Positions 1-48,878 of a DNA stretch of 48,878 nucleotides are shown here, piece by piece (within the stretch, counting starts at the first letter, position 1; every line of letters starts with the position of its first letter). This DNA comes from Chloroflexota bacterium (lineage in GTDB: Bacteria; Chloroflexota; Dormibacteria; Dormibacterales; Dormibacteraceae): contig VBHJ01000014.1 in assembly GCA_005887685.1 (NCBI GenBank), forward strand, positions 1 to 48,878, read 5' to 3'. Below the pieces are notes generated by a model, which worked only from the letters and a program-made list of their open reading frames with translations, did not search any database and had not been told where the DNA came from. A program made the translations under genes and the position numbers.

Positions 1-562
1 CCACGAGGCACAGCACGATCGCCGTGGCGGACATCATCGTGGCGCTGGCGGCGACCGCCGGAACGGAGCTCATCGCCCGCTCGCCGAGCAGGATGAACGC
101 CGTGTAACAGAGCGGGGCGGCGAGCGCGAAGATCAGCCCGGACGCAAGCTGGAACTGCGCCCCGCCGACGAGCATCGCAACCCCGAGGAAGCTAAGGGCC
201 AGCGCGGCCCCGTGCCACACCGAGATCCTGCGTCGGAGAAAGAGCCAGCCGGCGATCACGACCAGGCTCGGGTAGATGTAGACGATGAGCACGCACAACG
301 AGGCAGGCAGCGTGCGAAGGGCGTAGAAGTAGGTCAGCGCCTGGGCCGGGTAGAGAACGCCACCCAACGCCAGGAGGCCGACTGTCTTCCGGCGCGGCAA
401 CCGCAGCGGGCTCTGGCCAACCACGAACGACAGCACCCACATCCCGATTGCCGCCAGCACGAATCGGAAGGCGAGCAGCTGCTCGGTGCCCAGGCCGGCC
501 GAGTAAGCCAGCTTGGCGAAGATCGAAAGGGTGCCGAAGGCGACCGCCGAGCCGAGCACCAT
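1..562 (-). CDS. EamA/DMT-family permease, 3' end outside the window
   Basis: The reverse strand is open from the ATG at 562 to the window edge (187 codons) and encodes about six hydrophobic helices in the drug/metabolite transporter pattern, with an EamA repeat covering the visible part. Helices lie near residues 1-20, 28-47, 61-80, 86-106, 113-131 and 136-155. The protein is probably an inner-membrane carrier or exporter; the substrate cannot be told. It is the last visible gene of a minus-strand run starting with mmsA. The start is uncertain: the ATG at 562 leaves helix 1 short and a 47-bp gap after the previous stop, whereas the frame stays open back into that stop but offers only GTA and CTG codons there. 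The family call is from hydrophobicity and residue pattern. Confidence 0.8.
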   Translation of the reverse strand, partial: MVLGSAVAFGTLSIFAKLAYSAGLGTEQLLAFRFVLAAIGMWVLSFVVGQSPLRLPRRKTVGLLALGGVLYPAQALTYFYALRTLPASLCVLIVYIYPSLVVIAGWLFLRRRISVWHGAALALSFLGVAMLVGGAQFQLASGLIFALAAPLCYTAFILLGERAMSSVPAVAASATMMSATAIVLCLV

Positions 563-609
563 CGCCGTGCCGGCCCAGTCCGCCTGGCGGACCGGAGCGG
601 CGGTCGTGT

Positions 610-822
610 CTACGGCCAGAACTCGTGGCCCAGGAGCATGCCGATCACGACCGCGAGTGCGTAGGTCACGCGCGGAAATCGCCGGACGGCCGCTCTCACG
701 TTGTTGCTGATCGGGTCGCGACCCGCGCGCAGAGCGATCGACTCTTCGAGCATCAGCAGGAACGCGACCAGTGCGAATGCGGTCGCGATGAGGGAGATGA
801 CCGCCTCGGGTGTGATCGTCAC
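610..822 (-). CDS. Small two-helix membrane protein (paralogue B)
   Basis: A 70-residue protein starts at a GTG (822) whose GTGA overlaps the stop of the preceding gene. It has two hydrophobic segments (about residues 8-26 and 54-64) separated by a basic stretch, and ends GHEFWP. Its second half shares the motif PISN-x-(I/V)R-x2-V with the upstream neighbour, followed by AVVIG-x-LLGH-x2-W near the C-terminus, so the two are tandem paralogues. A longer reading frame that starts upstream inside paralogue A is rejected, because the GTGA overlap matches the coupling used throughout this operon. I do not recognise a named family. The strict conservation of PISN and LLGH suggests a structural or assembly role in the membrane. 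Confidence 0.72.
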   Translation of the reverse strand: MTITPEAVISLIATAFALVAFLLMLEESIALRAGRDPISNNVRAAVRRFPRVTYALAVVIGMLLGHEFWP

Positions 823-1061
823 GGCTTCATGCCCTGCGGCGACGTCCGGCCCCACGCCGGGCCCCACAGGAAATGCCCGAGCAGGATGCCGATCACGACG
901 GCGATGACGAACGCTTCGCCCGGATACGAGTGCACCGAGGATCGGATGTAGTTGCTGATAGGAGTGTGGTTCGTGAGCAGCGCCCAGCTCTCGAATGCGA
1001 GGAGAAGCGTGATCACGCCGAACAGCGCCGTCACAGTCCACGAAAAAATATTGCCGATCAC
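819..1061 (-). CDS. Small two-helix membrane protein (paralogue A)
   Basis: An 80-residue protein starts at a GTG (1061) that overlaps the mmsA stop by GTGA. It has a hydrophobic helix at about residues 8-28, a polar loop with NHTPISNYIRSSV, a second helix near residues 50-62, and then GHFLWGPAWG. The PISN...R and AVVIG-x-LLGH-x2-W elements recur in paralogue B just downstream, which indicates a local duplication. Function is unknown; it could be a subunit or accessory of the neighbouring DMT permease, but only position supports that. It lacks a cleavable signal peptide or a recognisable enzymatic motif. Confidence 0.74.
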   Translation of the reverse strand: MIGNIFSWTVTALFGVITLLLAFESWALLTNHTPISNYIRSSVHSYPGEAFVIAVVIGILLGHFLWGPAWGRTSPQGMKP

Positions 1062-2512
1062 CAGCGAGTCACCACCACCTTCTTTCGCGTATAGAAATCG
1101 ATTCCGTCAGTTCCATGCACATGCAGATCCCCGAAGAACGAGCCTTTCCAGCCACTGAACGGAAAGAACGCAAAAGGCTGGGCAATGGGCACGTTGATTC
1201 CCGTCATGCCTGATTCGACTCGCTCCCGGAACTCGCGACCCGCCCGACCGGACTGGGTGAAGATCGTGGCCATGTTGCCGAGCGATGACTGGTTCGCCTG
1301 CTCGATCGCCTCGTCGAGGGTGGCGGCGCGGCTGACCGACAGCACCGGGCCGAAGATCTCCTCGCGGCCGACCGCCATGCCCGGCGTCACGCGGTCCAGG
1401 ATCGTCGGTCCGAGGAAAAATCCGCGCCGGGACATCTCGTGCCTTCCATCCACGACGAGCTCCGCCCCCTCGTCGACGCCCTTCTCGACGTAGGCGGCGA
1501 CGCGATCGCGGTGCTCGGCGCGGATCAGCGGGCCGACCTGAACACCAGCCTCGTCGCCTGGCCCGACGACCATCTTCGATGCGGCGTCGCGCAGCGGATC
1601 GAGCAGGGTGTCCGCGGCTCGGCCCACCGCCACCGCCACAGACCCGGCCAGGCAGCGCTCCCCGGCATTGCCAAAGGCCGAATTCAGGATGGCGGGGACA
1701 GCAAGCGCGGGATCCGCGTCGGGCATCACGACGATGTGGTTCTTGGCTCCGCCCAGGGCCTGCACGCGCTTACCGTGCGCGGCGGCCTCCGTGTAGACAT
1801 GGCGCGCCACCGGCGCCGAGCCCACGAACGAGATCGCGCTTACCCCCGGGTGGGCGAGCAGCGCCTCGACCGCCTCTCGCGCCCCGTGGACGACGTTCAG
1901 GACCCCTGGCGGAAATCCCGCCTCGAGGAAGAGCTCGGCCAGCCGCGCCCCACCGAGCGGGGTCCGCTCCGAGGGCTTGAGGACGAACGTGTTTCCCGCC
2001 ACCACCGCGAGCGGGAACATCCACAGCGGGATCATCACGGGGAAGTTGAACGGCGGGATCCCCGCGCAGACGCCGACGGGGTAGCGGTAGAGGTCCTGGT
2101 CGACGCCGCCCGAGACATCTCGCAGGGTGCGACCCTGCAGGAGGGTCGGCGCCCCGCACGCGAAGTCCACGACCTCGATGCCTCGTCTCACCTCTCCACG
2201 GGCTTCGTCAAGCGTCTTGCCGTGGTGCCGAGTGACGGTGGCGGCCAGCTCCTCGAAGTGTTCTTCGAGGATCGACTTGAACTTGAACATCAGCCTGACG
2301 CGGTCCATCACAGCGGTCCGCGACCAGTCGCGATAGGCAGCCGCGGCGGCGCGGACGGCGGCGTCCACGTCGCCCGCGCCCGAAAGCGGCACCTGGTCGA
2401 TCACCTCGCCGGTGGCCGGGTTGTAGACCGGCAGCGCGCTCGTGCCGTCGGCCGCCGCGCGCGATTCGGAGCCGATGAGGTTTCGAATCAACGTTGATAC
2501 CGTACTGCGCAT
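1058..2512 (-). CDS. mmsA: Methylmalonate-semialdehyde dehydrogenase (acylating)
   Basis: This 484-aa enzyme belongs to the CoA-acylating aldehyde dehydrogenases that convert methylmalonate semialdehyde (or malonate semialdehyde) plus CoA and NAD+ to propionyl-CoA (or acetyl-CoA) and CO2 in valine, thymine or inositol breakdown. Visible family marks are YNPATGEVI near residue 30, PPFNFPVMIPLWMFP near residue 153, QALGGAKNH near residue 251, the catalytic Cys287 in GNAGERCLAG, EEIFGPVLS, and the C-terminal YTRKKVVVTRW. Length matches the family. The ATG at 2512 has a GGAG a few bases upstream and overlaps head-to-head with the next gene's ATG; a TTG seven codons in is an alternative. It leads a coupled run with two small membrane proteins and a permease. 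Confidence 0.93.
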   Translation of the reverse strand: MRSTVSTLIRNLIGSESRAAADGTSALPVYNPATGEVIDQVPLSGAGDVDAAVRAAAAAYRDWSRTAVMDRVRLMFKFKSILEEHFEELAATVTRHHGKTLDEARGEVRRGIEVVDFACGAPTLLQGRTLRDVSGGVDQDLYRYPVGVCAGIPPFNFPVMIPLWMFPLAVVAGNTFVLKPSERTPLGGARLAELFLEAGFPPGVLNVVHGAREAVEALLAHPGVSAISFVGSAPVARHVYTEAAAHGKRVQALGGAKNHIVVMPDADPALAVPAILNSAFGNAGERCLAGSVAVAVGRAADTLLDPLRDAASKMVVGPGDEAGVQVGPLIRAEHRDRVAAYVEKGVDEGAELVVDGRHEMSRRGFFLGPTILDRVTPGMAVGREEIFGPVLSVSRAATLDEAIEQANQSSLGNMATIFTQSGRAGREFRERVESGMTGINVPIAQPFAFFPFSGWKGSFFGDLHVHGTDGIDFYTRKKVVVTRW

Positions 2513-2990
2513 GGCTCCGTCCGCACGCGAGCTCCTCGAGCAGGCTGCGGCTTCGGGCAGCGACCTGGAGACGGTCGCCAGGGGGGTGCTCGCAAGACTC
2601 GCCGACCTGACGGGCCTGAGCTCGACCTACCTCGCGGAGACGCGACTGACCGCGGACGAGCAATACATCGTGTTCTCATGCAATCGCAGCGACTTCTTTC
2701 ACATCCCGGAGGACGTGACCCTGCCCTGGTCCGAGGGGGTGTGCCGGTTCGTCGTGGAGGGCGGCCCTCACTACACGACCGACGCACAGAAGCAGTTTCC
2801 GAGCAGCAGCGTCGCAAGGTTGCTCGAGATCCGCACCTTCATCTCCTATCCCGTGTTCACACCAGGGGGGCGTTTCTTTGGCACGCTTTGCGGTGCAAGC
2901 AAGGAACTGGTGGAGATCCAGCAGGAGATACTCGAGCTGATGCGGGAGTGCGCGTTGCTGATCGGGCGGCGCCTGCCCGTCAACACATGA
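2511..2990 (+). CDS. Stand-alone GAF-domain protein
   Basis: A 159-aa cytoplasmic protein made of one GAF domain (about residues 10-152). It shows the pattern seen in sensor GAFs: an IPEDVTLPW segment, SEGVCRFVVEGG, then IRTFISYPVFTPGGRFFGTLCG. No output domain is attached. GAF domains bind small ligands or mediate dimerisation. The gene sits first in a three-gene run with ATGA overlaps into an acyl-CoA synthetase, so it may sense a substrate or cofactor for that pathway (inference). The start is uncertain: the ATG at 2511 overlaps the divergent mmsA ATG within one CATG and has no clear ribosome site, so it may be leaderless. In-frame ATGs at 2475 and 2442 would extend the gene into mmsA. Confidence 0.82.
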   Translation: MAPSARELLEQAAASGSDLETVARGVLARLADLTGLSSTYLAETRLTADEQYIVFSCNRSDFFHIPEDVTLPWSEGVCRFVVEGGPHYTTDAQKQFPSSSVARLLEIRTFISYPVFTPGGRFFGTLCGASKELVEIQQEILELMRECALLIGRRLPVNT

Positions 2991-4483
2991 TGCGAACGCT
3001 GATCGAGGTCCTGGACCGGGGCGAGACGCGGGCGACGGCGATCGCCGTCCCGGGCGGTCCTCACCTCACGTACGGGCGTCTTCGCGAGCAGGTGGCGGCA
3101 GCCGCCGAACGGCTTGCGCAGCTCGGCCTCGGCCGTGGCCAAAGGATTGCCCTTGTGCTTCCCAACAGCGTCGAGACGATCGTGATGTTCCTCGCCGCGG
3201 CCACGACAGGCACGGCGGCTCCGCTGAACCATGCCTACAAAGAAGACGAGTTTCGCTTTTACCTCGAAGACACCGAGGCGAAGGCACTGGTCGTCCCGCC
3301 AGGGAGCGGTGAGGCAGCCCGCCGCGCGATGCCGGCCGGCGTAATCCTGGTCGAAGCAGCCACCGACGCCGCGGGCAAAGTCGTCCTCGACAGCAGCTCA
3401 CCGCGCAGCGGCTCGCGCGGCGCAGGCGCGGCCGGCGCCGATGACGTTGCGCTGGTGCTGCACACGAGCGGAACCACCAGCCGGCCCAAGCTGGTGCCGC
3501 TCCGGCAGCGCAACCTCGCCTTCTCGGCCGAGAACATCGCCCGCACGTACCAGCTGACCGAAGACGACGTCGCCTTCTGCGTCATGCCGCTGTTTCACAT
3601 CCATGGGCTGATGGCCTCGACCATGGCGACGTTCTGGTCGGGAGGCACGGTCGTCGTGCCGCCGGCATTCGACGCGATGACCTTCTGGCCCGCGGCCGCC
3701 GAGCATGGCGCGACGTGGTACTCCGCCGTGCCGACGATGCACCAGATGCTGCTGCTCCGCAATCGCGGCGAACGCCCGCCCGGCGCGGAGAGGCTGCGCT
3801 TCATCCGTTCGAGCTCGTCGGCGCTTGCGCCGGAGGTGATGCGGCAGCTCGAATCGAGATTCGGCGCCCCGGTGCTCGAGGCGTATGGCATGACCGAGGC
3901 ATCGCATCAGATGGCGTCGAACCCGCTTCCCCCGGCCGAGCGACGTGCCGGCACGGTCGGCTTGCAGACGGGAATCCGCATCGGGGTGATGGACGAGCAT
4001 GGAAAGTTGCTGGAGCCCGGTTCAAACGGCGAGGTGGTGATCCGGGGAGAGAGCATCATCGACGCTTACGCGAACAACGCCGAGGCCAACGCGAAGGCGT
4101 TCACCAACGGTTGGTTCCGCACTGGCGACCTCGGATTTCTCGACGGCGACGGTTACCTGTCGCTGGTAGGCAGGCTGAAGGAGATGATCAACCGCGGCGG
4201 GGAGAAGATCGCTCCGCGGGAGATCGATGACGTGCTGCTGCAGCACCCCGCGGTCGCCGAGGCGGTCGCATTTGGAATCCCCCACGCTGCGTGGGGCGAG
4301 GAGGTGGCAGCTGCCGTGGTGCTGAAAAGCCCCGCTACCGAGAAGGAGCTCGTGGCTTTCGCGCGCGAGCGCCTGGCCGATCACAAGGTCCCGAAAAAGC
4401 TCTACCTCGTCGAGAAGATCCCGCGTACCGCGACCGGGAAGATCCAGCGCCGCTCAGTCGCCGAAGCGCTTCAGCCGAGATGA
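2987..4483 (+). CDS. Acyl-CoA synthetase, oxalate-CoA ligase-like
   Basis: A 498-aa AMP-forming acyl-CoA ligase that activates a carboxylate through an acyl-adenylate. Motifs are SGTTSRPK (161-168, P-loop), PLFHIHGL, EAYGMTEASHQM, the aspartate of RTGDLG, GRLKEMINRGGEKI (hinge) and the catalytic-lysine tail PRTATGKIQRR. The segments RFIRSSSSALAP, TWYSAVPTMHQ and the NPLPPAERRAGTVG stretch resemble the Pcs60/AAE3 oxalyl-CoA synthetase group more than fatty-acid ligases; this is from memory of the family, and the substrate is not proven. The start at the first of two ATGs overlaps the GAF stop by ATGA. A longer open frame starting within the GAF gene is an artefact. It is coupled by ATGA to the downstream reductase. 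Confidence 0.9.
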   Translation: MMRTLIEVLDRGETRATAIAVPGGPHLTYGRLREQVAAAAERLAQLGLGRGQRIALVLPNSVETIVMFLAAATTGTAAPLNHAYKEDEFRFYLEDTEAKALVVPPGSGEAARRAMPAGVILVEAATDAAGKVVLDSSSPRSGSRGAGAAGADDVALVLHTSGTTSRPKLVPLRQRNLAFSAENIARTYQLTEDDVAFCVMPLFHIHGLMASTMATFWSGGTVVVPPAFDAMTFWPAAAEHGATWYSAVPTMHQMLLLRNRGERPPGAERLRFIRSSSSALAPEVMRQLESRFGAPVLEAYGMTEASHQMASNPLPPAERRAGTVGLQTGIRIGVMDEHGKLLEPGSNGEVVIRGESIIDAYANNAEANAKAFTNGWFRTGDLGFLDGDGYLSLVGRLKEMINRGGEKIAPREIDDVLLQHPAVAEAVAFGIPHAAWGEEVAAAVVLKSPATEKELVAFARERLADHKVPKKLYLVEKIPRTATGKIQRRSVAEALQPR

Positions 4484-5436
4484 CGGTCGCCGTCGTCGGC
4501 GCCGGAGCGATAGGCGGCCTTCTCGGTGGCCATCTGGCACGAAGCGGCGAAGACGTCATCCTCATCGCCCGCGGTGCGCACCTGGCGGCGATGCAGGCCC
4601 ACGGCATCACGGTGCGGAAGGGACACGATGAGTTCACCGCCCACCCCCGCTGCACCGATGACATGCGCGCCATCGCCGGCGCCGACGTCGTGTTCATCAC
4701 CCTGAAGGCGCACAGCATTCCCGCGGCGGCGCCGCGGATCGGCGAGGCGCTCCGGGACGGCGCGTGCGTCGTGGGGGCGATGAATGGAATCCCCTGGTGG
4801 TACTTCTCCGATCGTCACCTGGAGTCGGTCGACCCGGGCGGCGTGATCGCACGCAGCATTCCCTTTAAGCAGGTCGTCGGATGCGTCGTGTACCCGGCGG
4901 CGACCATCGTCGCGCCCGGCGTGATCGAGCATGAAGAAGGAGATCGCTTCTCGATTGGCGAGCCGGACGGCGCGAAGACCGAGCGCGTGCAGAGGATCGC
5001 CGGCATGCTGTCCGCCGCCGGCTTCAAGGCGCCCGTGCAATCGCGGCTGCGCAGCGAGATCTGGCTGAAGCTGCTGGGCAACGCGACCCTGAACCCGATC
5101 AGCGCCGTGACCCGTGCGACGCTCGGCGAGATGTTCGAATCCGAGGCTAGCCGCCGGCTGATCCGGAGTCTCATGGAAGAGGTCGCATCGGTGGCGCGGT
5201 CGCTCGAGATCGAGATTCCCGTCAGCATCGAGAAGCGGATGCAGGGCGCCGCCGGCGTCGCTGAGCACAAGACTTCGATGCTGCAGGACCTCGAGGCGCA
5301 CAAGGCGCTGGAGCTCGACGCCCTTCTGGGTGCGGTCATCGAGATCGCGGACTGGCAGGACGTAGACGTGCCCTCGTTGCGGACGCTGTACGAGCTGGCG
5401 AAGCTCGCCGAGGCAGTGGCCTTACGAGGCGATTAG
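4480..5436 (+). CDS. Ketopantoate reductase-family NAD(P)H dehydrogenase
   Basis: A 318-aa protein of the ApbA/PanE family, which reduces 2-oxo acids such as 2-dehydropantoate using NADPH. The N-terminal Rossmann motif GAGAIGG is at residues 6-12, VFITLKAHS carries the family's conserved lysine, and the C-terminal helical domain begins with EIWLKLLGNATLNPISA. It overlaps the ligase stop by ATGA, so it is translated with it. Being in a catabolic-looking operon, it may act on another 2-oxo acid instead of in pantothenate synthesis. The TAG stop overlaps the TAA of the convergent GntR gene by 4 bp. Family assignment is firm; substrate is open. Confidence 0.87.
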   Translation: MTVAVVGAGAIGGLLGGHLARSGEDVILIARGAHLAAMQAHGITVRKGHDEFTAHPRCTDDMRAIAGADVVFITLKAHSIPAAAPRIGEALRDGACVVGAMNGIPWWYFSDRHLESVDPGGVIARSIPFKQVVGCVVYPAATIVAPGVIEHEEGDRFSIGEPDGAKTERVQRIAGMLSAAGFKAPVQSRLRSEIWLKLLGNATLNPISAVTRATLGEMFESEASRRLIRSLMEEVASVARSLEIEIPVSIEKRMQGAAGVAEHKTSMLQDLEAHKALELDALLGAVIEIADWQDVDVPSLRTLYELAKLAEAVALRGD

Positions 5437-6104
5437 CCGGGCAGCCAGCGGCCGGTGCGATGCTGGCTGTCGATCGCCCATCTCAGCGTGTCGAGGACCT
5501 CCGCCAGGTGCTCACGCATGGCCGCTTCCGCGGCGTCGCCGTCGTGGGCCTTCAGCGCCCCAAAGATGGCCTCGTGCTCGCGCAAAGAGCGCTCCGCTCG
5601 CCCGGGCCGGAGGGCGGTCTGGTACTGGAACCTGATCCCCTGCGATTTGAGGCCACCCACCAGGTTGCTTGCGGTGGGATGGCCGGCGGCGGTCCAGATG
5701 ACCTGGTGGAATGTCGCGTTCAGCTCCGAGTAACCGATCGAATCGCCGGCCTCGACGTGCTCGCGCATCTGGGTCATGACGTGCCGCAGCTCGCGGAGGC
5801 CGTCAGCGGTGATGCGGTCGGCGGCCCGCCGGGCCAGCATCCCTTCGAGGACGGCGCGCACCTCCTCGATCTCCATCGCCTCGCCATCCGAGATATGCCG
5901 GACCCGCGCGCCCCTGTTGCGTTCGAGCTGGACGAGGCCTTCCTGGTCGAGCCGGACCAGCGCCGCGCGGACCGCGGTGCGGCCAGCCCCGATCCTCTCC
6001 GCGATCGCCGCTTCGACGAGCCGCTCGTTGGGATGCAGCTGGCCGCTGACGATCGCCTCGCGGAGCTGGTGATAGGGGTCGGCACGGGGGGGACGGCGCT
6101 TCAT
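5433..6104 (-). CDS. GntR-family regulator with FCD domain
   Basis: A 223-aa DNA-binding regulator. The N-terminal winged helix (about residues 8-75) shows YHQLREAIVSGQLHPNERL, AERIGAGRTAVRAAL and QLERNRGARV. The C-terminal helical FCD domain (about 85-215) has the expected metal or ligand ligands in NATFHQ, REHEAIFGAL and MREHLAEV. FadR/VanR-type regulators bind carboxylic-acid effectors. It is transcribed divergently from the liv-type transporter operon across a 77-bp gap that holds the palindrome TGTCGACA, so it probably represses or activates that operon and itself (inference). It converges on the ketopantoate-reductase-like gene with a 4-bp stop overlap. Confidence 0.92.
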   Translation of the reverse strand: MKRRPPRADPYHQLREAIVSGQLHPNERLVEAAIAERIGAGRTAVRAALVRLDQEGLVQLERNRGARVRHISDGEAMEIEEVRAVLEGMLARRAADRITADGLRELRHVMTQMREHVEAGDSIGYSELNATFHQVIWTAAGHPTASNLVGGLKSQGIRFQYQTALRPGRAERSLREHEAIFGALKAHDGDAAEAAMREHLAEVLDTLRWAIDSQHRTGRWLPG

Positions 6105-6135
6105 CGCTTGCTGTCGAAGAGATTATCCTCAATAA

Positions 6136-6143
6136 TGTCGACA
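6136..6143. promoter_or_regulatory. Candidate GntR operator in the divergent liv promoter region
   Basis: The perfect 8-bp palindrome TGTCGACA lies in an AT-richer stretch between the GntR gene and the liv operon. FadR-type GntR sites typically have a GT...AC core, which this matches. It is the only strong palindrome in the gap. Binding is inferred. Confidence 0.45.
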
Positions 6144-6170
6144 ATTCGCCACGGCTGTTTTTCGCTCAAA

Positions 6171-6179
6171 GGGGAGGAG
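6171..6179 (+). promoter_or_regulatory. Ribosome binding site deciding the livK-type GTG start
   Basis: GGGGAGGAG sits directly upstream of the GTG at 6182 and is the strongest Shine-Dalgarno in the area. It selects the GTG over the in-frame ATG at 6203, which would lie too far away. Confidence 0.7.
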
Positions 6180-6181
6180 CA

Positions 6182-7501
6182 GTGAAGACCTTCCACGCAA
6201 GGATGCGCTTCGGTTCGGCGGCTTGCTCACTGGCGGTCCTGATGCTGGCGGCATGCGGCGGCGGCTCTTCTGGAGGAGGGCTTGGCTCGGGGGATCTCCT
6301 GGTCGGCGTGCTCGCGCCGTTCTCGGGAGCGGACGCGGGACTTGGACCCGCCTACTATGCGGCCTGTCTAGCCGCCGCCCCCGCCATCAACAACAACGGT
6401 GGCGTCGGCGGGCGCCAGGTCAAGTGCCAGCAGTTCGACACTCGTGGCGAGCCGGCGGACGCGGCGCCCGCGGCGAGCGCGATGGTGGCCGGCAACTCGA
6501 ACCTGATGGCGGTGGTCGGATGCACCTCGGATGAGGCTTCGGCCGTCGCCCCGATCGTCGACAAGGCCCACATCCCGATGTTCTGCATGACCGGGCAGAG
6601 CGAGTTCAACAAGACGAACCTCAAGTACTTCCACCGGCTGGTGCCGGCCGACATCTACGACGCCTACGCCATGGTGGGTTGGGCGCTGTACGGGCCGAGC
6701 CCGGCGCCATTCCACAAGGCGGCGCTCGTCTTCGGCAACGACATCGGGTCGCAGGCCTTCGTGGATCCTGCCACCAACGCGTTCACCAAGCTCGGTGGGC
6801 AGGTGAAGAACTTCCCGATCACCCTCGGCGCCTCTGACTACCGGACCGAGGTCACCCAGGTGATCGCCTACAAGCCCGACGTCATCTTCACCGAAGCGCT
6901 CGGTTCTGCAGGCACATTCCTCGGCGAGTACAAGACCCTGAACGGCGGCACTGTGACCCCGTTCATCGGCACGTCGGCCACCATCGACCCCCAGTGGTTC
7001 AAGCAGGTGAGCGACGCGATCGGCGTCGACAACCTGGTCAAGAATTACGGCGGCGTCGACCTCGGGTACACGTTCTCAGGCCCGGCTTACACAGAGTTCC
7101 AGACCAACCTGAACGCCGCCGCTGCTCAATTCGCCGACGCGCCCAAGTACAAGCAGCGCGGATCGACCCTGCACCTCTACGACGGGATCATCATGTCCGC
7201 GCTCGCGATGGTCGCCACCAACAGCCACGATCCGACGGTGTACAACTCGAAGATCAAGGAGATCGCCAACGGAGTGTCCGGCGCCACCGTCGTCCACACA
7301 TATAAGGAAGGCGTCGACGCGCTGAAGGCCAACAAGTCGATCAAGTTCGAGGGCGCCGGGGGCGCGAACAGCTTCGACGACCACAACAACTCGGTGGCGG
7401 GCTACGTCCTCGTCAAGTACGACGCCACGGGCGGCGAGGTCAAAGTGCAGGAGCTGACCCCTGACCAGACAGCCAAGATCAGCCAGGCAGGCGGTATCTG
7501 A
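6182..7501 (+). CDS. ABC transporter substrate-binding lipoprotein (branched-chain amino acid type)
   Basis: A 439-aa exported binding protein of the Leu/Ile/Val receptor family (periplasmic-binding type I). It starts with a basic n-region and a hydrophobic h-region ending in lipobox LAAC, with Cys25 as the lipidated residue, followed by a Gly/Ser-rich linker. Then come LLVGVLAPFSGADAGLG, INNNGGVGGRQV and VGCTSDEASAVAPIVDKAH, typical of the ligand-binding lobe. It opens a run with two LivH/LivM permeases and two LivF/LivG ATPases. The ligand is unknown: this receptor family also takes aromatic acids, urea and amides, and the downstream catabolic genes argue for a carboxylic acid (inference). 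Confidence 0.92.
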   Translation: MKTFHARMRFGSAACSLAVLMLAACGGGSSGGGLGSGDLLVGVLAPFSGADAGLGPAYYAACLAAAPAINNNGGVGGRQVKCQQFDTRGEPADAAPAASAMVAGNSNLMAVVGCTSDEASAVAPIVDKAHIPMFCMTGQSEFNKTNLKYFHRLVPADIYDAYAMVGWALYGPSPAPFHKAALVFGNDIGSQAFVDPATNAFTKLGGQVKNFPITLGASDYRTEVTQVIAYKPDVIFTEALGSAGTFLGEYKTLNGGTVTPFIGTSATIDPQWFKQVSDAIGVDNLVKNYGGVDLGYTFSGPAYTEFQTNLNAAAAQFADAPKYKQRGSTLHLYDGIIMSALAMVATNSHDPTVYNSKIKEIANGVSGATVVHTYKEGVDALKANKSIKFEGAGGANSFDDHNNSVAGYVLVKYDATGGEVKVQELTPDQTAKISQAGGI

Positions 7502-7534
7502 CGTAATTCCCAGGACCAGGAGGACCCGAACGCC

Positions 7535-8419
7535 GTGAGCATCTTCGCAGCGGCGTTCGGGTTCGGCCTCGTGAGCATGTCGGTGATCGCCATCGCGGCG
7601 GTCGGGTTCACGATGCAGTTCGGCATCACGAACATGATCAACCTGGCCTACGGCCAGGTCATGATCTCGTCCGCTTACGTCGCCTACTACATCAATCGCG
7701 CCGGCATCACGATCTGGGTCGGCATGATCGCCGGCGCGTTCTTCGGCGCAGCGTTCTCGTTCCTGCTGAACCGCCTCGTCTACGCGCCGTTTCAGCGCAA
7801 GGGCACCTCGTACCTGGGCATGGTCATCGTCTCGCTCGCCGTCTCGCTGATGATCGCCAACCTTCTGCTGCCGATCGTCGGTTACTTCAGCGTCTCGTAC
7901 TCGGAACACGCCGGAAGCCTGGTTCGCCTTGGCGACATCGTCCTGACCAACAACCAGATCGCGATCATTGCGCTGTCGGTGGCTGTGATGCTCGGCATCC
8001 ATGCGCTGCTTCGCTACACGCGGCTCGGCAAGGCGATGCGGGCGACGGCGGCCAACCCGACCCTCGCCCGTAACTGCGGCATTCCCACGCAGCGCGTGAT
8101 CGACATGGTGTGGCTCATCACGGGAGCCCTGTGCGGCCTGGCCGGAGTCGTCGCGGCATTGAACTCGGACTCGTTCGTGATCTCCAGCGGCGCCGGCTTT
8201 CTCATCACGGCGCTGGCCGCGGCGGTCCTTGGGGGCGCCGGCCAGCCTTACGGCGCGATGATCGGGGCGGTGATCATCGGGCTGGTCACCGAGCTCAGCG
8301 CCGCCGCATGGTCGCCCGAGTACAAAGAGGTCGTGGCGTTCGGCATCCTCGTCCTGGTCATGGTCCTGCGGCCGCAGGGCCTGCTGGCGAAACGCGGGGC
8401 GCTGGCGGCCGCCGGATGA
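7535..8419 (+). CDS. livH: LivH-type ABC permease
   Basis: A 294-aa inner-membrane permease with about eight hydrophobic segments. It has the LivH marks GITNMINLAYGQVMI near the N-terminus, AMRATAANPTLARNCGI in the cytoplasmic coupling loop, and AAAVLGGAGQPYGAMIGAVIIG near the C-terminus, ending in the usual LRPQGLL. The GTG start at 7535 has AGGAGG 11 bases upstream. The ATGA overlap couples it to livM. With the binding protein and ATPases it forms a complete importer. Confidence 0.92.
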   Translation: MSIFAAAFGFGLVSMSVIAIAAVGFTMQFGITNMINLAYGQVMISSAYVAYYINRAGITIWVGMIAGAFFGAAFSFLLNRLVYAPFQRKGTSYLGMVIVSLAVSLMIANLLLPIVGYFSVSYSEHAGSLVRLGDIVLTNNQIAIIALSVAVMLGIHALLRYTRLGKAMRATAANPTLARNCGIPTQRVIDMVWLITGALCGLAGVVAALNSDSFVISSGAGFLITALAAAVLGGAGQPYGAMIGAVIIGLVTELSAAAWSPEYKEVVAFGILVLVMVLRPQGLLAKRGALAAAG

Positions 8420-9411
8420 ACACCTACTACGCCGCCAACCTTTTGATCTACGCGGGAGTCGACATCATCGCCGTCCTCGCCCTGAATCTGCAGTTCGGCG
8501 TTTCGGGCATCGTCAACTTCAGCTTCATCGTTTTCCAGGCGGCCGGCGCTTACGCCGCCGCCGTGCTCTCGATGCCACCCCACACCGCGGCCGAGTACAG
8601 CTTCCAGGTGTACGTCGGCGGCTACCAGCTGCCGTTCCCCATCCCATGGATCGGCGGCGCGCTTGCCGGTGCCCTGCTGGCGATCCCCGTCGGCCTCGTG
8701 GTGCTGAGGAAGCTGCGCAGCGACTACCAGGCGATCGCCCTGCTGGTGACGTCGATCATCGCGAACACCGTGATCAACAACGCCCGCCCGTTCCTCAACG
8801 GCGCTGCGGGTCTCGCGCTCATCCCTCAACCGCTGCAGGACCAGGTCGACACCTACGGGGATTCCTACCTCTACCTGTACATCGGGCTGACCGCGGTCTG
8901 CGTCGGCCTCGTGTGGTTTCTTGCAGCTCGAATCGTCAACTCGCCATACGGCCGCACGCTCCGCGCCATGCGCGAGCACGAGCTCGCGGCCACCGCGCTG
9001 GGCAAGAACCCGGTCGCGCTGAAAATGACGATGTTCATCGTCGGCGGGGCAATCGCGGGCCTGTCAGGCGCGATCCTCGTCGGCTTCCTGACGGTCTGGG
9101 CGCCCTCCACCTGGCTCTATCCCGAGACCATCATCCTGTTCGCCGCCCTCATCGTCGGCGGCCGGGGCAACAACCTCGGCGCCATCCTGGGCGCCCTGCT
9201 CGTGCCGGTGGGCTTCGAGGAGGTCACGCGGCTCCTGATCCGGATGAACATCGGTCCTCCGAACCTGATCCCCGCGCTAGAGTGGGTCGCGATCGGCCTG
9301 TTCATCCTCGGCTTCCTGTGGTTCCGGCCGGAAGGCGTCCGGCCCGAGCCTCGTCGAGTCTTCGAAGGCAGTCCCGACGTTGAGGTGGTGGATCGTGTCC
9401 GCACGGCCTGA
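8416..9411 (+). CDS. livM: LivM-type ABC permease
   Basis: A 331-aa inner-membrane permease and partner of LivH. The N-terminus YYAANLLIYAGVDIIAVLALNLQ leads into GVSGIVNFSFIVFQAAGAY. The coupling loop is SPYGRTLRAMREHELAATALGKNP, and the end has the usual FLWFRPEGVRPEPR. Start: the ATG at 8416 overlaps the livH stop by ATGA; a longer open frame beginning inside livH is rejected. The C-terminus overlaps the ATPase gene by about 17 bp. Confidence 0.92.
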   Translation: MNTYYAANLLIYAGVDIIAVLALNLQFGVSGIVNFSFIVFQAAGAYAAAVLSMPPHTAAEYSFQVYVGGYQLPFPIPWIGGALAGALLAIPVGLVVLRKLRSDYQAIALLVTSIIANTVINNARPFLNGAAGLALIPQPLQDQVDTYGDSYLYLYIGLTAVCVGLVWFLAARIVNSPYGRTLRAMREHELAATALGKNPVALKMTMFIVGGAIAGLSGAILVGFLTVWAPSTWLYPETIILFAALIVGGRGNNLGAILGALLVPVGFEEVTRLLIRMNIGPPNLIPALEWVAIGLFILGFLWFRPEGVRPEPRRVFEGSPDVEVVDRVRTA

Positions 9412-10192
9412 GCGCGAGCGCCCGGAAGGGGTCGACGGTCCCATGCTCGTCGCGGAAGACGTCCATCGCCACTTCGAGGGCATGCACGCGGTGGACGGCG
9501 TGTCGCTCGAGGTACCCCGAGGACAGATCACCGGCTTGATCGGTCCCAACGGCGCGGGCAAGTCGACCTTCATGGCCGTCGTGGCCGGTACGCTTCCGGC
9601 GAGCAGCGGCACGATCCTGTTCGAGGGCGAGGACATCACTCGACTTCCGACCTACAGGCGGGCACGCCGCGGGCTGGTGCGCACCTTCCAGCTTCCGTCG
9701 GAGTTCGCGCGGCTGACGGTGCTCGAGAACCTGCTCGTCGCCGCACCCCAGAACCGGGGCGACTCGCTGTTCGGGGCCCTGATGGGAAAGCGGTTCTGGA
9801 TCAAGGACGAGGAGCGGCTCGTCACCGAAGCCCGCGGCCTGCTCAAGCGCTTTGGCATGAGCGCGAAGGAGTCGGACTACGCGGGACTGATGAGCGGCGG
9901 GCAGAAGCGCTTGATCGAGATCATGCGCGCGCTGATGCTGCATCCCCGGTGCCTGCTGCTGGACGAGCCGATGTCGGGCGTCCATCCGAGAGTCATCGAG
10001 CAGATCCAGCACTACCTGCAGTCACTTCGCGCCGACGGGTTGACGATCCTGATGGTCGAGCACGAGCTCCACCTCGTCGAGCAGCTCTGCGACTCGGTTT
10101 TCGTGATGGCTCAAGGAAAGCTCATCGGCAGCGGGACGATGGCCAGCCTGCGGCGCCAGCGGGAGATTGTCGACGCTTACCTTGTTGGATAG
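9395..10192 (+). CDS. livG: LivG-type ABC transporter ATPase
   Basis: A 265-aa cytoplasmic ATPase. Walker A is GPNGAGKST, the signature is MSGGQKR, Walker B is CLLLDEPMSG, and the switch histidine is in VEHEL. The LivG-type insert RTFQLPSEFARLTVLENLLVA is present, and the tail LRRQREIVDAYLVG matches the family. The GTG at 9395 is preferred over a TTG at 9380 because a GAGGTGG lies just before it; an ATG at 9442 is also possible. It overlaps livM and is overlapped by livF, so all subunits are made together. Confidence 0.9.
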   Translation: MSARPERERPEGVDGPMLVAEDVHRHFEGMHAVDGVSLEVPRGQITGLIGPNGAGKSTFMAVVAGTLPASSGTILFEGEDITRLPTYRRARRGLVRTFQLPSEFARLTVLENLLVAAPQNRGDSLFGALMGKRFWIKDEERLVTEARGLLKRFGMSAKESDYAGLMSGGQKRLIEIMRALMLHPRCLLLDEPMSGVHPRVIEQIQHYLQSLRADGLTILMVEHELHLVEQLCDSVFVMAQGKLIGSGTMASLRRQREIVDAYLVG

Positions 10193-10982
10193 AAAGCCAG
10201 TCGTCGCGCAGCCGCGCCCGGAGCCGAGCCTGCGTGCCGAGGGGATCACCTCGGGCTACGGCGGGGTCCCGGTGATCCGCGACGTATCGATCGCCGTCGG
10301 CCCGGCCGAGATCGTCGCCGTGATCGGGCCAAACGGCGCGGGCAAGAGCACTCTGCTCAAGAGCCTGGTCGGGATCCTGCGCGTGACCGGCGGCAAGGTG
10401 CTCCTCGGCGACCAGGACGTGACCAACCGCCCACCTGAGGAGCTGGCGCGCCGCGGCGTCGGCTACGTGCCGCAGGTCAACGACATCTTCGAGCCGCTCA
10501 CCGTGCTGGAAAACCTGGAGATGGGCGGCTATCTCCTGGCGTCGGGGCGCGTGCGGGAGCGGGTCGAGGAGGTGGGTCACGTCTTTCCCGCGCTGGCGCC
10601 GATGCTCAAGCGGCGCGCCGACAAGCTGAGCGGCGGAGAGCGAAAGATGCTCGCCATCGCTCGCGTCCTGATGCTCGACCCGCAGGTGCTGATCCTCGAC
10701 GAGCCCACCGCGAACCTCAGCCCCAAGCTTGCCGACAACCTGCTTCGGGAGCACGTCAGGCGGCTGGCCGGCGTGGGCAAGGCAGTGCTCCTCGTCGAGC
10801 AGCGTGCACGCGCGGCGCTGGGGATCGCGAGCTGGACGAGCGTGCTGGTCTCGGGCACGACGAGGCTCGAAGGCCGGCCGCAAGACCTGCTGCAGCGCGA
10901 GGACTTCGAGGAGCTGTTCCTGGGCGCCGGACCGGCGAAGGCGGCGCATGAATCGGATGAGAAGGAGAACGAAAAGACATGA
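10167..10982 (+). CDS. livF: LivF-type ABC transporter ATPase
   Basis: A second ATPase of about 271 aa. Walker A is GPNGAGKST, the signature is LSGGERKM, Walker B is VLILDEPTANLSP, and YGGVPVIRDVSI and GYVPQ are typical of LivF. The signature reads GGERKML in place of the usual GGEQQML. The start is unsettled: the TTG at 10167 overlaps the livG tail, and further TTGs follow at 10182 and 10185. The C-terminus has an extra charged tail rich in Glu and Lys after the usual end. It overlaps the next gene by ATGA. Confidence 0.88.
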   Translation: MSTLTLLDRKPVVAQPRPEPSLRAEGITSGYGGVPVIRDVSIAVGPAEIVAVIGPNGAGKSTLLKSLVGILRVTGGKVLLGDQDVTNRPPEELARRGVGYVPQVNDIFEPLTVLENLEMGGYLLASGRVRERVEEVGHVFPALAPMLKRRADKLSGGERKMLAIARVLMLDPQVLILDEPTANLSPKLADNLLREHVRRLAGVGKAVLLVEQRARAALGIASWTSVLVSGTTRLEGRPQDLLQREDFEELFLGAGPAKAAHESDEKENEKT

Positions 10983-11851
10983 GGTTGATCACGTTCCGTG
11001 TCGAAGGCGGATCGCGTGTCGGGGTGGTCCGCGACCAGGATGAGGTGGTGGAGCTGTCCGAGGCTGGTGACATGCTGTCATTGATCGACGCCGGCGAAGA
11101 AGGCCTGGCCGCAGCTCGGGCCGCGCTGTCGTCCTCGCGGTCCAAGGCGCGCAGGCTTGCCGACCTCGAGCTCCTCGCGCCCCTCCCGGAGCCACGGGGC
11201 AACGTGATCGCAATCGGTCGCAATTACCAGAAGCACGCCGAGGAGTCCGCGCGGAAGGAAGGCTACGAACCGCAACCCCCAACGGTCTTCACCAAGGCGA
11301 TCACGTCGTTGACAGAGCCCTACGCGGACATCGCCATCGATCCCCTGATCAGCGACAAGATCGACTGGGAGGCCGAGCTGGCGGTCGTCATCGGCAAGCG
11401 CGGGGCGAACATAAAGCGGACCGACGGACTCGCCCATGTTTTCGGCTACACAGCCCTCAACGACGTCACGGCTCGCGACATCCAGAACGAGTGGGGCGGT
11501 CAGTACTTCAAAGGGAAGAGCCTCGACCGCACGTGCCCGACCGGCCCCTGGATCGTCACCACGGACGAGCTCAAGGACCCGCAGAGCCTGGGCGTCAGGC
11601 TTCGACTGAACGGCAAGATGGAGCAGGACGGCAACACGAGGGACATGATCTATCCCGTGGAAGTCATCATCGAGTGGGTGTCCAAAGGCATGACCCTCCT
11701 CCCCGGCGCGATCATCGCCACCGGAACGCCGGATGGAGTCGGGTTCTGGCGCACGCCCTCCGAGACCATGCATCCGGGCGACGTGATGGAGACGGAGGTC
11801 GAGGGCATCGGAAAGCTGCGCAACCGCATCGTGTCGGCGGCTCGCGATTGA
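10979..11851 (+). CDS. Fumarylacetoacetate hydrolase-family protein
   Basis: A 290-aa enzyme of the FAH superfamily, which cleaves or decarboxylates 2,4-dioxo acids, or hydrates 2-oxo-pent-4-enoates, using a divalent metal. Metal-binding features are the acidic motif DWEAELAVVIG and the downstream NDVTARD segment; GRNYQKHAEE and TPDGVGFWR are typical of the family. An N-terminal accessory domain (about 1-70) precedes the catalytic fold. It is fused by overlapping codons (ATGA) to livF and (TTGA) to the aldolase-family gene, so uptake and breakdown genes are one transcription unit. The specific substrate cannot be read from sequence. Confidence 0.9.
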   Translation: MRLITFRVEGGSRVGVVRDQDEVVELSEAGDMLSLIDAGEEGLAAARAALSSSRSKARRLADLELLAPLPEPRGNVIAIGRNYQKHAEESARKEGYEPQPPTVFTKAITSLTEPYADIAIDPLISDKIDWEAELAVVIGKRGANIKRTDGLAHVFGYTALNDVTARDIQNEWGGQYFKGKSLDRTCPTGPWIVTTDELKDPQSLGVRLRLNGKMEQDGNTRDMIYPVEVIIEWVSKGMTLLPGAIIATGTPDGVGFWRTPSETMHPGDVMETEVEGIGKLRNRIVSAARD

Positions 11852-12759
11852 AGCTCGACCAGCTTTCCGGCGTCCTCATCGCGCTCGCCTCGCCGGTCGG
11901 ACGCGACGGAAGTGTCGATGAGCCGGGGGTTGCGCGCCTTGTAGAGCACGTGCTGGCCGGGGGCGTACACGGTGTGCTTGCGCTCGGATCCACGGGCGAG
12001 ACCGCGTCGCTCGACGAGAAGGGCCGCCGAACCGTCCTCGCCGCCGTGGTCCGGGCATCCGGCGGCCGGGTCCCTGTCATCTGCGGTGTCGCGCAGAGCC
12101 ACCTCGGCGCGGCCCAGGCAGAGATCGCGGCTGCGGCGCAGCTTGGCGCGGACGCCGTTCTCGCCGCGCCGCCCTTCTACTACCCGACCGACCAGGCCGG
12201 CGTCCTGGACTTCTACCGTCAGCTTGCCAGGGACGCGCCGCTGCCCGTGATGCTCTACAACATCCCGCAGTTCACCAAGGTCGTCGCGGAACCTGCCACC
12301 GTGGCCACGCTCGCCCGCGAAGGGATGATCAAAGGGATAAAGGACTCGAGCCGCGACTTCGAGTATTTCGAAGGCGTGTGCATCGCCACCCGCGACATTG
12401 CCGGATTCCGGGTCTTCACCGGCAGCGACACGATGCTGCTTGCATCGCTCGCGATGGGCGGAGCGGGGACGATCTGCGGCGCGGGCAACGTCGTGCCCGA
12501 TTGGGTGGTTCGCATCTACGACGAGTTCAGACGCGGCGACCTGGACGCAGCGCGCGACGCTCAGGAAAAGCTCTTCGAGCTGGTCAGTGCCGTGCGCGAG
12601 GGCGTGTTCCCGCTGGCGATCAAAGCCGCGCTGCACATGCTGGGAATCTGCGAGCCGTGGTCCGCCCCTCCGGTGCGCAGGCTCGACGAAAAACTCGAGG
12701 CTCGGTTGCGCGAGCGGCTTGCCGGTTGGGGCCTGTTTGCCGCTGCGGCGTCACGGTAG
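11848..12759 (+). CDS. DapA/KDG-aldolase family lyase
   Basis: A 303-aa class I aldolase of the dihydrodipicolinate synthase and N-acetylneuraminate lyase family. The substrate carboxylate loop GSTGE is at 47-51, the proton-relay tyrosine is Tyr137 in YNIP, and the Schiff-base lysine is Lys165 in IKGIKDSS. A true lysine-pathway DapA is less likely, because it sits behind a transporter and an FAH-family enzyme; KDG, 2-keto-3-deoxy-sugar acid or 4-hydroxy-2-oxoglutarate aldolase or dehydratase roles fit better (inference). The start is a TTG at 11848 that overlaps the previous stop as TTGA; a longer frame inside the FAH gene is rejected. The TAG stop lies in a 20-bp palindrome. Confidence 0.88.
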   Translation: MKLDQLSGVLIALASPVGRDGSVDEPGVARLVEHVLAGGVHGVLALGSTGETASLDEKGRRTVLAAVVRASGGRVPVICGVAQSHLGAAQAEIAAAAQLGADAVLAAPPFYYPTDQAGVLDFYRQLARDAPLPVMLYNIPQFTKVVAEPATVATLAREGMIKGIKDSSRDFEYFEGVCIATRDIAGFRVFTGSDTMLLASLAMGGAGTICGAGNVVPDWVVRIYDEFRRGDLDAARDAQEKLFELVSAVREGVFPLAIKAALHMLGICEPWSAPPVRRLDEKLEARLRERLAGWGLFAAAASR

Positions 12760-12776
12760 GCGAAGCGCTTCGCCTA
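12757..12776. repeat. Perfect 20-bp palindrome at the end of the liv operon
   Basis: The sequence TAGGCGAAGCGCTTCGCCTA is identical on both strands and includes the stop codon of the aldolase gene. It could fold as a terminal hairpin or bind a dimeric protein. A second inverted repeat follows 10 bp later. Confidence 0.6.
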
Positions 12777-12786
12777 TCCAAGGGGT

Positions 12787-12825
12787 CCCCGCGAAATCCA
12801 GGGCAAATCCTGCGATTTCGCGGGG
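12787..12825. terminator. Stem-loop after the liv/aldolase operon, probable terminator or REP-like element
   Basis: An 11-bp perfect stem (CCCCGCGAAAT pairing with ATTTCGCGGGG) encloses a 17-nt loop. No U-tract follows, so intrinsic termination is not certain; it may block RNA decay or be an interspersed repeat. The remaining gap up to the psuK start at 12950 shows no gene. Confidence 0.5.
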
Positions 12826-12949
12826 TTACTCACCCCCCTACAGCCATGCCGAGTGACCCACTCCCCGGCTCGTCGAATCATCGCCGCCGCCGCCGGCCGC
12901 AGCCAGCCGCAATTGCGTGAATTCCGGGTACTGCAATTGAGGTACCGTC

Positions 12950-13795
12950 GTGGTCTTGATCGTCTCCATCGGCGACCTCGTGCTCGACATCGCGATCGTT
13001 CCCGACGGCCCACTCGAGCCGGACGACGACTCACCGGCGACCATCACCCTTGGCGGCGGAGGCCAGGCCGCCAACTTCTGCGCCTGGATGGGGGCGCTCG
13101 GTGAGCCGGTAAGGCTGGTGACGCGGGTCGGCGACGACGACACGGGGCGGAGGCTCGTCGCGGACCTCGAATCGCGCGGCGTCGAGGTGCGTGCGACCTG
13201 GGCGCAGGAACCCACCGGCGCGATCGCCGTGCTGGTCGGGCCGGACGGGCGCCGGACGATGGCCACCCAGCGTGGGGCCAGCGTCGGCCTGAGTCCCGAC
13301 GACCTCGACGAGGCGTGGTTTCGCGACGCCCGGCTCCTGCACGTGCCCGCCTACTCGCTCTTCCTGGAACCCATCGCCAGTGCGACGCGAGCGGCCATCG
13401 TCGTGGTTCGCGAGGCGGGCGGCATGCTTGCGGTCGACCTTTCGTCTGCCGCCGGCCTGCGCGCCTACGGACCTTCAAGGATGGCCTACGTCCTGGCCCG
13501 GCTCAAGCCTGAGGTGCTCTTCGCCACCGAAGCCGAGTCATCGACGCTCGCCGTTCCCCTGCAAAGCCTCGCCCAGGTGCCCGTCCTCAAGCTCGGCCGC
13601 GCCGGCTGCCGGGTGTTCGGCCAGACCATCGCTGCGCCCGACGTCAAAGCGATCGACCCGACCGGCGCCGGTGACGCGTTCGCGGCCGCCTTTTGCGCCG
13701 CGTGGCTGCACGGCGCCACGCCCGTCGAGGCCGCTGAAAAGGCGGTGCAGGCCGCCTCGCAGTCGGTGCTGCTCGCAGGAGCGCGGCCCAGCTGA
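12950..13795 (+). CDS. psuK: PfkB-family kinase, probable pseudouridine kinase
   Basis: A 281-aa sugar kinase of the ribokinase family. The substrate-side GGGGQAANFCAWMGALG is at about 35-51, VTRVGDDDTG follows, and DPTGAGDAF carries the catalytic Asp242 with the anion hole. It should phosphorylate a nucleoside or sugar 5'-hydroxyl with ATP. Pseudouridine is proposed as substrate because the next gene is an unmistakable pseudouridine-5'-phosphate glycosidase 14 bp downstream; alone, the kinase could be any PfkB member. It starts at a GTG with GAGG upstream and is slightly shorter than most family members. Confidence 0.82.
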   Translation: MVLIVSIGDLVLDIAIVPDGPLEPDDDSPATITLGGGGQAANFCAWMGALGEPVRLVTRVGDDDTGRRLVADLESRGVEVRATWAQEPTGAIAVLVGPDGRRTMATQRGASVGLSPDDLDEAWFRDARLLHVPAYSLFLEPIASATRAAIVVVREAGGMLAVDLSSAAGLRAYGPSRMAYVLARLKPEVLFATEAESSTLAVPLQSLAQVPVLKLGRAGCRVFGQTIAAPDVKAIDPTGAGDAFAAAFCAAWLHGATPVEAAEKAVQAASQSVLLAGARPS

Positions 13796-13809
13796 GCGAC
13801 CTGCTGCAG

Positions 13810-14667
13810 GTGTCGCCTCAGGTTAGGGCGGCACTCGAGGCCGGGCGCCCGGTGGTCGCTCTCGAGACGTCGATCGTCGGCCAGGGCCTGCCCGCTCCCC
13901 ACAACCTCCTGGCGGCACGCGGCTGCGAGGCGGCGATCCGCGAGGAAGGCGGAATTCCCGCGACGGTGGCGGTTCTCGACGGCCGCGTGCGGGTCGGCCT
14001 GAGCGATGACGATCTGGAGCGAATTGCCTCAGGCGCGATAAAGGTGAGCTCGCGGGACCTCGGGCCGGCGCTGGCGCGTGGCTCCAACGGCGCGACCACG
14101 GTCGCGGCGACAGTCCGGGCCGCGGCGATGGCCGGGGTCAGGTTCATGGCGACCGGAGGAATCGGCGGCGTCCACCGCGGGCATCCCGAAGACCAGTCGG
14201 CCGACCTGGAGGAGATCGCGCGCTCGCCGGTGGCCGTTTTCTGCGCCGGCGCCAAGATCGTTCTCGACCTCGCCCTGACCCTGGAGAGGCTCGAAAGCCT
14301 CTCCGTTCCGGTGCTCGGCTATGGGTGTGATGAGTTTCCGGCGTTCTACACGCGTCGCAGCGGATGCCCGGTGAGCGCGCGCGTCGATGGTCCCGCCGAG
14401 GCAGCCGGCGTCCTGCGTGCGGTATGGGAGACCGGCGGTCGCGGAGCTGTCGTGGCGGTCCCGCCTCCCTCCGACCTGGAAGGTGCCGACCAGATGGCAA
14501 GGCAGGCCGCGGACGAGCTGGGCGACGTGCGCGGCGGAAGCGTGACGCCGCGACTGCTGGCCCGCATGGCCGAGCTGTCCGGCGGACGCTCGCTGGACCT
14601 GAACGTCGAGCTCGTGGTCAACAACGCGCGCGTTGCGGCGCAGGTGGCGAGGACTTTTTTTGGCTAG
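13810..14667 (+). CDS. psuG: Pseudouridine-5'-phosphate glycosidase
   Basis: A 285-aa enzyme of the PsuG / indigoidine-synthase-A family that splits pseudouridine 5'-phosphate into uracil and ribose 5-phosphate. Family motifs are VALETSIVGQGLPAPHN with catalytic Glu19, FMATGGIGGVHRG, SADLEEI (metal aspartate), CAGAKIVLD with Schiff-base Lys149, GYGCDEFPAFY, and the C-terminal LDLNVELVVNNARVAAQVA. It follows psuK and completes a two-step salvage path for pseudouridine from RNA turnover. The GTG at 13810 is used; the frame is open further up to a CTG overlapping the psuK stop, so a few extra residues are possible. Confidence 0.93.
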   Translation: MSPQVRAALEAGRPVVALETSIVGQGLPAPHNLLAARGCEAAIREEGGIPATVAVLDGRVRVGLSDDDLERIASGAIKVSSRDLGPALARGSNGATTVAATVRAAAMAGVRFMATGGIGGVHRGHPEDQSADLEEIARSPVAVFCAGAKIVLDLALTLERLESLSVPVLGYGCDEFPAFYTRRSGCPVSARVDGPAEAAGVLRAVWETGGRGAVVAVPPPSDLEGADQMARQAADELGDVRGGSVTPRLLARMAELSGGRSLDLNVELVVNNARVAAQVARTFFG

Positions 14668-14696
14668 GCGGCACTTAACTTCGTGAAGGAGACCGG

Positions 14697-15071
14697 ATGA
14701 TGGACTCGCAAGCAGTCGCATTGGCCATAGCTCATCTCGAGGCATGGACCAATCAGGACCTTGAAACTGCGCGTGGCAACCTGGCGGCGGACGTTCAGTT
14801 CTACAGCCCGGCCGCGCACCTGGTCGGCATCGACGAGTACATGGACGGGCCGAGGGGCCTCACTCAATTCGCCAGGCATGTTGTGCCCGGCAGCCTTCGC
14901 GTGATCGCCGCCATGGGCGATGAGCGGAACGCACTGATCATGTACCAGGTCGACACTCAGGGCGACCCGATCGGCTCCAAGACGTTTCCATCCGCCCAGA
15001 CGTGGCTGCTGGACGAGAGCGGAAAGATCCAGGTCGAGAGGATCGTCTCCTACGCGACTCCGAAGAGCTAG
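14697..15071 (+). CDS. SnoaL/NTF2-like protein
   Basis: A 124-aa cone-shaped NTF2-fold protein with an N-terminal helix and the motif HLEAWTNQDLETARGNLAADVQFYSP, which is typical of SnoaL-like proteins. These include polyketide cyclases, isomerases and ligand-binding proteins, so no reaction can be assigned. The first of two ATGs follows GGAG by a few bases. It has no signal peptide. It ends in a CTAG that also ends the convergent DUF1801 gene. Confidence 0.8.
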   Translation: MMDSQAVALAIAHLEAWTNQDLETARGNLAADVQFYSPAAHLVGIDEYMDGPRGLTQFARHVVPGSLRVIAAMGDERNALIMYQVDTQGDPIGSKTFPSAQTWLLDESGKIQVERIVSYATPKS

Positions 15072-15451
15072 CTCTTCTTCTTCGATCTGGGCGCGGACAT
15101 CAGGTCGCACCACGCGATCACGATCTTGCTCAGCTCGGCGGCACGCGCGTTGACCTCTGCCACATTCGCGAATCTCATGAAGCGCACCGCCCGTCCAGTG
15201 CCTTCCATGTGCGGGAACTTGCCGGGGATGATGCCGCCCCGGTTGAACATCAGGCTCACCGTTTTTTTGGTGTGCTGCACGAAGCTGGCGAAGTCGCCAC
15301 CGCTGTGGAACGTCACGGTGCCGTACTTCGTGCCCTCCCCCATGCGCGAGTCTGCGCCGAGGATGACCTCACGCACGCGGCGCAGGATTGGCTCCGCCGG
15401 CTTGCCGGAGAACCACTTCTCGGCGACTGGATCCTTCTCCATCAGAGACAC
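15068..15451 (-). CDS. DUF1801 domain protein
   Basis: A 127-aa protein of the YdhG/DUF1801 group. Marks are the phenylalanine-glycine-lysine-rich start KWFSGKPAEPILRRVREVIL, EGTKYGTVTFHSGGDF, and the end FMRFANVAEVNARAAELSKIV. The fold resembles frataxin-like CyaY, but the function is unknown. The GTG at 15451 overlaps a strong GC hairpin; the ATG at 15442 may be the true start. It has a lysine-rich C-terminal tail. Stop codons overlap by 4 bp with the SnoaL gene. Confidence 0.78.
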   Translation of the reverse strand: MSLMEKDPVAEKWFSGKPAEPILRRVREVILGADSRMGEGTKYGTVTFHSGGDFASFVQHTKKTVSLMFNRGGIIPGKFPHMEGTGRAVRFMRFANVAEVNARAAELSKIVIAWCDLMSAPRSKKKS

Positions 15452-15480
15452 CCGGCGGGCCCGGTCCGGGCCCGCCGGGT
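15450..15480. terminator. GC-rich hairpin between the VOC and DUF1801 genes
   Basis: Perfect inverted repeat with 15-bp arms and a single central base (ACCCGGCGGGCCCGG then its complement). It lies just past the VOC stop on the minus strand and may end that transcript. There is no clear U-run. It also covers the GTG start of the DUF1801 gene, so it could restrict that gene's translation. Confidence 0.55.
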
Positions 15481-15491
15481 TGCGAATCGGT

Positions 15492-16277
15492 TCAGCTCTG
15501 GCTGGGGTTCGTGCTCATGAGTCCGAACGCCGCGCCTTGCGGGTCCGTAAGAATTGAGAACCGGCCGCCGGGAAAGTCTTGCGGCGGAAGCAGCTCCTTG
15601 GCGCCCAGGCTGACTGCTTTCTGGTGCGTCTTGTCGACGTCGGCAGCACCGAAGTAGACCATCCAGTAGGACGGCACCTCCTTCGGCACCATCGGGTTCA
15701 TCTCCATGCCGCCGGCGATGCTCTCGTCGGCGAGCTTGAACTCGGTGTAGTCGCCCTGTCCTTCGCCCATCGGGCTTACCTTCTCGCCCCAGCCGAAGAC
15801 CTTCTTATAAAACTGCTTTGCCTTCTCGACGCCGCGTGAGTTCAGCTCGGCCCATGAGTAGACGCCGGGCTTGCGCAGCACGTCGAAGCCGTTCATGGTC
15901 TCCGGCTCCCAGACCGAGATGAACGCCCCGGTCGGGTCCTGGAACACAGCCATTCGGCCTACGTCCATGACCTTGAAGGCAGGCGCAACGACCTTGCCGC
16001 CTGCCGCCTCGACCTTCTTGGCCACGGCGTCGGCATCACGCGTGCCGATGTACACCATCCATGCCGATGGAGCGTTTGGATCCTGCGTCCCGCCGATGCC
16101 TGCCACGTCCTTGCCGTCGAGCCTCGCGATCGCGTAGCCGCCCGCGGCGGGATCCTTCTCGGGCTCGGCCTTCCAGCCGAAAAGTTTCGAGTAATAGTCG
16201 CGCGAACCCGATGGATCTGTGCTCGAAAGGTCGATCCATGCGGGCGAGTTGACGACAAACGTCTTCGTGTCGGCCAT
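15492..16277 (-). CDS. Two-domain VOC/glyoxalase-family protein (Cfp30B-like)
   Basis: A 261-aa protein of two vicinal-oxygen-chelate repeats (about 8-125 and 135-255). Each starts with the pattern W-x-(D/E)L...R/V...(Y/F)Y-x-K-(L/V)FGW and contains a W(M)VYxG strand. The pattern matches the 27-kDa antigen Cfp30B and related predicted hydroxylases. Substrate and metal use are unknown. The ATG at 16277 is chosen because AGGAGG lies 7 bases upstream; a longer frame without such a site is rejected. It is divergent from the selenoprotein gene across 117 bp. Confidence 0.88.
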   Translation of the reverse strand: MADTKTFVVNSPAWIDLSSTDPSGSRDYYSKLFGWKAEPEKDPAAGGYAIARLDGKDVAGIGGTQDPNAPSAWMVYIGTRDADAVAKKVEAAGGKVVAPAFKVMDVGRMAVFQDPTGAFISVWEPETMNGFDVLRKPGVYSWAELNSRGVEKAKQFYKKVFGWGEKVSPMGEGQGDYTEFKLADESIAGGMEMNPMVPKEVPSYWMVYFGAADVDKTHQKAVSLGAKELLPPQDFPGGRFSILTDPQGAAFGLMSTNPSQS

Positions 16278-16284
16278 ATGCGTA

Positions 16285-16290
16285 CCTCCT
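16285..16290 (-). promoter_or_regulatory. Ribosome binding site deciding the VOC start
   Basis: AGGAGG on the minus strand, 7 bases before the ATG at 16277. It rules out the upstream in-frame start at 16358. Confidence 0.75.
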
Positions 16291-16394
16291 TGGTACCAGA
16301 GCTGACGCGGGTGCCCTCTTGAGAGCCCCTCCCACCCTTCAACTACCCATTGTGCCACCGGCAGGTTAAGGAATCATGAGAGCCCGCTCAGCGT

Positions 16395-17024
16395 ATGAAT
16401 AGAGCGATGGCCGAAGCCCGCCCTGTCGATCTGGTCATCTTCTCTGACTACGTTTGACCCTGGTGCTACATCGACTCGGTCCGAGTCGAGCAGCTGGAGA
16501 GCGAGGGATTGGTCCATGTCACGTGGCTCCCCTTTGAGCTTCATCCCGAAGCCCCGCCCGAAGGCATACCGCGCGATGCGTACTTCGGACGCGCGCGCTC
16601 GGAGCGCATGCATTCGCACCTTCAGTCGATCGCAGAGTCGGTCGGATTGCAGATGCATTCGCGCGACGTGATCATCAACTCACGCCGCGCGCTCGGCGCC
16701 GCGGAGTTTGCGCGCGAGCGCGGCAAGTTCGAGGACATGCACCACGCGCTCTTCAAAGCGCACTGGGAAGGCAGCGGCCGGCTCGAGGACGTCGACGACC
16801 TCGTTCGCATCGGCACGACGGTCGGTCTGGATGGCGGCCCCCTGAGAAGCGCGGTTGAGGAGCATCGTTACGACCCGGTGATCGACGAGAACAGGCGAAT
16901 GGCGAGCTCAGTGGGCATCGACGCGATACCGGCGCATATCTTCGGCCGCCGCTACCTCGTTCTCGGCGCGCAGCCCTACGAGGTGCTGAAGCAGGTCGTC
17001 GACCGGTTGGCGGCAGAGAAGTGA
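16395..17024 (+). CDS. DsbA/FrnE-like thiol oxidoreductase with a predicted selenocysteine (UPWC)
   Basis: Read with the TGA at 16455-16457 as selenocysteine, this is a 209-aa thioredoxin-fold protein of the FrnE/DsbA type. The N-terminal strand VDLVIFSDYV leads to Sec21-Pro-Trp-Cys24, where relatives have CPWC. Then come WLPFELHPEAPPEG (the PF-x-L-x-P mark of FrnE), the inserted helical domain (about 60-170), and the cis-proline strand GIDAIPAHIFGRRY. A plain gene caller would start at 16509 and lose the active site. A SECIS-like hairpin follows the TGA, and a Sec-type formate dehydrogenase is encoded nearby, so Sec decoding is likely. No signal peptide is seen, so it probably acts in the cytoplasm. 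The alternative start is the ATG at 16407. It overlaps the BtuF-like gene by GTGA. A nonsense-mutated Cys codon is the main alternative. Confidence 0.8.
16471..16489 (+). promoter_or_regulatory. Predicted bacterial SECIS hairpin of the FrnE-like gene
   Basis: Starting 13 nt after the TGA there is a perfect inverted repeat with 9-nt arms (TCGACTCGG / CCGAGTCGA). The apical part reads GGTCC, so the loop presents G-U-C about 21-23 nt after the TGA. In E. coli fdhF the essential GGU of the SECIS loop lies about 19-21 nt after UGA within a very similar loop. The hairpin sits inside the coding frame, as bacterial SECIS elements do. Confidence 0.72.
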
Positions 17025-17857
17025 GGATCGTCTCGCTCTTGCCAAGCGCGACCGAATCGCTTTTTGCGCTCGGCCTGGGCGATCAGCTGGTCGCCATCAC
17101 GCATGAGTGCGATTACCCGCCAGAGGCTGCGTCGCTGCCGGTCGTCACCAGGTCGACCCTCGACCTGGTCGGCCGAAGCGGGGCGCAGGTCGACGACCTC
17201 GTGGCGCTCGCGGCAAGAGATGGACGCTCCCTCTACGAGGTCGACACCGACGCGATCCATCGCCTCGACCCGGACCTCGTCGTGGCCCAGGACATTTGCG
17301 ACGTGTGCGCGATTCCCGCCGACCAGGTGGCCGACGAGCTCGCCGGCGTACGCATGATCCGGCAGCATCCGCATTCGCTTGCCGATGTGCTCAGCGACAT
17401 CGAAGAGCTCGCTGACGCGTGCGGCTCGGACTCGACTCCCCTGATGGCGCAGCTGCGAAGGCGCATCGAGGCGGCATCGGTGAAGGCTTCAGCGCTGCCT
17501 CGTGTGCGGGGCGTCTTCCTGGAGTGGTTGGACCCGCCCTATCGCGCGGGACACTGGACGCCGGACCTCCTGTCGCTGGCGGGGATCGATGACCCGCTGG
17601 CCAGGCCGGGAGTGCCGTCGGTGGCGCTCTCCTGGGACGACGTGAGGAGGGCACAGCCTGCCTTACTCGTCATTGCGCCTTGCGGCTTTGACAGGGATCG
17701 CGCCCAGCGTGAGGCGGACTCGCTCACCCACGCGATCGACTCCACCGGAGCCGTCAAGGTCGTCGTGCTCGACGGCTCCGCTTATTTCAACCGGCCCGGG
17801 CCGCGTCTGGTCGACTCGCTCGAAATCCTCGTTTCGGCTAGGACCGAAAGACCCTGA
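17021..17857 (+). CDS. BtuF-like cobalamin/metal-chelate-binding protein
   Basis: A 278-aa protein of the class III periplasmic-binding fold (BtuF/FhuD type). The start RIVSLLPSATESLFALGLGDQLVAITHECDYP is the hallmark of the cobalamin-binding subgroup, and the second lobe has VFLEWLDPPYRAGHWTPDLLSLAG. No signal peptide or lipobox is present and no BtuCD permease lies nearby, so it may be a cytosolic binding protein or enzyme of this fold instead of a transporter receptor. The GTG start overlaps the selenoprotein stop as GTGA, which couples the two. Its end overlaps the convergent ArsR-type gene by 20 bp. Confidence 0.82.
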   Translation: MRIVSLLPSATESLFALGLGDQLVAITHECDYPPEAASLPVVTRSTLDLVGRSGAQVDDLVALAARDGRSLYEVDTDAIHRLDPDLVVAQDICDVCAIPADQVADELAGVRMIRQHPHSLADVLSDIEELADACGSDSTPLMAQLRRRIEAASVKASALPRVRGVFLEWLDPPYRAGHWTPDLLSLAGIDDPLARPGVPSVALSWDDVRRAQPALLVIAPCGFDRDRAQREADSLTHAIDSTGAVKVVVLDGSAYFNRPGPRLVDSLEILVSARTERP

Positions 17858-18827
17858 CCAGCGATTCTTGGGCGTCGGAGAAAAGCCGGCGCAGCCCGTC
17901 CTCGCTCGCGCTGAGCTTTGCACTGCGGCCCACCGTCTTCTCCTCGAGCAATCCCGACTCGCGAAGCACCTGCACGTGAGCGCTGACCGTGGGCTGCGAG
18001 AGGTGAAACTGTCGTGCGATCTCGGTGACTGAAGCCGGCTCACGGGCCAGACGCAGCAGGATGGCAAGCCGCGTGGGATCGGCCAGGGCTTTGATGCTGG
18101 ACGAGATCTCGGCGGCCACCTTGCGGTAAGAGGGCTCGTCGTGACGAATTCCCTGGCCGGCGAAAACCGTGCCGTCCAGATCAAGGACGTGGATCTTGCC
18201 GCCGAACCAGCACGGCGTGAGGATGAGCTTGCCCTCCTCGGCGGCTGTATCGGCGAGCGCATCGATCTGCGGCCGGCCGGCCCACAGCGTGGGCATCCCG
18301 AGCAGCTGGAGGTAGGTGACGCCGTCCTGGAGCGCCCGCGTCCAGCGCTGCGCCTCGGCGATCACGGCGGGCCTCCCCTCTGCCTCCCACTCACGTTCGA
18401 CCGCGCTCCACATCTCAGTCAGCAGCTCCACGTAGCGCTTTCGCACGGCCGGGTCCGCGCGGAGCCTGGACAGGCGGGATCGCGTCGCCTCGAGCTCGGC
18501 GGGACTCTCCGAGCGCAGGGATGGAATCTCCGACCCATCCAACATCGCGTCATCGATTCGCGCGAAGAAGCGCCCGAGATCGAGGTCCAGCATCGTGCCG
18601 GAGCGCTGGGCCAGGACGATCAGCTCGGTGGAGTACCGCGTCACGTCGTCGCCCCTGAGGCGGGCGAGCTCGGGACCGAGGCTGAGGCGCAGGGCCTCGA
18701 GGGGGGCGAAGGCGTCTTCATGCTCGTGGCCGGCCTGGGCGAAGTGCAGGACCCACATCAGCTCGAGCGGCGCGGAGGGGGCGACCCTGATCCGGCTTTC
18801 CCGGGTGTCGTCGTCTAAGGCTGGCAT
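17838..18827 (-). CDS. ArsR-type regulator with a long N-terminal domain
   Basis: A 329-aa protein whose C-terminal third (about 240-310) is a winged helix with ALADPTRLAILLRLA, VTEIARQFHLSQPTVSAHVQVL and GLLEEKTVGRSAKL, as in ArsR/SmtB regulators. The N-terminal ~230 residues are helical and acidic and resemble the extended N-terminus found in some actinobacterial ArsR-type proteins; I cannot name its ligand. No obvious metal-binding Cys cluster is present. The promoter carries a 13-bp inverted repeat that may be its own operator. Divergent to a 75-aa gene. Confidence 0.84.
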   Translation of the reverse strand: MPALDDDTRESRIRVAPSAPLELMWVLHFAQAGHEHEDAFAPLEALRLSLGPELARLRGDDVTRYSTELIVLAQRSGTMLDLDLGRFFARIDDAMLDGSEIPSLRSESPAELEATRSRLSRLRADPAVRKRYVELLTEMWSAVEREWEAEGRPAVIAEAQRWTRALQDGVTYLQLLGMPTLWAGRPQIDALADTAAEEGKLILTPCWFGGKIHVLDLDGTVFAGQGIRHDEPSYRKVAAEISSSIKALADPTRLAILLRLAREPASVTEIARQFHLSQPTVSAHVQVLRESGLLEEKTVGRSAKLSASEDGLRRLFSDAQESLVRVFRS

Positions 18828-18839
18828 AGCTTGACGCCT

Positions 18840-18867
18840 ATGTTAACAGGTGGAGTCGGCGACTCAA
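18840..18867 (-). promoter_or_regulatory. Promoter of the ArsR-type gene with candidate operator
   Basis: On the minus strand, a -35-like TTGAGT (18867-18862) and a -10-like TAACAT (18845-18840) are 16 bp apart. The start codon at 18827 leaves a very short leader. The inverted repeat GAGTCG-G-CGACTC (18853-18865) lies between and partly over the -35, a position suited to repression by the encoded protein. Confidence 0.5.
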
Positions 18868-18876
18868 GTTAGTTGA

Positions 18877-18907
18877 TTGCCTATTCCAACAGTCGATGGC
18901 CTATAAT
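18877..18907 (+). promoter_or_regulatory. Leaderless promoter of the 75-aa gene
   Basis: A perfect -10 box TATAAT (18902-18907) lies 7 bases before the ATG at 18915, with a weaker -35 TTGCCT (18877-18882) 19 bp upstream. The transcript would start at or next to the ATG, so translation would be leaderless. Confidence 0.6.
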
Positions 18908-18914
18908 ACGGTCC

Positions 18915-19142
18915 ATGGACCACTACAGCGCGGAGAAATGGATGCTGGAGCGCCACCGGGACATGATTCGCACCGCCGAGCGGCAAGCGCGGTTGGGGCC
19001 CGAGACCGACCTGACCCTCCGGTCCTGGTCCGCGGCTTGCCTGCGGTCCCTGGCAGACAGGCTGGATGGGGCCGCGCGGCTCGACCCGTCGGGAAATCTG
19101 AGCCCGCACCTTCGCCTGGTAACTCGGCGCCGTATCGGCTAG
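18915..19142 (+). CDS. Conserved-looking small protein of unknown function
   Basis: A 75-aa soluble basic protein starting MDHYSAEKWMLERHRDMIR, with an amphipathic helix rich in Arg, Glu and Trp, and ending in RRRIG. No known domain is recognised. The start is set by the TATAAT box immediately upstream, not by a ribosome site. It stands alone between the divergent ArsR-type regulator and the dpp-type operon, and may be controlled by that regulator. Codon use is like its neighbours. It may be a small nucleic-acid or membrane-surface binder, but nothing proves it. Confidence 0.6.
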   Translation: MDHYSAEKWMLERHRDMIRTAERQARLGPETDLTLRSWSAACLRSLADRLDGAARLDPSGNLSPHLRLVTRRRIG

Positions 19143-19223
19143 CGGCGGCCCCGGAAAGCGACGCAACGCGGTCATGGCGACCCCTAATCTATTGGGGTAT
19201 CGGCTGCGGGAGGTCCGGGCCGC

Positions 19224-19232
19224 GGGGAGGAG
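19224..19232 (+). promoter_or_regulatory. Ribosome binding site of the dpp-type binding protein
   Basis: GGGGAGGAG ends 7 bases before the ATG at 19240. It sets the start at the lipoprotein signal and not at the upstream in-frame codon at 19174. Confidence 0.72.
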
Positions 19233-19239
19233 TTCGAAG

Positions 19240-20757
19240 ATGAGACGAGTCGCCTTTGCCTTCATAGGATTGCTGCTGCTTGCCGGCTGCGGCGGAAATG
19301 GAAGCGGTGGGACGGGCAACAATTCTGGCACTCCGCAGCCCGGCGGCACCGCCACGGTCGCGCTGGAGAGCGAGCTCAGAACACTGGATCCACTCGACTC
19401 CTCCCTTTTGGTCGAGCGTGAGGTCTTCTACAACATGTACGACTCGCTCTTCACAATCGATCCGACGCTGAAGATCAAGGCGGGCCTGGTGAAGACCTGG
19501 GATGTATCCGACCCGCTGAACTACAAGTTCACGCTGCAGTCGGGCGTCAAGTACCACGACGGGACGGCGTTCAACGCCGCGTCGGTCAAAGCCAACATCG
19601 AACGCTACAAGACGGCCGCCAACTCTCGACGCAAGTCCGACCTTTCCAGTATCAAGACCGTCGAGGTCGTAGACGACACCCACGTCGTCTTCCACCTGGG
19701 CACACCGAACGCGACGCTGCTCGCCACGCTGGTCGACCGAGCCGGAATGATGCTGTCGATCGACGCCGTCACGAAAGGCGGCGCCAACTTCTCGCTGGCT
19801 CCGACAGGCGCGGGCAGCGGTCCGTTCCAGTTCGTCGAATGGAAGCGCAACGACCACCTGACCCTGAAGAAGAACCCGAGCTACTGGAAAGCGGGTCTCC
19901 CCTACCTTGACGGCCTGACCTACCGGGCCATTCCCGACGTCAATGCCATCGTTTCCGCGCTGAAGACAGGTGACATCGACATTGCGCGAACCATCGGTGC
20001 GAAGGACGTCGCCGGGATCAAGACAGACTCGAATCTGATCTATCGCGACACTCCCGCGATCGGCTTCAACGGTTTTGAGCTCAACACCAGCGCGCCCCCG
20101 TTCAACGACCCGGCCAAGCGCAAGGCGGTGGCGATGGCCGTCGACCGCTACTCGGTCTTGAAGAACATCAACTTCAACATCGGGGTGGTGGCCTATGGTC
20201 CGATCCCGCCGTCGAGCTGGGCGTTCGACTCGAGCGAGAAGATCTTCGACCACGCCGACGCTCAGAAGGCGAAGTCGACCGCGACGGGCTTCACCTTCAC
20301 CTTCAAGACCACCTCCGATCCCGTCGCCCAGCAGGCGGCGCAGCTGTTGCAGTCGGAGCTGGCTCAAGCCGGGATCACGATGCAGATCCAGACCGAGGAG
20401 TTCGCGACCTACGTGCAGGAGTGCGCCAGCCACCAGTTCCAGGCGTGCAACGTGAACTGGTCCGGCCGGATCGACCCCGACGGCAACATGTACGCGTGGT
20501 GGCACACGGGCGGCGACTTCAACGACAGCGTGTACAGCAACTCCCAGGTGGACGCCTGGCTGGAAGACGCGCGCACCAGCGCGGATCAAAGCAAGCGCAA
20601 GCAGGACTACGACAATGCGCAGAAGCAGATCGTGCAGGACGCGCCGTATGTCTTCACAACCTTCGGTGTCAGCTCGCAGATCTCGGACACCAAGATCCAC
20701 AACTTCACGCTCTATCCCGACCTGATGATCCGGATGGCGGAGGTCTGGAAGGGCTAG
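19240..20757 (+). CDS. ABC transporter substrate-binding lipoprotein, peptide/nickel type (family 5)
   Basis: A 505-aa extracytoplasmic receptor. The signal ends in lipobox LAGC (lipidated Cys17), followed by a Gly/Asn/Ser linker. Family 5 marks are RTLDPLDSS, YNMYDSLFTIDP, VKYHDGTAFNAASVKANIERY, GSGPFQFVEWKRNDHLTLKKNPSYW and the C-terminal YVFTTFGVSSQISD. It opens a complete dppABCDF-like operon. The ligand may be a peptide, an opine or a metal chelate; sequence alone does not decide. Confidence 0.92.
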   Translation: MRRVAFAFIGLLLLAGCGGNGSGGTGNNSGTPQPGGTATVALESELRTLDPLDSSLLVEREVFYNMYDSLFTIDPTLKIKAGLVKTWDVSDPLNYKFTLQSGVKYHDGTAFNAASVKANIERYKTAANSRRKSDLSSIKTVEVVDDTHVVFHLGTPNATLLATLVDRAGMMLSIDAVTKGGANFSLAPTGAGSGPFQFVEWKRNDHLTLKKNPSYWKAGLPYLDGLTYRAIPDVNAIVSALKTGDIDIARTIGAKDVAGIKTDSNLIYRDTPAIGFNGFELNTSAPPFNDPAKRKAVAMAVDRYSVLKNINFNIGVVAYGPIPPSSWAFDSSEKIFDHADAQKAKSTATGFTFTFKTTSDPVAQQAAQLLQSELAQAGITMQIQTEEFATYVQECASHQFQACNVNWSGRIDPDGNMYAWWHTGGDFNDSVYSNSQVDAWLEDARTSADQSKRKQDYDNAQKQIVQDAPYVFTTFGVSSQISDTKIHNFTLYPDLMIRMAEVWKG

Positions 20758-20794
20758 CAAGGCCACCGATGCGGCGCCGGAGGGCTAGCGCGGC

Positions 20795-21739
20795 GTGACC
20801 GCCTACGTCCTCCGGCGCCTCCTGTTGATGCTGCCGGTGGCTTTTCTCGTCACCGTCGGCGTCTTCATGCTCATCCACCTGAGCCCGGGCGACCCGGCGC
20901 TGATCATCCTGGGCGAAGACCGCAGCCCGCAGGCCATCGCGCAGATCCACCAGGAGCTCGGCCTCGACAAGCCGCTCTACGTTCAGTACGGCATATGGCT
21001 GGGCCACATCGTGCACGGCGATTGGGGCCGCTCGATCACGACCCACCAACCCGTCGCCGTGGCGATCACCGAGCGCCTGCCGGCAACGATCGAGCTCGGC
21101 CTCACCGCATTGCTGTGGTCGCTGCTCGTGGCGATTCCGCTCGGCACGATCGCCGCCGTGCGGCGAGGCTCCGTCGCGGACTCGGTTGCCACGGGCATCA
21201 CGGTGGCCGGTGTTTCCATCCCCAACTTCTTCATCGGGATCGTGTTGATCTTCGTGCTCTCGGTGACGCTTCGCCTTTTCCCATTCGGAGGCTACGTCCC
21301 CTTCCTGACGGATCCGCTGGAGAGCCTGCGCCACGTCGCGCTTCCGGCCATCGCGCTGGGTACCGCAGGCGCGGCCATCAACATGCGCTTCACCCGCTCA
21401 TCGATGATCGAGGTACTCAACCACGACTACATACGCACGGCGCGGGCGAAAGGAGCGTCGTGGCGGCGTGTCGTCTTCGTTCACGCCCTCAAGAACGCGC
21501 TGATCCCGGTCGTGACGATAGTCGGGTTGCAGATTGGAGGCATCATCGAGGGGGCCGTCGTCACGGAGACGGTGTTCACCTGGCCCGGAGTCGGTCGCCT
21601 CGCCGTCGAATCGATCTTCAACCGCGACTACACCGTCGTGCAGGGCATAGTGCTTCTCGCAGCCTTCTCTTACATGGTCGCCAACCTGCTGGTCGACCTG
21701 GCCTACGCCTGGCTCGACCCCCGGATCTCCTACGCATGA
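20795..21739 (+). CDS. dppB: DppB-type ABC permease
   Basis: A 314-aa inner-membrane permease. N-terminal marks are YVLRRLLLMLPVAFLVTVGVF and LSPGDPA; the long periplasmic loop has LGLDKPLYVQYGIWLG; the EAA-like coupling loop reads YIRTARAKGASWRRVVFVHALKNALIPV, and the end is LVDLAYAWLDPRISY. About six helices are visible. The GTG start follows the receptor gene by 37 bp. It overlaps dppC by ATGA. Confidence 0.92.
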   Translation: MTAYVLRRLLLMLPVAFLVTVGVFMLIHLSPGDPALIILGEDRSPQAIAQIHQELGLDKPLYVQYGIWLGHIVHGDWGRSITTHQPVAVAITERLPATIELGLTALLWSLLVAIPLGTIAAVRRGSVADSVATGITVAGVSIPNFFIGIVLIFVLSVTLRLFPFGGYVPFLTDPLESLRHVALPAIALGTAGAAINMRFTRSSMIEVLNHDYIRTARAKGASWRRVVFVHALKNALIPVVTIVGLQIGGIIEGAVVTETVFTWPGVGRLAVESIFNRDYTVVQGIVLLAAFSYMVANLLVDLAYAWLDPRISYA

Positions 21740-22620
21740 GCAACGCGCCCGCCATCGTCGCCGCCCAGGAGCCGGTCCGGCGCACACCGATCGCACTGCT
21801 CGACCTGATTCGCACCCACCGTCGGGTCACGTTCGCCTTCGCGCTGGTCGCGGTCCTCTTCCTGATCGCGCTCGTGTCGCCAGTGATCTCGCCGCATGAC
21901 CCGCTCGCCGTGAGACCCGACGACTCCTACCTCCCTCCCCTCACACCCGGGCACGTCCTGGGTACGGACGAGCTCGGGCGTGACCTCTTGAGCCGCGTCC
22001 TGTGGGGGGCGCGTGTCTCCCTTCCCGTGGCCTTCGTCGCCGTCGCGGTCGGCCTTTTCGCCGGGGGGCTGATCGGCCTGGTGAGCGGGTACGCCGGCGG
22101 AGTCGCCGACCTCCTCCTGATGCGCTTCGTCGACGCGCTGCTGGCCTTCCCCGGCCTGATCCTGGCAATCGCCGTCGTTGCCGCCCTAGGGCCCGGCCTG
22201 CGCAACGCGATGATCGCGATCGGAATCGTTGCCGTCCCTGTCTACGCGCGCCTCGTCCGTGCGGTCGTGCTCCAGCTCAAGCAGATGGAGTTCATCGTGG
22301 CGACGCGGGCGCTTGGCGCAACGCCGCTCCGGCTCGTCCTGCGCCACCTCATTCCGAACCTGCTGAACCCGATCATCGTCCAGGTGTCACTCTCGGCGGG
22401 CTTCGCCATTCTGGCCGAGGCGACGCTCTCGTTTCTCGGCCTCGGCGCGCAGCTGCCGACACCGGACTGGGGGCAGATGATCAACGCGGGCGCGTCATTC
22501 CTGACCAACGACCCCTGGCTCGCCATCGTGCCCGGCGCCGCGATCTCGATCACCGTCTACAGCTTCAACCTGCTCGGCGACTCGCTGCGCGACGCTCTCG
22601 ACCCAAGGCTGCGTTCTTGA
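21736..22620 (+). CDS. dppC: DppC-type ABC permease
   Basis: A 294-aa inner-membrane permease and partner of DppB. The mark HVLGTDELGRDLLSRVLWGARVSL is typical, as are ATRALGATPLRLVLRHLIPN in the coupling loop and EATLSFLGLGAQLPTPDWG. The end reads LLGDSLRDALDPRLRS. The ATG at 21736 overlaps the dppB stop; an earlier start inside dppB in another frame is rejected. Confidence 0.92.
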   Translation: MSNAPAIVAAQEPVRRTPIALLDLIRTHRRVTFAFALVAVLFLIALVSPVISPHDPLAVRPDDSYLPPLTPGHVLGTDELGRDLLSRVLWGARVSLPVAFVAVAVGLFAGGLIGLVSGYAGGVADLLLMRFVDALLAFPGLILAIAVVAALGPGLRNAMIAIGIVAVPVYARLVRAVVLQLKQMEFIVATRALGATPLRLVLRHLIPNLLNPIIVQVSLSAGFAILAEATLSFLGLGAQLPTPDWGQMINAGASFLTNDPWLAIVPGAAISITVYSFNLLGDSLRDALDPRLRS

Positions 22621-23621
22621 TGAGCTTCGCCCACCTGCTGGAGGTCGATGACATCCACACCCACCTCGCCGTGAAGGACGGCACGGTCCGGGCAGTGGAC
22701 GGCGTCTCTTTCACCATCGACGCCGGTGAGACGCTGGGCATCGTCGGCGAGTCCGGATCGGGCAAGTCGATGACCGCGCTTTCGATCATGCGCCTGCTCC
22801 CTCGGAGCGGAAGCATCGTGGAGGGGAAGGTCACGTTCAAGGGCCGCGTCCTGACCGACCTCTCGGAGGACGAGATGGAGGCGATGCGCGGGACAGAGAT
22901 CGCGATGATCTTCCAGGACCCCATGACGTCGCTCAACCCCGTCTACCGGATCGGGTGGCAGGTCGGCGAACCCCTGCGCATCCACCGCCACGTCGACACC
23001 CGCAAGTCGATCGTGGCCGCAGTCGACCTGCTGCGCAAGGCCGGCATTCCCGACGCACCCAGGCGCGTCGGCCAGTTCCCCCACATGTTCTCCGGAGGCA
23101 TGCGCCAGCGGGCGATGATCGCGATGGGTCTGAGCACGAGCCCGAGCCTGCTGATCGCCGACGAGCCCACAACCGCGCTCGACGTGACGATCCAGGCCCA
23201 GATCCTCGATCTCCTACGCACGCTCAACCGCGATTACGGGACCGCGACGATCCTGATCACGCACAACCTCGGGGTGGTCGCGGGAATGTGCGACCGCGTC
23301 ATCGTGATGTACGCGGGGCGCGTCGTCGAGCAGGGTCGGACCGAGGACGTGTTCGCCAGGCCGGAGCATCCATACACGTGGTCGCTGCTGCGTTCGATCC
23401 CGCGGCTCGATGCGGATGAGCACGAGCCGCTCAAACCGATCGACGGATCGCCTCCCGACATGGTCCGGCTTCCCGCGGGTTGCAAGTTCACGCCGCGCTG
23501 TCCCTTCGCAATCGGCCGATGCGCGAAGGAAGAGCCGGAGCTCCTGGCCGTGCGCAACCAGCTGTCGCGGTGCTGGGTGACCCAGGGCGGTGTCACGCTC
23601 GACGGCGCCGGCGTTGGCTGA
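22620..23621 (+). CDS. dppD: DppD-type ABC transporter ATPase
   Basis: A 333-aa oligopeptide-type ATPase. Walker A is [10 protein letters not shown]-loop [11 protein letters not shown], signature FSGGMRQR, Walker [14 protein letters not shown], and switch ITHNL. A C-terminal Cys-containing motif ([14 protein letters not shown] and a later CW) is the usual oligopeptide-transporter ATPase extension that can bind an Fe-S cluster. The ATG overlaps the dppC stop by one base. It overlaps dppF by about 32 bp. Confidence 0.92.
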
Positions 23622-24639
23622 GGCGCCGGCGCGGCCTTCTGCCCAGGCCTGGACGCCGGCCCAGCCGCTGGTCGAGGTCCGTGGCCTGCGGACCTGGTTT
23701 CCCGTTCGCTCAGGCGTGATCAACCGGGTGGTCGGCCAGGTCCGCGCGGTCGATGGGGTCGATCTCGACATCAGGCAGGGCGAGACGCTGGGCCTGGTCG
23801 GCGAGTCGGGGTGCGGCAAGTCGACCCTCGGCCGGTCGATCTTGCGACTGGTGCAGCCGACCGCCGGCGAAGTGCGCTTCAAGGGCAGAGACATCCTGCG
23901 CATCGGGTCGCGCTCGATGAGGCGGATGCGGCGCGAGATGTCGATCATCTTTCAGGACCCCTTCGCCTCGCTCGACCCGCGCCAGACGGTGGCCGACATC
24001 CTTGGCGAGGCGCTCGACATCCATCGCCTCGCGCGCTCCACGCGTGCCCGCAAGGAGCGCGTCTCCGAGCTACTCGGGCTTGTCGGGCTGTCGGGTGACT
24101 TCGCGGGAAGGTACCCGCACGAGTTCTCGGGCGGCCAGCGACAGCGGATCGGCATCGCGCGCGCACTGGCGGTGGATCCGTCGTTCATCGTGTGCGACGA
24201 GCCCATCTCGGCGCTGGACGTGTCGATCCAGGCACAGATCATCAACCTGCTCGAGCAGCTGCAGGACAAGTTTCACCTCACCTATCTCTTCATCGCCCAC
24301 GACCTGTCGGTGGTCAAGCACATCTCCGACCGCATCGCCGTCATGTACGTCGGCAAGGTGGTCGAGGTGTCACCGGCCCGAGACCTGTACCGCCAGCCCA
24401 AGCACCCCTACACCGGGTCGCTGCTGTCAGCGATTCCGATTCCCGATCCGCGTCTCGAGCGCCGCCGCGAGCGGATCATCCTCAAAGGCGACGTCGCATC
24501 GCCGTTGAATCCGCCGAGCGGCTGCCGTTTCCGGACGAGGTGCTTCAAGGCGCAGCCCCGATGCGCCGAAACCGAGCCTCCGCTGGAGACGGTGAACCTG
24601 GGCGACCACAAGGCCGCCTGCTACTACCCGCTCAGCTAA
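23590..24639 (+). CDS. dppF: DppF-type ABC transporter ATPase
   Basis: A 349-aa partner ATPase. Walker A is [10 protein letters not shown]-loop [12 protein letters not shown], signature FSGGQRQR, Walker [15 protein letters not shown], and switch IAHDLSVV. The C-terminal extension has CRFRTRC and related cysteines. The GTG at 23590 lies inside dppD. The N-terminal ~25 residues are Ala/Pro-rich, so a start further in is possible. The TAA stop overlaps the stop of the convergent gamma-glutamyltransferase-like gene by 4 bp. Confidence 0.92.
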
Positions 24640-26405
24640 CGCCCGACGGCGTAGGCCTGGCCGCCTCGCGGGTTGGCCGCCGCGGAAAGCAGCCCCGCCT
24701 CGGCATCGATTCCCACGGCACAGATCCGGCCGAGCGACCACGGTTCCGCCTCCACCACCTCATGACCTCGGCGCCGCAGCTCATCCAGCACTCCCGCCGG
24801 CATGGGTTCGCTGTGCAGGCGGCCGGGGTGTGCATCGTGCGGAGCGAACGAGCTCGGGAAATGAGAGGTGTGGAACATCGGCGCATCGATCGCGGCCTGC
24901 AGGTCCAATCCGAACAGCGCATGCGCGAGGAAGAATTCGAGCGTCCACTGGTCCTGCTGATCTCCGCCCGGGGTGCCAAACGCAAGCCGCGGCGCGCCAT
25001 CGCGAAAGGCGAGCGTGGGGCTCAGCGTTGTCCGCGGCCGCTTGCCGCCCTCCAGGTGATTGGGATGCTCCGGGTCGAGGTTGAACATCTGGGCGCGCGT
25101 GCCCAGACAGAAGCCAAGCCCCGCGATCACGGGCGAGCTCTGCAGCCAGCCGCCGCTGGGGGTGCACGCGACGAGGTTGCCGTGCCGATCCGCGACGGCA
25201 ACGTGGACAGTGTCGCCTCGGACCGCGCCAAGCGACTGCGATCCCGTTCCGGTCCAGTGGCCGGGGGTCACGGGTTGCGAATCGCGACGCGGGAGGCGCG
25301 GCTTCGTCCCCAACGGCGATCCCGGCCGCAGCTCGACCGAGGCGCGTTCGCCGACGAGCCGGCGCCTGGTTTCGGCGTATTCGCGCGAGAGCAGCTCGGC
25401 CAGCGGCACGCGCGCAAAGTCCGGGTCCGCGTACCACGCCTCACGGTCCGCGAAAGCGAGCTTGGCGCACTCCATGACCACGTGGATGTGCTCGGCGGAG
25501 AGAAACCCATTCGAGCCGAGGTCGAACGGCTCGAGCAAGCGGAGCTGCTGGAGAAAAACCGGGCCCTGGCTCCACGGCCCGCACTTGGCGACGGTCCAGC
25601 CATGGAAATCGGTGACGACCGGCTCCTCGTGCCTTGCCTGGAACGCGGCCAGGTCGGCCGTGGTCAGAAATCCCGGATGAGCCGAACCCGAGCTGTCCAT
25701 CACCGCGGCGCGGCAGTGTTGCTCGATCGCCTCAGCGACAAAACCCGAGTAGAAGGAGCGCGCCGCGGCCTCGATCTGCTCCTCCCTTCCCCCCGCCGAC
25801 GACTCGGCCTCGCGCACGAGACGCCGGTAGGTCGAGGCAAGATCGCGATTGCGAAACAGGTGCCACGGGCGGGGCAGGCCACCGTCGAGGTACGTGGCGG
25901 CCGAGCTCGGCCAGTGCTCGCGAAAGAGCGGCTCGACCATCGCGAGGGTGTCGACGATCCGAGGCAGCAGCGGGTAGCCCGACTCGGCATAGCCGATCGC
26001 GAACTGCAACACGTCCGCGAGCCGCCACGTGCCGTGGTCGCGCAGGAGGGCCATCCATCCGCCGAAGGCGCCCGGCACACAGGCGGCGACCAGGCCCGTC
26101 CCGGGGATCTCCGCGAGCCCCATTTCGCGGACGTGCGGGATGGTCGCGTTTGCCGGCGCAGGCCCCTGGCCGGAGATCACTTCCGTGCGCTCGCGCGTGG
26201 TGTCCCACAAGAGGATCGGCACCTCGCCGCCGAGACCATTGAGATGAGGTTCGACGACCTGGAGCACGAACCCGGCGGCGCACGCCGCATCGAAGGCGTT
26301 GCCGCCGCGATCGAGCACCGTCATCGCGCATTGGGAGGCGAGCCAGTGCGTCGAGCTGACGACACCGAACGTGCCCTTGACCTCAGGCCGAGTGGTGAAA
26401 GCCAC
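24636..26405 (-). CDS. Gamma-glutamyltransferase/acylase-family Ntn hydrolase
   Basis: A 589-aa enzyme of the GGT family, which self-cleaves before a threonine that then acts as nucleophile. The N-terminal half has [24 protein letters not shown] and [10 protein letters not shown]; the expected processing site is Thr in [18 protein letters not shown]; the small subunit has [11 protein letters not shown]. No signal peptide is seen, whereas classical GGTs are exported. It could be a glutathione, glutamyl-amide or cephalosporin-type acylase. The GTG at 26405 is chosen because AGGAGG lies upstream and the longer frame overlaps the exporter gene. It is last in an ABC-2 exporter operon. Confidence 0.87.
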
Positions 26406-26410
26406 CGGAC

Positions 26411-27211
26411 TCAGAAAGCCTCCTGCAGGCCGCCGCGGCGAGCCCAGTTCTCGAGCAGCCGGAACAGCAGGTAACCCCCGAGCGCCCACATCAGCCCGAC
26501 GAGCAGCTCGCCTGCCAGGAGCCCGCCGACCTGACCGAGTGATGCACCCGCGGCCGCATCGCGGGCAGCCTGGACGCCGCGGGTAAGGGGGAGGGCATAG
26601 GCGAGCACCTGCACTGCGCCGGGGAGCCGGCTCACCGGGAAGTTGATGCCGCAGATGATCAGCAGGACGTAGTAGACGATGTTGGCGATGATGATGGCGT
26701 CTCGCATGACGAGCCCGATGCTGCCGAACATGAGGCCGAGGCCGGCGGTCGTCAAGGAGATCACCACGACGCAGAGTGCGAGCAGCAGCAGGTTGGCGTG
26801 CTGCAGGTTCAGGCCGTAGATGACCACGACGATCGCCAGGCCGATGACGACCGTGGCGATGCCGTCGATGACGTTGACGACGGCGCGGCTGAGAAAGGTG
26901 ATGAGGCGATTGGCGGGTGACGCCAGAAGGATGGGGAGGGTTCCGTACTGACGCTCATTTGCAACCGTCGCGATGACTCCGAAGATCCCGGCGTTGGCGG
27001 TGAGCTGCAGCGCGTTGCCAAGAGCGAAATACAGCGCGTTCTGCCGCCCGGTCGCGTACACGCCGAGCTCGACGAAAAACAAGATCTGGGTGACGGGGAG
27101 CAGGACCTTGTACGCGACGTAGCCCTGGGGATTGGCCCATTGAAAAAGGGCCACGTACTGGAGGTAGGTCGACCGGCCGAACACTCCAGCCTCGAGGGCG
27201 AGCCGCTTCAT
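26411..27211 (-). CDS. ABC-2 type permease (second subunit)
   Basis: A 266-aa membrane protein with about six hydrophobic helices and the ABC-2 pattern: the N-terminal cytoplasmic segment, NERQYGTLPILLASPANR in the coupling region, and the final ALPLTRGVQAARDA segment. The ATG at 27211 overlaps the stop of the first permease, ATGA. A long frame starting at 27679 is out of register with the first permease and is rejected. With the neighbouring permease and ATPase it forms a heteromeric exporter of unknown cargo. Confidence 0.86.
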   Translation of the reverse strand: MKRLALEAGVFGRSTYLQYVALFQWANPQGYVAYKVLLPVTQILFFVELGVYATGRQNALYFALGNALQLTANAGIFGVIATVANERQYGTLPILLASPANRLITFLSRAVVNVIDGIATVVIGLAIVVVIYGLNLQHANLLLLALCVVVISLTTAGLGLMFGSIGLVMRDAIIIANIVYYVLLIICGINFPVSRLPGAVQVLAYALPLTRGVQAARDAAAGASLGQVGGLLAGELLVGLMWALGGYLLFRLLENWARRGGLQEAF

Positions 27212-28014
27212 GCGAGCGCCAGTTGCCCCGACATCCTTGCCCTCCGCTCGACCAGCGCGTAGAGGAAGTAGGCGCCGGCCAGATAGGCGAGGCTGAGGCC
27301 GATGGTCGCGAGCCACCACGTCGCAAAGTTGTGGGGCCCCTCGGCAAGCGTCGACGCGTAAAGCGCGCGCACCGCCCAGGTCGGAGCCAGGAAGCCGGCG
27401 ACGCCCTGCGCCCACGGTGCCAGAACCGCCACCGGGAACATGAATCCGCAGAGCACATAGACGCCCAGCTCGAAGCCATTCAGCATGCTGAAGGCCCAGC
27501 GCCAGAGCGCAAACAGCGGCGTCAGCGTCAGTGCGATGCAGAAGAACGAAAGCGTCAGGACGCCCAGCGAGATCACAAAACGACCGCCGTCGAGAGCCGG
27601 CAGCACAGCGTGGAACCCGACGTAGGCAAAAGCGGCCGTAGGCAGAAACGCGAGGAGGCCGAAAAGCAGGCCACCGCAAATCTTCCCGAGCAGGATCACC
27701 CAGAGCGGGGTCGGCGTGGCGAAGATCTGCTCGAGCGTTCCGTTCCAGCGCTCCTCCTGGATGCCGTTTCCGCCCTCCAGGTAGGCGACCGACCAGTATC
27801 CGATGAGCCCGCCGCCAAGGACTCCATACACGACATGCGACGAGGCCGCGCCAGGGCTGCTCAGCACGTACAGGCCGACCGCCGCAAACAGCACCGGGAA
27901 GACGAGCCAGTTCAGGTAAGCCCAGGGACTGATGACGCGCAGTCGGATGCTGACTCGGAACGCACTGAACGCGGCGCGTGCGAGGCCGGTCACCGCGACT
28001 CCAGGGGTTCCCAT
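27208..28014 (-). CDS. ABC-2 type permease (first subunit)
   Basis: A 268-aa membrane protein with about six hydrophobic helices. It has the coupling element ERWNGTLEQIFATPTPLWVILLGK, typical of ABC-2 permeases of the DrrB/NodJ kind, and a conserved end MFPVAVLAPWAQGVAGFLAP then TWAVRAL. It starts 4 bp after the ATPase gene. Confidence 0.86.
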   Translation of the reverse strand: MGTPGVAVTGLARAAFSAFRVSIRLRVISPWAYLNWLVFPVLFAAVGLYVLSSPGAASSHVVYGVLGGGLIGYWSVAYLEGGNGIQEERWNGTLEQIFATPTPLWVILLGKICGGLLFGLLAFLPTAAFAYVGFHAVLPALDGGRFVISLGVLTLSFFCIALTLTPLFALWRWAFSMLNGFELGVYVLCGFMFPVAVLAPWAQGVAGFLAPTWAVRALYASTLAEGPHNFATWWLATIGLSLAYLAGAYFLYALVERRARMSGQLALA

Positions 28015-28018
28015 AAAT

Positions 28019-29020
28019 TCACGGCGAAGCCTCTGAATTTGTGGGGTTTTCGCCGATCAGCTGCACGTATGCGTCCTCGAGGGTCGGCTCGCGCGAGCTC
28101 ACCTTCTCCAATTTGATGCCGTCGAGGATCACGCCCAGCCGTGTCATCACGTCGGCCGGTCGAGCGCAGTGGACGGTGACGACCTGGGCGAGCTCGTGCT
28201 CGGAGATGGCGACCGACCTGACGCCGGGAAGGCTGCGGAGCCCCGCCAGCCGCTCGACCGGCATCCCCACGACCTCGAACTCGACGATGCCCTGGTCATG
28301 CACGAGGGTCTTGATGCTGCTCGGCGTGCCTTCGGCGACGATCACGCCATCCCTGATCACGGCGAGCCGGTCGCATATGGCATCGGCCTCGAACATGTAA
28401 TGGGTCGTCAGGAAGACCGTCTTGCCGGCGTCCGCGAGCTCCCTGACGATGACGCGCAGCTCGCGCGCCCCGACTGGATCGAGCCCGATGGTCGGCTCGT
28501 CGAGGAACAGGACCTCTGGATCGTTGAGCAGTCCTCGCGCGAGGTGCAGGCGCTGCTTCATGCCGCGGGAGTACAGCTCCACCCTGTCCTTCTCCCTGCC
28601 CGCGAGGTCGAGCCGTTCCAGCAGCTCGGGGATCCGCCGCCGCGAGACCTCAGGTGGTACGCGGTAAAGGTCCGCGAAGTAACGCAGGTTGTCGAGACCG
28701 GAGAGCCGCCAGTAGAGACCCCGTTCGCCGCCGAAGACGAAGCCGATGCGCTTCCGCAGCGCCCACTGGTCCTTGACTGCATCCAGACCCAGCACCAGGG
28801 CAGTCCCCGACGCGGGCAGCAGCAGCGTGGTGAAGATCTTGACCATCGTGGTCTTGCCTGCTCCGTTGGGACCGAGCAGCCCGAAGAGCTCACCCTTGGC
28901 GATTTTCAGATCGACTCCGCGAAGAGCCGCGCGCTCGACGCGCTCGCGCCGAAAGACACCGCGGGTCGTGGTGTAGGTCTTGCGAAGCTGGCGCGCTTCG
29001 ATCGCCGGATTTGTCGTCAT
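28019..29020 (-). CDS. ABC-2 exporter ATPase
   Basis: A 333-aa ATPase of the DrrA/CcmA group. Walker A is GPNGAGKTT, signature YSRGMKQR, Walker B VLFLDEPTIGLDP, and switch TTHYMFEAD. A C-terminal domain of about 90 residues, including LEKVSSREPTLEDAYVQLIG, is typical of drug or polysaccharide exporters. It is first in the run ATPase, permease, permease, GGT-like enzyme. Confidence 0.9.
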   Translation of the reverse strand: MTTNPAIEARQLRKTYTTTRGVFRRERVERAALRGVDLKIAKGELFGLLGPNGAGKTTMVKIFTTLLLPASGTALVLGLDAVKDQWALRKRIGFVFGGERGLYWRLSGLDNLRYFADLYRVPPEVSRRRIPELLERLDLAGREKDRVELYSRGMKQRLHLARGLLNDPEVLFLDEPTIGLDPVGARELRVIVRELADAGKTVFLTTHYMFEADAICDRLAVIRDGVIVAEGTPSSIKTLVHDQGIVEFEVVGMPVERLAGLRSLPGVRSVAISEHELAQVVTVHCARPADVMTRLGVILDGIKLEKVSSREPTLEDAYVQLIGENPTNSEASP

Positions 29021-29042
29021 CAGCCCTCTAGGCTAGTGGCTC

Positions 29043-29324
29043 ATGAACCAGTTCTTCGAAGCGCTCGGACAGCAATGGGTCGACGCCGCGCAGAAGCGGG
29101 GAGCCAGAATCGCCAAGCCCGAGCTCGACTCGCGTGTCGCCCTCGAGCTGCTGGAGCTGGCCCGCGTCGCCGCGCACACGCAGGAGCGGCGGTTCGCGCC
29201 GCTGACGTGCTACCTCGCCGGCGTCGCGGCCGAGCGCTTGCGCGCGACCACGCAGCCAGACGATGAGGCAGTGGCCGCGTACATCCTCGAGGTGAGGCAG
29301 AAGCTGGAGGCGGAGAACCCCTAG
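29043..29324 (+). CDS. DUF6457-like small protein
   Basis: A 93-aa helical protein. The core DSRVALELLELARVAAHTQE then RRFAPLTCYLAGVAAER fits the DUF6457 pattern, which in actinobacteria is often fused to or next to molybdopterin-guanine-dinucleotide and FdhD genes. A role in molybdenum-cofactor supply to the adjacent formate dehydrogenase is therefore likely but inferred. It starts 22 bp from the divergent ABC ATPase start and ends in a CTAG shared with the convergent mrp gene. Confidence 0.72.
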   Translation: MNQFFEALGQQWVDAAQKRGARIAKPELDSRVALELLELARVAAHTQERRFAPLTCYLAGVAAERLRATTQPDDEAVAAYILEVRQKLEAENP

Positions 29325-30286
29325 CGGACGCTGATCACCGGCAGCTGGCGGAAGCTCTGCACGGAGAGTCGGGCCGCCACCGCCGAGGCGACCTTGCGCA
29401 GCGCCTGCGCGCCCGCGGTGTCCGGCCGCGAAACGACCACGGGCGCGCCGGCGTCGGCTTCCTCGCGGATCGCCGGCTCGAGCGGGATCGCACCCAGGTA
29501 CGGCGTCCCCAGCCGCTGCGCCGCACGTTCGGCCTGCCCGTGGTCGAAGACGTGATGCTCCTCGCCGCACTTGCCGCAGACGAACCAGCTCATGTTCTCG
29601 ATGAGGCCGAGCGGCGTCACGTTGAGGCCGCGAAACATCTGCAGCGATTTCACGGCGATCTTCAGCGCGGCCTCCTGAGGCGTGCACACGATGGCGACAC
29701 CGGAAAGAGGGACAGCCTGCGCGAGCGTCAGCGACGCATCGCCGGTGCCGGGCGGCAGGTCGACCACGAGGTAGTCGAGCTCACCCCACAGCACATCCGA
29801 CAGAAGCTGCTCGATCGCGCGTGAAACCATCGGTCCGCGCCAAACCATCGCCTTGTCGGCGCCGGCCAGCAAACCGATCGAGATCACCTTCATCCCGTAG
29901 GCCTCGAGCGGGACAAGCTTCTGGTCGCGCACCTGGGGCGTGCCGTCGACTCCGAGCATCCCGGGCACCGATGGACCGTAGATGTCTGCGTCGAGCACGC
30001 CGACCCTGGCCCCGGAGAGCTGCAGCGACGCGGCCAGGTTGACGGCGATGGTCGACTTGCCGACGCCACCCTTTCCTGACGCGACGGCGACGATGTGTTT
30101 CACCCCTGGGATCGCGCCTGTCCGCGCGCCGCCGTTGAACGGGGTCCGCACGTTCGCGGTCATTCTCAGGTCGACGGCGGTCACGCCGGGCAGGCCGCTG
30201 ACGAGGTCGTGCGCGAGCGCCTGGAAACGGTCACGCACCGGGCAGGCCGGCGTCGAGGTCGTGCGCGAGCGCCTGGAAACGGTCAC
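29321..30286 (-). CDS. mrp: Mrp/NBP35-family ATPase, body of a frameshifted gene
   Basis: The open frame encodes the P-loop ATPase part of Mrp (ApbC), a carrier of iron-sulfur clusters. Marks are SGKGGVGKST (Walker A), DADIYGPSVPGMLG, LVVDLPPGTGD, and the metal-binding CGKCGEEH. The N-terminal MIP18 domain is in the frame of the preceding fragment, because a 52-bp tandem duplication (30203-30306) shifts the frame. With one copy removed the product would be about 357 aa, normal for Mrp. The GTG at 30286 is in the duplicated region, so an N-terminally truncated protein might still be made. It is last in the formate dehydrogenase operon, where it may supply Fe-S clusters. Confidence 0.85.
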   Translation of the reverse strand: MTVSRRSRTTSTPACPVRDRFQALAHDLVSGLPGVTAVDLRMTANVRTPFNGGARTGAIPGVKHIVAVASGKGGVGKSTIAVNLAASLQLSGARVGVLDADIYGPSVPGMLGVDGTPQVRDQKLVPLEAYGMKVISIGLLAGADKAMVWRGPMVSRAIEQLLSDVLWGELDYLVVDLPPGTGDASLTLAQAVPLSGVAIVCTPQEAALKIAVKSLQMFRGLNVTPLGLIENMSWFVCGKCGEEHHVFDHGQAERAAQRLGTPYLGAIPLEPAIREEADAGAPVVVSRPDTAGAQALRKVASAVAARLSVQSFRQLPVISVR

Positions 30287-30306
30287 GCACCGGGCAGGCC
30301 GGCGTC
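30203..30306. repeat. Perfect 52-bp tandem duplication in mrp
   Basis: Two identical 52-bp copies (30203-30254 and 30255-30306) lie head to tail. As 52 is not a multiple of three, the copy shifts the frame of mrp. It could be a recent slip mutation, phase-variable, or an assembly error. Confidence 0.95.
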
Positions 30307-30446
30307 GTCAGCTCGAACGTGAAGCTGACCTTGCCCTCGCCCGAGATCGCGAGGTCCTTGATCATGCCCAGGCTCACCACGTCGCGGCCGAGATCGGGGT
30401 CTTTGATCGCCGCCAGGACCGCGAGGACCTCTTCCTTACTGGGCAC
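30231..30446 (-). pseudogene. mrp: N-terminal MIP18-domain fragment of mrp, cut off by duplication
   Basis: A 71-residue frame starting MPSKEEVLAVLAAIKDPD, which is the usual Mrp/MIP18 N-terminus, including VSLGMIKDLAI. It runs through one copy of the repeat (CPVRDRFQALAHDL) and stops a few codons on. In the other frame the second copy continues into the ATPase body. Its start overlaps the end of the NrfD-like gene. Confidence 0.8.
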
Positions 30447-31353
30447 TGAAGATCACCGCAGCTCGCAGCGCGAGCACACCGAGCAGGACGAGCAATGACA
30501 CGACGAGAGTGTCGAGGCGGACGCGCGTCAGGACCGCGGATCCGCCCGAGGCCTGCATCCGCATGTGACCTCGCGCCATGACCAGAGACGCGGCTATCCC
30601 GGCGACCGCCAGTGCCCACAGCGCAAGCCAGGGCAGGAGGCGAGGCAGTGTCCCAGCTGCTCCCACGGTGACGAAGAAGACGATGATCAGTGCCAGCTCG
30701 AGCGCTGCGAAGTAGCCGCCCGCCTGGTGCAGGCGGCTCAGGCTGAAGGCAGCTTCGGGGCGGTAGCGCATGAGGAAAGCGATGAGCGCAGCGGCGCCGC
30801 TCAAGCCGGAAGCGAGGAAGAGGCCACCTAGCGACCACGTGTCGCTCCATACGGGTTGATTGCTCACGCTGAGCAGGACGCCCGTGTAGGAGGCGAGGAA
30901 GATGGCGAGCGCAGCCCCGATGACGTTGAACATGCGATTCAGCAGCAGAGGCACCAAAGGACTTCCGCGACGGTCGCTCAACCACGCCTCGGCCGCAGAA
31001 ACGAACGCGAAGAAACCGAAGACCAGCAGCGCCCATGCGCCGATCGACATGGGCGACCAGTACTTGAAGTTGAGGCCGGTGTCCCCGGGCGTGACGTCGA
31101 CGAGCATGTGCCAGAAGCGAGCCCAGCTGACGCCGAGGTCGGCGGTCAGAAGGATCGGACAAAGCACGGTTGTGACGAGGCTCACGTAGAACCCGATCCT
31201 GGCCGCGGGCTCGTCGCGCGGATCGCCGGAGAGGCGCAGCAGAGTCGCGATCGCGTAAGAGCCGCCCGCCAGGCCCGCGAACAAGAAGTAGAAAAGGATG
31301 TACCAGAGCCACTGCGGCGACCGGACGAAATGCTCGGCCGCGAGATACATCAT
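30436..31353 (-). CDS. NrfD/PsrC-family membrane subunit of formate dehydrogenase
   Basis: A 305-aa integral membrane protein with about eight helices. The start QWLWYILFYFLFAGLAGGSYAIATLL and a later SYTGVLLSVSNQPVW are typical of NrfD-type quinone-interacting subunits. These pass electrons from an Fe-S partner to the quinone pool without haem. It overlaps the fdhB stop by one base. It therefore probably replaces the cytochrome b subunit of FdnGHI-like enzymes. Its end overlaps the mrp start by about 11 bp. Confidence 0.88.
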   Translation of the reverse strand: MMYLAAEHFVRSPQWLWYILFYFLFAGLAGGSYAIATLLRLSGDPRDEPAARIGFYVSLVTTVLCPILLTADLGVSWARFWHMLVDVTPGDTGLNFKYWSPMSIGAWALLVFGFFAFVSAAEAWLSDRRGSPLVPLLLNRMFNVIGAALAIFLASYTGVLLSVSNQPVWSDTWSLGGLFLASGLSGAAALIAFLMRYRPEAAFSLSRLHQAGGYFAALELALIIVFFVTVGAAGTLPRLLPWLALWALAVAGIAASLVMARGHMRMQASGGSAVLTRVRLDTLVVSLLVLLGVLALRAAVIFSAQ

Positions 31354-32153
31354 CAGCCCGTCACCCGTCGCCTGAACGCAACGAGCCCCCCGACCACGGC
31401 AAGCGCTGCCGTGATCGCTGCGCCGACGTATCCGCCCAGGTCATTGCGGCTGGGCAGCTTCGCGTTGTCCGCGTTGGGCAGGCCGTAGGTCTCGGGTTTG
31501 TCCATGAGCAGAAAGAATGCGTTCAACCCGCCATACACCTTGTCGTCCCGCCCATACAGCTGAGCCTGGTTCATGCCCTGGCTGTGCAGCGTGGCGAGGC
31601 GCACGTCGGCCGCCTGCTGGAGGTCCGCGAGCGGCCCGAACTGGATCGACTGCGTGGGGCACGCCTTCGCGCACGCCGGTTCGAGGCCACCCTGCAGGCG
31701 GTCGTAGCAGAGCGTGCACTTGTGGGCGGTGCCGGTCTGCTGGTTCATGCCGATGACGCCGTAAGGACAGGCCGCGATGCAGTTGCGACACCCGTTGCAA
31801 ACGTCCTGCTGGATGAAGACGGTGTTGAACTCGGTCCGAATGATGGCGCCGGTGGGACAGACTTCCATGCAACTCGCGTGCTTGCAGTGCTTGCAAACGT
31901 CGGACATCATCAGCCAGGCGCTTCCATTGCCTGTCGTGGCGGATTTGTCCGGCACCTGCTCGATGAACTTCACATGCCGCCAGTTCTGCGCGTCCAGCGA
32001 GCCGGTGTTGTCGAAGCTGTCCGCAAGGAAGGTCGGGTTGTTGCCCTCGAGCTGATTCCACTCCTTGCACGCCACCTCGCAGGCCTTGCACCCGATGCAA
32101 ACGCTCGTGTCGGTGAAGAACCCGTATTCCTCGCCTGCTTTTATGGTCGCCAT
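31353..32153 (-). CDS. fdhB: Formate dehydrogenase iron-sulfur subunit
   Basis: A 266-aa electron-transfer subunit with four 4Fe-4S motifs: CIGCKACEVACKEWN, CKHCKHASCMEVCP, CNGCRNCIAACPYG, and CTLCYDRLQ with the later CAKACPT. A C-terminal helix (about residues 240-258, GAAITAALAVVGGLVAF) anchors it to the membrane. It lacks its own Tat signal, so it is expected to be carried across with FdhA. The ATG at 32153 is preferred; a TTG two codons earlier overlaps fdhE. It lies between fdhE and the NrfD-like gene. Confidence 0.93.
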   Translation of the reverse strand: MATIKAGEEYGFFTDTSVCIGCKACEVACKEWNQLEGNNPTFLADSFDNTGSLDAQNWRHVKFIEQVPDKSATTGNGSAWLMMSDVCKHCKHASCMEVCPTGAIIRTEFNTVFIQQDVCNGCRNCIAACPYGVIGMNQQTGTAHKCTLCYDRLQGGLEPACAKACPTQSIQFGPLADLQQAADVRLATLHSQGMNQAQLYGRDDKVYGGLNAFFLLMDKPETYGLPNADNAKLPSRNDLGGYVGAAITAALAVVGGLVAFRRRVTG

Positions 32154-32155
32154 TC

Positions 32156-33022
32156 TCAAAATCCCATCAGGTTCGGGGTGATCTTGGTGAAGCCGCGATC
32201 CCGTGCGTAGAGGTCAAGCGGAATCGCGGCGAGCTCGTCGACGACTGGCACCGCCTTCGGGTCGGACGCCACGTCGATGCTCAGCAGGTAGTGGCGGCAG
32301 CTTTCGCACGCCTCTATGCGAACGTGGGGAAAGATCGCGCCGTGGTCCATCGGCGGCACACCACGCTGAAGCCCTCGCACGACACTTCCCTGCTCGCCCG
32401 ACGTGGTGCCGTGCTCGCTGAAGATGGAGAGCTTGGCGCTGCGGTCCTCACCGCAACCCGGGCACGTCATGCGGGCGAAACCCCAGGTGGCGCTGCATCG
32501 GGAACAGAGAAGGCGCCTCGGGCCCGTCGCCAGGTCTTCCGGACCTGGGTCGAAGTAGCTCAGCTGCGGAAGGCCGCCGCAATCGGGACAGTGCAGCTCG
32601 TCGCGCGGTCCGGCGCAAACGCGCCGGGCGTCGGCGCCCAAAGCCTCCAGGACCGGTCCCAGCGCGGCGCGCGCGAGGAACCGATCGACCGCGGGCTGCT
32701 CCCCGCCGTCGATCCATCTCAGGACGATCGCGCGCGGATGCTCGGTCTCGATCCGGTGGATGAGCTCGGAGCGCATGCGCTCCGGTCCCAGGGCAAGGCT
32801 CACGTCCAGCACGCTCGGCACCACGATGTCGGTGACGTACGAGGCAAGGTCCTCGGCGGCAGGCCTGTTGGCGGCGGCGTCGTCAAACGCCCTTTCCTGG
32901 ACGGCCAGCAGGGCGCCGTAGAAATCGAGCAGCTGGCGCGCGAAGCCCTGGCGCGCGCGGAGCTCGCCAACGCGACGGCGCCGTTCTGTCCAGACGTCGC
33001 TCGCTGTTGCGGCGACAGGCAT
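32156..33022 (-). CDS. fdhE: Formate dehydrogenase accessory protein FdhE
   Basis: A 288-aa FdhE-like protein with four CxxC pairs: HCPDCGG, LLCSRCSATW, CPGCGE, and EACESCRHY, as in the iron-binding FdhE family. In E. coli FdhE is needed for activity of membrane formate dehydrogenases. The ATG at 33022 overlaps the fdhA stop by one base, TGATG; the longer frame inside fdhA in another register is rejected. Its place inside the structural operon, not with fdhD, is a detail of this lineage. Confidence 0.9.
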   Translation of the reverse strand: MPVAATASDVWTERRRRVGELRARQGFARQLLDFYGALLAVQERAFDDAAANRPAAEDLASYVTDIVVPSVLDVSLALGPERMRSELIHRIETEHPRAIVLRWIDGGEQPAVDRFLARAALGPVLEALGADARRVCAGPRDELHCPDCGGLPQLSYFDPGPEDLATGPRRLLCSRCSATWGFARMTCPGCGEDRSAKLSIFSEHGTTSGEQGSVVRGLQRGVPPMDHGAIFPHVRIEACESCRHYLLSIDVASDPKAVPVVDELAAIPLDLYARDRGFTKITPNLMGF

Positions 33023-36000
33023 CAGATCTTCTCCAGGTTGACCAGGAAGGCTTTGAACTCCGGCGTCCGCGCGTTGGCGTCGCCGACGAACGGCGTCAGA
33101 GCGTTGGCCAGCCAGTAGCGGCCGTGGCTGGGATCGCTGTCCGCGGAAATGCCGACGTAGCCCCAGTGAATCGGAATCCCGATCTGGTACACCGTCTGGC
33201 CCGCGACGGTCATCGGTCCCAACCGCTTCGTGACGAGCGCGAGGACCTCGACCTTGCCCCGTTTCGACGACACCCTGACCCGGTCTCCGCTCTTGATGCC
33301 TTTGGTGCCGGCCAGCTCGGCGGGAATCTCGACGAAGGGCTTCGGCTGCAGCTGGACCAGGTGCGGGACGTGCTGCGTCACGTAGTGCTCGTGCTCGGTC
33401 AACCGATAGCTGGTTGCGATGTAGGGAAACTCGGTCGCGGTGCCGAATCGGTCCGGACGGCCGGCCGCCTTGTCGTACAGGAATGCGACCGGCGACGCCG
33501 AATTGGCGGCATGCAGCGGGTTGGCCACCGGCGACTCGATGGGCTCGTAATGCTCGGGGAAAGGTCCGTCGACCATGCCGTTGCTGAACAGCCGGCCGAC
33601 CCCCTCGCCGTTCATGATGAAAGGAAGCCACGCGGCGGGGTCGTGCGGGTCCATGGTCGCCGGGTAGTCGGGCACGTCGCCGACCCAGCTCTTGCCATTC
33701 CACGTAATCCCTGGACGACTCGGGTCCCAAGCCTTGCCGTCGAGGTCGGCCGAGGCGCGGTTGTACATCACGCGGCGGTTGAGCGGCCAGCTCCACGCCC
33801 AGCCGGCATAGAAACCCATGCCGGTCGGATCGTTGGCCTTGGGATCCTGGATGCCGGCGCGCCGTTTCATCAGGTTGCCGGAGTCCAGGTAGCTTCCGGT
33901 GTAGATCCAGTCGCCGGTCGTGGTCGTGCCGTCGTCTTTGAGGTTGGCGAAGCTGGTCATCTGCTTGCCCGTGCCCAGGTCCTTGCCGTTGATCTCCTTG
34001 GCGATCTCGTCGAGCTCCGGTTTGGTCGGGTCCTTGTAGTCGAACGTCAAGCTCATGATCGGGTCGGGGAACTTGCCGCCACCCGATTTGTAGAGCGCCT
34101 TCACACGCTGAAAGATGTCGGCGAGGATCCAGTGGTCGTGCCGTGCCTGCCCCTGGGGCGGAATCACCTGGTCCTTCCACTGCGACCAACGTCCGCTGTT
34201 GACGAACGAGCCGTCCTTTTCGATCCAGTGCGTCGCCGGCAGCATGAAGACCTCAGTCTTGACCTGGCCCGCGTCGACCCCAGGCGCGTGCCAGAACTCC
34301 GAGCTAGTCGTCGGCAGCGCGTCCATCACGACGAGCCATTTCAGGTTGGCGAGCGCCTGGCGCACCTGGTTGCTGTCTGGGCCGATGCTGGCCGCCGTCA
34401 TTCCCGACAGCATCAGCCCCTCCATCTTTCCCTTCAGCGCCTGGTCGTAGATCGTCATCCACGATGCGTTGCTTGCCGGTTTCGGGATGAAGTTGAAGGC
34501 GAACTCGTTGCTCTTGGTCGCGGCTGCCCCGTACCAGCCCTTCAGCGTGCTGACCATGAACTTGCCGTAGTTGAGACCGAAGAAATTCCACGAGTTCGGG
34601 TCGGACTTCTTGGGCGCGCTCTGCGCGACGTAATCGGCGATCGTCTTCTGACCCGGTGCGGGGATCTTGAGATAGCCCGGCAGGATCTCCCACGATATGG
34701 CGTGGTCGGTGTTGCCCTGGATGTTGGCGTGGCCACGCTCGGCATTCATGCCACCGCCAGGGCGCCCCATGTTGCCCAGGAGAAGCTGCAGCACCGCGCC
34801 CGACCGGATGAGCTGCCCGCCCGTGGTGTGGTGTGTGAGGCCCACCGCGTACACGATCGTCATCACCTTGTCCGGCTTGCCCATCTGGCCGACCAGGTCC
34901 GCGACCTTGTTGAAATCGTCGACCGGGATGCCGGTGATGCTCGAAACGACATCGGGCGTGTAGCGCGAGTAATGCTGCTTCATCAGCTGAAAGACCGATC
35001 GCGGATTCTGGAGGGTCAGGTCGCGCTTGGCGAACCCTGTCGCCGCATCGGTGTCGTAGCTCCAGGATGCGATGTTGTAGCTGCGCGTCGAAGCGTTGTA
35101 GCCAGAGAAGAGACCGTCGCTGAACGCGTAACCGTCCTTGACGAGGAATGACGCGTTCGTGTAGTTGCGGACGTACACGTCGTGGAACAGGTTGTTCTGC
35201 AGGACGTGGTTGATGAGTCCTCCGAAATATGCGACGTCGGTCCCGGTCCGGATGCGCAGGTAGGTGTCCGCCACGGCCGAGGTGCGCGTGAATCGAGGAT
35301 CTGCATGCACGATCTTGGCCCCGCGGTCCAGCTTGGCCCGCATGAACCACTGGAAACCGACCGGGTGCGCCTCAGCCGGGTTGGCGCCGTTGATGAGGAT
35401 GAGGTCGGCGTTCTTGATGTCGCGCCAGTGGTTGGTCATCGCTCCCCTTCCGAACGTGGCGGCCAAACTGACCACCGTGGGGCCGTGTCAAACCCTGGCC
35501 TGCTGCTCGAGATGAACCAGTCCCAGGCTGCGCATCAGCTTGGTGGCGAAGTAGCCCTCCTCCGAGCTGAATGCCGCGCCTCCCGCGAAGGCGATGCCTT
35601 CGGTGCGGTTGACCGTGTTGCCGTTGCCATCCGTGGCCACGAAGGTGGCGTCGCGAGACGCCTTGATGTTCTGAGCGATCTTGTCCAGCACAAAGTCCCA
35701 GGAGACGCTCTTCCACCCGGTCGCGCCAGGGGCCCGGTACTGTGGCGACTCGACCCGGCGTGGCGAAACCGCCAGCTGCATCGCGGTCGCACCCTTGGGG
35801 CAAAGCCGGCCTTCGTTCACCGGGCTGTCCGGATCGCCCTCGATCTGCAGCAGCTCGACTTTGCCGTCGCTGTTCTGACGCGTGTAGGCGACCAGCGAGC
35901 AGCCGACGGCGCAGTAAGGGCAGACGGAATGCAGCTCCTTGGCGCCCGCGATGCGCAGCTGCTGCTGGATCTTGGTCGACTCGGCTACGGCGTCGTCGAA

Positions 36001-36078
36001 ACCCAGGCCCGCGGCAGCGAGCGCGCTTGCGCCGGCGACGCCAATCTTGAGGAATTCCCGACGAGTAGCTGTCGGCAT
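33022..36078 (-). CDS. fdhA: Selenocysteine-containing formate dehydrogenase, molybdopterin subunit
   Basis: Read through the TGA at 35490-35488, this is one 1018-residue protein, close to E. coli FdnG (1015). The Tat signal is TRREFLKIG at residues 5-13; the N-terminal 4Fe-4S motif is CPYCAVGC with GRLCPKG. The TGA falls at residue 197 in QQARV-U-HGPTVVSLA, the same site as Sec196 in FdnG. Downstream are TFGRGAMTNHW, NGANPAEAHPVGF, and the C-terminal RVSSKRGKVEVLA molybdopterin-binding domain. It oxidises formate on the outer side of the membrane and gives electrons to FdhB and the NrfD-like subunit. Plain gene calling would split it into two frames (35488-36078 and 33022-35475). No SelABCD gene is in the window. 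Confidence 0.95.
35458..35476 (-). promoter_or_regulatory. Predicted SECIS hairpin of fdhA
   Basis: Beginning 12 nt after the TGA, a 7-bp stem (with two G-U pairs) closes a five-base loop A-G-T-T-T. The loop G-U lies 20-21 nt after the TGA, like the loop of the E. coli fdnG and fdhF elements. It lies within the codons for VVSLAA. Confidence 0.65.
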
Positions 36079-36133
36079 CCCAACCCCCCGAACGACATGA
36101 CGCTAGCTCAGGCGCGTGTTTGGCGTCAAGTTG

Positions 36134-36562
36134 TCAGCCGGTCGACATCAACAGGTCGCTGCGGTCGTCGGGCTCGGGGTTGCGCAGGAGGTCGATCAAC
36201 CGCGGGTCCCAGGGGACGACGACGCCGGTGACGCCCGCAGCCTCCTGGTCGCCCAGGGCCCGGGCCCACGAGTCACGGTCGGCCGGCATCGGGATCGAGA
36301 CCCAGGTCTCTCCTGCCGGCAGCCCAATCGTGGTCCGCCCGCGGCTGAGCCGCTCCAGGACGGCCGCCCCTTCAGAGCTCTCCAGCCGCAGCTTGATGCG
36401 GCTGGTCACCGCAGCGATCCCGCCCAGGAGGATCCGCTGCGCCTGTCCGTCCGATTCGAGCCCGATCATCTCCGCACCGGCTGCCTCGAGCGCCCGCACG
36501 TCGGCCAGGAACTCTCCGGCGTCTCCGATCTCGGCCGGCATCGTGACCGCGACCTTGATCAC
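36134..36562 (-). CDS. Compact luciferase-like (LLM) domain protein
   Basis: A 142-aa protein that reads like a luciferase-like monooxygenase with its middle missing. It begins KVAVTMPAEIGDAGEFLADVR then ALEAAGAEMIGLE, followed by GGIAAVTSRIKLRL and ERLSRGRTTIGLPAGETW, then jumps to the last strand (QEAAGVTGVVVPW). Full-length LLM proteins have about 300 residues, so it is probably not a flavin-dependent enzyme in the usual sense. The GTG start follows the transaldolase stop by 10 bp, so they may be co-transcribed. No stop or frame break suggests decay. Confidence 0.6.
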   Translation of the reverse strand: MIKVAVTMPAEIGDAGEFLADVRALEAAGAEMIGLESDGQAQRILLGGIAAVTSRIKLRLESSEGAAVLERLSRGRTTIGLPAGETWVSIPMPADRDSWARALGDQEAAGVTGVVVPWDPRLIDLLRNPEPDDRSDLLMSTG

Positions 36563-36572
36563 GACGTCAAAT

Positions 36573-37697
36573 CTAGCGCGGAGTCCCTACCTTGCTCAGG
36601 TGCTGGATCGATTCACGGAATGATTTCGCAAAACCGCCCACGCCCTCGTCCTCCAGCTCCTGGGTGATCGCGGCCAGGTCGATCCCATTCAACGCCAGCT
36701 GGTCCAGCAAGCGCCGCGCGCCATCCACCTCTCTCTGGAGCGTGAGCGCCGCGTGCCCGTGATCGGCGAACGCTTCGAGCGTCGCCACGGGCATGGTGTT
36801 CACCGTCGCCGGCCCGATCAATTCCTCGACGTACATGGTGTCGCGGTAGCGGAGGTTCTTGGTCGAGGTGCTGGCCCAGAGGCATCGCTGGACCGTCGCG
36901 CCCGCACCCCGCAGCCTGTCCCACCTCGGGCCCGAGTGGAGCTGGCCGAACATCTCGTAGGCGAGCTTCGAGTTCGCGATCGCGGCGTGGCCGAGCAGGC
37001 CGTCCAGCTCGCGTCTTCGCTGCTCATCGGCCTCCTGCATCTTGCCGGTCAGCTGCTCGTCGACCTTCGTGTCCACGCGGCTGACGAAGAAGCTCGCCAC
37101 GCTGTGGACGCGGCTGAGGTCGCCCCCTTTCCCCATGAACTCCTCCAGGCCCGCCAGGTAAGCCTCGACCACCTTGACGTAGCGCTCGACCGCGAAGATC
37201 AGAGTGACGTTGATGCTGGCACCCTCGGCTGTCATCGCCTGGATCGCGGGCAGGCCTGCCGGGGTGGCCGGGATCTTCACCATCACGTTCGGCCGTGCGC
37301 ATCTTCGCTGCAGGTCGCGAGCCGCCGCGATCGTGCGGTCAGAGTCGCTTGCGAGGTCAGGCGACACCTCGATGCTCACAAAGCCGTCACCGCCGCGCTC
37401 CATGTCGAAAACCGGACGCAAGACGTCGGCCGCGGCTTGCACGTCCTCGATGAGCAGATCCCAGACGATCGATTCAGGATCCTGCCCCCGCTCGAGCCGC
37501 CTGGCCACGTCGTCGGCGTATGCATCCGAGGTCTCCAGCGCTTTGGCGAAAATGGTCGGGTTGGCGGTGACCCCGCTGACGCCTGCGTCGCGATAGCGCG
37601 CGAGCTGTCCGGAGCGAATCATGCCGCGGTCGATCTGGTCGAGCCAGACGCTCTGGCCCAACCGCTTCAACTCGGCGATCGGATTGCGTTTTTCCAT
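36573..37697 (-). CDS. tal: Transaldolase
   Basis: A 374-aa transaldolase of the bacterial long class. Marks are SVWLDQIDRGMI, GVSGVTANPTIF, VSIEVSPDLASD, the Schiff-base lysine in NVMVKIPAT, GASINVTLIFAVERY, FFVSRVDTKVD, and RCLWASTSTKN. It moves a dihydroxyacetone unit between sugar phosphates in the pentose phosphate path. The ATG at 37697 has GGAGGG five bases upstream. Upstream in-frame codons to 37814 are not used. Confidence 0.95.
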   Translation of the reverse strand: MEKRNPIAELKRLGQSVWLDQIDRGMIRSGQLARYRDAGVSGVTANPTIFAKALETSDAYADDVARRLERGQDPESIVWDLLIEDVQAAADVLRPVFDMERGGDGFVSIEVSPDLASDSDRTIAAARDLQRRCARPNVMVKIPATPAGLPAIQAMTAEGASINVTLIFAVERYVKVVEAYLAGLEEFMGKGGDLSRVHSVASFFVSRVDTKVDEQLTGKMQEADEQRRRELDGLLGHAAIANSKLAYEMFGQLHSGPRWDRLRGAGATVQRCLWASTSTKNLRYRDTMYVEELIGPATVNTMPVATLEAFADHGHAALTLQREVDGARRLLDQLALNGIDLAAITQELEDEGVGGFAKSFRESIQHLSKVGTPR

Positions 37698-37702
37698 GGT
37701 TT

Positions 37703-37708
37703 CCCTCC
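37703..37708 (-). promoter_or_regulatory. Ribosome binding site deciding the transaldolase start
   Basis: GGAGGG on the minus strand ends five bases before the ATG at 37697. It selects this start over the frame extending to 37814. Confidence 0.7.
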
Positions 37709-37756
37709 AACCATGAAACGTCGCCTCGCGGCTCTTTACTCCCGCATACTCGGGCG

Positions 37757-38167
37757 ATGACCGATCGCGAAGCCACCGAAGCGATCCAGAATCTGATGCC
37801 CCTTGCGGCGACACTCGCCATCCGCGCCGAGACGTACCGCGCGGATGAGGTCGTGCTGTCGATGGACTGGGCGATGTCGCTCTGCACCGCGAATGGAATT
37901 CTTCACGGCGGGGCGATCATGGCGCTGGCGGATTCGGCTGGAGGCGCATGCGCGATGCTGAACCTGCCCGCTGACGCATCCGGCACCTCCACCATCGAGT
38001 CGAAGACCAACTTTCTGGGCGCGGTGCGGAGCGGAGCCGTGACGGCGACGTCGACCCCCCTGCACCGGGGCGGCACGACGCTCGTTATCGAGACCACGGT
38101 CCGCGACTCGGGCGGCAAGCTGATCGCGAAGGTGACGCAGACGCAGCTGGTCTTGCGACCGCGCTAG
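37757..38167 (+). CDS. PaaI-type hotdog thioesterase
   Basis: A 136-aa hotdog-fold protein. LCTANGILHGGAIMALADSAGG carries the HGG and acidic residue used by PaaI/YdiI thioesterases, followed by TIESKTNFLGAVRSG. It should hydrolyse an acyl-CoA, probably aromatic or medium-chain. It is divergent from the transaldolase (59 bp between starts) and convergent with the baeRF-type gene across a shared hairpin. Confidence 0.88.
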   Translation: MTDREATEAIQNLMPLAATLAIRAETYRADEVVLSMDWAMSLCTANGILHGGAIMALADSAGGACAMLNLPADASGTSTIESKTNFLGAVRSGAVTATSTPLHRGGTTLVIETTVRDSGGKLIAKVTQTQLVLRPR

Positions 38168-38184
38168 AAACCCGGCTTCTAGCG
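38162..38184. terminator. Probable bidirectional terminator between PaaI and baeRF-type genes
   Basis: Stem of 8 bp (CGCTAGAA / TTCTAGCG) with a 7-nt loop, spanning both stop codons of two convergent genes. It is followed by TTTCTC on the plus strand. It would serve both directions; strength is modest. Confidence 0.55.
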
Positions 38185-38949
38185 TTTCTCTGCAGCGACC
38201 ACCCTCTCGCGCAGCTCACGCTTGAGCTCAGAGGAATCGAGGGACGCGCTGAGGTGGCCGGCGACGACCTTCTTGAGCCGCTCAGGAAGCATGCGCTCGA
38301 ACGTCGCGCGGGCCTCGTCCGGACCAGCTACATACATCTGCATGTACGCGCCGGTGCTCATCTCGCGCTCCACGGTCTTGACCGCGCTCTCGAGGTTGGC
38401 CTTCGCCTTGTTCTCCGCTTTGCGCTGATTGCTCGCCGCCGAGGTGCCCCCAGCGCGTGAGTGGCGGACCTCGGCGCCGTTGATGTTCTGTAGCGGGATG
38501 ATCTCGTCGAGGATGGCGCCGAACGTCTTCGCGTGCTCCTTGTCGACGACCGCGATCAGTGCGGGCGGGTAGTGCTCGAGCTGGCGCAGCATCGGCGCCA
38601 GCAGCAGTTCGCCGACCTCGAGCCGCTCGTCGGTCACGTCGCGCAGCTTGACCAGCTCGAGCACCCCGTGCGGCTCATCGGCGAAGCCGGCGAAAGCAGG
38701 ACAACCCGCCGGCCGCACCATGGCGACGTGATGGCGCAGGCGGCGCAGCTCGTACTCCATCAGCTCCTGGTCTTTGCCGCTAAGCCGGTTGAGGTAGCGA
38801 TGCATCAGGTCTCGGAACTCGATGTCATAGAAGCGAGCGTCGTAACCCTCTGCTCGTGCGGGCAGGTAGATGCTCACCGCGCGGTTCGATGCGCGGCGCA
38901 GTCGCGGTGCCAGGACGAAGAGGGCTATGCGCGGGCTGTAGTTGGTCAT
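38179..38949 (-). CDS. Bacterial archaeo-eukaryotic release factor-like (baeRF) protein
   Basis: A 256-aa protein that resembles the baeRF families, bacterial relatives of eRF1/Vms1. It has SNRAVSIYLPARAEGYDARFY near the N-terminus, ALIAVVDKEHAKTFGAILDEI (eRF1 domain-2 type), RAGGTSAASNQRKAENKA where other members have a GG-x2-Q loop, and then MYVAGPDEARATFERMLPE. The exact catalytic GGQ-like glutamine position is altered. It may act in ribosome rescue or RNA-linked hydrolysis, unproven. The ATG at 38949 is preferred; a longer N-terminal frame to 39048 overlaps the divergent gene. Confidence 0.72.
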   Translation of the reverse strand: MTNYSPRIALFVLAPRLRRASNRAVSIYLPARAEGYDARFYDIEFRDLMHRYLNRLSGKDQELMEYELRRLRHHVAMVRPAGCPAFAGFADEPHGVLELVKLRDVTDERLEVGELLLAPMLRQLEHYPPALIAVVDKEHAKTFGAILDEIIPLQNINGAEVRHSRAGGTSAASNQRKAENKAKANLESAVKTVEREMSTGAYMQMYVAGPDEARATFERMLPERLKKVVAGHLSASLDSSELKRELRERVVAAEKR

Positions 38950-38977
38950 CTCACAATCTTGACCGCTCGCCGGTACA

Positions 38978-39256
38978 GTGAAAAGGAGCGTGTTCGAAGA
39001 CGAGACTCCGATCGCCTGGACCGCCATGCCGCGCCACGCCCCGGTCATGGCCGTCGACGGCTCTCAGATCGGCACCGCGGACTCCGTACTGGGAGACCAG
39101 GAGGAGGACATCTTTCACGGCCTGGTCGTCAAGCGCCACGACGGCCAGCTGGTCGAGGTCACCGCCGCGCGGGTGAAGAAGATGACCGCGAACCACGTCC
39201 TCACCGACCTGGATCCAGCCGAGGCCGGTGCCCTGGCGCCCTACCGCCGGGGCTGA
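38978..39256 (+). CDS. PRC-barrel-like small protein
   Basis: A 92-aa protein. VMAVDGSQIGTADSVLGDQEEDIFHGLVVKR followed by VEVTAARVKKMTANHVLTDL looks like a PRC-barrel/DUF2171-like beta barrel. The start is not settled: GTG at 38978 or 38990 (AAGGAG lies between them), or later ATGs. It is divergent from the baeRF-type gene (28 bp between start codons). PRC-barrel proteins serve in RNA processing and photosynthetic or stress complexes, so no function is assigned. The following 133 bp up to 39390 hold no gene I can see. Confidence 0.6.
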   Translation: MKRSVFEDETPIAWTAMPRHAPVMAVDGSQIGTADSVLGDQEEDIFHGLVVKRHDGQLVEVTAARVKKMTANHVLTDLDPAEAGALAPYRRG

Positions 39257-39389
39257 GAGGCCGGAAGACCGAGACTTTCCCGTCCTTATCTATGTAGGTA
39301 TGGGGAGTCGGCGCCGGCGGCGGGTGCAGGGCGCATAGTTAACGCCGCCGGATTACGATTTGCTGCCCCAGATCGTTCTAGAGGTTTGA

Positions 39390-41813
39390 ATGACAGGCTG
39401 CGGCCGGCGTTTTGCTGTCAAGGCGGTGGTGGCCTGCCTCGCGACCGCGCTCGGGCTGGGCACGACGGCCATCGCGTCCGAGGCGGCTGACAACCCGCTC
39501 CAGATAGCAATCCATCTGGGCTACCACGACACCGTCAAGCTCGGCGAGTGGATGCCGGTCGCGATCGACGTCACCAACCACGGCTCCGACGTCGACGGAA
39601 CCCTCGAGATCCAGGCTTCCAACTCGTTCGGCGGCAAGGGTGGTCCGCCCGGCGGCTCGGCCGTCTACCAGATACCGCTCAGCCTCGCGTCCGGTGCGAC
39701 CAAGCACTTGCGGACCTTCGTGTCGGAAGACTATCCGGGGACGGTCGACGCGCGAATCGTGGCGAGCGGACGGGTTCTCGCGTCGCAACAGACGAGCATC
39801 ACGAACACCGTTTCCGGTCTGCTCATCGGCGTCGTCTCCGACCAACCTTCCGCCCTCGACACCGTCGCCACCGTCCATCCCGGCGGCGTGGCTCCAAGCG
39901 TCATTCACCTGGCCGCGGCCGACCTGCCGGATTCCGGCCTCGTCCTTCGCGCGTTTGACGTGCTGGCGATCGACGATTTCTCCACCGACACGCTGACCGA
40001 CGGTCAGAGGAACGCGCTCGTCGACTACGTGATGCAGGGCGGATCGCTGCTCCTGGGCACGGGCGGCTCCTGGCGCAAGACACTGGCGGGGCTACCCAAC
40101 GCGATCGTTCCCATGCAGGCGACGGGCTCGGTGGTCCTCGCCAACGCCGCCGTGCTTGGCAACGTCACCGGTGTCGAGATTGCGACCGGAACGGTCAGCC
40201 CGCGCGCGACCGTATGGGTGACCGAGGGCGGCCGCCCGCTCCTGATCGAGCAGCCCACCGGAGCCGGCCTGATCGCGATGGCGACCTTTGACTGGGCTCA
40301 GGGTTCGGTCTCCACCTCGACCGCGGCCGCGACGCTCCTGCGCCAGGTTGTGATCCGATCCACCTACGGCAACACGAGCGGCTCCGTCCTCAACAACGTC
40401 TCGTCCGGCAAGGGGATGCCCACGAACTCCGTGGCGACGCGAGGCGGTTCGCTGTCTCAATCGCTCGGCAACATGCCCGCCCTGGACCTGCCGGCATGGT
40501 GGGTCATCGGCGCTCTCGTGCTCGTCTATGTGCTGCTGGTCGGTCCGGTCAACTATTTTGTCCTCCGGCGCCTGAAGCGGCGCGCGCTCGCATGGGTCAC
40601 CGTGCCGACCATCGCGCTGATCGCATCGGGCGGCGCCTACGGCGCGAGCTTGATCACGAAAGGCACCTCGGTCCTGGCGACCGAGATCGCCATCGTGCAC
40701 GTCCAGCAGGGTTGGGACCGCGCCTACAGCGAGGACTACACAGGGATTTTGGCGCCGGCGCGTGGCGACTACGACGTCGCGCTTTCGGGACCCCAGGCCA
40801 TGGTCAGCCCGATCTATTACTACTCGGGCAACATCAACGATCCGAACCTTGGCGCGATGCGCGTCAACACCTCGAGCGACGGCATAACGCTGCCCAACAT
40901 GAGCGCGTTCACCCTTCGCGGATTTGCGACGGAAGGGATAACGTCGGGCCCTCAAGTCACCGGGCAGGCGCAGCTCATCGGCGGCAAGGTGAAAGGCACA
41001 ATCAAGAACGTGTCGTCGCTGAATTTCACGGACGGTGTCGTGTTCGCCGGCAATACGTATCAGAAGATCGGCGAGCTGGCGCCCGGCGGCACCGCATCGT
41101 TCAACCTGCTGCCGTCGACGAGCGCGAGCTTCAACGGAAATCCTGCCTTCATGCAGGTATACCCGAGCAACATGAGCTGCTGTGGAGCACCGCCCAGCCA
41201 GTCCACAGACGCCGAGCGCCAGGCGGAGACAAGGACCGCGGTGCTCTCCACGCTGCCGATCAACAACTTCACCGGCCTCCCGATCTCGGGGTCGCCGATG
41301 GTCGTGCTGTGGACGAAGCAACCTTTCCAGCAGCTCACCGTCAACGGTGGCCACCCGCGCACCTACATCGAGAGCGCGATCGTGCTCAACGTGCCCGTGA
41401 CTCAGATCGGCGCCGGCGCCATGCCGGCGGGGGTCGTGAGCGGCCGCATCATCGACGTCGACGCCAACCTCACCCCGGCCGGCCCTCCGGGCCTGGTGCT
41501 GGCTGATTCAGGTTCCATGACGTACTCGTTTTCGCCGGCCATCGCCGCGGGTGCGCACCTGACCAACGTCACGATCTCGAACAGCAATCCCTACGGCGCC
41601 AAGTTCGGCGGCCCCAACAGCAGCACCAGCGTCAAAGGCCAGGCGTGGGATTGGAGCACCTCGAGCTGGATCGCGGTCGCGTATCTGGACAACGGGTCCA
41701 CCTCGATTCCGGATTCCGCGGTGAATCCGGCCACGGGCGAGGTCAGGGTCAGGCTGAGCTCGGACGGCCAGTTCGCGACCGGATTCCTCTCGATCTCCGG
41801 AGATGTGAAGTGA
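39390..41813 (+). CDS. Large exported protein of a MoxR/vWA operon
   Basis: An 807-aa protein with an N-terminal signal-like segment (about residues 8-30), a long Ser/Thr/Asn-rich outer part, then two helices near 370-395 and 402-425 (WWVIGALVLVYVLLVGPVNYF, then an RRLKRR loop), and a second large outer part. Around 160-225 there is a glutamine-amidotransferase-like pattern: FDVLAIDDFSTDTL then LVDYVMQGGSLLLGTGG. This resembles large partner proteins in MoxR-DUF58-BatA clusters, but I cannot name a family. It overlaps the ABC ATPase by GTGA. CC residues near 600 may form a disulphide. Confidence 0.75.
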   Translation: MTGCGRRFAVKAVVACLATALGLGTTAIASEAADNPLQIAIHLGYHDTVKLGEWMPVAIDVTNHGSDVDGTLEIQASNSFGGKGGPPGGSAVYQIPLSLASGATKHLRTFVSEDYPGTVDARIVASGRVLASQQTSITNTVSGLLIGVVSDQPSALDTVATVHPGGVAPSVIHLAAADLPDSGLVLRAFDVLAIDDFSTDTLTDGQRNALVDYVMQGGSLLLGTGGSWRKTLAGLPNAIVPMQATGSVVLANAAVLGNVTGVEIATGTVSPRATVWVTEGGRPLLIEQPTGAGLIAMATFDWAQGSVSTSTAAATLLRQVVIRSTYGNTSGSVLNNVSSGKGMPTNSVATRGGSLSQSLGNMPALDLPAWWVIGALVLVYVLLVGPVNYFVLRRLKRRALAWVTVPTIALIASGGAYGASLITKGTSVLATEIAIVHVQQGWDRAYSEDYTGILAPARGDYDVALSGPQAMVSPIYYYSGNINDPNLGAMRVNTSSDGITLPNMSAFTLRGFATEGITSGPQVTGQAQLIGGKVKGTIKNVSSLNFTDGVVFAGNTYQKIGELAPGGTASFNLLPSTSASFNGNPAFMQVYPSNMSCCGAPPSQSTDAERQAETRTAVLSTLPINNFTGLPISGSPMVVLWTKQPFQQLTVNGGHPRTYIESAIVLNVPVTQIGAGAMPAGVVSGRIIDVDANLTPAGPPGLVLADSGSMTYSFSPAIAAGAHLTNVTISNSNPYGAKFGGPNSSTSVKGQAWDWSTSSWIAVAYLDNGSTSIPDSAVNPATGEVRVRLSSDGQFATGFLSISGDVK

Positions 41814-42736
41814 TCGCCGTCGAAGAGCTGACCAAGGTCTACGGAAACCGGGCCGCGCTCGACCGGGTGTCGTTCGAAGTGCCTGCGCGGGAGATCTTCG
41901 GTTTCGTGGGGCCCAACGGCGCGGGCAAGACGACCACCCTGCGCATTCTCGCCGCGCTCCTCGAACCGACCGGGGGCAAAGCATTCATCGACGGTTCAGA
42001 CGTCACCAAAGATCGGGAGAAGGTGCATACGCGGATCGGCTACATGCCGGACTTCTTCGGCGTCTACGACCAGCTGACCGTGGGTGAATACCTCGACTTC
42101 TACGCCGCGTGCTACCGCCAGCCGAAACAGCGGCGGAGCAAGATCGTCGACGACCTGCTTGCCCTGGTGGGAATGACCGAACGAAAGAACCAGCAGGTCG
42201 ACAGCCTGTCGCGTGGTCTCAAGCAACGGGTCTGCCTGGCCCGCGCGCTGGTGCACGATCCAGCCGTGCTCCTGCTGGACGAGCCGGCCTCCGGCCTCGA
42301 CCCGCGGGCGCGGGTGGAGCTGCGCGAGATCCTGCGCGAGCTCCAGGGCATGGGCAAGACCATCATCATCTCGAGCCACATCCTTCCCGAGCTGACCGAG
42401 CTCTGCTCCATGATCGGCATCATCGACAACGGCCGTATGCGCGCGACCGGTCCGGTTCGCGAAGTGATCGCGCGGTTGACCAGTGGCCGCCGGTTGCATA
42501 TCAAGGTCCTGGAGGACAAAGAGGCGGCGCTCGAGATCCTCACACCGCTGCCCTCCGTCCGGCACGTCGAATCGGTCAACGGCACGATCGAGGCTGAGTA
42601 CGACGGTGACGAGCGCACCGCATCGGACATCCTTCTCGCGCTGACCCAGGCGGGAATCAGGGTCTCAAGCTTCGCACCCGTCGACGGCGGTCTGGAGGAT
42701 GCATTCCTGAAAGCAACGTCGGAGGAGGTCGGATGA
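41810..42736 (+). CDS. ABC-2 type ATPase of the MoxR/vWA operon
   Basis: A 308-aa ATPase. Walker A is GPNGAGKTTTLR, signature SRGLKQR, Walker B LLLDEPASGLDPRARVE, and switch SSHILPEL. The GldA/CcmA-like C-terminal domain ends in VDGGLEDAFLKATSE. The GTG at 41810 overlaps the previous stop and has GGAG seven bases upstream; the longer frame to 41645 is rejected. Its partner permease follows by ATGA. Confidence 0.9.
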   Translation: MIAVEELTKVYGNRAALDRVSFEVPAREIFGFVGPNGAGKTTTLRILAALLEPTGGKAFIDGSDVTKDREKVHTRIGYMPDFFGVYDQLTVGEYLDFYAACYRQPKQRRSKIVDDLLALVGMTERKNQQVDSLSRGLKQRVCLARALVHDPAVLLLDEPASGLDPRARVELREILRELQGMGKTIIISSHILPELTELCSMIGIIDNGRMRATGPVREVIARLTSGRRLHIKVLEDKEAALEILTPLPSVRHVESVNGTIEAEYDGDERTASDILLALTQAGIRVSSFAPVDGGLEDAFLKATSEEVG

Positions 42737-43770
42737 ACGTCGCGACGCGCGCGCTCTGGAACCCGATCGTGGCGAAGGAATACAGAACTCGCATGCGCAC
42801 GTGGCGATCACCGCTGGCGATCACGATCTACATCGTCCTGCTCGGCGGAATCGGCTGGGCGGTGTTCTCGGCGCTGATCGTGACCTCCACCGGGTTCGGT
42901 CAGGGTCCGGGCAGCCTCGGCCAGATGCTGTTCACGTTCTTGATCCTCTTCCAGGTCGCCCTCCTTGCCTTCATCACGCCGGCTCTCACCGCCGGCGCGA
43001 TCAGCGGCGAGCGGGAGCGGCAAACCCTGGACCTTCTCTTCGTCACTCCGATCGCTCCGTTCTCGATCATCTGGGGCAAGCTCCTGGCCTCGCTGTCATT
43101 CGTCGTCCTGCTCCTGGTCATCTCGGTCCCGATCTTCAGCCTGGTCTTTCTGTTCGGCGGCATCGAGCTCGACCAGGTGGTTTCCGCGTTCCTCGTCACG
43201 GGCGTAACGGCCATGACTCTCGGCTTCATCGGCGTCGCCTTCTCGACCGTCCTGCGGCGCACGCTCGCCGCGACGGTGGCCTCGTATGGCGCGGCGTTCG
43301 TGCTCCTGGCCGGCACCCTGCTTTACGGGGCCTTGTTTCCAACCGAGGTCGATTCCAACGTGACCACGCAGCCCGCCCCGCCGGCGATCACGCTGGTCAG
43401 CCCGGTGATCCCGCTGCTGACCATTGCGACCAACCTTCCGGTGTCGGGCTATGGGGTCCGGATCAAGAACGTGAACCCGGGCGGTCCCGCCATCCTGAAC
43501 TCGAGCGGCACCCCGCAGTACTGCGCGCCTGCCCCCACGGGCGGTGTCATGTGCACCTCACAGAGCTCCAGCTCGTCTTCCTTTTTCGCCCAGAACAGCG
43601 CCACCGCGATTCCGACGGGTCTCTTCACGGGATGGCAGTACTGGCAGGCAAGCGTCGTTATGCAGCTCATGATCAGCCTGGTGGCGCTGCTTTTCAGCGC
43701 GCTCATGCTTCCACCCGTACGCCGGTTTCGCCTCCTCAGGCGGCGGGCGCCGGCGGCCCCACCGGCATGA
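42733..43770 (+). CDS. ABC-2 type permease of the MoxR/vWA operon
   Basis: A 345-aa membrane protein. WNPIVAKEYRTRMR at the N-terminus and GAISGERERQTLDLLFVTPI in the coupling loop are typical of ABC-2/NatB/GldF permeases. About six helices are visible, with an extracytoplasmic segment rich in Ser, Pro and Asn between the later ones. It overlaps the next gene by ATGA. Confidence 0.88.
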   Translation: MNVATRALWNPIVAKEYRTRMRTWRSPLAITIYIVLLGGIGWAVFSALIVTSTGFGQGPGSLGQMLFTFLILFQVALLAFITPALTAGAISGERERQTLDLLFVTPIAPFSIIWGKLLASLSFVVLLLVISVPIFSLVFLFGGIELDQVVSAFLVTGVTAMTLGFIGVAFSTVLRRTLAATVASYGAAFVLLAGTLLYGALFPTEVDSNVTTQPAPPAITLVSPVIPLLTIATNLPVSGYGVRIKNVNPGGPAILNSSGTPQYCAPAPTGGVMCTSQSSSSSSFFAQNSATAIPTGLFTGWQYWQASVVMQLMISLVALLFSALMLPPVRRFRLLRRRAPAAPPA

Positions 43771-45269
43771 GCTCGCTCGAAGCCGTCGTGCTCCACGCCT
43801 CGGTGGTCGCCGTCGGATGGGTCTTCGTGGTCGTCGTGGCGGCCAGGCTCCTGCCCATCGAGCAGGTATGGCGGATCGCGGCGTACGGCGTGCCGGTCGC
43901 ATTTCTCGCGGTCGCCGTGGCCTGGGCTTTGGCGCGGCCACGGCCGATGCGCCTCATGCGCACCGCCGACCTGAGGCTTGGACTCAAGGAGCGTCTCTCG
44001 ACGGCCTGGGAGCGCCGCCTCGCCGGCGGACCCCTCGACGCTGCGCTGCGGCGCGACGCGCTGGAGCACGCGGCGCGGGTGAGGCTCTCGGCGGCGTACC
44101 CCTTCGGGATGAGGCGGGGGGAAGCCCTGCTGGCCGCCGCCCTCGCGGTCGCGGCCATCGGTCTCGTCCTCCTCCCCAACCCCATGGACCAGGTGCTGAC
44201 ACAACGCCGCGCCGACCACTCCGCGCAAACCCGCGCCGCGGCCACCATCGCGGCGGCCCAAAAGAAGCTCGCGGCGGCCTCGAGCCCGGCGCCCGTCGAT
44301 CCCCAGGTGCAGAAGATCCTCCAGGACACGCAGGCGAAGGTCGCCGCCGCCCCCGACCCACGCGCAGCGCTGCAGAACATCACTCCGGCGGAGCAGCAGC
44401 TCCTCCAGCTGTCGGATCCGCAAACGCCGGCACGAGTGAGCAGTGCGCAGAACCTCGCGAACGCACTCGCTTCGACCACGACCGGGAGCGCGACCAGCCA
44501 GGCCATCAACGCCAGCCCGGCGAAGGGCGCACAGGCGGTGCGCTCGCTCGCCTCTCAGCTTCAGAGCCTCACCCCCCAGCAGAAGGCGGAGCTCGCGAAG
44601 GCGCTGGCCCAGGCCGCGCAGCAGTCACAGGACCCCGCCATGGCCGCGTCGCTGCAGCAGGCGTCGTCGGCCCTTGCGAGCGGCGATGCAGCCGCGGCGG
44701 CCACCGCGCTCAACCAGGTTGCCTCGCAGCTCGACTCGCTTCAGCAGCAGGTGAGCAACGACCAGGAGATCGCGGCCGCCATCAACGGGCTCGAGGCCGC
44801 GCGGCAGCAGCTGGCAGCCCAGGCTGACCGAGACGCCGGACAGACGCCGGCTGCGTCGGGGTCGCCGGCATCCGGCAGCGGATCGGGCGGCGCCCCGCCG
44901 AGCGGAGGCGGAAACGGGAACGGAAACGGGAGTGGCAACGGCAACGGGAACGGGAACGGGAGCGGCAATGGCGGGAGCGGCGGCACCGGCGGCCAGGGGT
45001 CGAGCGGCTCGGGGAGCGGCCAGGGCTCCGGCGCCCAGGGCACCGAGCGCATCTATGTGCCGGCGCCCGCTTCGTCGGGGCAACCCGACACGGAACCGCC
45101 CCCCCTGGGTCCGGGCCAGGATGTGCCCCTCACCCCTTACAGCCAGGTGATCCAGGCCTATCAGCAGGCCGCCCTCGACGCCGCCGACCAGAGCCTGATC
45201 CCGGGCAGCGAGCAGGACCTGATCCGGGCCTACTTCTCGAGCCTCGGCGAGCCGGTCAGCAAGCAGTGA
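43767..45269 (+). CDS. Ala/Gln-rich membrane protein with a Gly-Asn tract
   Basis: A 500-aa protein. Helices are seen at about 7-28, 35-55 and 117-137. A long Ala/Gln-rich helical region (about 150-355) with many QQ and SL motifs is likely coiled coil. A Gly/Asn/Ser low-complexity tract (about 375-428) follows, then a short end that begins IYVPAPASSGQPD and resembles a binding or anchoring tail. No family is recognised. The ATG at 43767 overlaps the permease stop; the longer frame inside the permease is rejected. It may be the structural or scaffold part of the system. Confidence 0.7.
   Translation: MSSLEAVVLHASVVAVGWVFVVVVAARLLPIEQVWRIAAYGVPVAFLAVAVAWALARPRPMRLMRTADLRLGLKERLSTAWERRLAGGPLDAALRRDALEHAARVRLSAAYPFGMRRGEALLAAALAVAAIGLVLLPNPMDQVLTQRRADHSAQTRAAATIAAAQKKLAAASSPAPVDPQVQKILQDTQAKVAAAPDPRAALQNITPAEQQLLQLSDPQTPARVSSAQNLANALASTTTGSATSQAINASPAKGAQAVRSLASQLQSLTPQQKAELAKALAQAAQQSQDPAMAASLQQASSALASGDAAAAATALNQVASQLDSLQQQVSNDQEIAAAINGLEAARQQLAAQADRDAGQTPAASGSPASGSGSGGAPPSGGGNGNGNGSGNGNGNGNGSGNGGSGGTGGQGSSGSGSGQGSGAQGTERIYVPAPASSGQPDTEPPPLGPGQDVPLTPYSQVIQAYQQAALDAADQSLIPGSEQDLIRAYFSSLGEPVSKQ
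44899..44995 (+). repeat. Gly-Asn-coding low-complexity tract
   Basis: A run of imperfect six-base units of the type GGNAAC encodes alternating Gly-Asn and Gly-Ser. It lies inside the Ala/Gln-rich protein and keeps the frame. It is likely a flexible linker and a potential site for slippage. Confidence 0.75.
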
Positions 45270-46264
45270 TCGCCGAAGAGCCGCGTCTCGACGGCGCGCA
45301 GGTGACGGATCTTGCCCGGGCGCTGGAGACCGAGCTCGCGCGATTGATCGTCGGCCAGAAGGAGCTGGTGCGCGACACCGTGATCAGCCTCATCGCCGGC
45401 GGCCACATGCTGCTCGAAGGCGTTCCGGGACTGGGCAAGACCGTGCTGGTTCGATCGCTCGGCCAGGCGCTGACCCTGTCCTTCGCCCGCATCCAGTTCA
45501 CGCCGGACCTGATGCCCGCGGACATCGTCGGCACCAACGTGATCCGCGAGGAGAAGGGGCGTCGCGAGTTCCAGTACCAGGCGGGGCCGCTGTTCGCCAA
45601 CCTTGTGCTCGCGGACGAGATCAACCGCGCCACACCGAAGACGCAGAGCGCCCTGCTCGAAGCCATGCAGGAGAGGACGGTGACGGTGGGGACCGAGACA
45701 CGCGCCCTGCCGACGCCGTTTTTCGTGCTCGCCACGCAGAACCCGATCGAGCTCGAGGGCACGTATCCGCTGCCCGAGGCGCAGCTCGACCGTTTCTTCT
45801 TCAAGGCGCTGGTGAAGTTCCCGAGCGAGGAAGAGCTGCTGGAGATCGCCCGCCGGACGACCGGCAACGCCCTACCCCAGCTGAAGCCCGTAGCCGATGC
45901 AAACGCAATCCTGGCCGCGCAGCAGGTGGCGCGCGAGGTGCCGATCGCGGAGCACGTACTCGTCTACGCCGGCAAGCTGATCGCGGCCACGCATCCCGAC
46001 CGCACCGGGGTCGACAACGTCAAGCGCTATGTCCGCTTCGGCGCCAGCCCGCGCGGGCTGCAGACCCTCGTCCTCGCCGGTAAGGTTCGGGCTCTGCTCG
46101 ACGGTCGCTACAACGTGGCGTTCGACGACGTCGTCGCCGTCGCCCGTCCAGCGCTTCGTCATCGCATATTCCTGCAGTTCGAGGCTGAGGCCGACGAGGT
46201 CACGTCGGACCAGCTCATCGACGAGATCGTCGAGAAGACCGACAAAGCAAAAGCTGCGGGTTAG
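45266..46264 (+). CDS. MoxR-family AAA ATPase
   Basis: A 332-aa AAA+ ATPase of the MoxR group. Walker A is GVPGLGKT, Walker B VLADEINRA, sensor 1 LATQNPIELEGTYPLPEAQLDRF, and sensor 2 SPRGLQTLVLAGK. MoxR proteins act as chaperones that activate vWA partner complexes; the DUF58 and BatA-like genes downstream fit that role. The GTG overlaps the previous stop, GTGA. Confidence 0.94.
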   Translation: MIAEEPRLDGAQVTDLARALETELARLIVGQKELVRDTVISLIAGGHMLLEGVPGLGKTVLVRSLGQALTLSFARIQFTPDLMPADIVGTNVIREEKGRREFQYQAGPLFANLVLADEINRATPKTQSALLEAMQERTVTVGTETRALPTPFFVLATQNPIELEGTYPLPEAQLDRFFFKALVKFPSEEELLEIARRTTGNALPQLKPVADANAILAAQQVAREVPIAEHVLVYAGKLIAATHPDRTGVDNVKRYVRFGASPRGLQTLVLAGKVRALLDGRYNVAFDDVVAVARPALRHRIFLQFEAEADEVTSDQLIDEIVEKTDKAKAAG

Positions 46265-46266
46265 GA

Positions 46267-47145
46267 GTGGCTGCAAGCAGCCTGCTCGAACCTTCCCTGC
46301 TGCGCCGCCTCGAAGGGCTCGCCGTGCTGGTGCGGCGCGCGGTCAAGGGCCAGATGGGAGGCGAGCGAAGGTCGATGAGCCGCGGTCGCTCGCCGGAGTT
46401 CGCCGACTTTCGCAACTACACACCGGGCGACGACTACCGCCTTATAGATTGGAACGCCTACGCGCGGCTCGACCGCTTCATGCTGCGGCTGTTCGTCGCC
46501 GAGGAGGAGCTTCCGCTGAGCTTGTTCGTCGACCTGAGCGGGTCGATGGACTGGGGCCGTCCCAACAAGGCCGTGACGGCGCAGCGTCTCGCGGGCGCCA
46601 TCGCATATGTCGCCCTGGCTTCGCTCGACCGCGTGCGGTTGACGGTATTCGCCGGCGGACCGACCTCGGGCGGCGCTCCCACTCGCGGACGCCACTCGGC
46701 GCAGGGCTTGTTCGCCCGGATCCAATCCTTTCCGACCGGCGGGCCGACGGATTACTCGCGGCTGGTCTCGCCGATCAGCCGGCAGCGTCCCGGCATGACG
46801 GTTCTGATCACGGACGGACTCGGCCCCTCACCGATCGAGCCGGCCATCACCGCGCTCCAGCTCGCGCGACAGGAAGGCGCGGTGCTGCAGCTGCTGGCGC
46901 CGCAGGAGATCACGCCGGACTGGACCGGTGACGCTCGCCTGAAAGATGCGGAGACCGGCATCGAGCGTGAGTTCACCGCGACACCCGCGACCCAGGCTGC
47001 TTACCGCACGGCGCTCGCGCGAAGGACCGACGAGATCGAAAAGGTGAGCCGGCGCCGGGGGTTGCGTTTCGTTCGCCTCACGACGGACCAGCCGGTCGAG
47101 GACATGGTGCAGCGGACGCTGCGCCGCGTCGGCCTGCTCGGATGA
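46267..47145 (+). CDS. DUF58 domain protein
   Basis: A 292-aa soluble protein. FADFRNYTPGDDYRLIDWNAYAR and the following FVAEEE are the DUF58 signature, followed by a vWA-like core with FVDLSGSMDWG (MIDAS-type) and VLITDGLG. It is a usual MoxR partner. The GTG starts 2 bp after the moxR stop. It overlaps the BatA-like gene by ATGA. Confidence 0.93.
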   Translation: MAASSLLEPSLLRRLEGLAVLVRRAVKGQMGGERRSMSRGRSPEFADFRNYTPGDDYRLIDWNAYARLDRFMLRLFVAEEELPLSLFVDLSGSMDWGRPNKAVTAQRLAGAIAYVALASLDRVRLTVFAGGPTSGGAPTRGRHSAQGLFARIQSFPTGGPTDYSRLVSPISRQRPGMTVLITDGLGPSPIEPAITALQLARQEGAVLQLLAPQEITPDWTGDARLKDAETGIEREFTATPATQAAYRTALARRTDEIEKVSRRRGLRFVRLTTDQPVEDMVQRTLRRVGLLG

Positions 47146-48878
47146 CGTTCCTCGCACCGGCCGCGGCGGGGCTCGCGATCACCATCCCGGTGATCGTCGC
47201 GCTCTATTTCTTGCGGATCCGGCGGCCGACACGAATCGTTTCCGCTCTGCATCTCTGGCCGGACGAGATCCGTGACCGCCAGGCCAACGTGCCGTGGCAG
47301 CGACTGCGGTTCAGCTGGCTCTTGCTGCTGCAGCTGCTGGTGGCGGCGTTTCTGGTCGCGGCGGCCGTCCAGCCGGCGCTGCCCGCCCGCGCAAGCCTTG
47401 CGTCCCACACCATCGTGCTTCTCGACGCATCGGCTTCGATGCAGGCAAAGGACGTGCAGCCATCGCGACTCGACGAGGCCAAGCGCCAGGTCGGCGTCAT
47501 GATCGATCAGCTCGGGCCCCAAGATCGGATGACGTTGATCGCCGTCGAATCGACTCCGCGCATCGTGGCGTCCGTCTCCGGCGATCACGACGCGATGCAC
47601 CGGGCCCTGAACGGCGTCGCCGCGAGCAATGGCCAGGCCAATCTTTCCGCGGCCCTCTTGCTTGCCGCCGGCATCGTCCGCGCGGGCGAGGACGCGCGGG
47701 CGTACCTCTTCAGCGACGGTATCGTCCAGCCGCTGCAGGCGTCGCTGACGAGCGGACTTCCCTTTCCGATCGAATACGACCGCGTCGGTGTTTCGGGCGA
47801 GAACGTGGGACTCACGTCGCTGGTGGTGAGGACTAGCGCGCAGTCGCGTGCCGCGTACCTCCGCGTCCACAACTTCGGTCAGCAAGCTCGGACCGTCACC
47901 GTCGAGTGGCGCTCCGACGCGGGATTGATCGACGTCCGTCCCGTCAATCTTGCCGGCGGCCAGGCCCAGGACCTCGTGCTGCCGGTGCCGGACAACGCCA
48001 CGATCGTCACTGCACGCCTCGACGCGAAGGACAACTTCGCGCTCGATGACAGCGTGATGACGATCGCGCGAACACCTCGTGCGTTTCGCGTCTTGCTCGT
48101 CAGCCCCGGCAACGTCTTCCTGGAGCAGGCGCTGCGGCTCCGCGCGGACTTCCAGGTCGACGTGGTGGCCCCCACGGCATATCGCGGCGCCGCGGCCTAC
48201 GCGATGACAGTCTTCGATCGCTTCTCACCCCCGGCGCTGCCGGACGCGCCGTTCATCATGGTCGACCCGCCGGCCGGCAGCCCGCTGGCGGGCGGTTCAC
48301 CCGTCGGCATCGGCCGCGTGCGGGCTTCAGACGCGGGCGATCCGCTGCTCACAAATGTCTCGCTGCAAGACGTTCACGTCGCGCGCAGCGAAGACCTCAC
48401 CGCCTCGAGCTTTGGACGTGCTCTCGTCACCAGCGTGCAGACGCCGCTCGTGCTGGTGCGAGATGAGCCGTTCCGCCAGGCGCTCTTTGGATTCGACCTC
48501 CACGAATCGGACTTTCCGCTCCGCCTGGGTTTTCCGGTCTTGATGCAGAACCTGAGCGAGTGGATGCTGCCACCGTCGGTGCCGAGCAGCAGCTTCCATC
48601 CCGACGAGCAGGTCACCATCGTGCCCGAGACAGGGGCCACCTCGGTGTCGGTGGTGCGGCCGGACGGCAGCCGCCGGCCCCTCACCACCGGCTCGATCGC
48701 CACCTTTGCCGACACGGACCTGGTCGGTATCTACACGGTCGAGCAGACGGTCGCCGGAAAGGTCGATCGCTCGTGGTTTGCGGTGAACCTCTTCTCCGAC
48801 GCGACGTCTCAGCTCTCGCCCGTCGACCATCTCACCCTGCCGCCGGCCAGGACCACGGCCGCGATCGAGACCTCACAC
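47142..48878 (+). CDS. BatA/vWA membrane protein, 3' end outside the window
   Basis: The visible 579 residues start with the BatA-type N-terminal helix and linker (FLAPAAAGLAITIPVIVALYF then RIRRP), a second helix near residues 56-80, and a vWA domain with MIDAS DASAS then a conserved T/S in ANLSAALLLAA and LFSDG. After it come extracytoplasmic beta-rich regions. It fits BatA/BatB-like proteins encoded with MoxR and DUF58. The open frame runs off the end of the window, so length and the last domain are unknown. Confidence 0.9.
   Translation, partial: MTFLAPAAAGLAITIPVIVALYFLRIRRPTRIVSALHLWPDEIRDRQANVPWQRLRFSWLLLLQLLVAAFLVAAAVQPALPARASLASHTIVLLDASASMQAKDVQPSRLDEAKRQVGVMIDQLGPQDRMTLIAVESTPRIVASVSGDHDAMHRALNGVAASNGQANLSAALLLAAGIVRAGEDARAYLFSDGIVQPLQASLTSGLPFPIEYDRVGVSGENVGLTSLVVRTSAQSRAAYLRVHNFGQQARTVTVEWRSDAGLIDVRPVNLAGGQAQDLVLPVPDNATIVTARLDAKDNFALDDSVMTIARTPRAFRVLLVSPGNVFLEQALRLRADFQVDVVAPTAYRGAAAYAMTVFDRFSPPALPDAPFIMVDPPAGSPLAGGSPVGIGRVRASDAGDPLLTNVSLQDVHVARSEDLTASSFGRALVTSVQTPLVLVRDEPFRQALFGFDLHESDFPLRLGFPVLMQNLSEWMLPPSVPSSSFHPDEQVTIVPETGATSVSVVRPDGSRRPLTTGSIATFADTDLVGIYTVEQTVAGKVDRSWFAVNLFSDATSQLSPVDHLTLPPARTTAAIETSH

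What the first reader, a model, noticed from the sequence alone, without database searches (positions are those of the whole stretch)
16395..17024. DsbA/FrnE-like selenoprotein with a UPWC active site, hidden by an in-frame TGA
The frame MAEARPVDLVIFSDYV stops at TGA (16455) and then continues with PWCY and a full FrnE-like protein. The TGA replaces exactly the first Cys of CPWC, the only place where Sec would make chemical sense. The rest of the frame is intact for 188 codons, with FrnE marks and the cis-Pro strand, so it does not look like decay. A SECIS-like hairpin follows, and a Sec formate dehydrogenase lies 20 kb away. Sec in the attacking position would lower the pKa and redox potential. 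Sec-containing thioredoxin-fold proteins are known, but I do not know one in FrnE relatives coupled to a BtuF-like gene.
Basis: partly seen in the sequence, partly recalled or inferred. Interest (0 to 1): 0.9.

Follow-up and report, generated by a model that had tools for sequence, protein, structure and literature searches.

The report
Selenocysteine-containing FrnE-like disulfide oxidoreductase
A soil bacterium related to the Chloroflexota makes a thioredoxin-fold enzyme whose key cysteine is replaced by selenocysteine, read from a TGA that looks like a stop codon; the reading is almost certainly right, and it adds a large, little-noticed branch to an already described selenoprotein family.

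Summary
A 209-residue DsbA/FrnE-type frame (16395-17024) is interrupted by one in-frame TGA (16455-16457) at the first Cys of CPWC. The same TGA sits in all 29 readable orthologs from the same family of genomes, and 54 of 84 phylum genomes with a homologue carry an in-frame TGA form; the others that were read mostly have Cys there. A 7-bp hairpin with a GGUCN-type loop begins 13 nt after the UGA. It keeps its pairing through compensatory changes across distant relatives (41 double-change cells, against 6.3 in shuffles). The genome has tRNA-Sec(UCA), selA, selB and selD. AlphaFold gives the FrnE fold (TM 0.88 to D. radiodurans FrnE). So this is a real selenoprotein, not decay. DsbA-like UxxC selenoproteins were reported in 2005-2008, so it is a new member of a known kind, here the common form across a phylum sample. 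It most likely works as a cytosolic disulfide reductase/isomerase with Sec as the attacking residue. The BtuF-like neighbour overlaps it, but is adjacent only in part of one lineage, so a functional tie is unproven. A separate Sec gain appears in canonical FrnE of two relatives.

The parts
16395..17024 (+). Gene for the FrnE-like selenoprotein; ATG 16395 or, more likely, ATG 16407; stop TGA 17022-17024
   Evidence: Pfam DSBA E=1e-28; orthologs; AlphaFold pLDDT 93.7, FrnE fold
16455..16457 (+). In-frame TGA read as selenocysteine (residue 21 of UPWC)
   Evidence: TGA in 29/29 readable family orthologs; Cys in other relatives
16464..16466 (+). Codon of Cys24, the presumed resolving cysteine and the only Cys in the protein
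   Evidence: Translation; invariant in A1 and A4
16471..16489 (+). SECIS-type hairpin: stem 16471-16477 with 16483-16489, loop GGTCC 16478-16482
   Evidence: Folding z=-3.1; 93.3% of pair cells formed, 41 double changes against 6.3 in shuffles, slid versions at most 49.8% paired
16929..16931 (+). Codon of the conserved proline (residue 179, AIP motif), expected cis-Pro facing the active site
   Evidence: Invariant in A1 and A4; strand 180-183 in the model
17021..17857 (+). BtuF-like protein without an evident signal peptide, with a CDVC motif; its GTG overlaps the stop of the selenoprotein gene
   Evidence: Pfam Peripla_BP_2 2.5e-7, NCBIfam BtuF 5e-10 but below cut-off; adjacent in part of the family

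Best explanation
A cytosolic FrnE-like thiol-disulfide oxidoreductase in which UGA at codon 21 is decoded as selenocysteine. SelB with Sec-tRNA(UCA) binds the hairpin that begins 13 nt downstream and inserts Sec. Sec21, at the start of the first active-site helix, attacks a substrate disulfide or oxidised thiol; Cys24 resolves the mixed selenosulfide; an unidentified cellular thiol system regenerates the enzyme. Shown by comparative sequence evidence: the Sec codon, the conserved hairpin, the machinery and the fold. Inferred: actual insertion, cytosolic location (no evident signal peptide), reductase/isomerase activity and order of attack (by analogy with D. radiodurans FrnE). Substrates are unknown; the overlapping BtuF-like CDVC protein is a candidate only.
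For: TGA in 29/29 readable family orthologs. 54 of 84 phylum genomes with a match have a TGA form; in the loci read out, the TGA replaces the first Cys of CxxC and other forms read Cys there. tRNA-Sec(UCA), selA, selB, selD, itself with an in-frame TGA. 52 of the 54 Sec-form genomes have selA (counted from listings; exceptions are drafts G005 and G248). Covarying hairpin; at least 6 of 7 pairs in 54/66 distinct Sec forms against 2/17 Cys forms. Raised synonymous-codon identity there, 0.81 against 0.55. FrnE is the best solved relative by sequence (1e-22) and by fold (TM 0.88).
Against: No protein or selenium-label evidence. Cys forms are on average more distant than Sec forms, so the Sec/Cys hairpin contrast is partly phylogenetic. 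12 of 66 distinct Sec forms do not fit the main stem register; some clearly have a shifted hairpin, a few have no obvious one. The C-terminal CX4C motif of D. radiodurans FrnE is absent, so regeneration must differ. Two Sec-form draft genomes lack a selA hit.
Confidence: 0.96

Rival explanations
1. Pseudogene or sequencing error: a real TGC or TGT was lost and the protein is dead or misread.
For: One ortholog (L043) has a one-base deletion after the TGA and G019 has only C-terminal fragments; these are drafts.
Against: The same TGA in 29 readable orthologs with a conserved protein and in many families of the phylum; covarying hairpin.
Confidence: 0.01
2. UGA is read through as another amino acid (Cys, Trp), or UGA is a general sense codon in this organism.
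For: Nothing beyond the open frame.
Against: The same gene ends at TGA; a tRNA-Sec with UCA anticodon is present; the TGA sits where Sec makes chemical sense; the hairpin is SECIS-like.
Confidence: 0.02
3. The selenoprotein and the overlapping BtuF-like protein form one functional unit: the FrnE-like enzyme maintains the CDVC cysteines of the BtuF-like protein, perhaps in cobalamin or metal handling. (This adds to the best explanation and does not exclude it.)
For: GTG/TGA overlap in the window; same order and close spacing in several relatives; adjacent in reverse order in G032; CxxC conserved in the BtuF-like protein; a CxxU BtuF is a listed selenoprotein family (PMC13188914).
Against: Adjacent in only 8 of 25 named loci; on different contigs or absent in other genomes with the selenoprotein (G030, G040, G058; G001, G007, G010); BtuF-like without it in G024, G025, G036; not seen adjacent outside the family among the listed hits.
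Confidence: 0.15
4. It is not a disulfide oxidoreductase but a related DsbA-fold enzyme such as a kappa glutathione transferase or 2-hydroxychromene-2-carboxylate isomerase.
For: These folds are also hits (TM about 0.64-0.77).
Against: Both redox positions (21 and 24) are invariant; FrnE is much closer by sequence and fold.
Confidence: 0.04

Closest known systems
DsbA-like selenoproteins (UxxC, COG2761/PF01323; Sargasso Sea 2005, GOS 2008)
   Same: DSBA domain, Sec in place of the first Cys of CxxC, bacterial SECIS immediately downstream
   Different: Reported from marine metagenomes and a few sequenced bacteria (e.g. Anaeromyxobacter, Desulfovibrio, Desulfotomaculum); here it is the common form across a sample of a Chloroflexota-type phylum. 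The papers' own sequences could not be aligned here.
FrnE of Deinococcus radiodurans (DR_0659, PDB 5cnw)
   Same: Fold, position of the CPWC motif, no evident signal peptide
   Different: Sec for the first Cys; shorter; lacks the C-terminal CX4C motif; about 30% identity; the canonical FrnE signature belongs to a separate clade
SCO1869 probable DsbA oxidoreductase (PDB 3gl5)
   Same: Fold and position of the CPWC motif
   Different: Cys in place of Sec; 27% identity in the fold alignment
Rcas_1661 thioredoxin-like (seleno)lipoprotein NF041057
   Same: Thioredoxin-fold (seleno)protein family
   Different: Score 41 against a cut-off of 190: not a member

Membership tests
DsbA-like selenoprotein (UxxC) | PF01323 DSBA domain | tested here: met
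   100.9 bits against cut-off 25.6
DsbA-like selenoprotein (UxxC) | In-frame UGA at the first Cys of CxxC, with Cys homologues | tested here: met
DsbA-like selenoprotein (UxxC) | Bacterial SECIS hairpin just after UGA with G in the apical loop | tested here: met
DsbA-like selenoprotein (UxxC) | Sec machinery in the genome | tested here: met
DsbA-like selenoprotein (UxxC) | Sec found in the protein (75Se, mass spectrometry) | not testable with these tools
   needs expression
FrnE subfamily | FrnE fold and closest solved relative | tested here: met
   5cnw 1e-22; TM 0.86-0.88
FrnE subfamily | CP(W/F)C active site | tested here: inconclusive
   UPWC: same place, with Sec for the first Cys
FrnE subfamily | C-terminal CX4C (present in many, not all, FrnE; PMC8945050) | tested here: not met
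   Only one Cys (C24) in the protein
FrnE subfamily | Falls in the clade with the canonical EIWSDVVCPWCYIGKRRFE signature | tested here: not met
   That clade (support 100/100, branch 1.94) excludes it; hence FrnE-like, not FrnE proper. DrFrnE itself was not in the tree.
FrnE subfamily | cd03024 domain | not testable with these tools
   CDD is not on hand
Rcas_1661 (NF041057) | Curated score cut-off | tested here: not met
   41 against 190 bits

The most novel reading that the evidence does not exclude
A phylum-wide Sec-FrnE-like branch whose physiological partner, at least in this lineage, is a cytosolic orphan BtuF-like protein with a redox-active CxxC. This would be a selenium-dependent redox switch on a cobalamin- or metal-binding protein, built from two protein families each listed elsewhere as selenoproteins.
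Probability: 0.12. Interest if true: 0.65.

Novelty: new member of a known kind. Interest (0 to 1): 0.38.

Why it matters
It shows a Sec-containing FrnE-like enzyme as the common form in a phylum sample of mostly uncultured bacteria, where the stop codon will usually truncate or hide the gene in automatic annotation. The set of Sec and Cys forms (at least six changes forced by well-supported branches) is material for asking when Sec is gained and lost, and the covarying hairpins are a clean set of bacterial SECIS elements. With only U21 and C24 as redox residues, the enzyme is a simple case for testing what Sec adds to FrnE-type chemistry.

Tried and rejected
Pseudogene and sequencing error (rejected: conserved TGA in many genomes). 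UGA as a general sense codon (rejected: TGA is the stop of this very gene). Rfam scan of the region found nothing. Promoter scan of 16250-17900 found no sigma-70-type site. The first genome search used a wrong family accession guessed from memory (NF007980 is PRK10707) and carries no information. BtuF coupling across the phylum: looked for and not found. Sec in the BtuF-like protein itself: none in the CxxC motif of the proteins read out. The covariation alignment A3 holds 58 of the 66 distinct Sec forms; left out were three with a shifted hairpin (L191, L193, L198), three of one divergent group (L195, L199, L202; their relative L200 was kept) and the two canonical FrnE Sec forms (L218, L219).

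Full report
OBSERVATION. The frame from 16395 reads MNRAMAEARPVDLVIFSDYV, then TGA at 16455-16457, then PWCYIDSVRV... for 188 codons to TGA 17022-17024. Read with TGA as Sec it matches Pfam DSBA at E=1e-28. The protein has one Sec (U21) and one Cys (C24), and nothing that looks like a signal peptide. The ATG at 16407 is a likelier start than 16395, since several orthologs align only from there.

IS THE TGA REAL. In the 42 genomes of the same family, all 29 full-length orthologs whose region could be read show YV-TGA-CC-P(W/F)CY at 53-89% protein identity. One further ortholog, L043, has a one-base deletion directly after the TGA. In 301 phylum genomes, 84 have a match at 1e-20: 54 have an in-frame TGA form and 30 have forms with no stop (counted by reading the listing). 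In the loci read out, the TGA replaces the first Cys of CxxC, and the other forms read TGC or TGT there. Relatives named are Chloroflexi and Candidatus Dormibacterota metagenome-assembled genomes, so the window very probably comes from such a bacterium (inference).

MACHINERY. The genome holds tRNA-Sec with anticodon UCA, selA and selB next to each other on contig C20, and selD, which itself carries an in-frame TGA in a G-U-ACK context. A formate dehydrogenase with Sec (TGA 35490-35488, ARV-U-HGPT) lies in the same window. Of the 54 Sec-form genomes, 52 have selA; the exceptions, G005 and G248, are draft assemblies (counted from the listings).

SECIS. The stem begins 13 nt after the last base of the UGA, and the loop 20 nt after it: stem 16471-16477 with 16483-16489, loop GGUCC. 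Folding of this stretch has z=-3.1, although the longer 60-nt stretch is not exceptional at z=-1.2. All 29 family orthologs form it with at least 6 of 7 pairs. Across 58 distinct Sec forms, 93.3% of pair cells are standard pairs, with 41 double-change cells against 6.3 in shuffles; versions slid by 1-3 columns reach at most 49.8%. The clearest compensations are at columns 22-30 (C-G, U-A, A-U, G-C) and 23-29 (C-G, A-U). At least 6 of 7 pairs hold in 54 of 66 distinct Sec forms against 2 of 17 Cys forms; Cys forms are more distant, so this contrast is supporting only. Synonymous codons are more uniform over this stretch than elsewhere in the gene (0.81 against 0.55). From memory, the E. coli fdhF SECIS also has a GGUC-containing loop at a similar distance; this was not tested. 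Rfam found nothing here.

PROTEIN. AlphaFold gives mean pLDDT 93.7. The best solved structures are D. radiodurans FrnE (TM 0.86-0.88) and SCO1869, which are also the best by sequence (1e-22 and 1e-13). U21 sits just before helix 22-36; P179 precedes strand 180-183, as expected for the cis-Pro loop. D. radiodurans FrnE is described as a cytoplasmic disulfide reductase whose C-terminal CX4C has a role in regenerating the active site; some FrnE lack that motif (PMC8945050). It is absent here, so regeneration must use something else.

TREE. On a tree of 88 forms the Sec forms of this family of genomes group together. At least six Sec/Cys changes are forced by well-supported branches. A Cys form (L152) nests among Sec forms (a loss). 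Two Sec forms (L218, L219) nest in a canonical FrnE clade otherwise made of Cys forms (a separate gain), though forks inside that clade are weakly supported. Several rows have long branches and unsure places.

NEIGHBOUR. The BtuF-like gene starts at GTG 17021, overlapping the TGA stop. It has no evident signal peptide and carries a CDVC motif. It is adjacent, in the same order, in 8 of 25 named loci, adjacent in reverse order in G032, and separate or missing elsewhere. A lineage-limited gene pair is shown; a functional tie is not. Reviews list a CxxU BtuF as a selenoprotein; no TGA was seen in the CxxC of the proteins read out here.

KNOWN OR NEW. DsbA-like UxxC selenoproteins (COG2761) were found in the Sargasso Sea in 2005, in sequenced bacteria in 2006 and in the GOS data in 2008, and are in the 2026 review. 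That COG2761 is the FrnE group is from my own knowledge. I found no paper in the held library on this branch in Dormibacterota or Chloroflexota, but most subscription papers are missing from it. Verdict: a real selenoprotein, a new member of a known kind.

Noticed in passing
window 35490-35488 (-): Formate dehydrogenase alpha subunit with in-frame TGA (Sec), context ARV-U-HGPTVVSL.
   Followed up: yes
L180: selD of this genome has an in-frame TGA in a G-U-ACK context: Sec-containing SelD.
   Followed up: partly
L218 1-751, L219: Canonical FrnE (EIWSDIV-U-PWCYIGKRRFE) with TGA at the first active-site Cys in two genomes of the same family (G034, G038): a separate Sec gain; no hairpin in the usual register, a stronger one further downstream.
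   Followed up: partly
L043, G003 contig C358: Ortholog with a one-base deletion directly after the TGA; frameshift or assembly error in a 63% complete draft.
   Followed up: partly
L221, L075 (G019): C-terminal part of the DsbA-like protein present twice in tandem in one frame behind a cold-shock-like stretch, with no UPWC part.
   Followed up: no
window 17021-17857: Orphan BtuF-like protein with no evident signal peptide and a CxxC motif; relatives in 114 of 301 phylum genomes.
   Followed up: partly
G024, G025, G036: Family members that have selA and the BtuF-like gene but no UPWC protein match.
   Followed up: no
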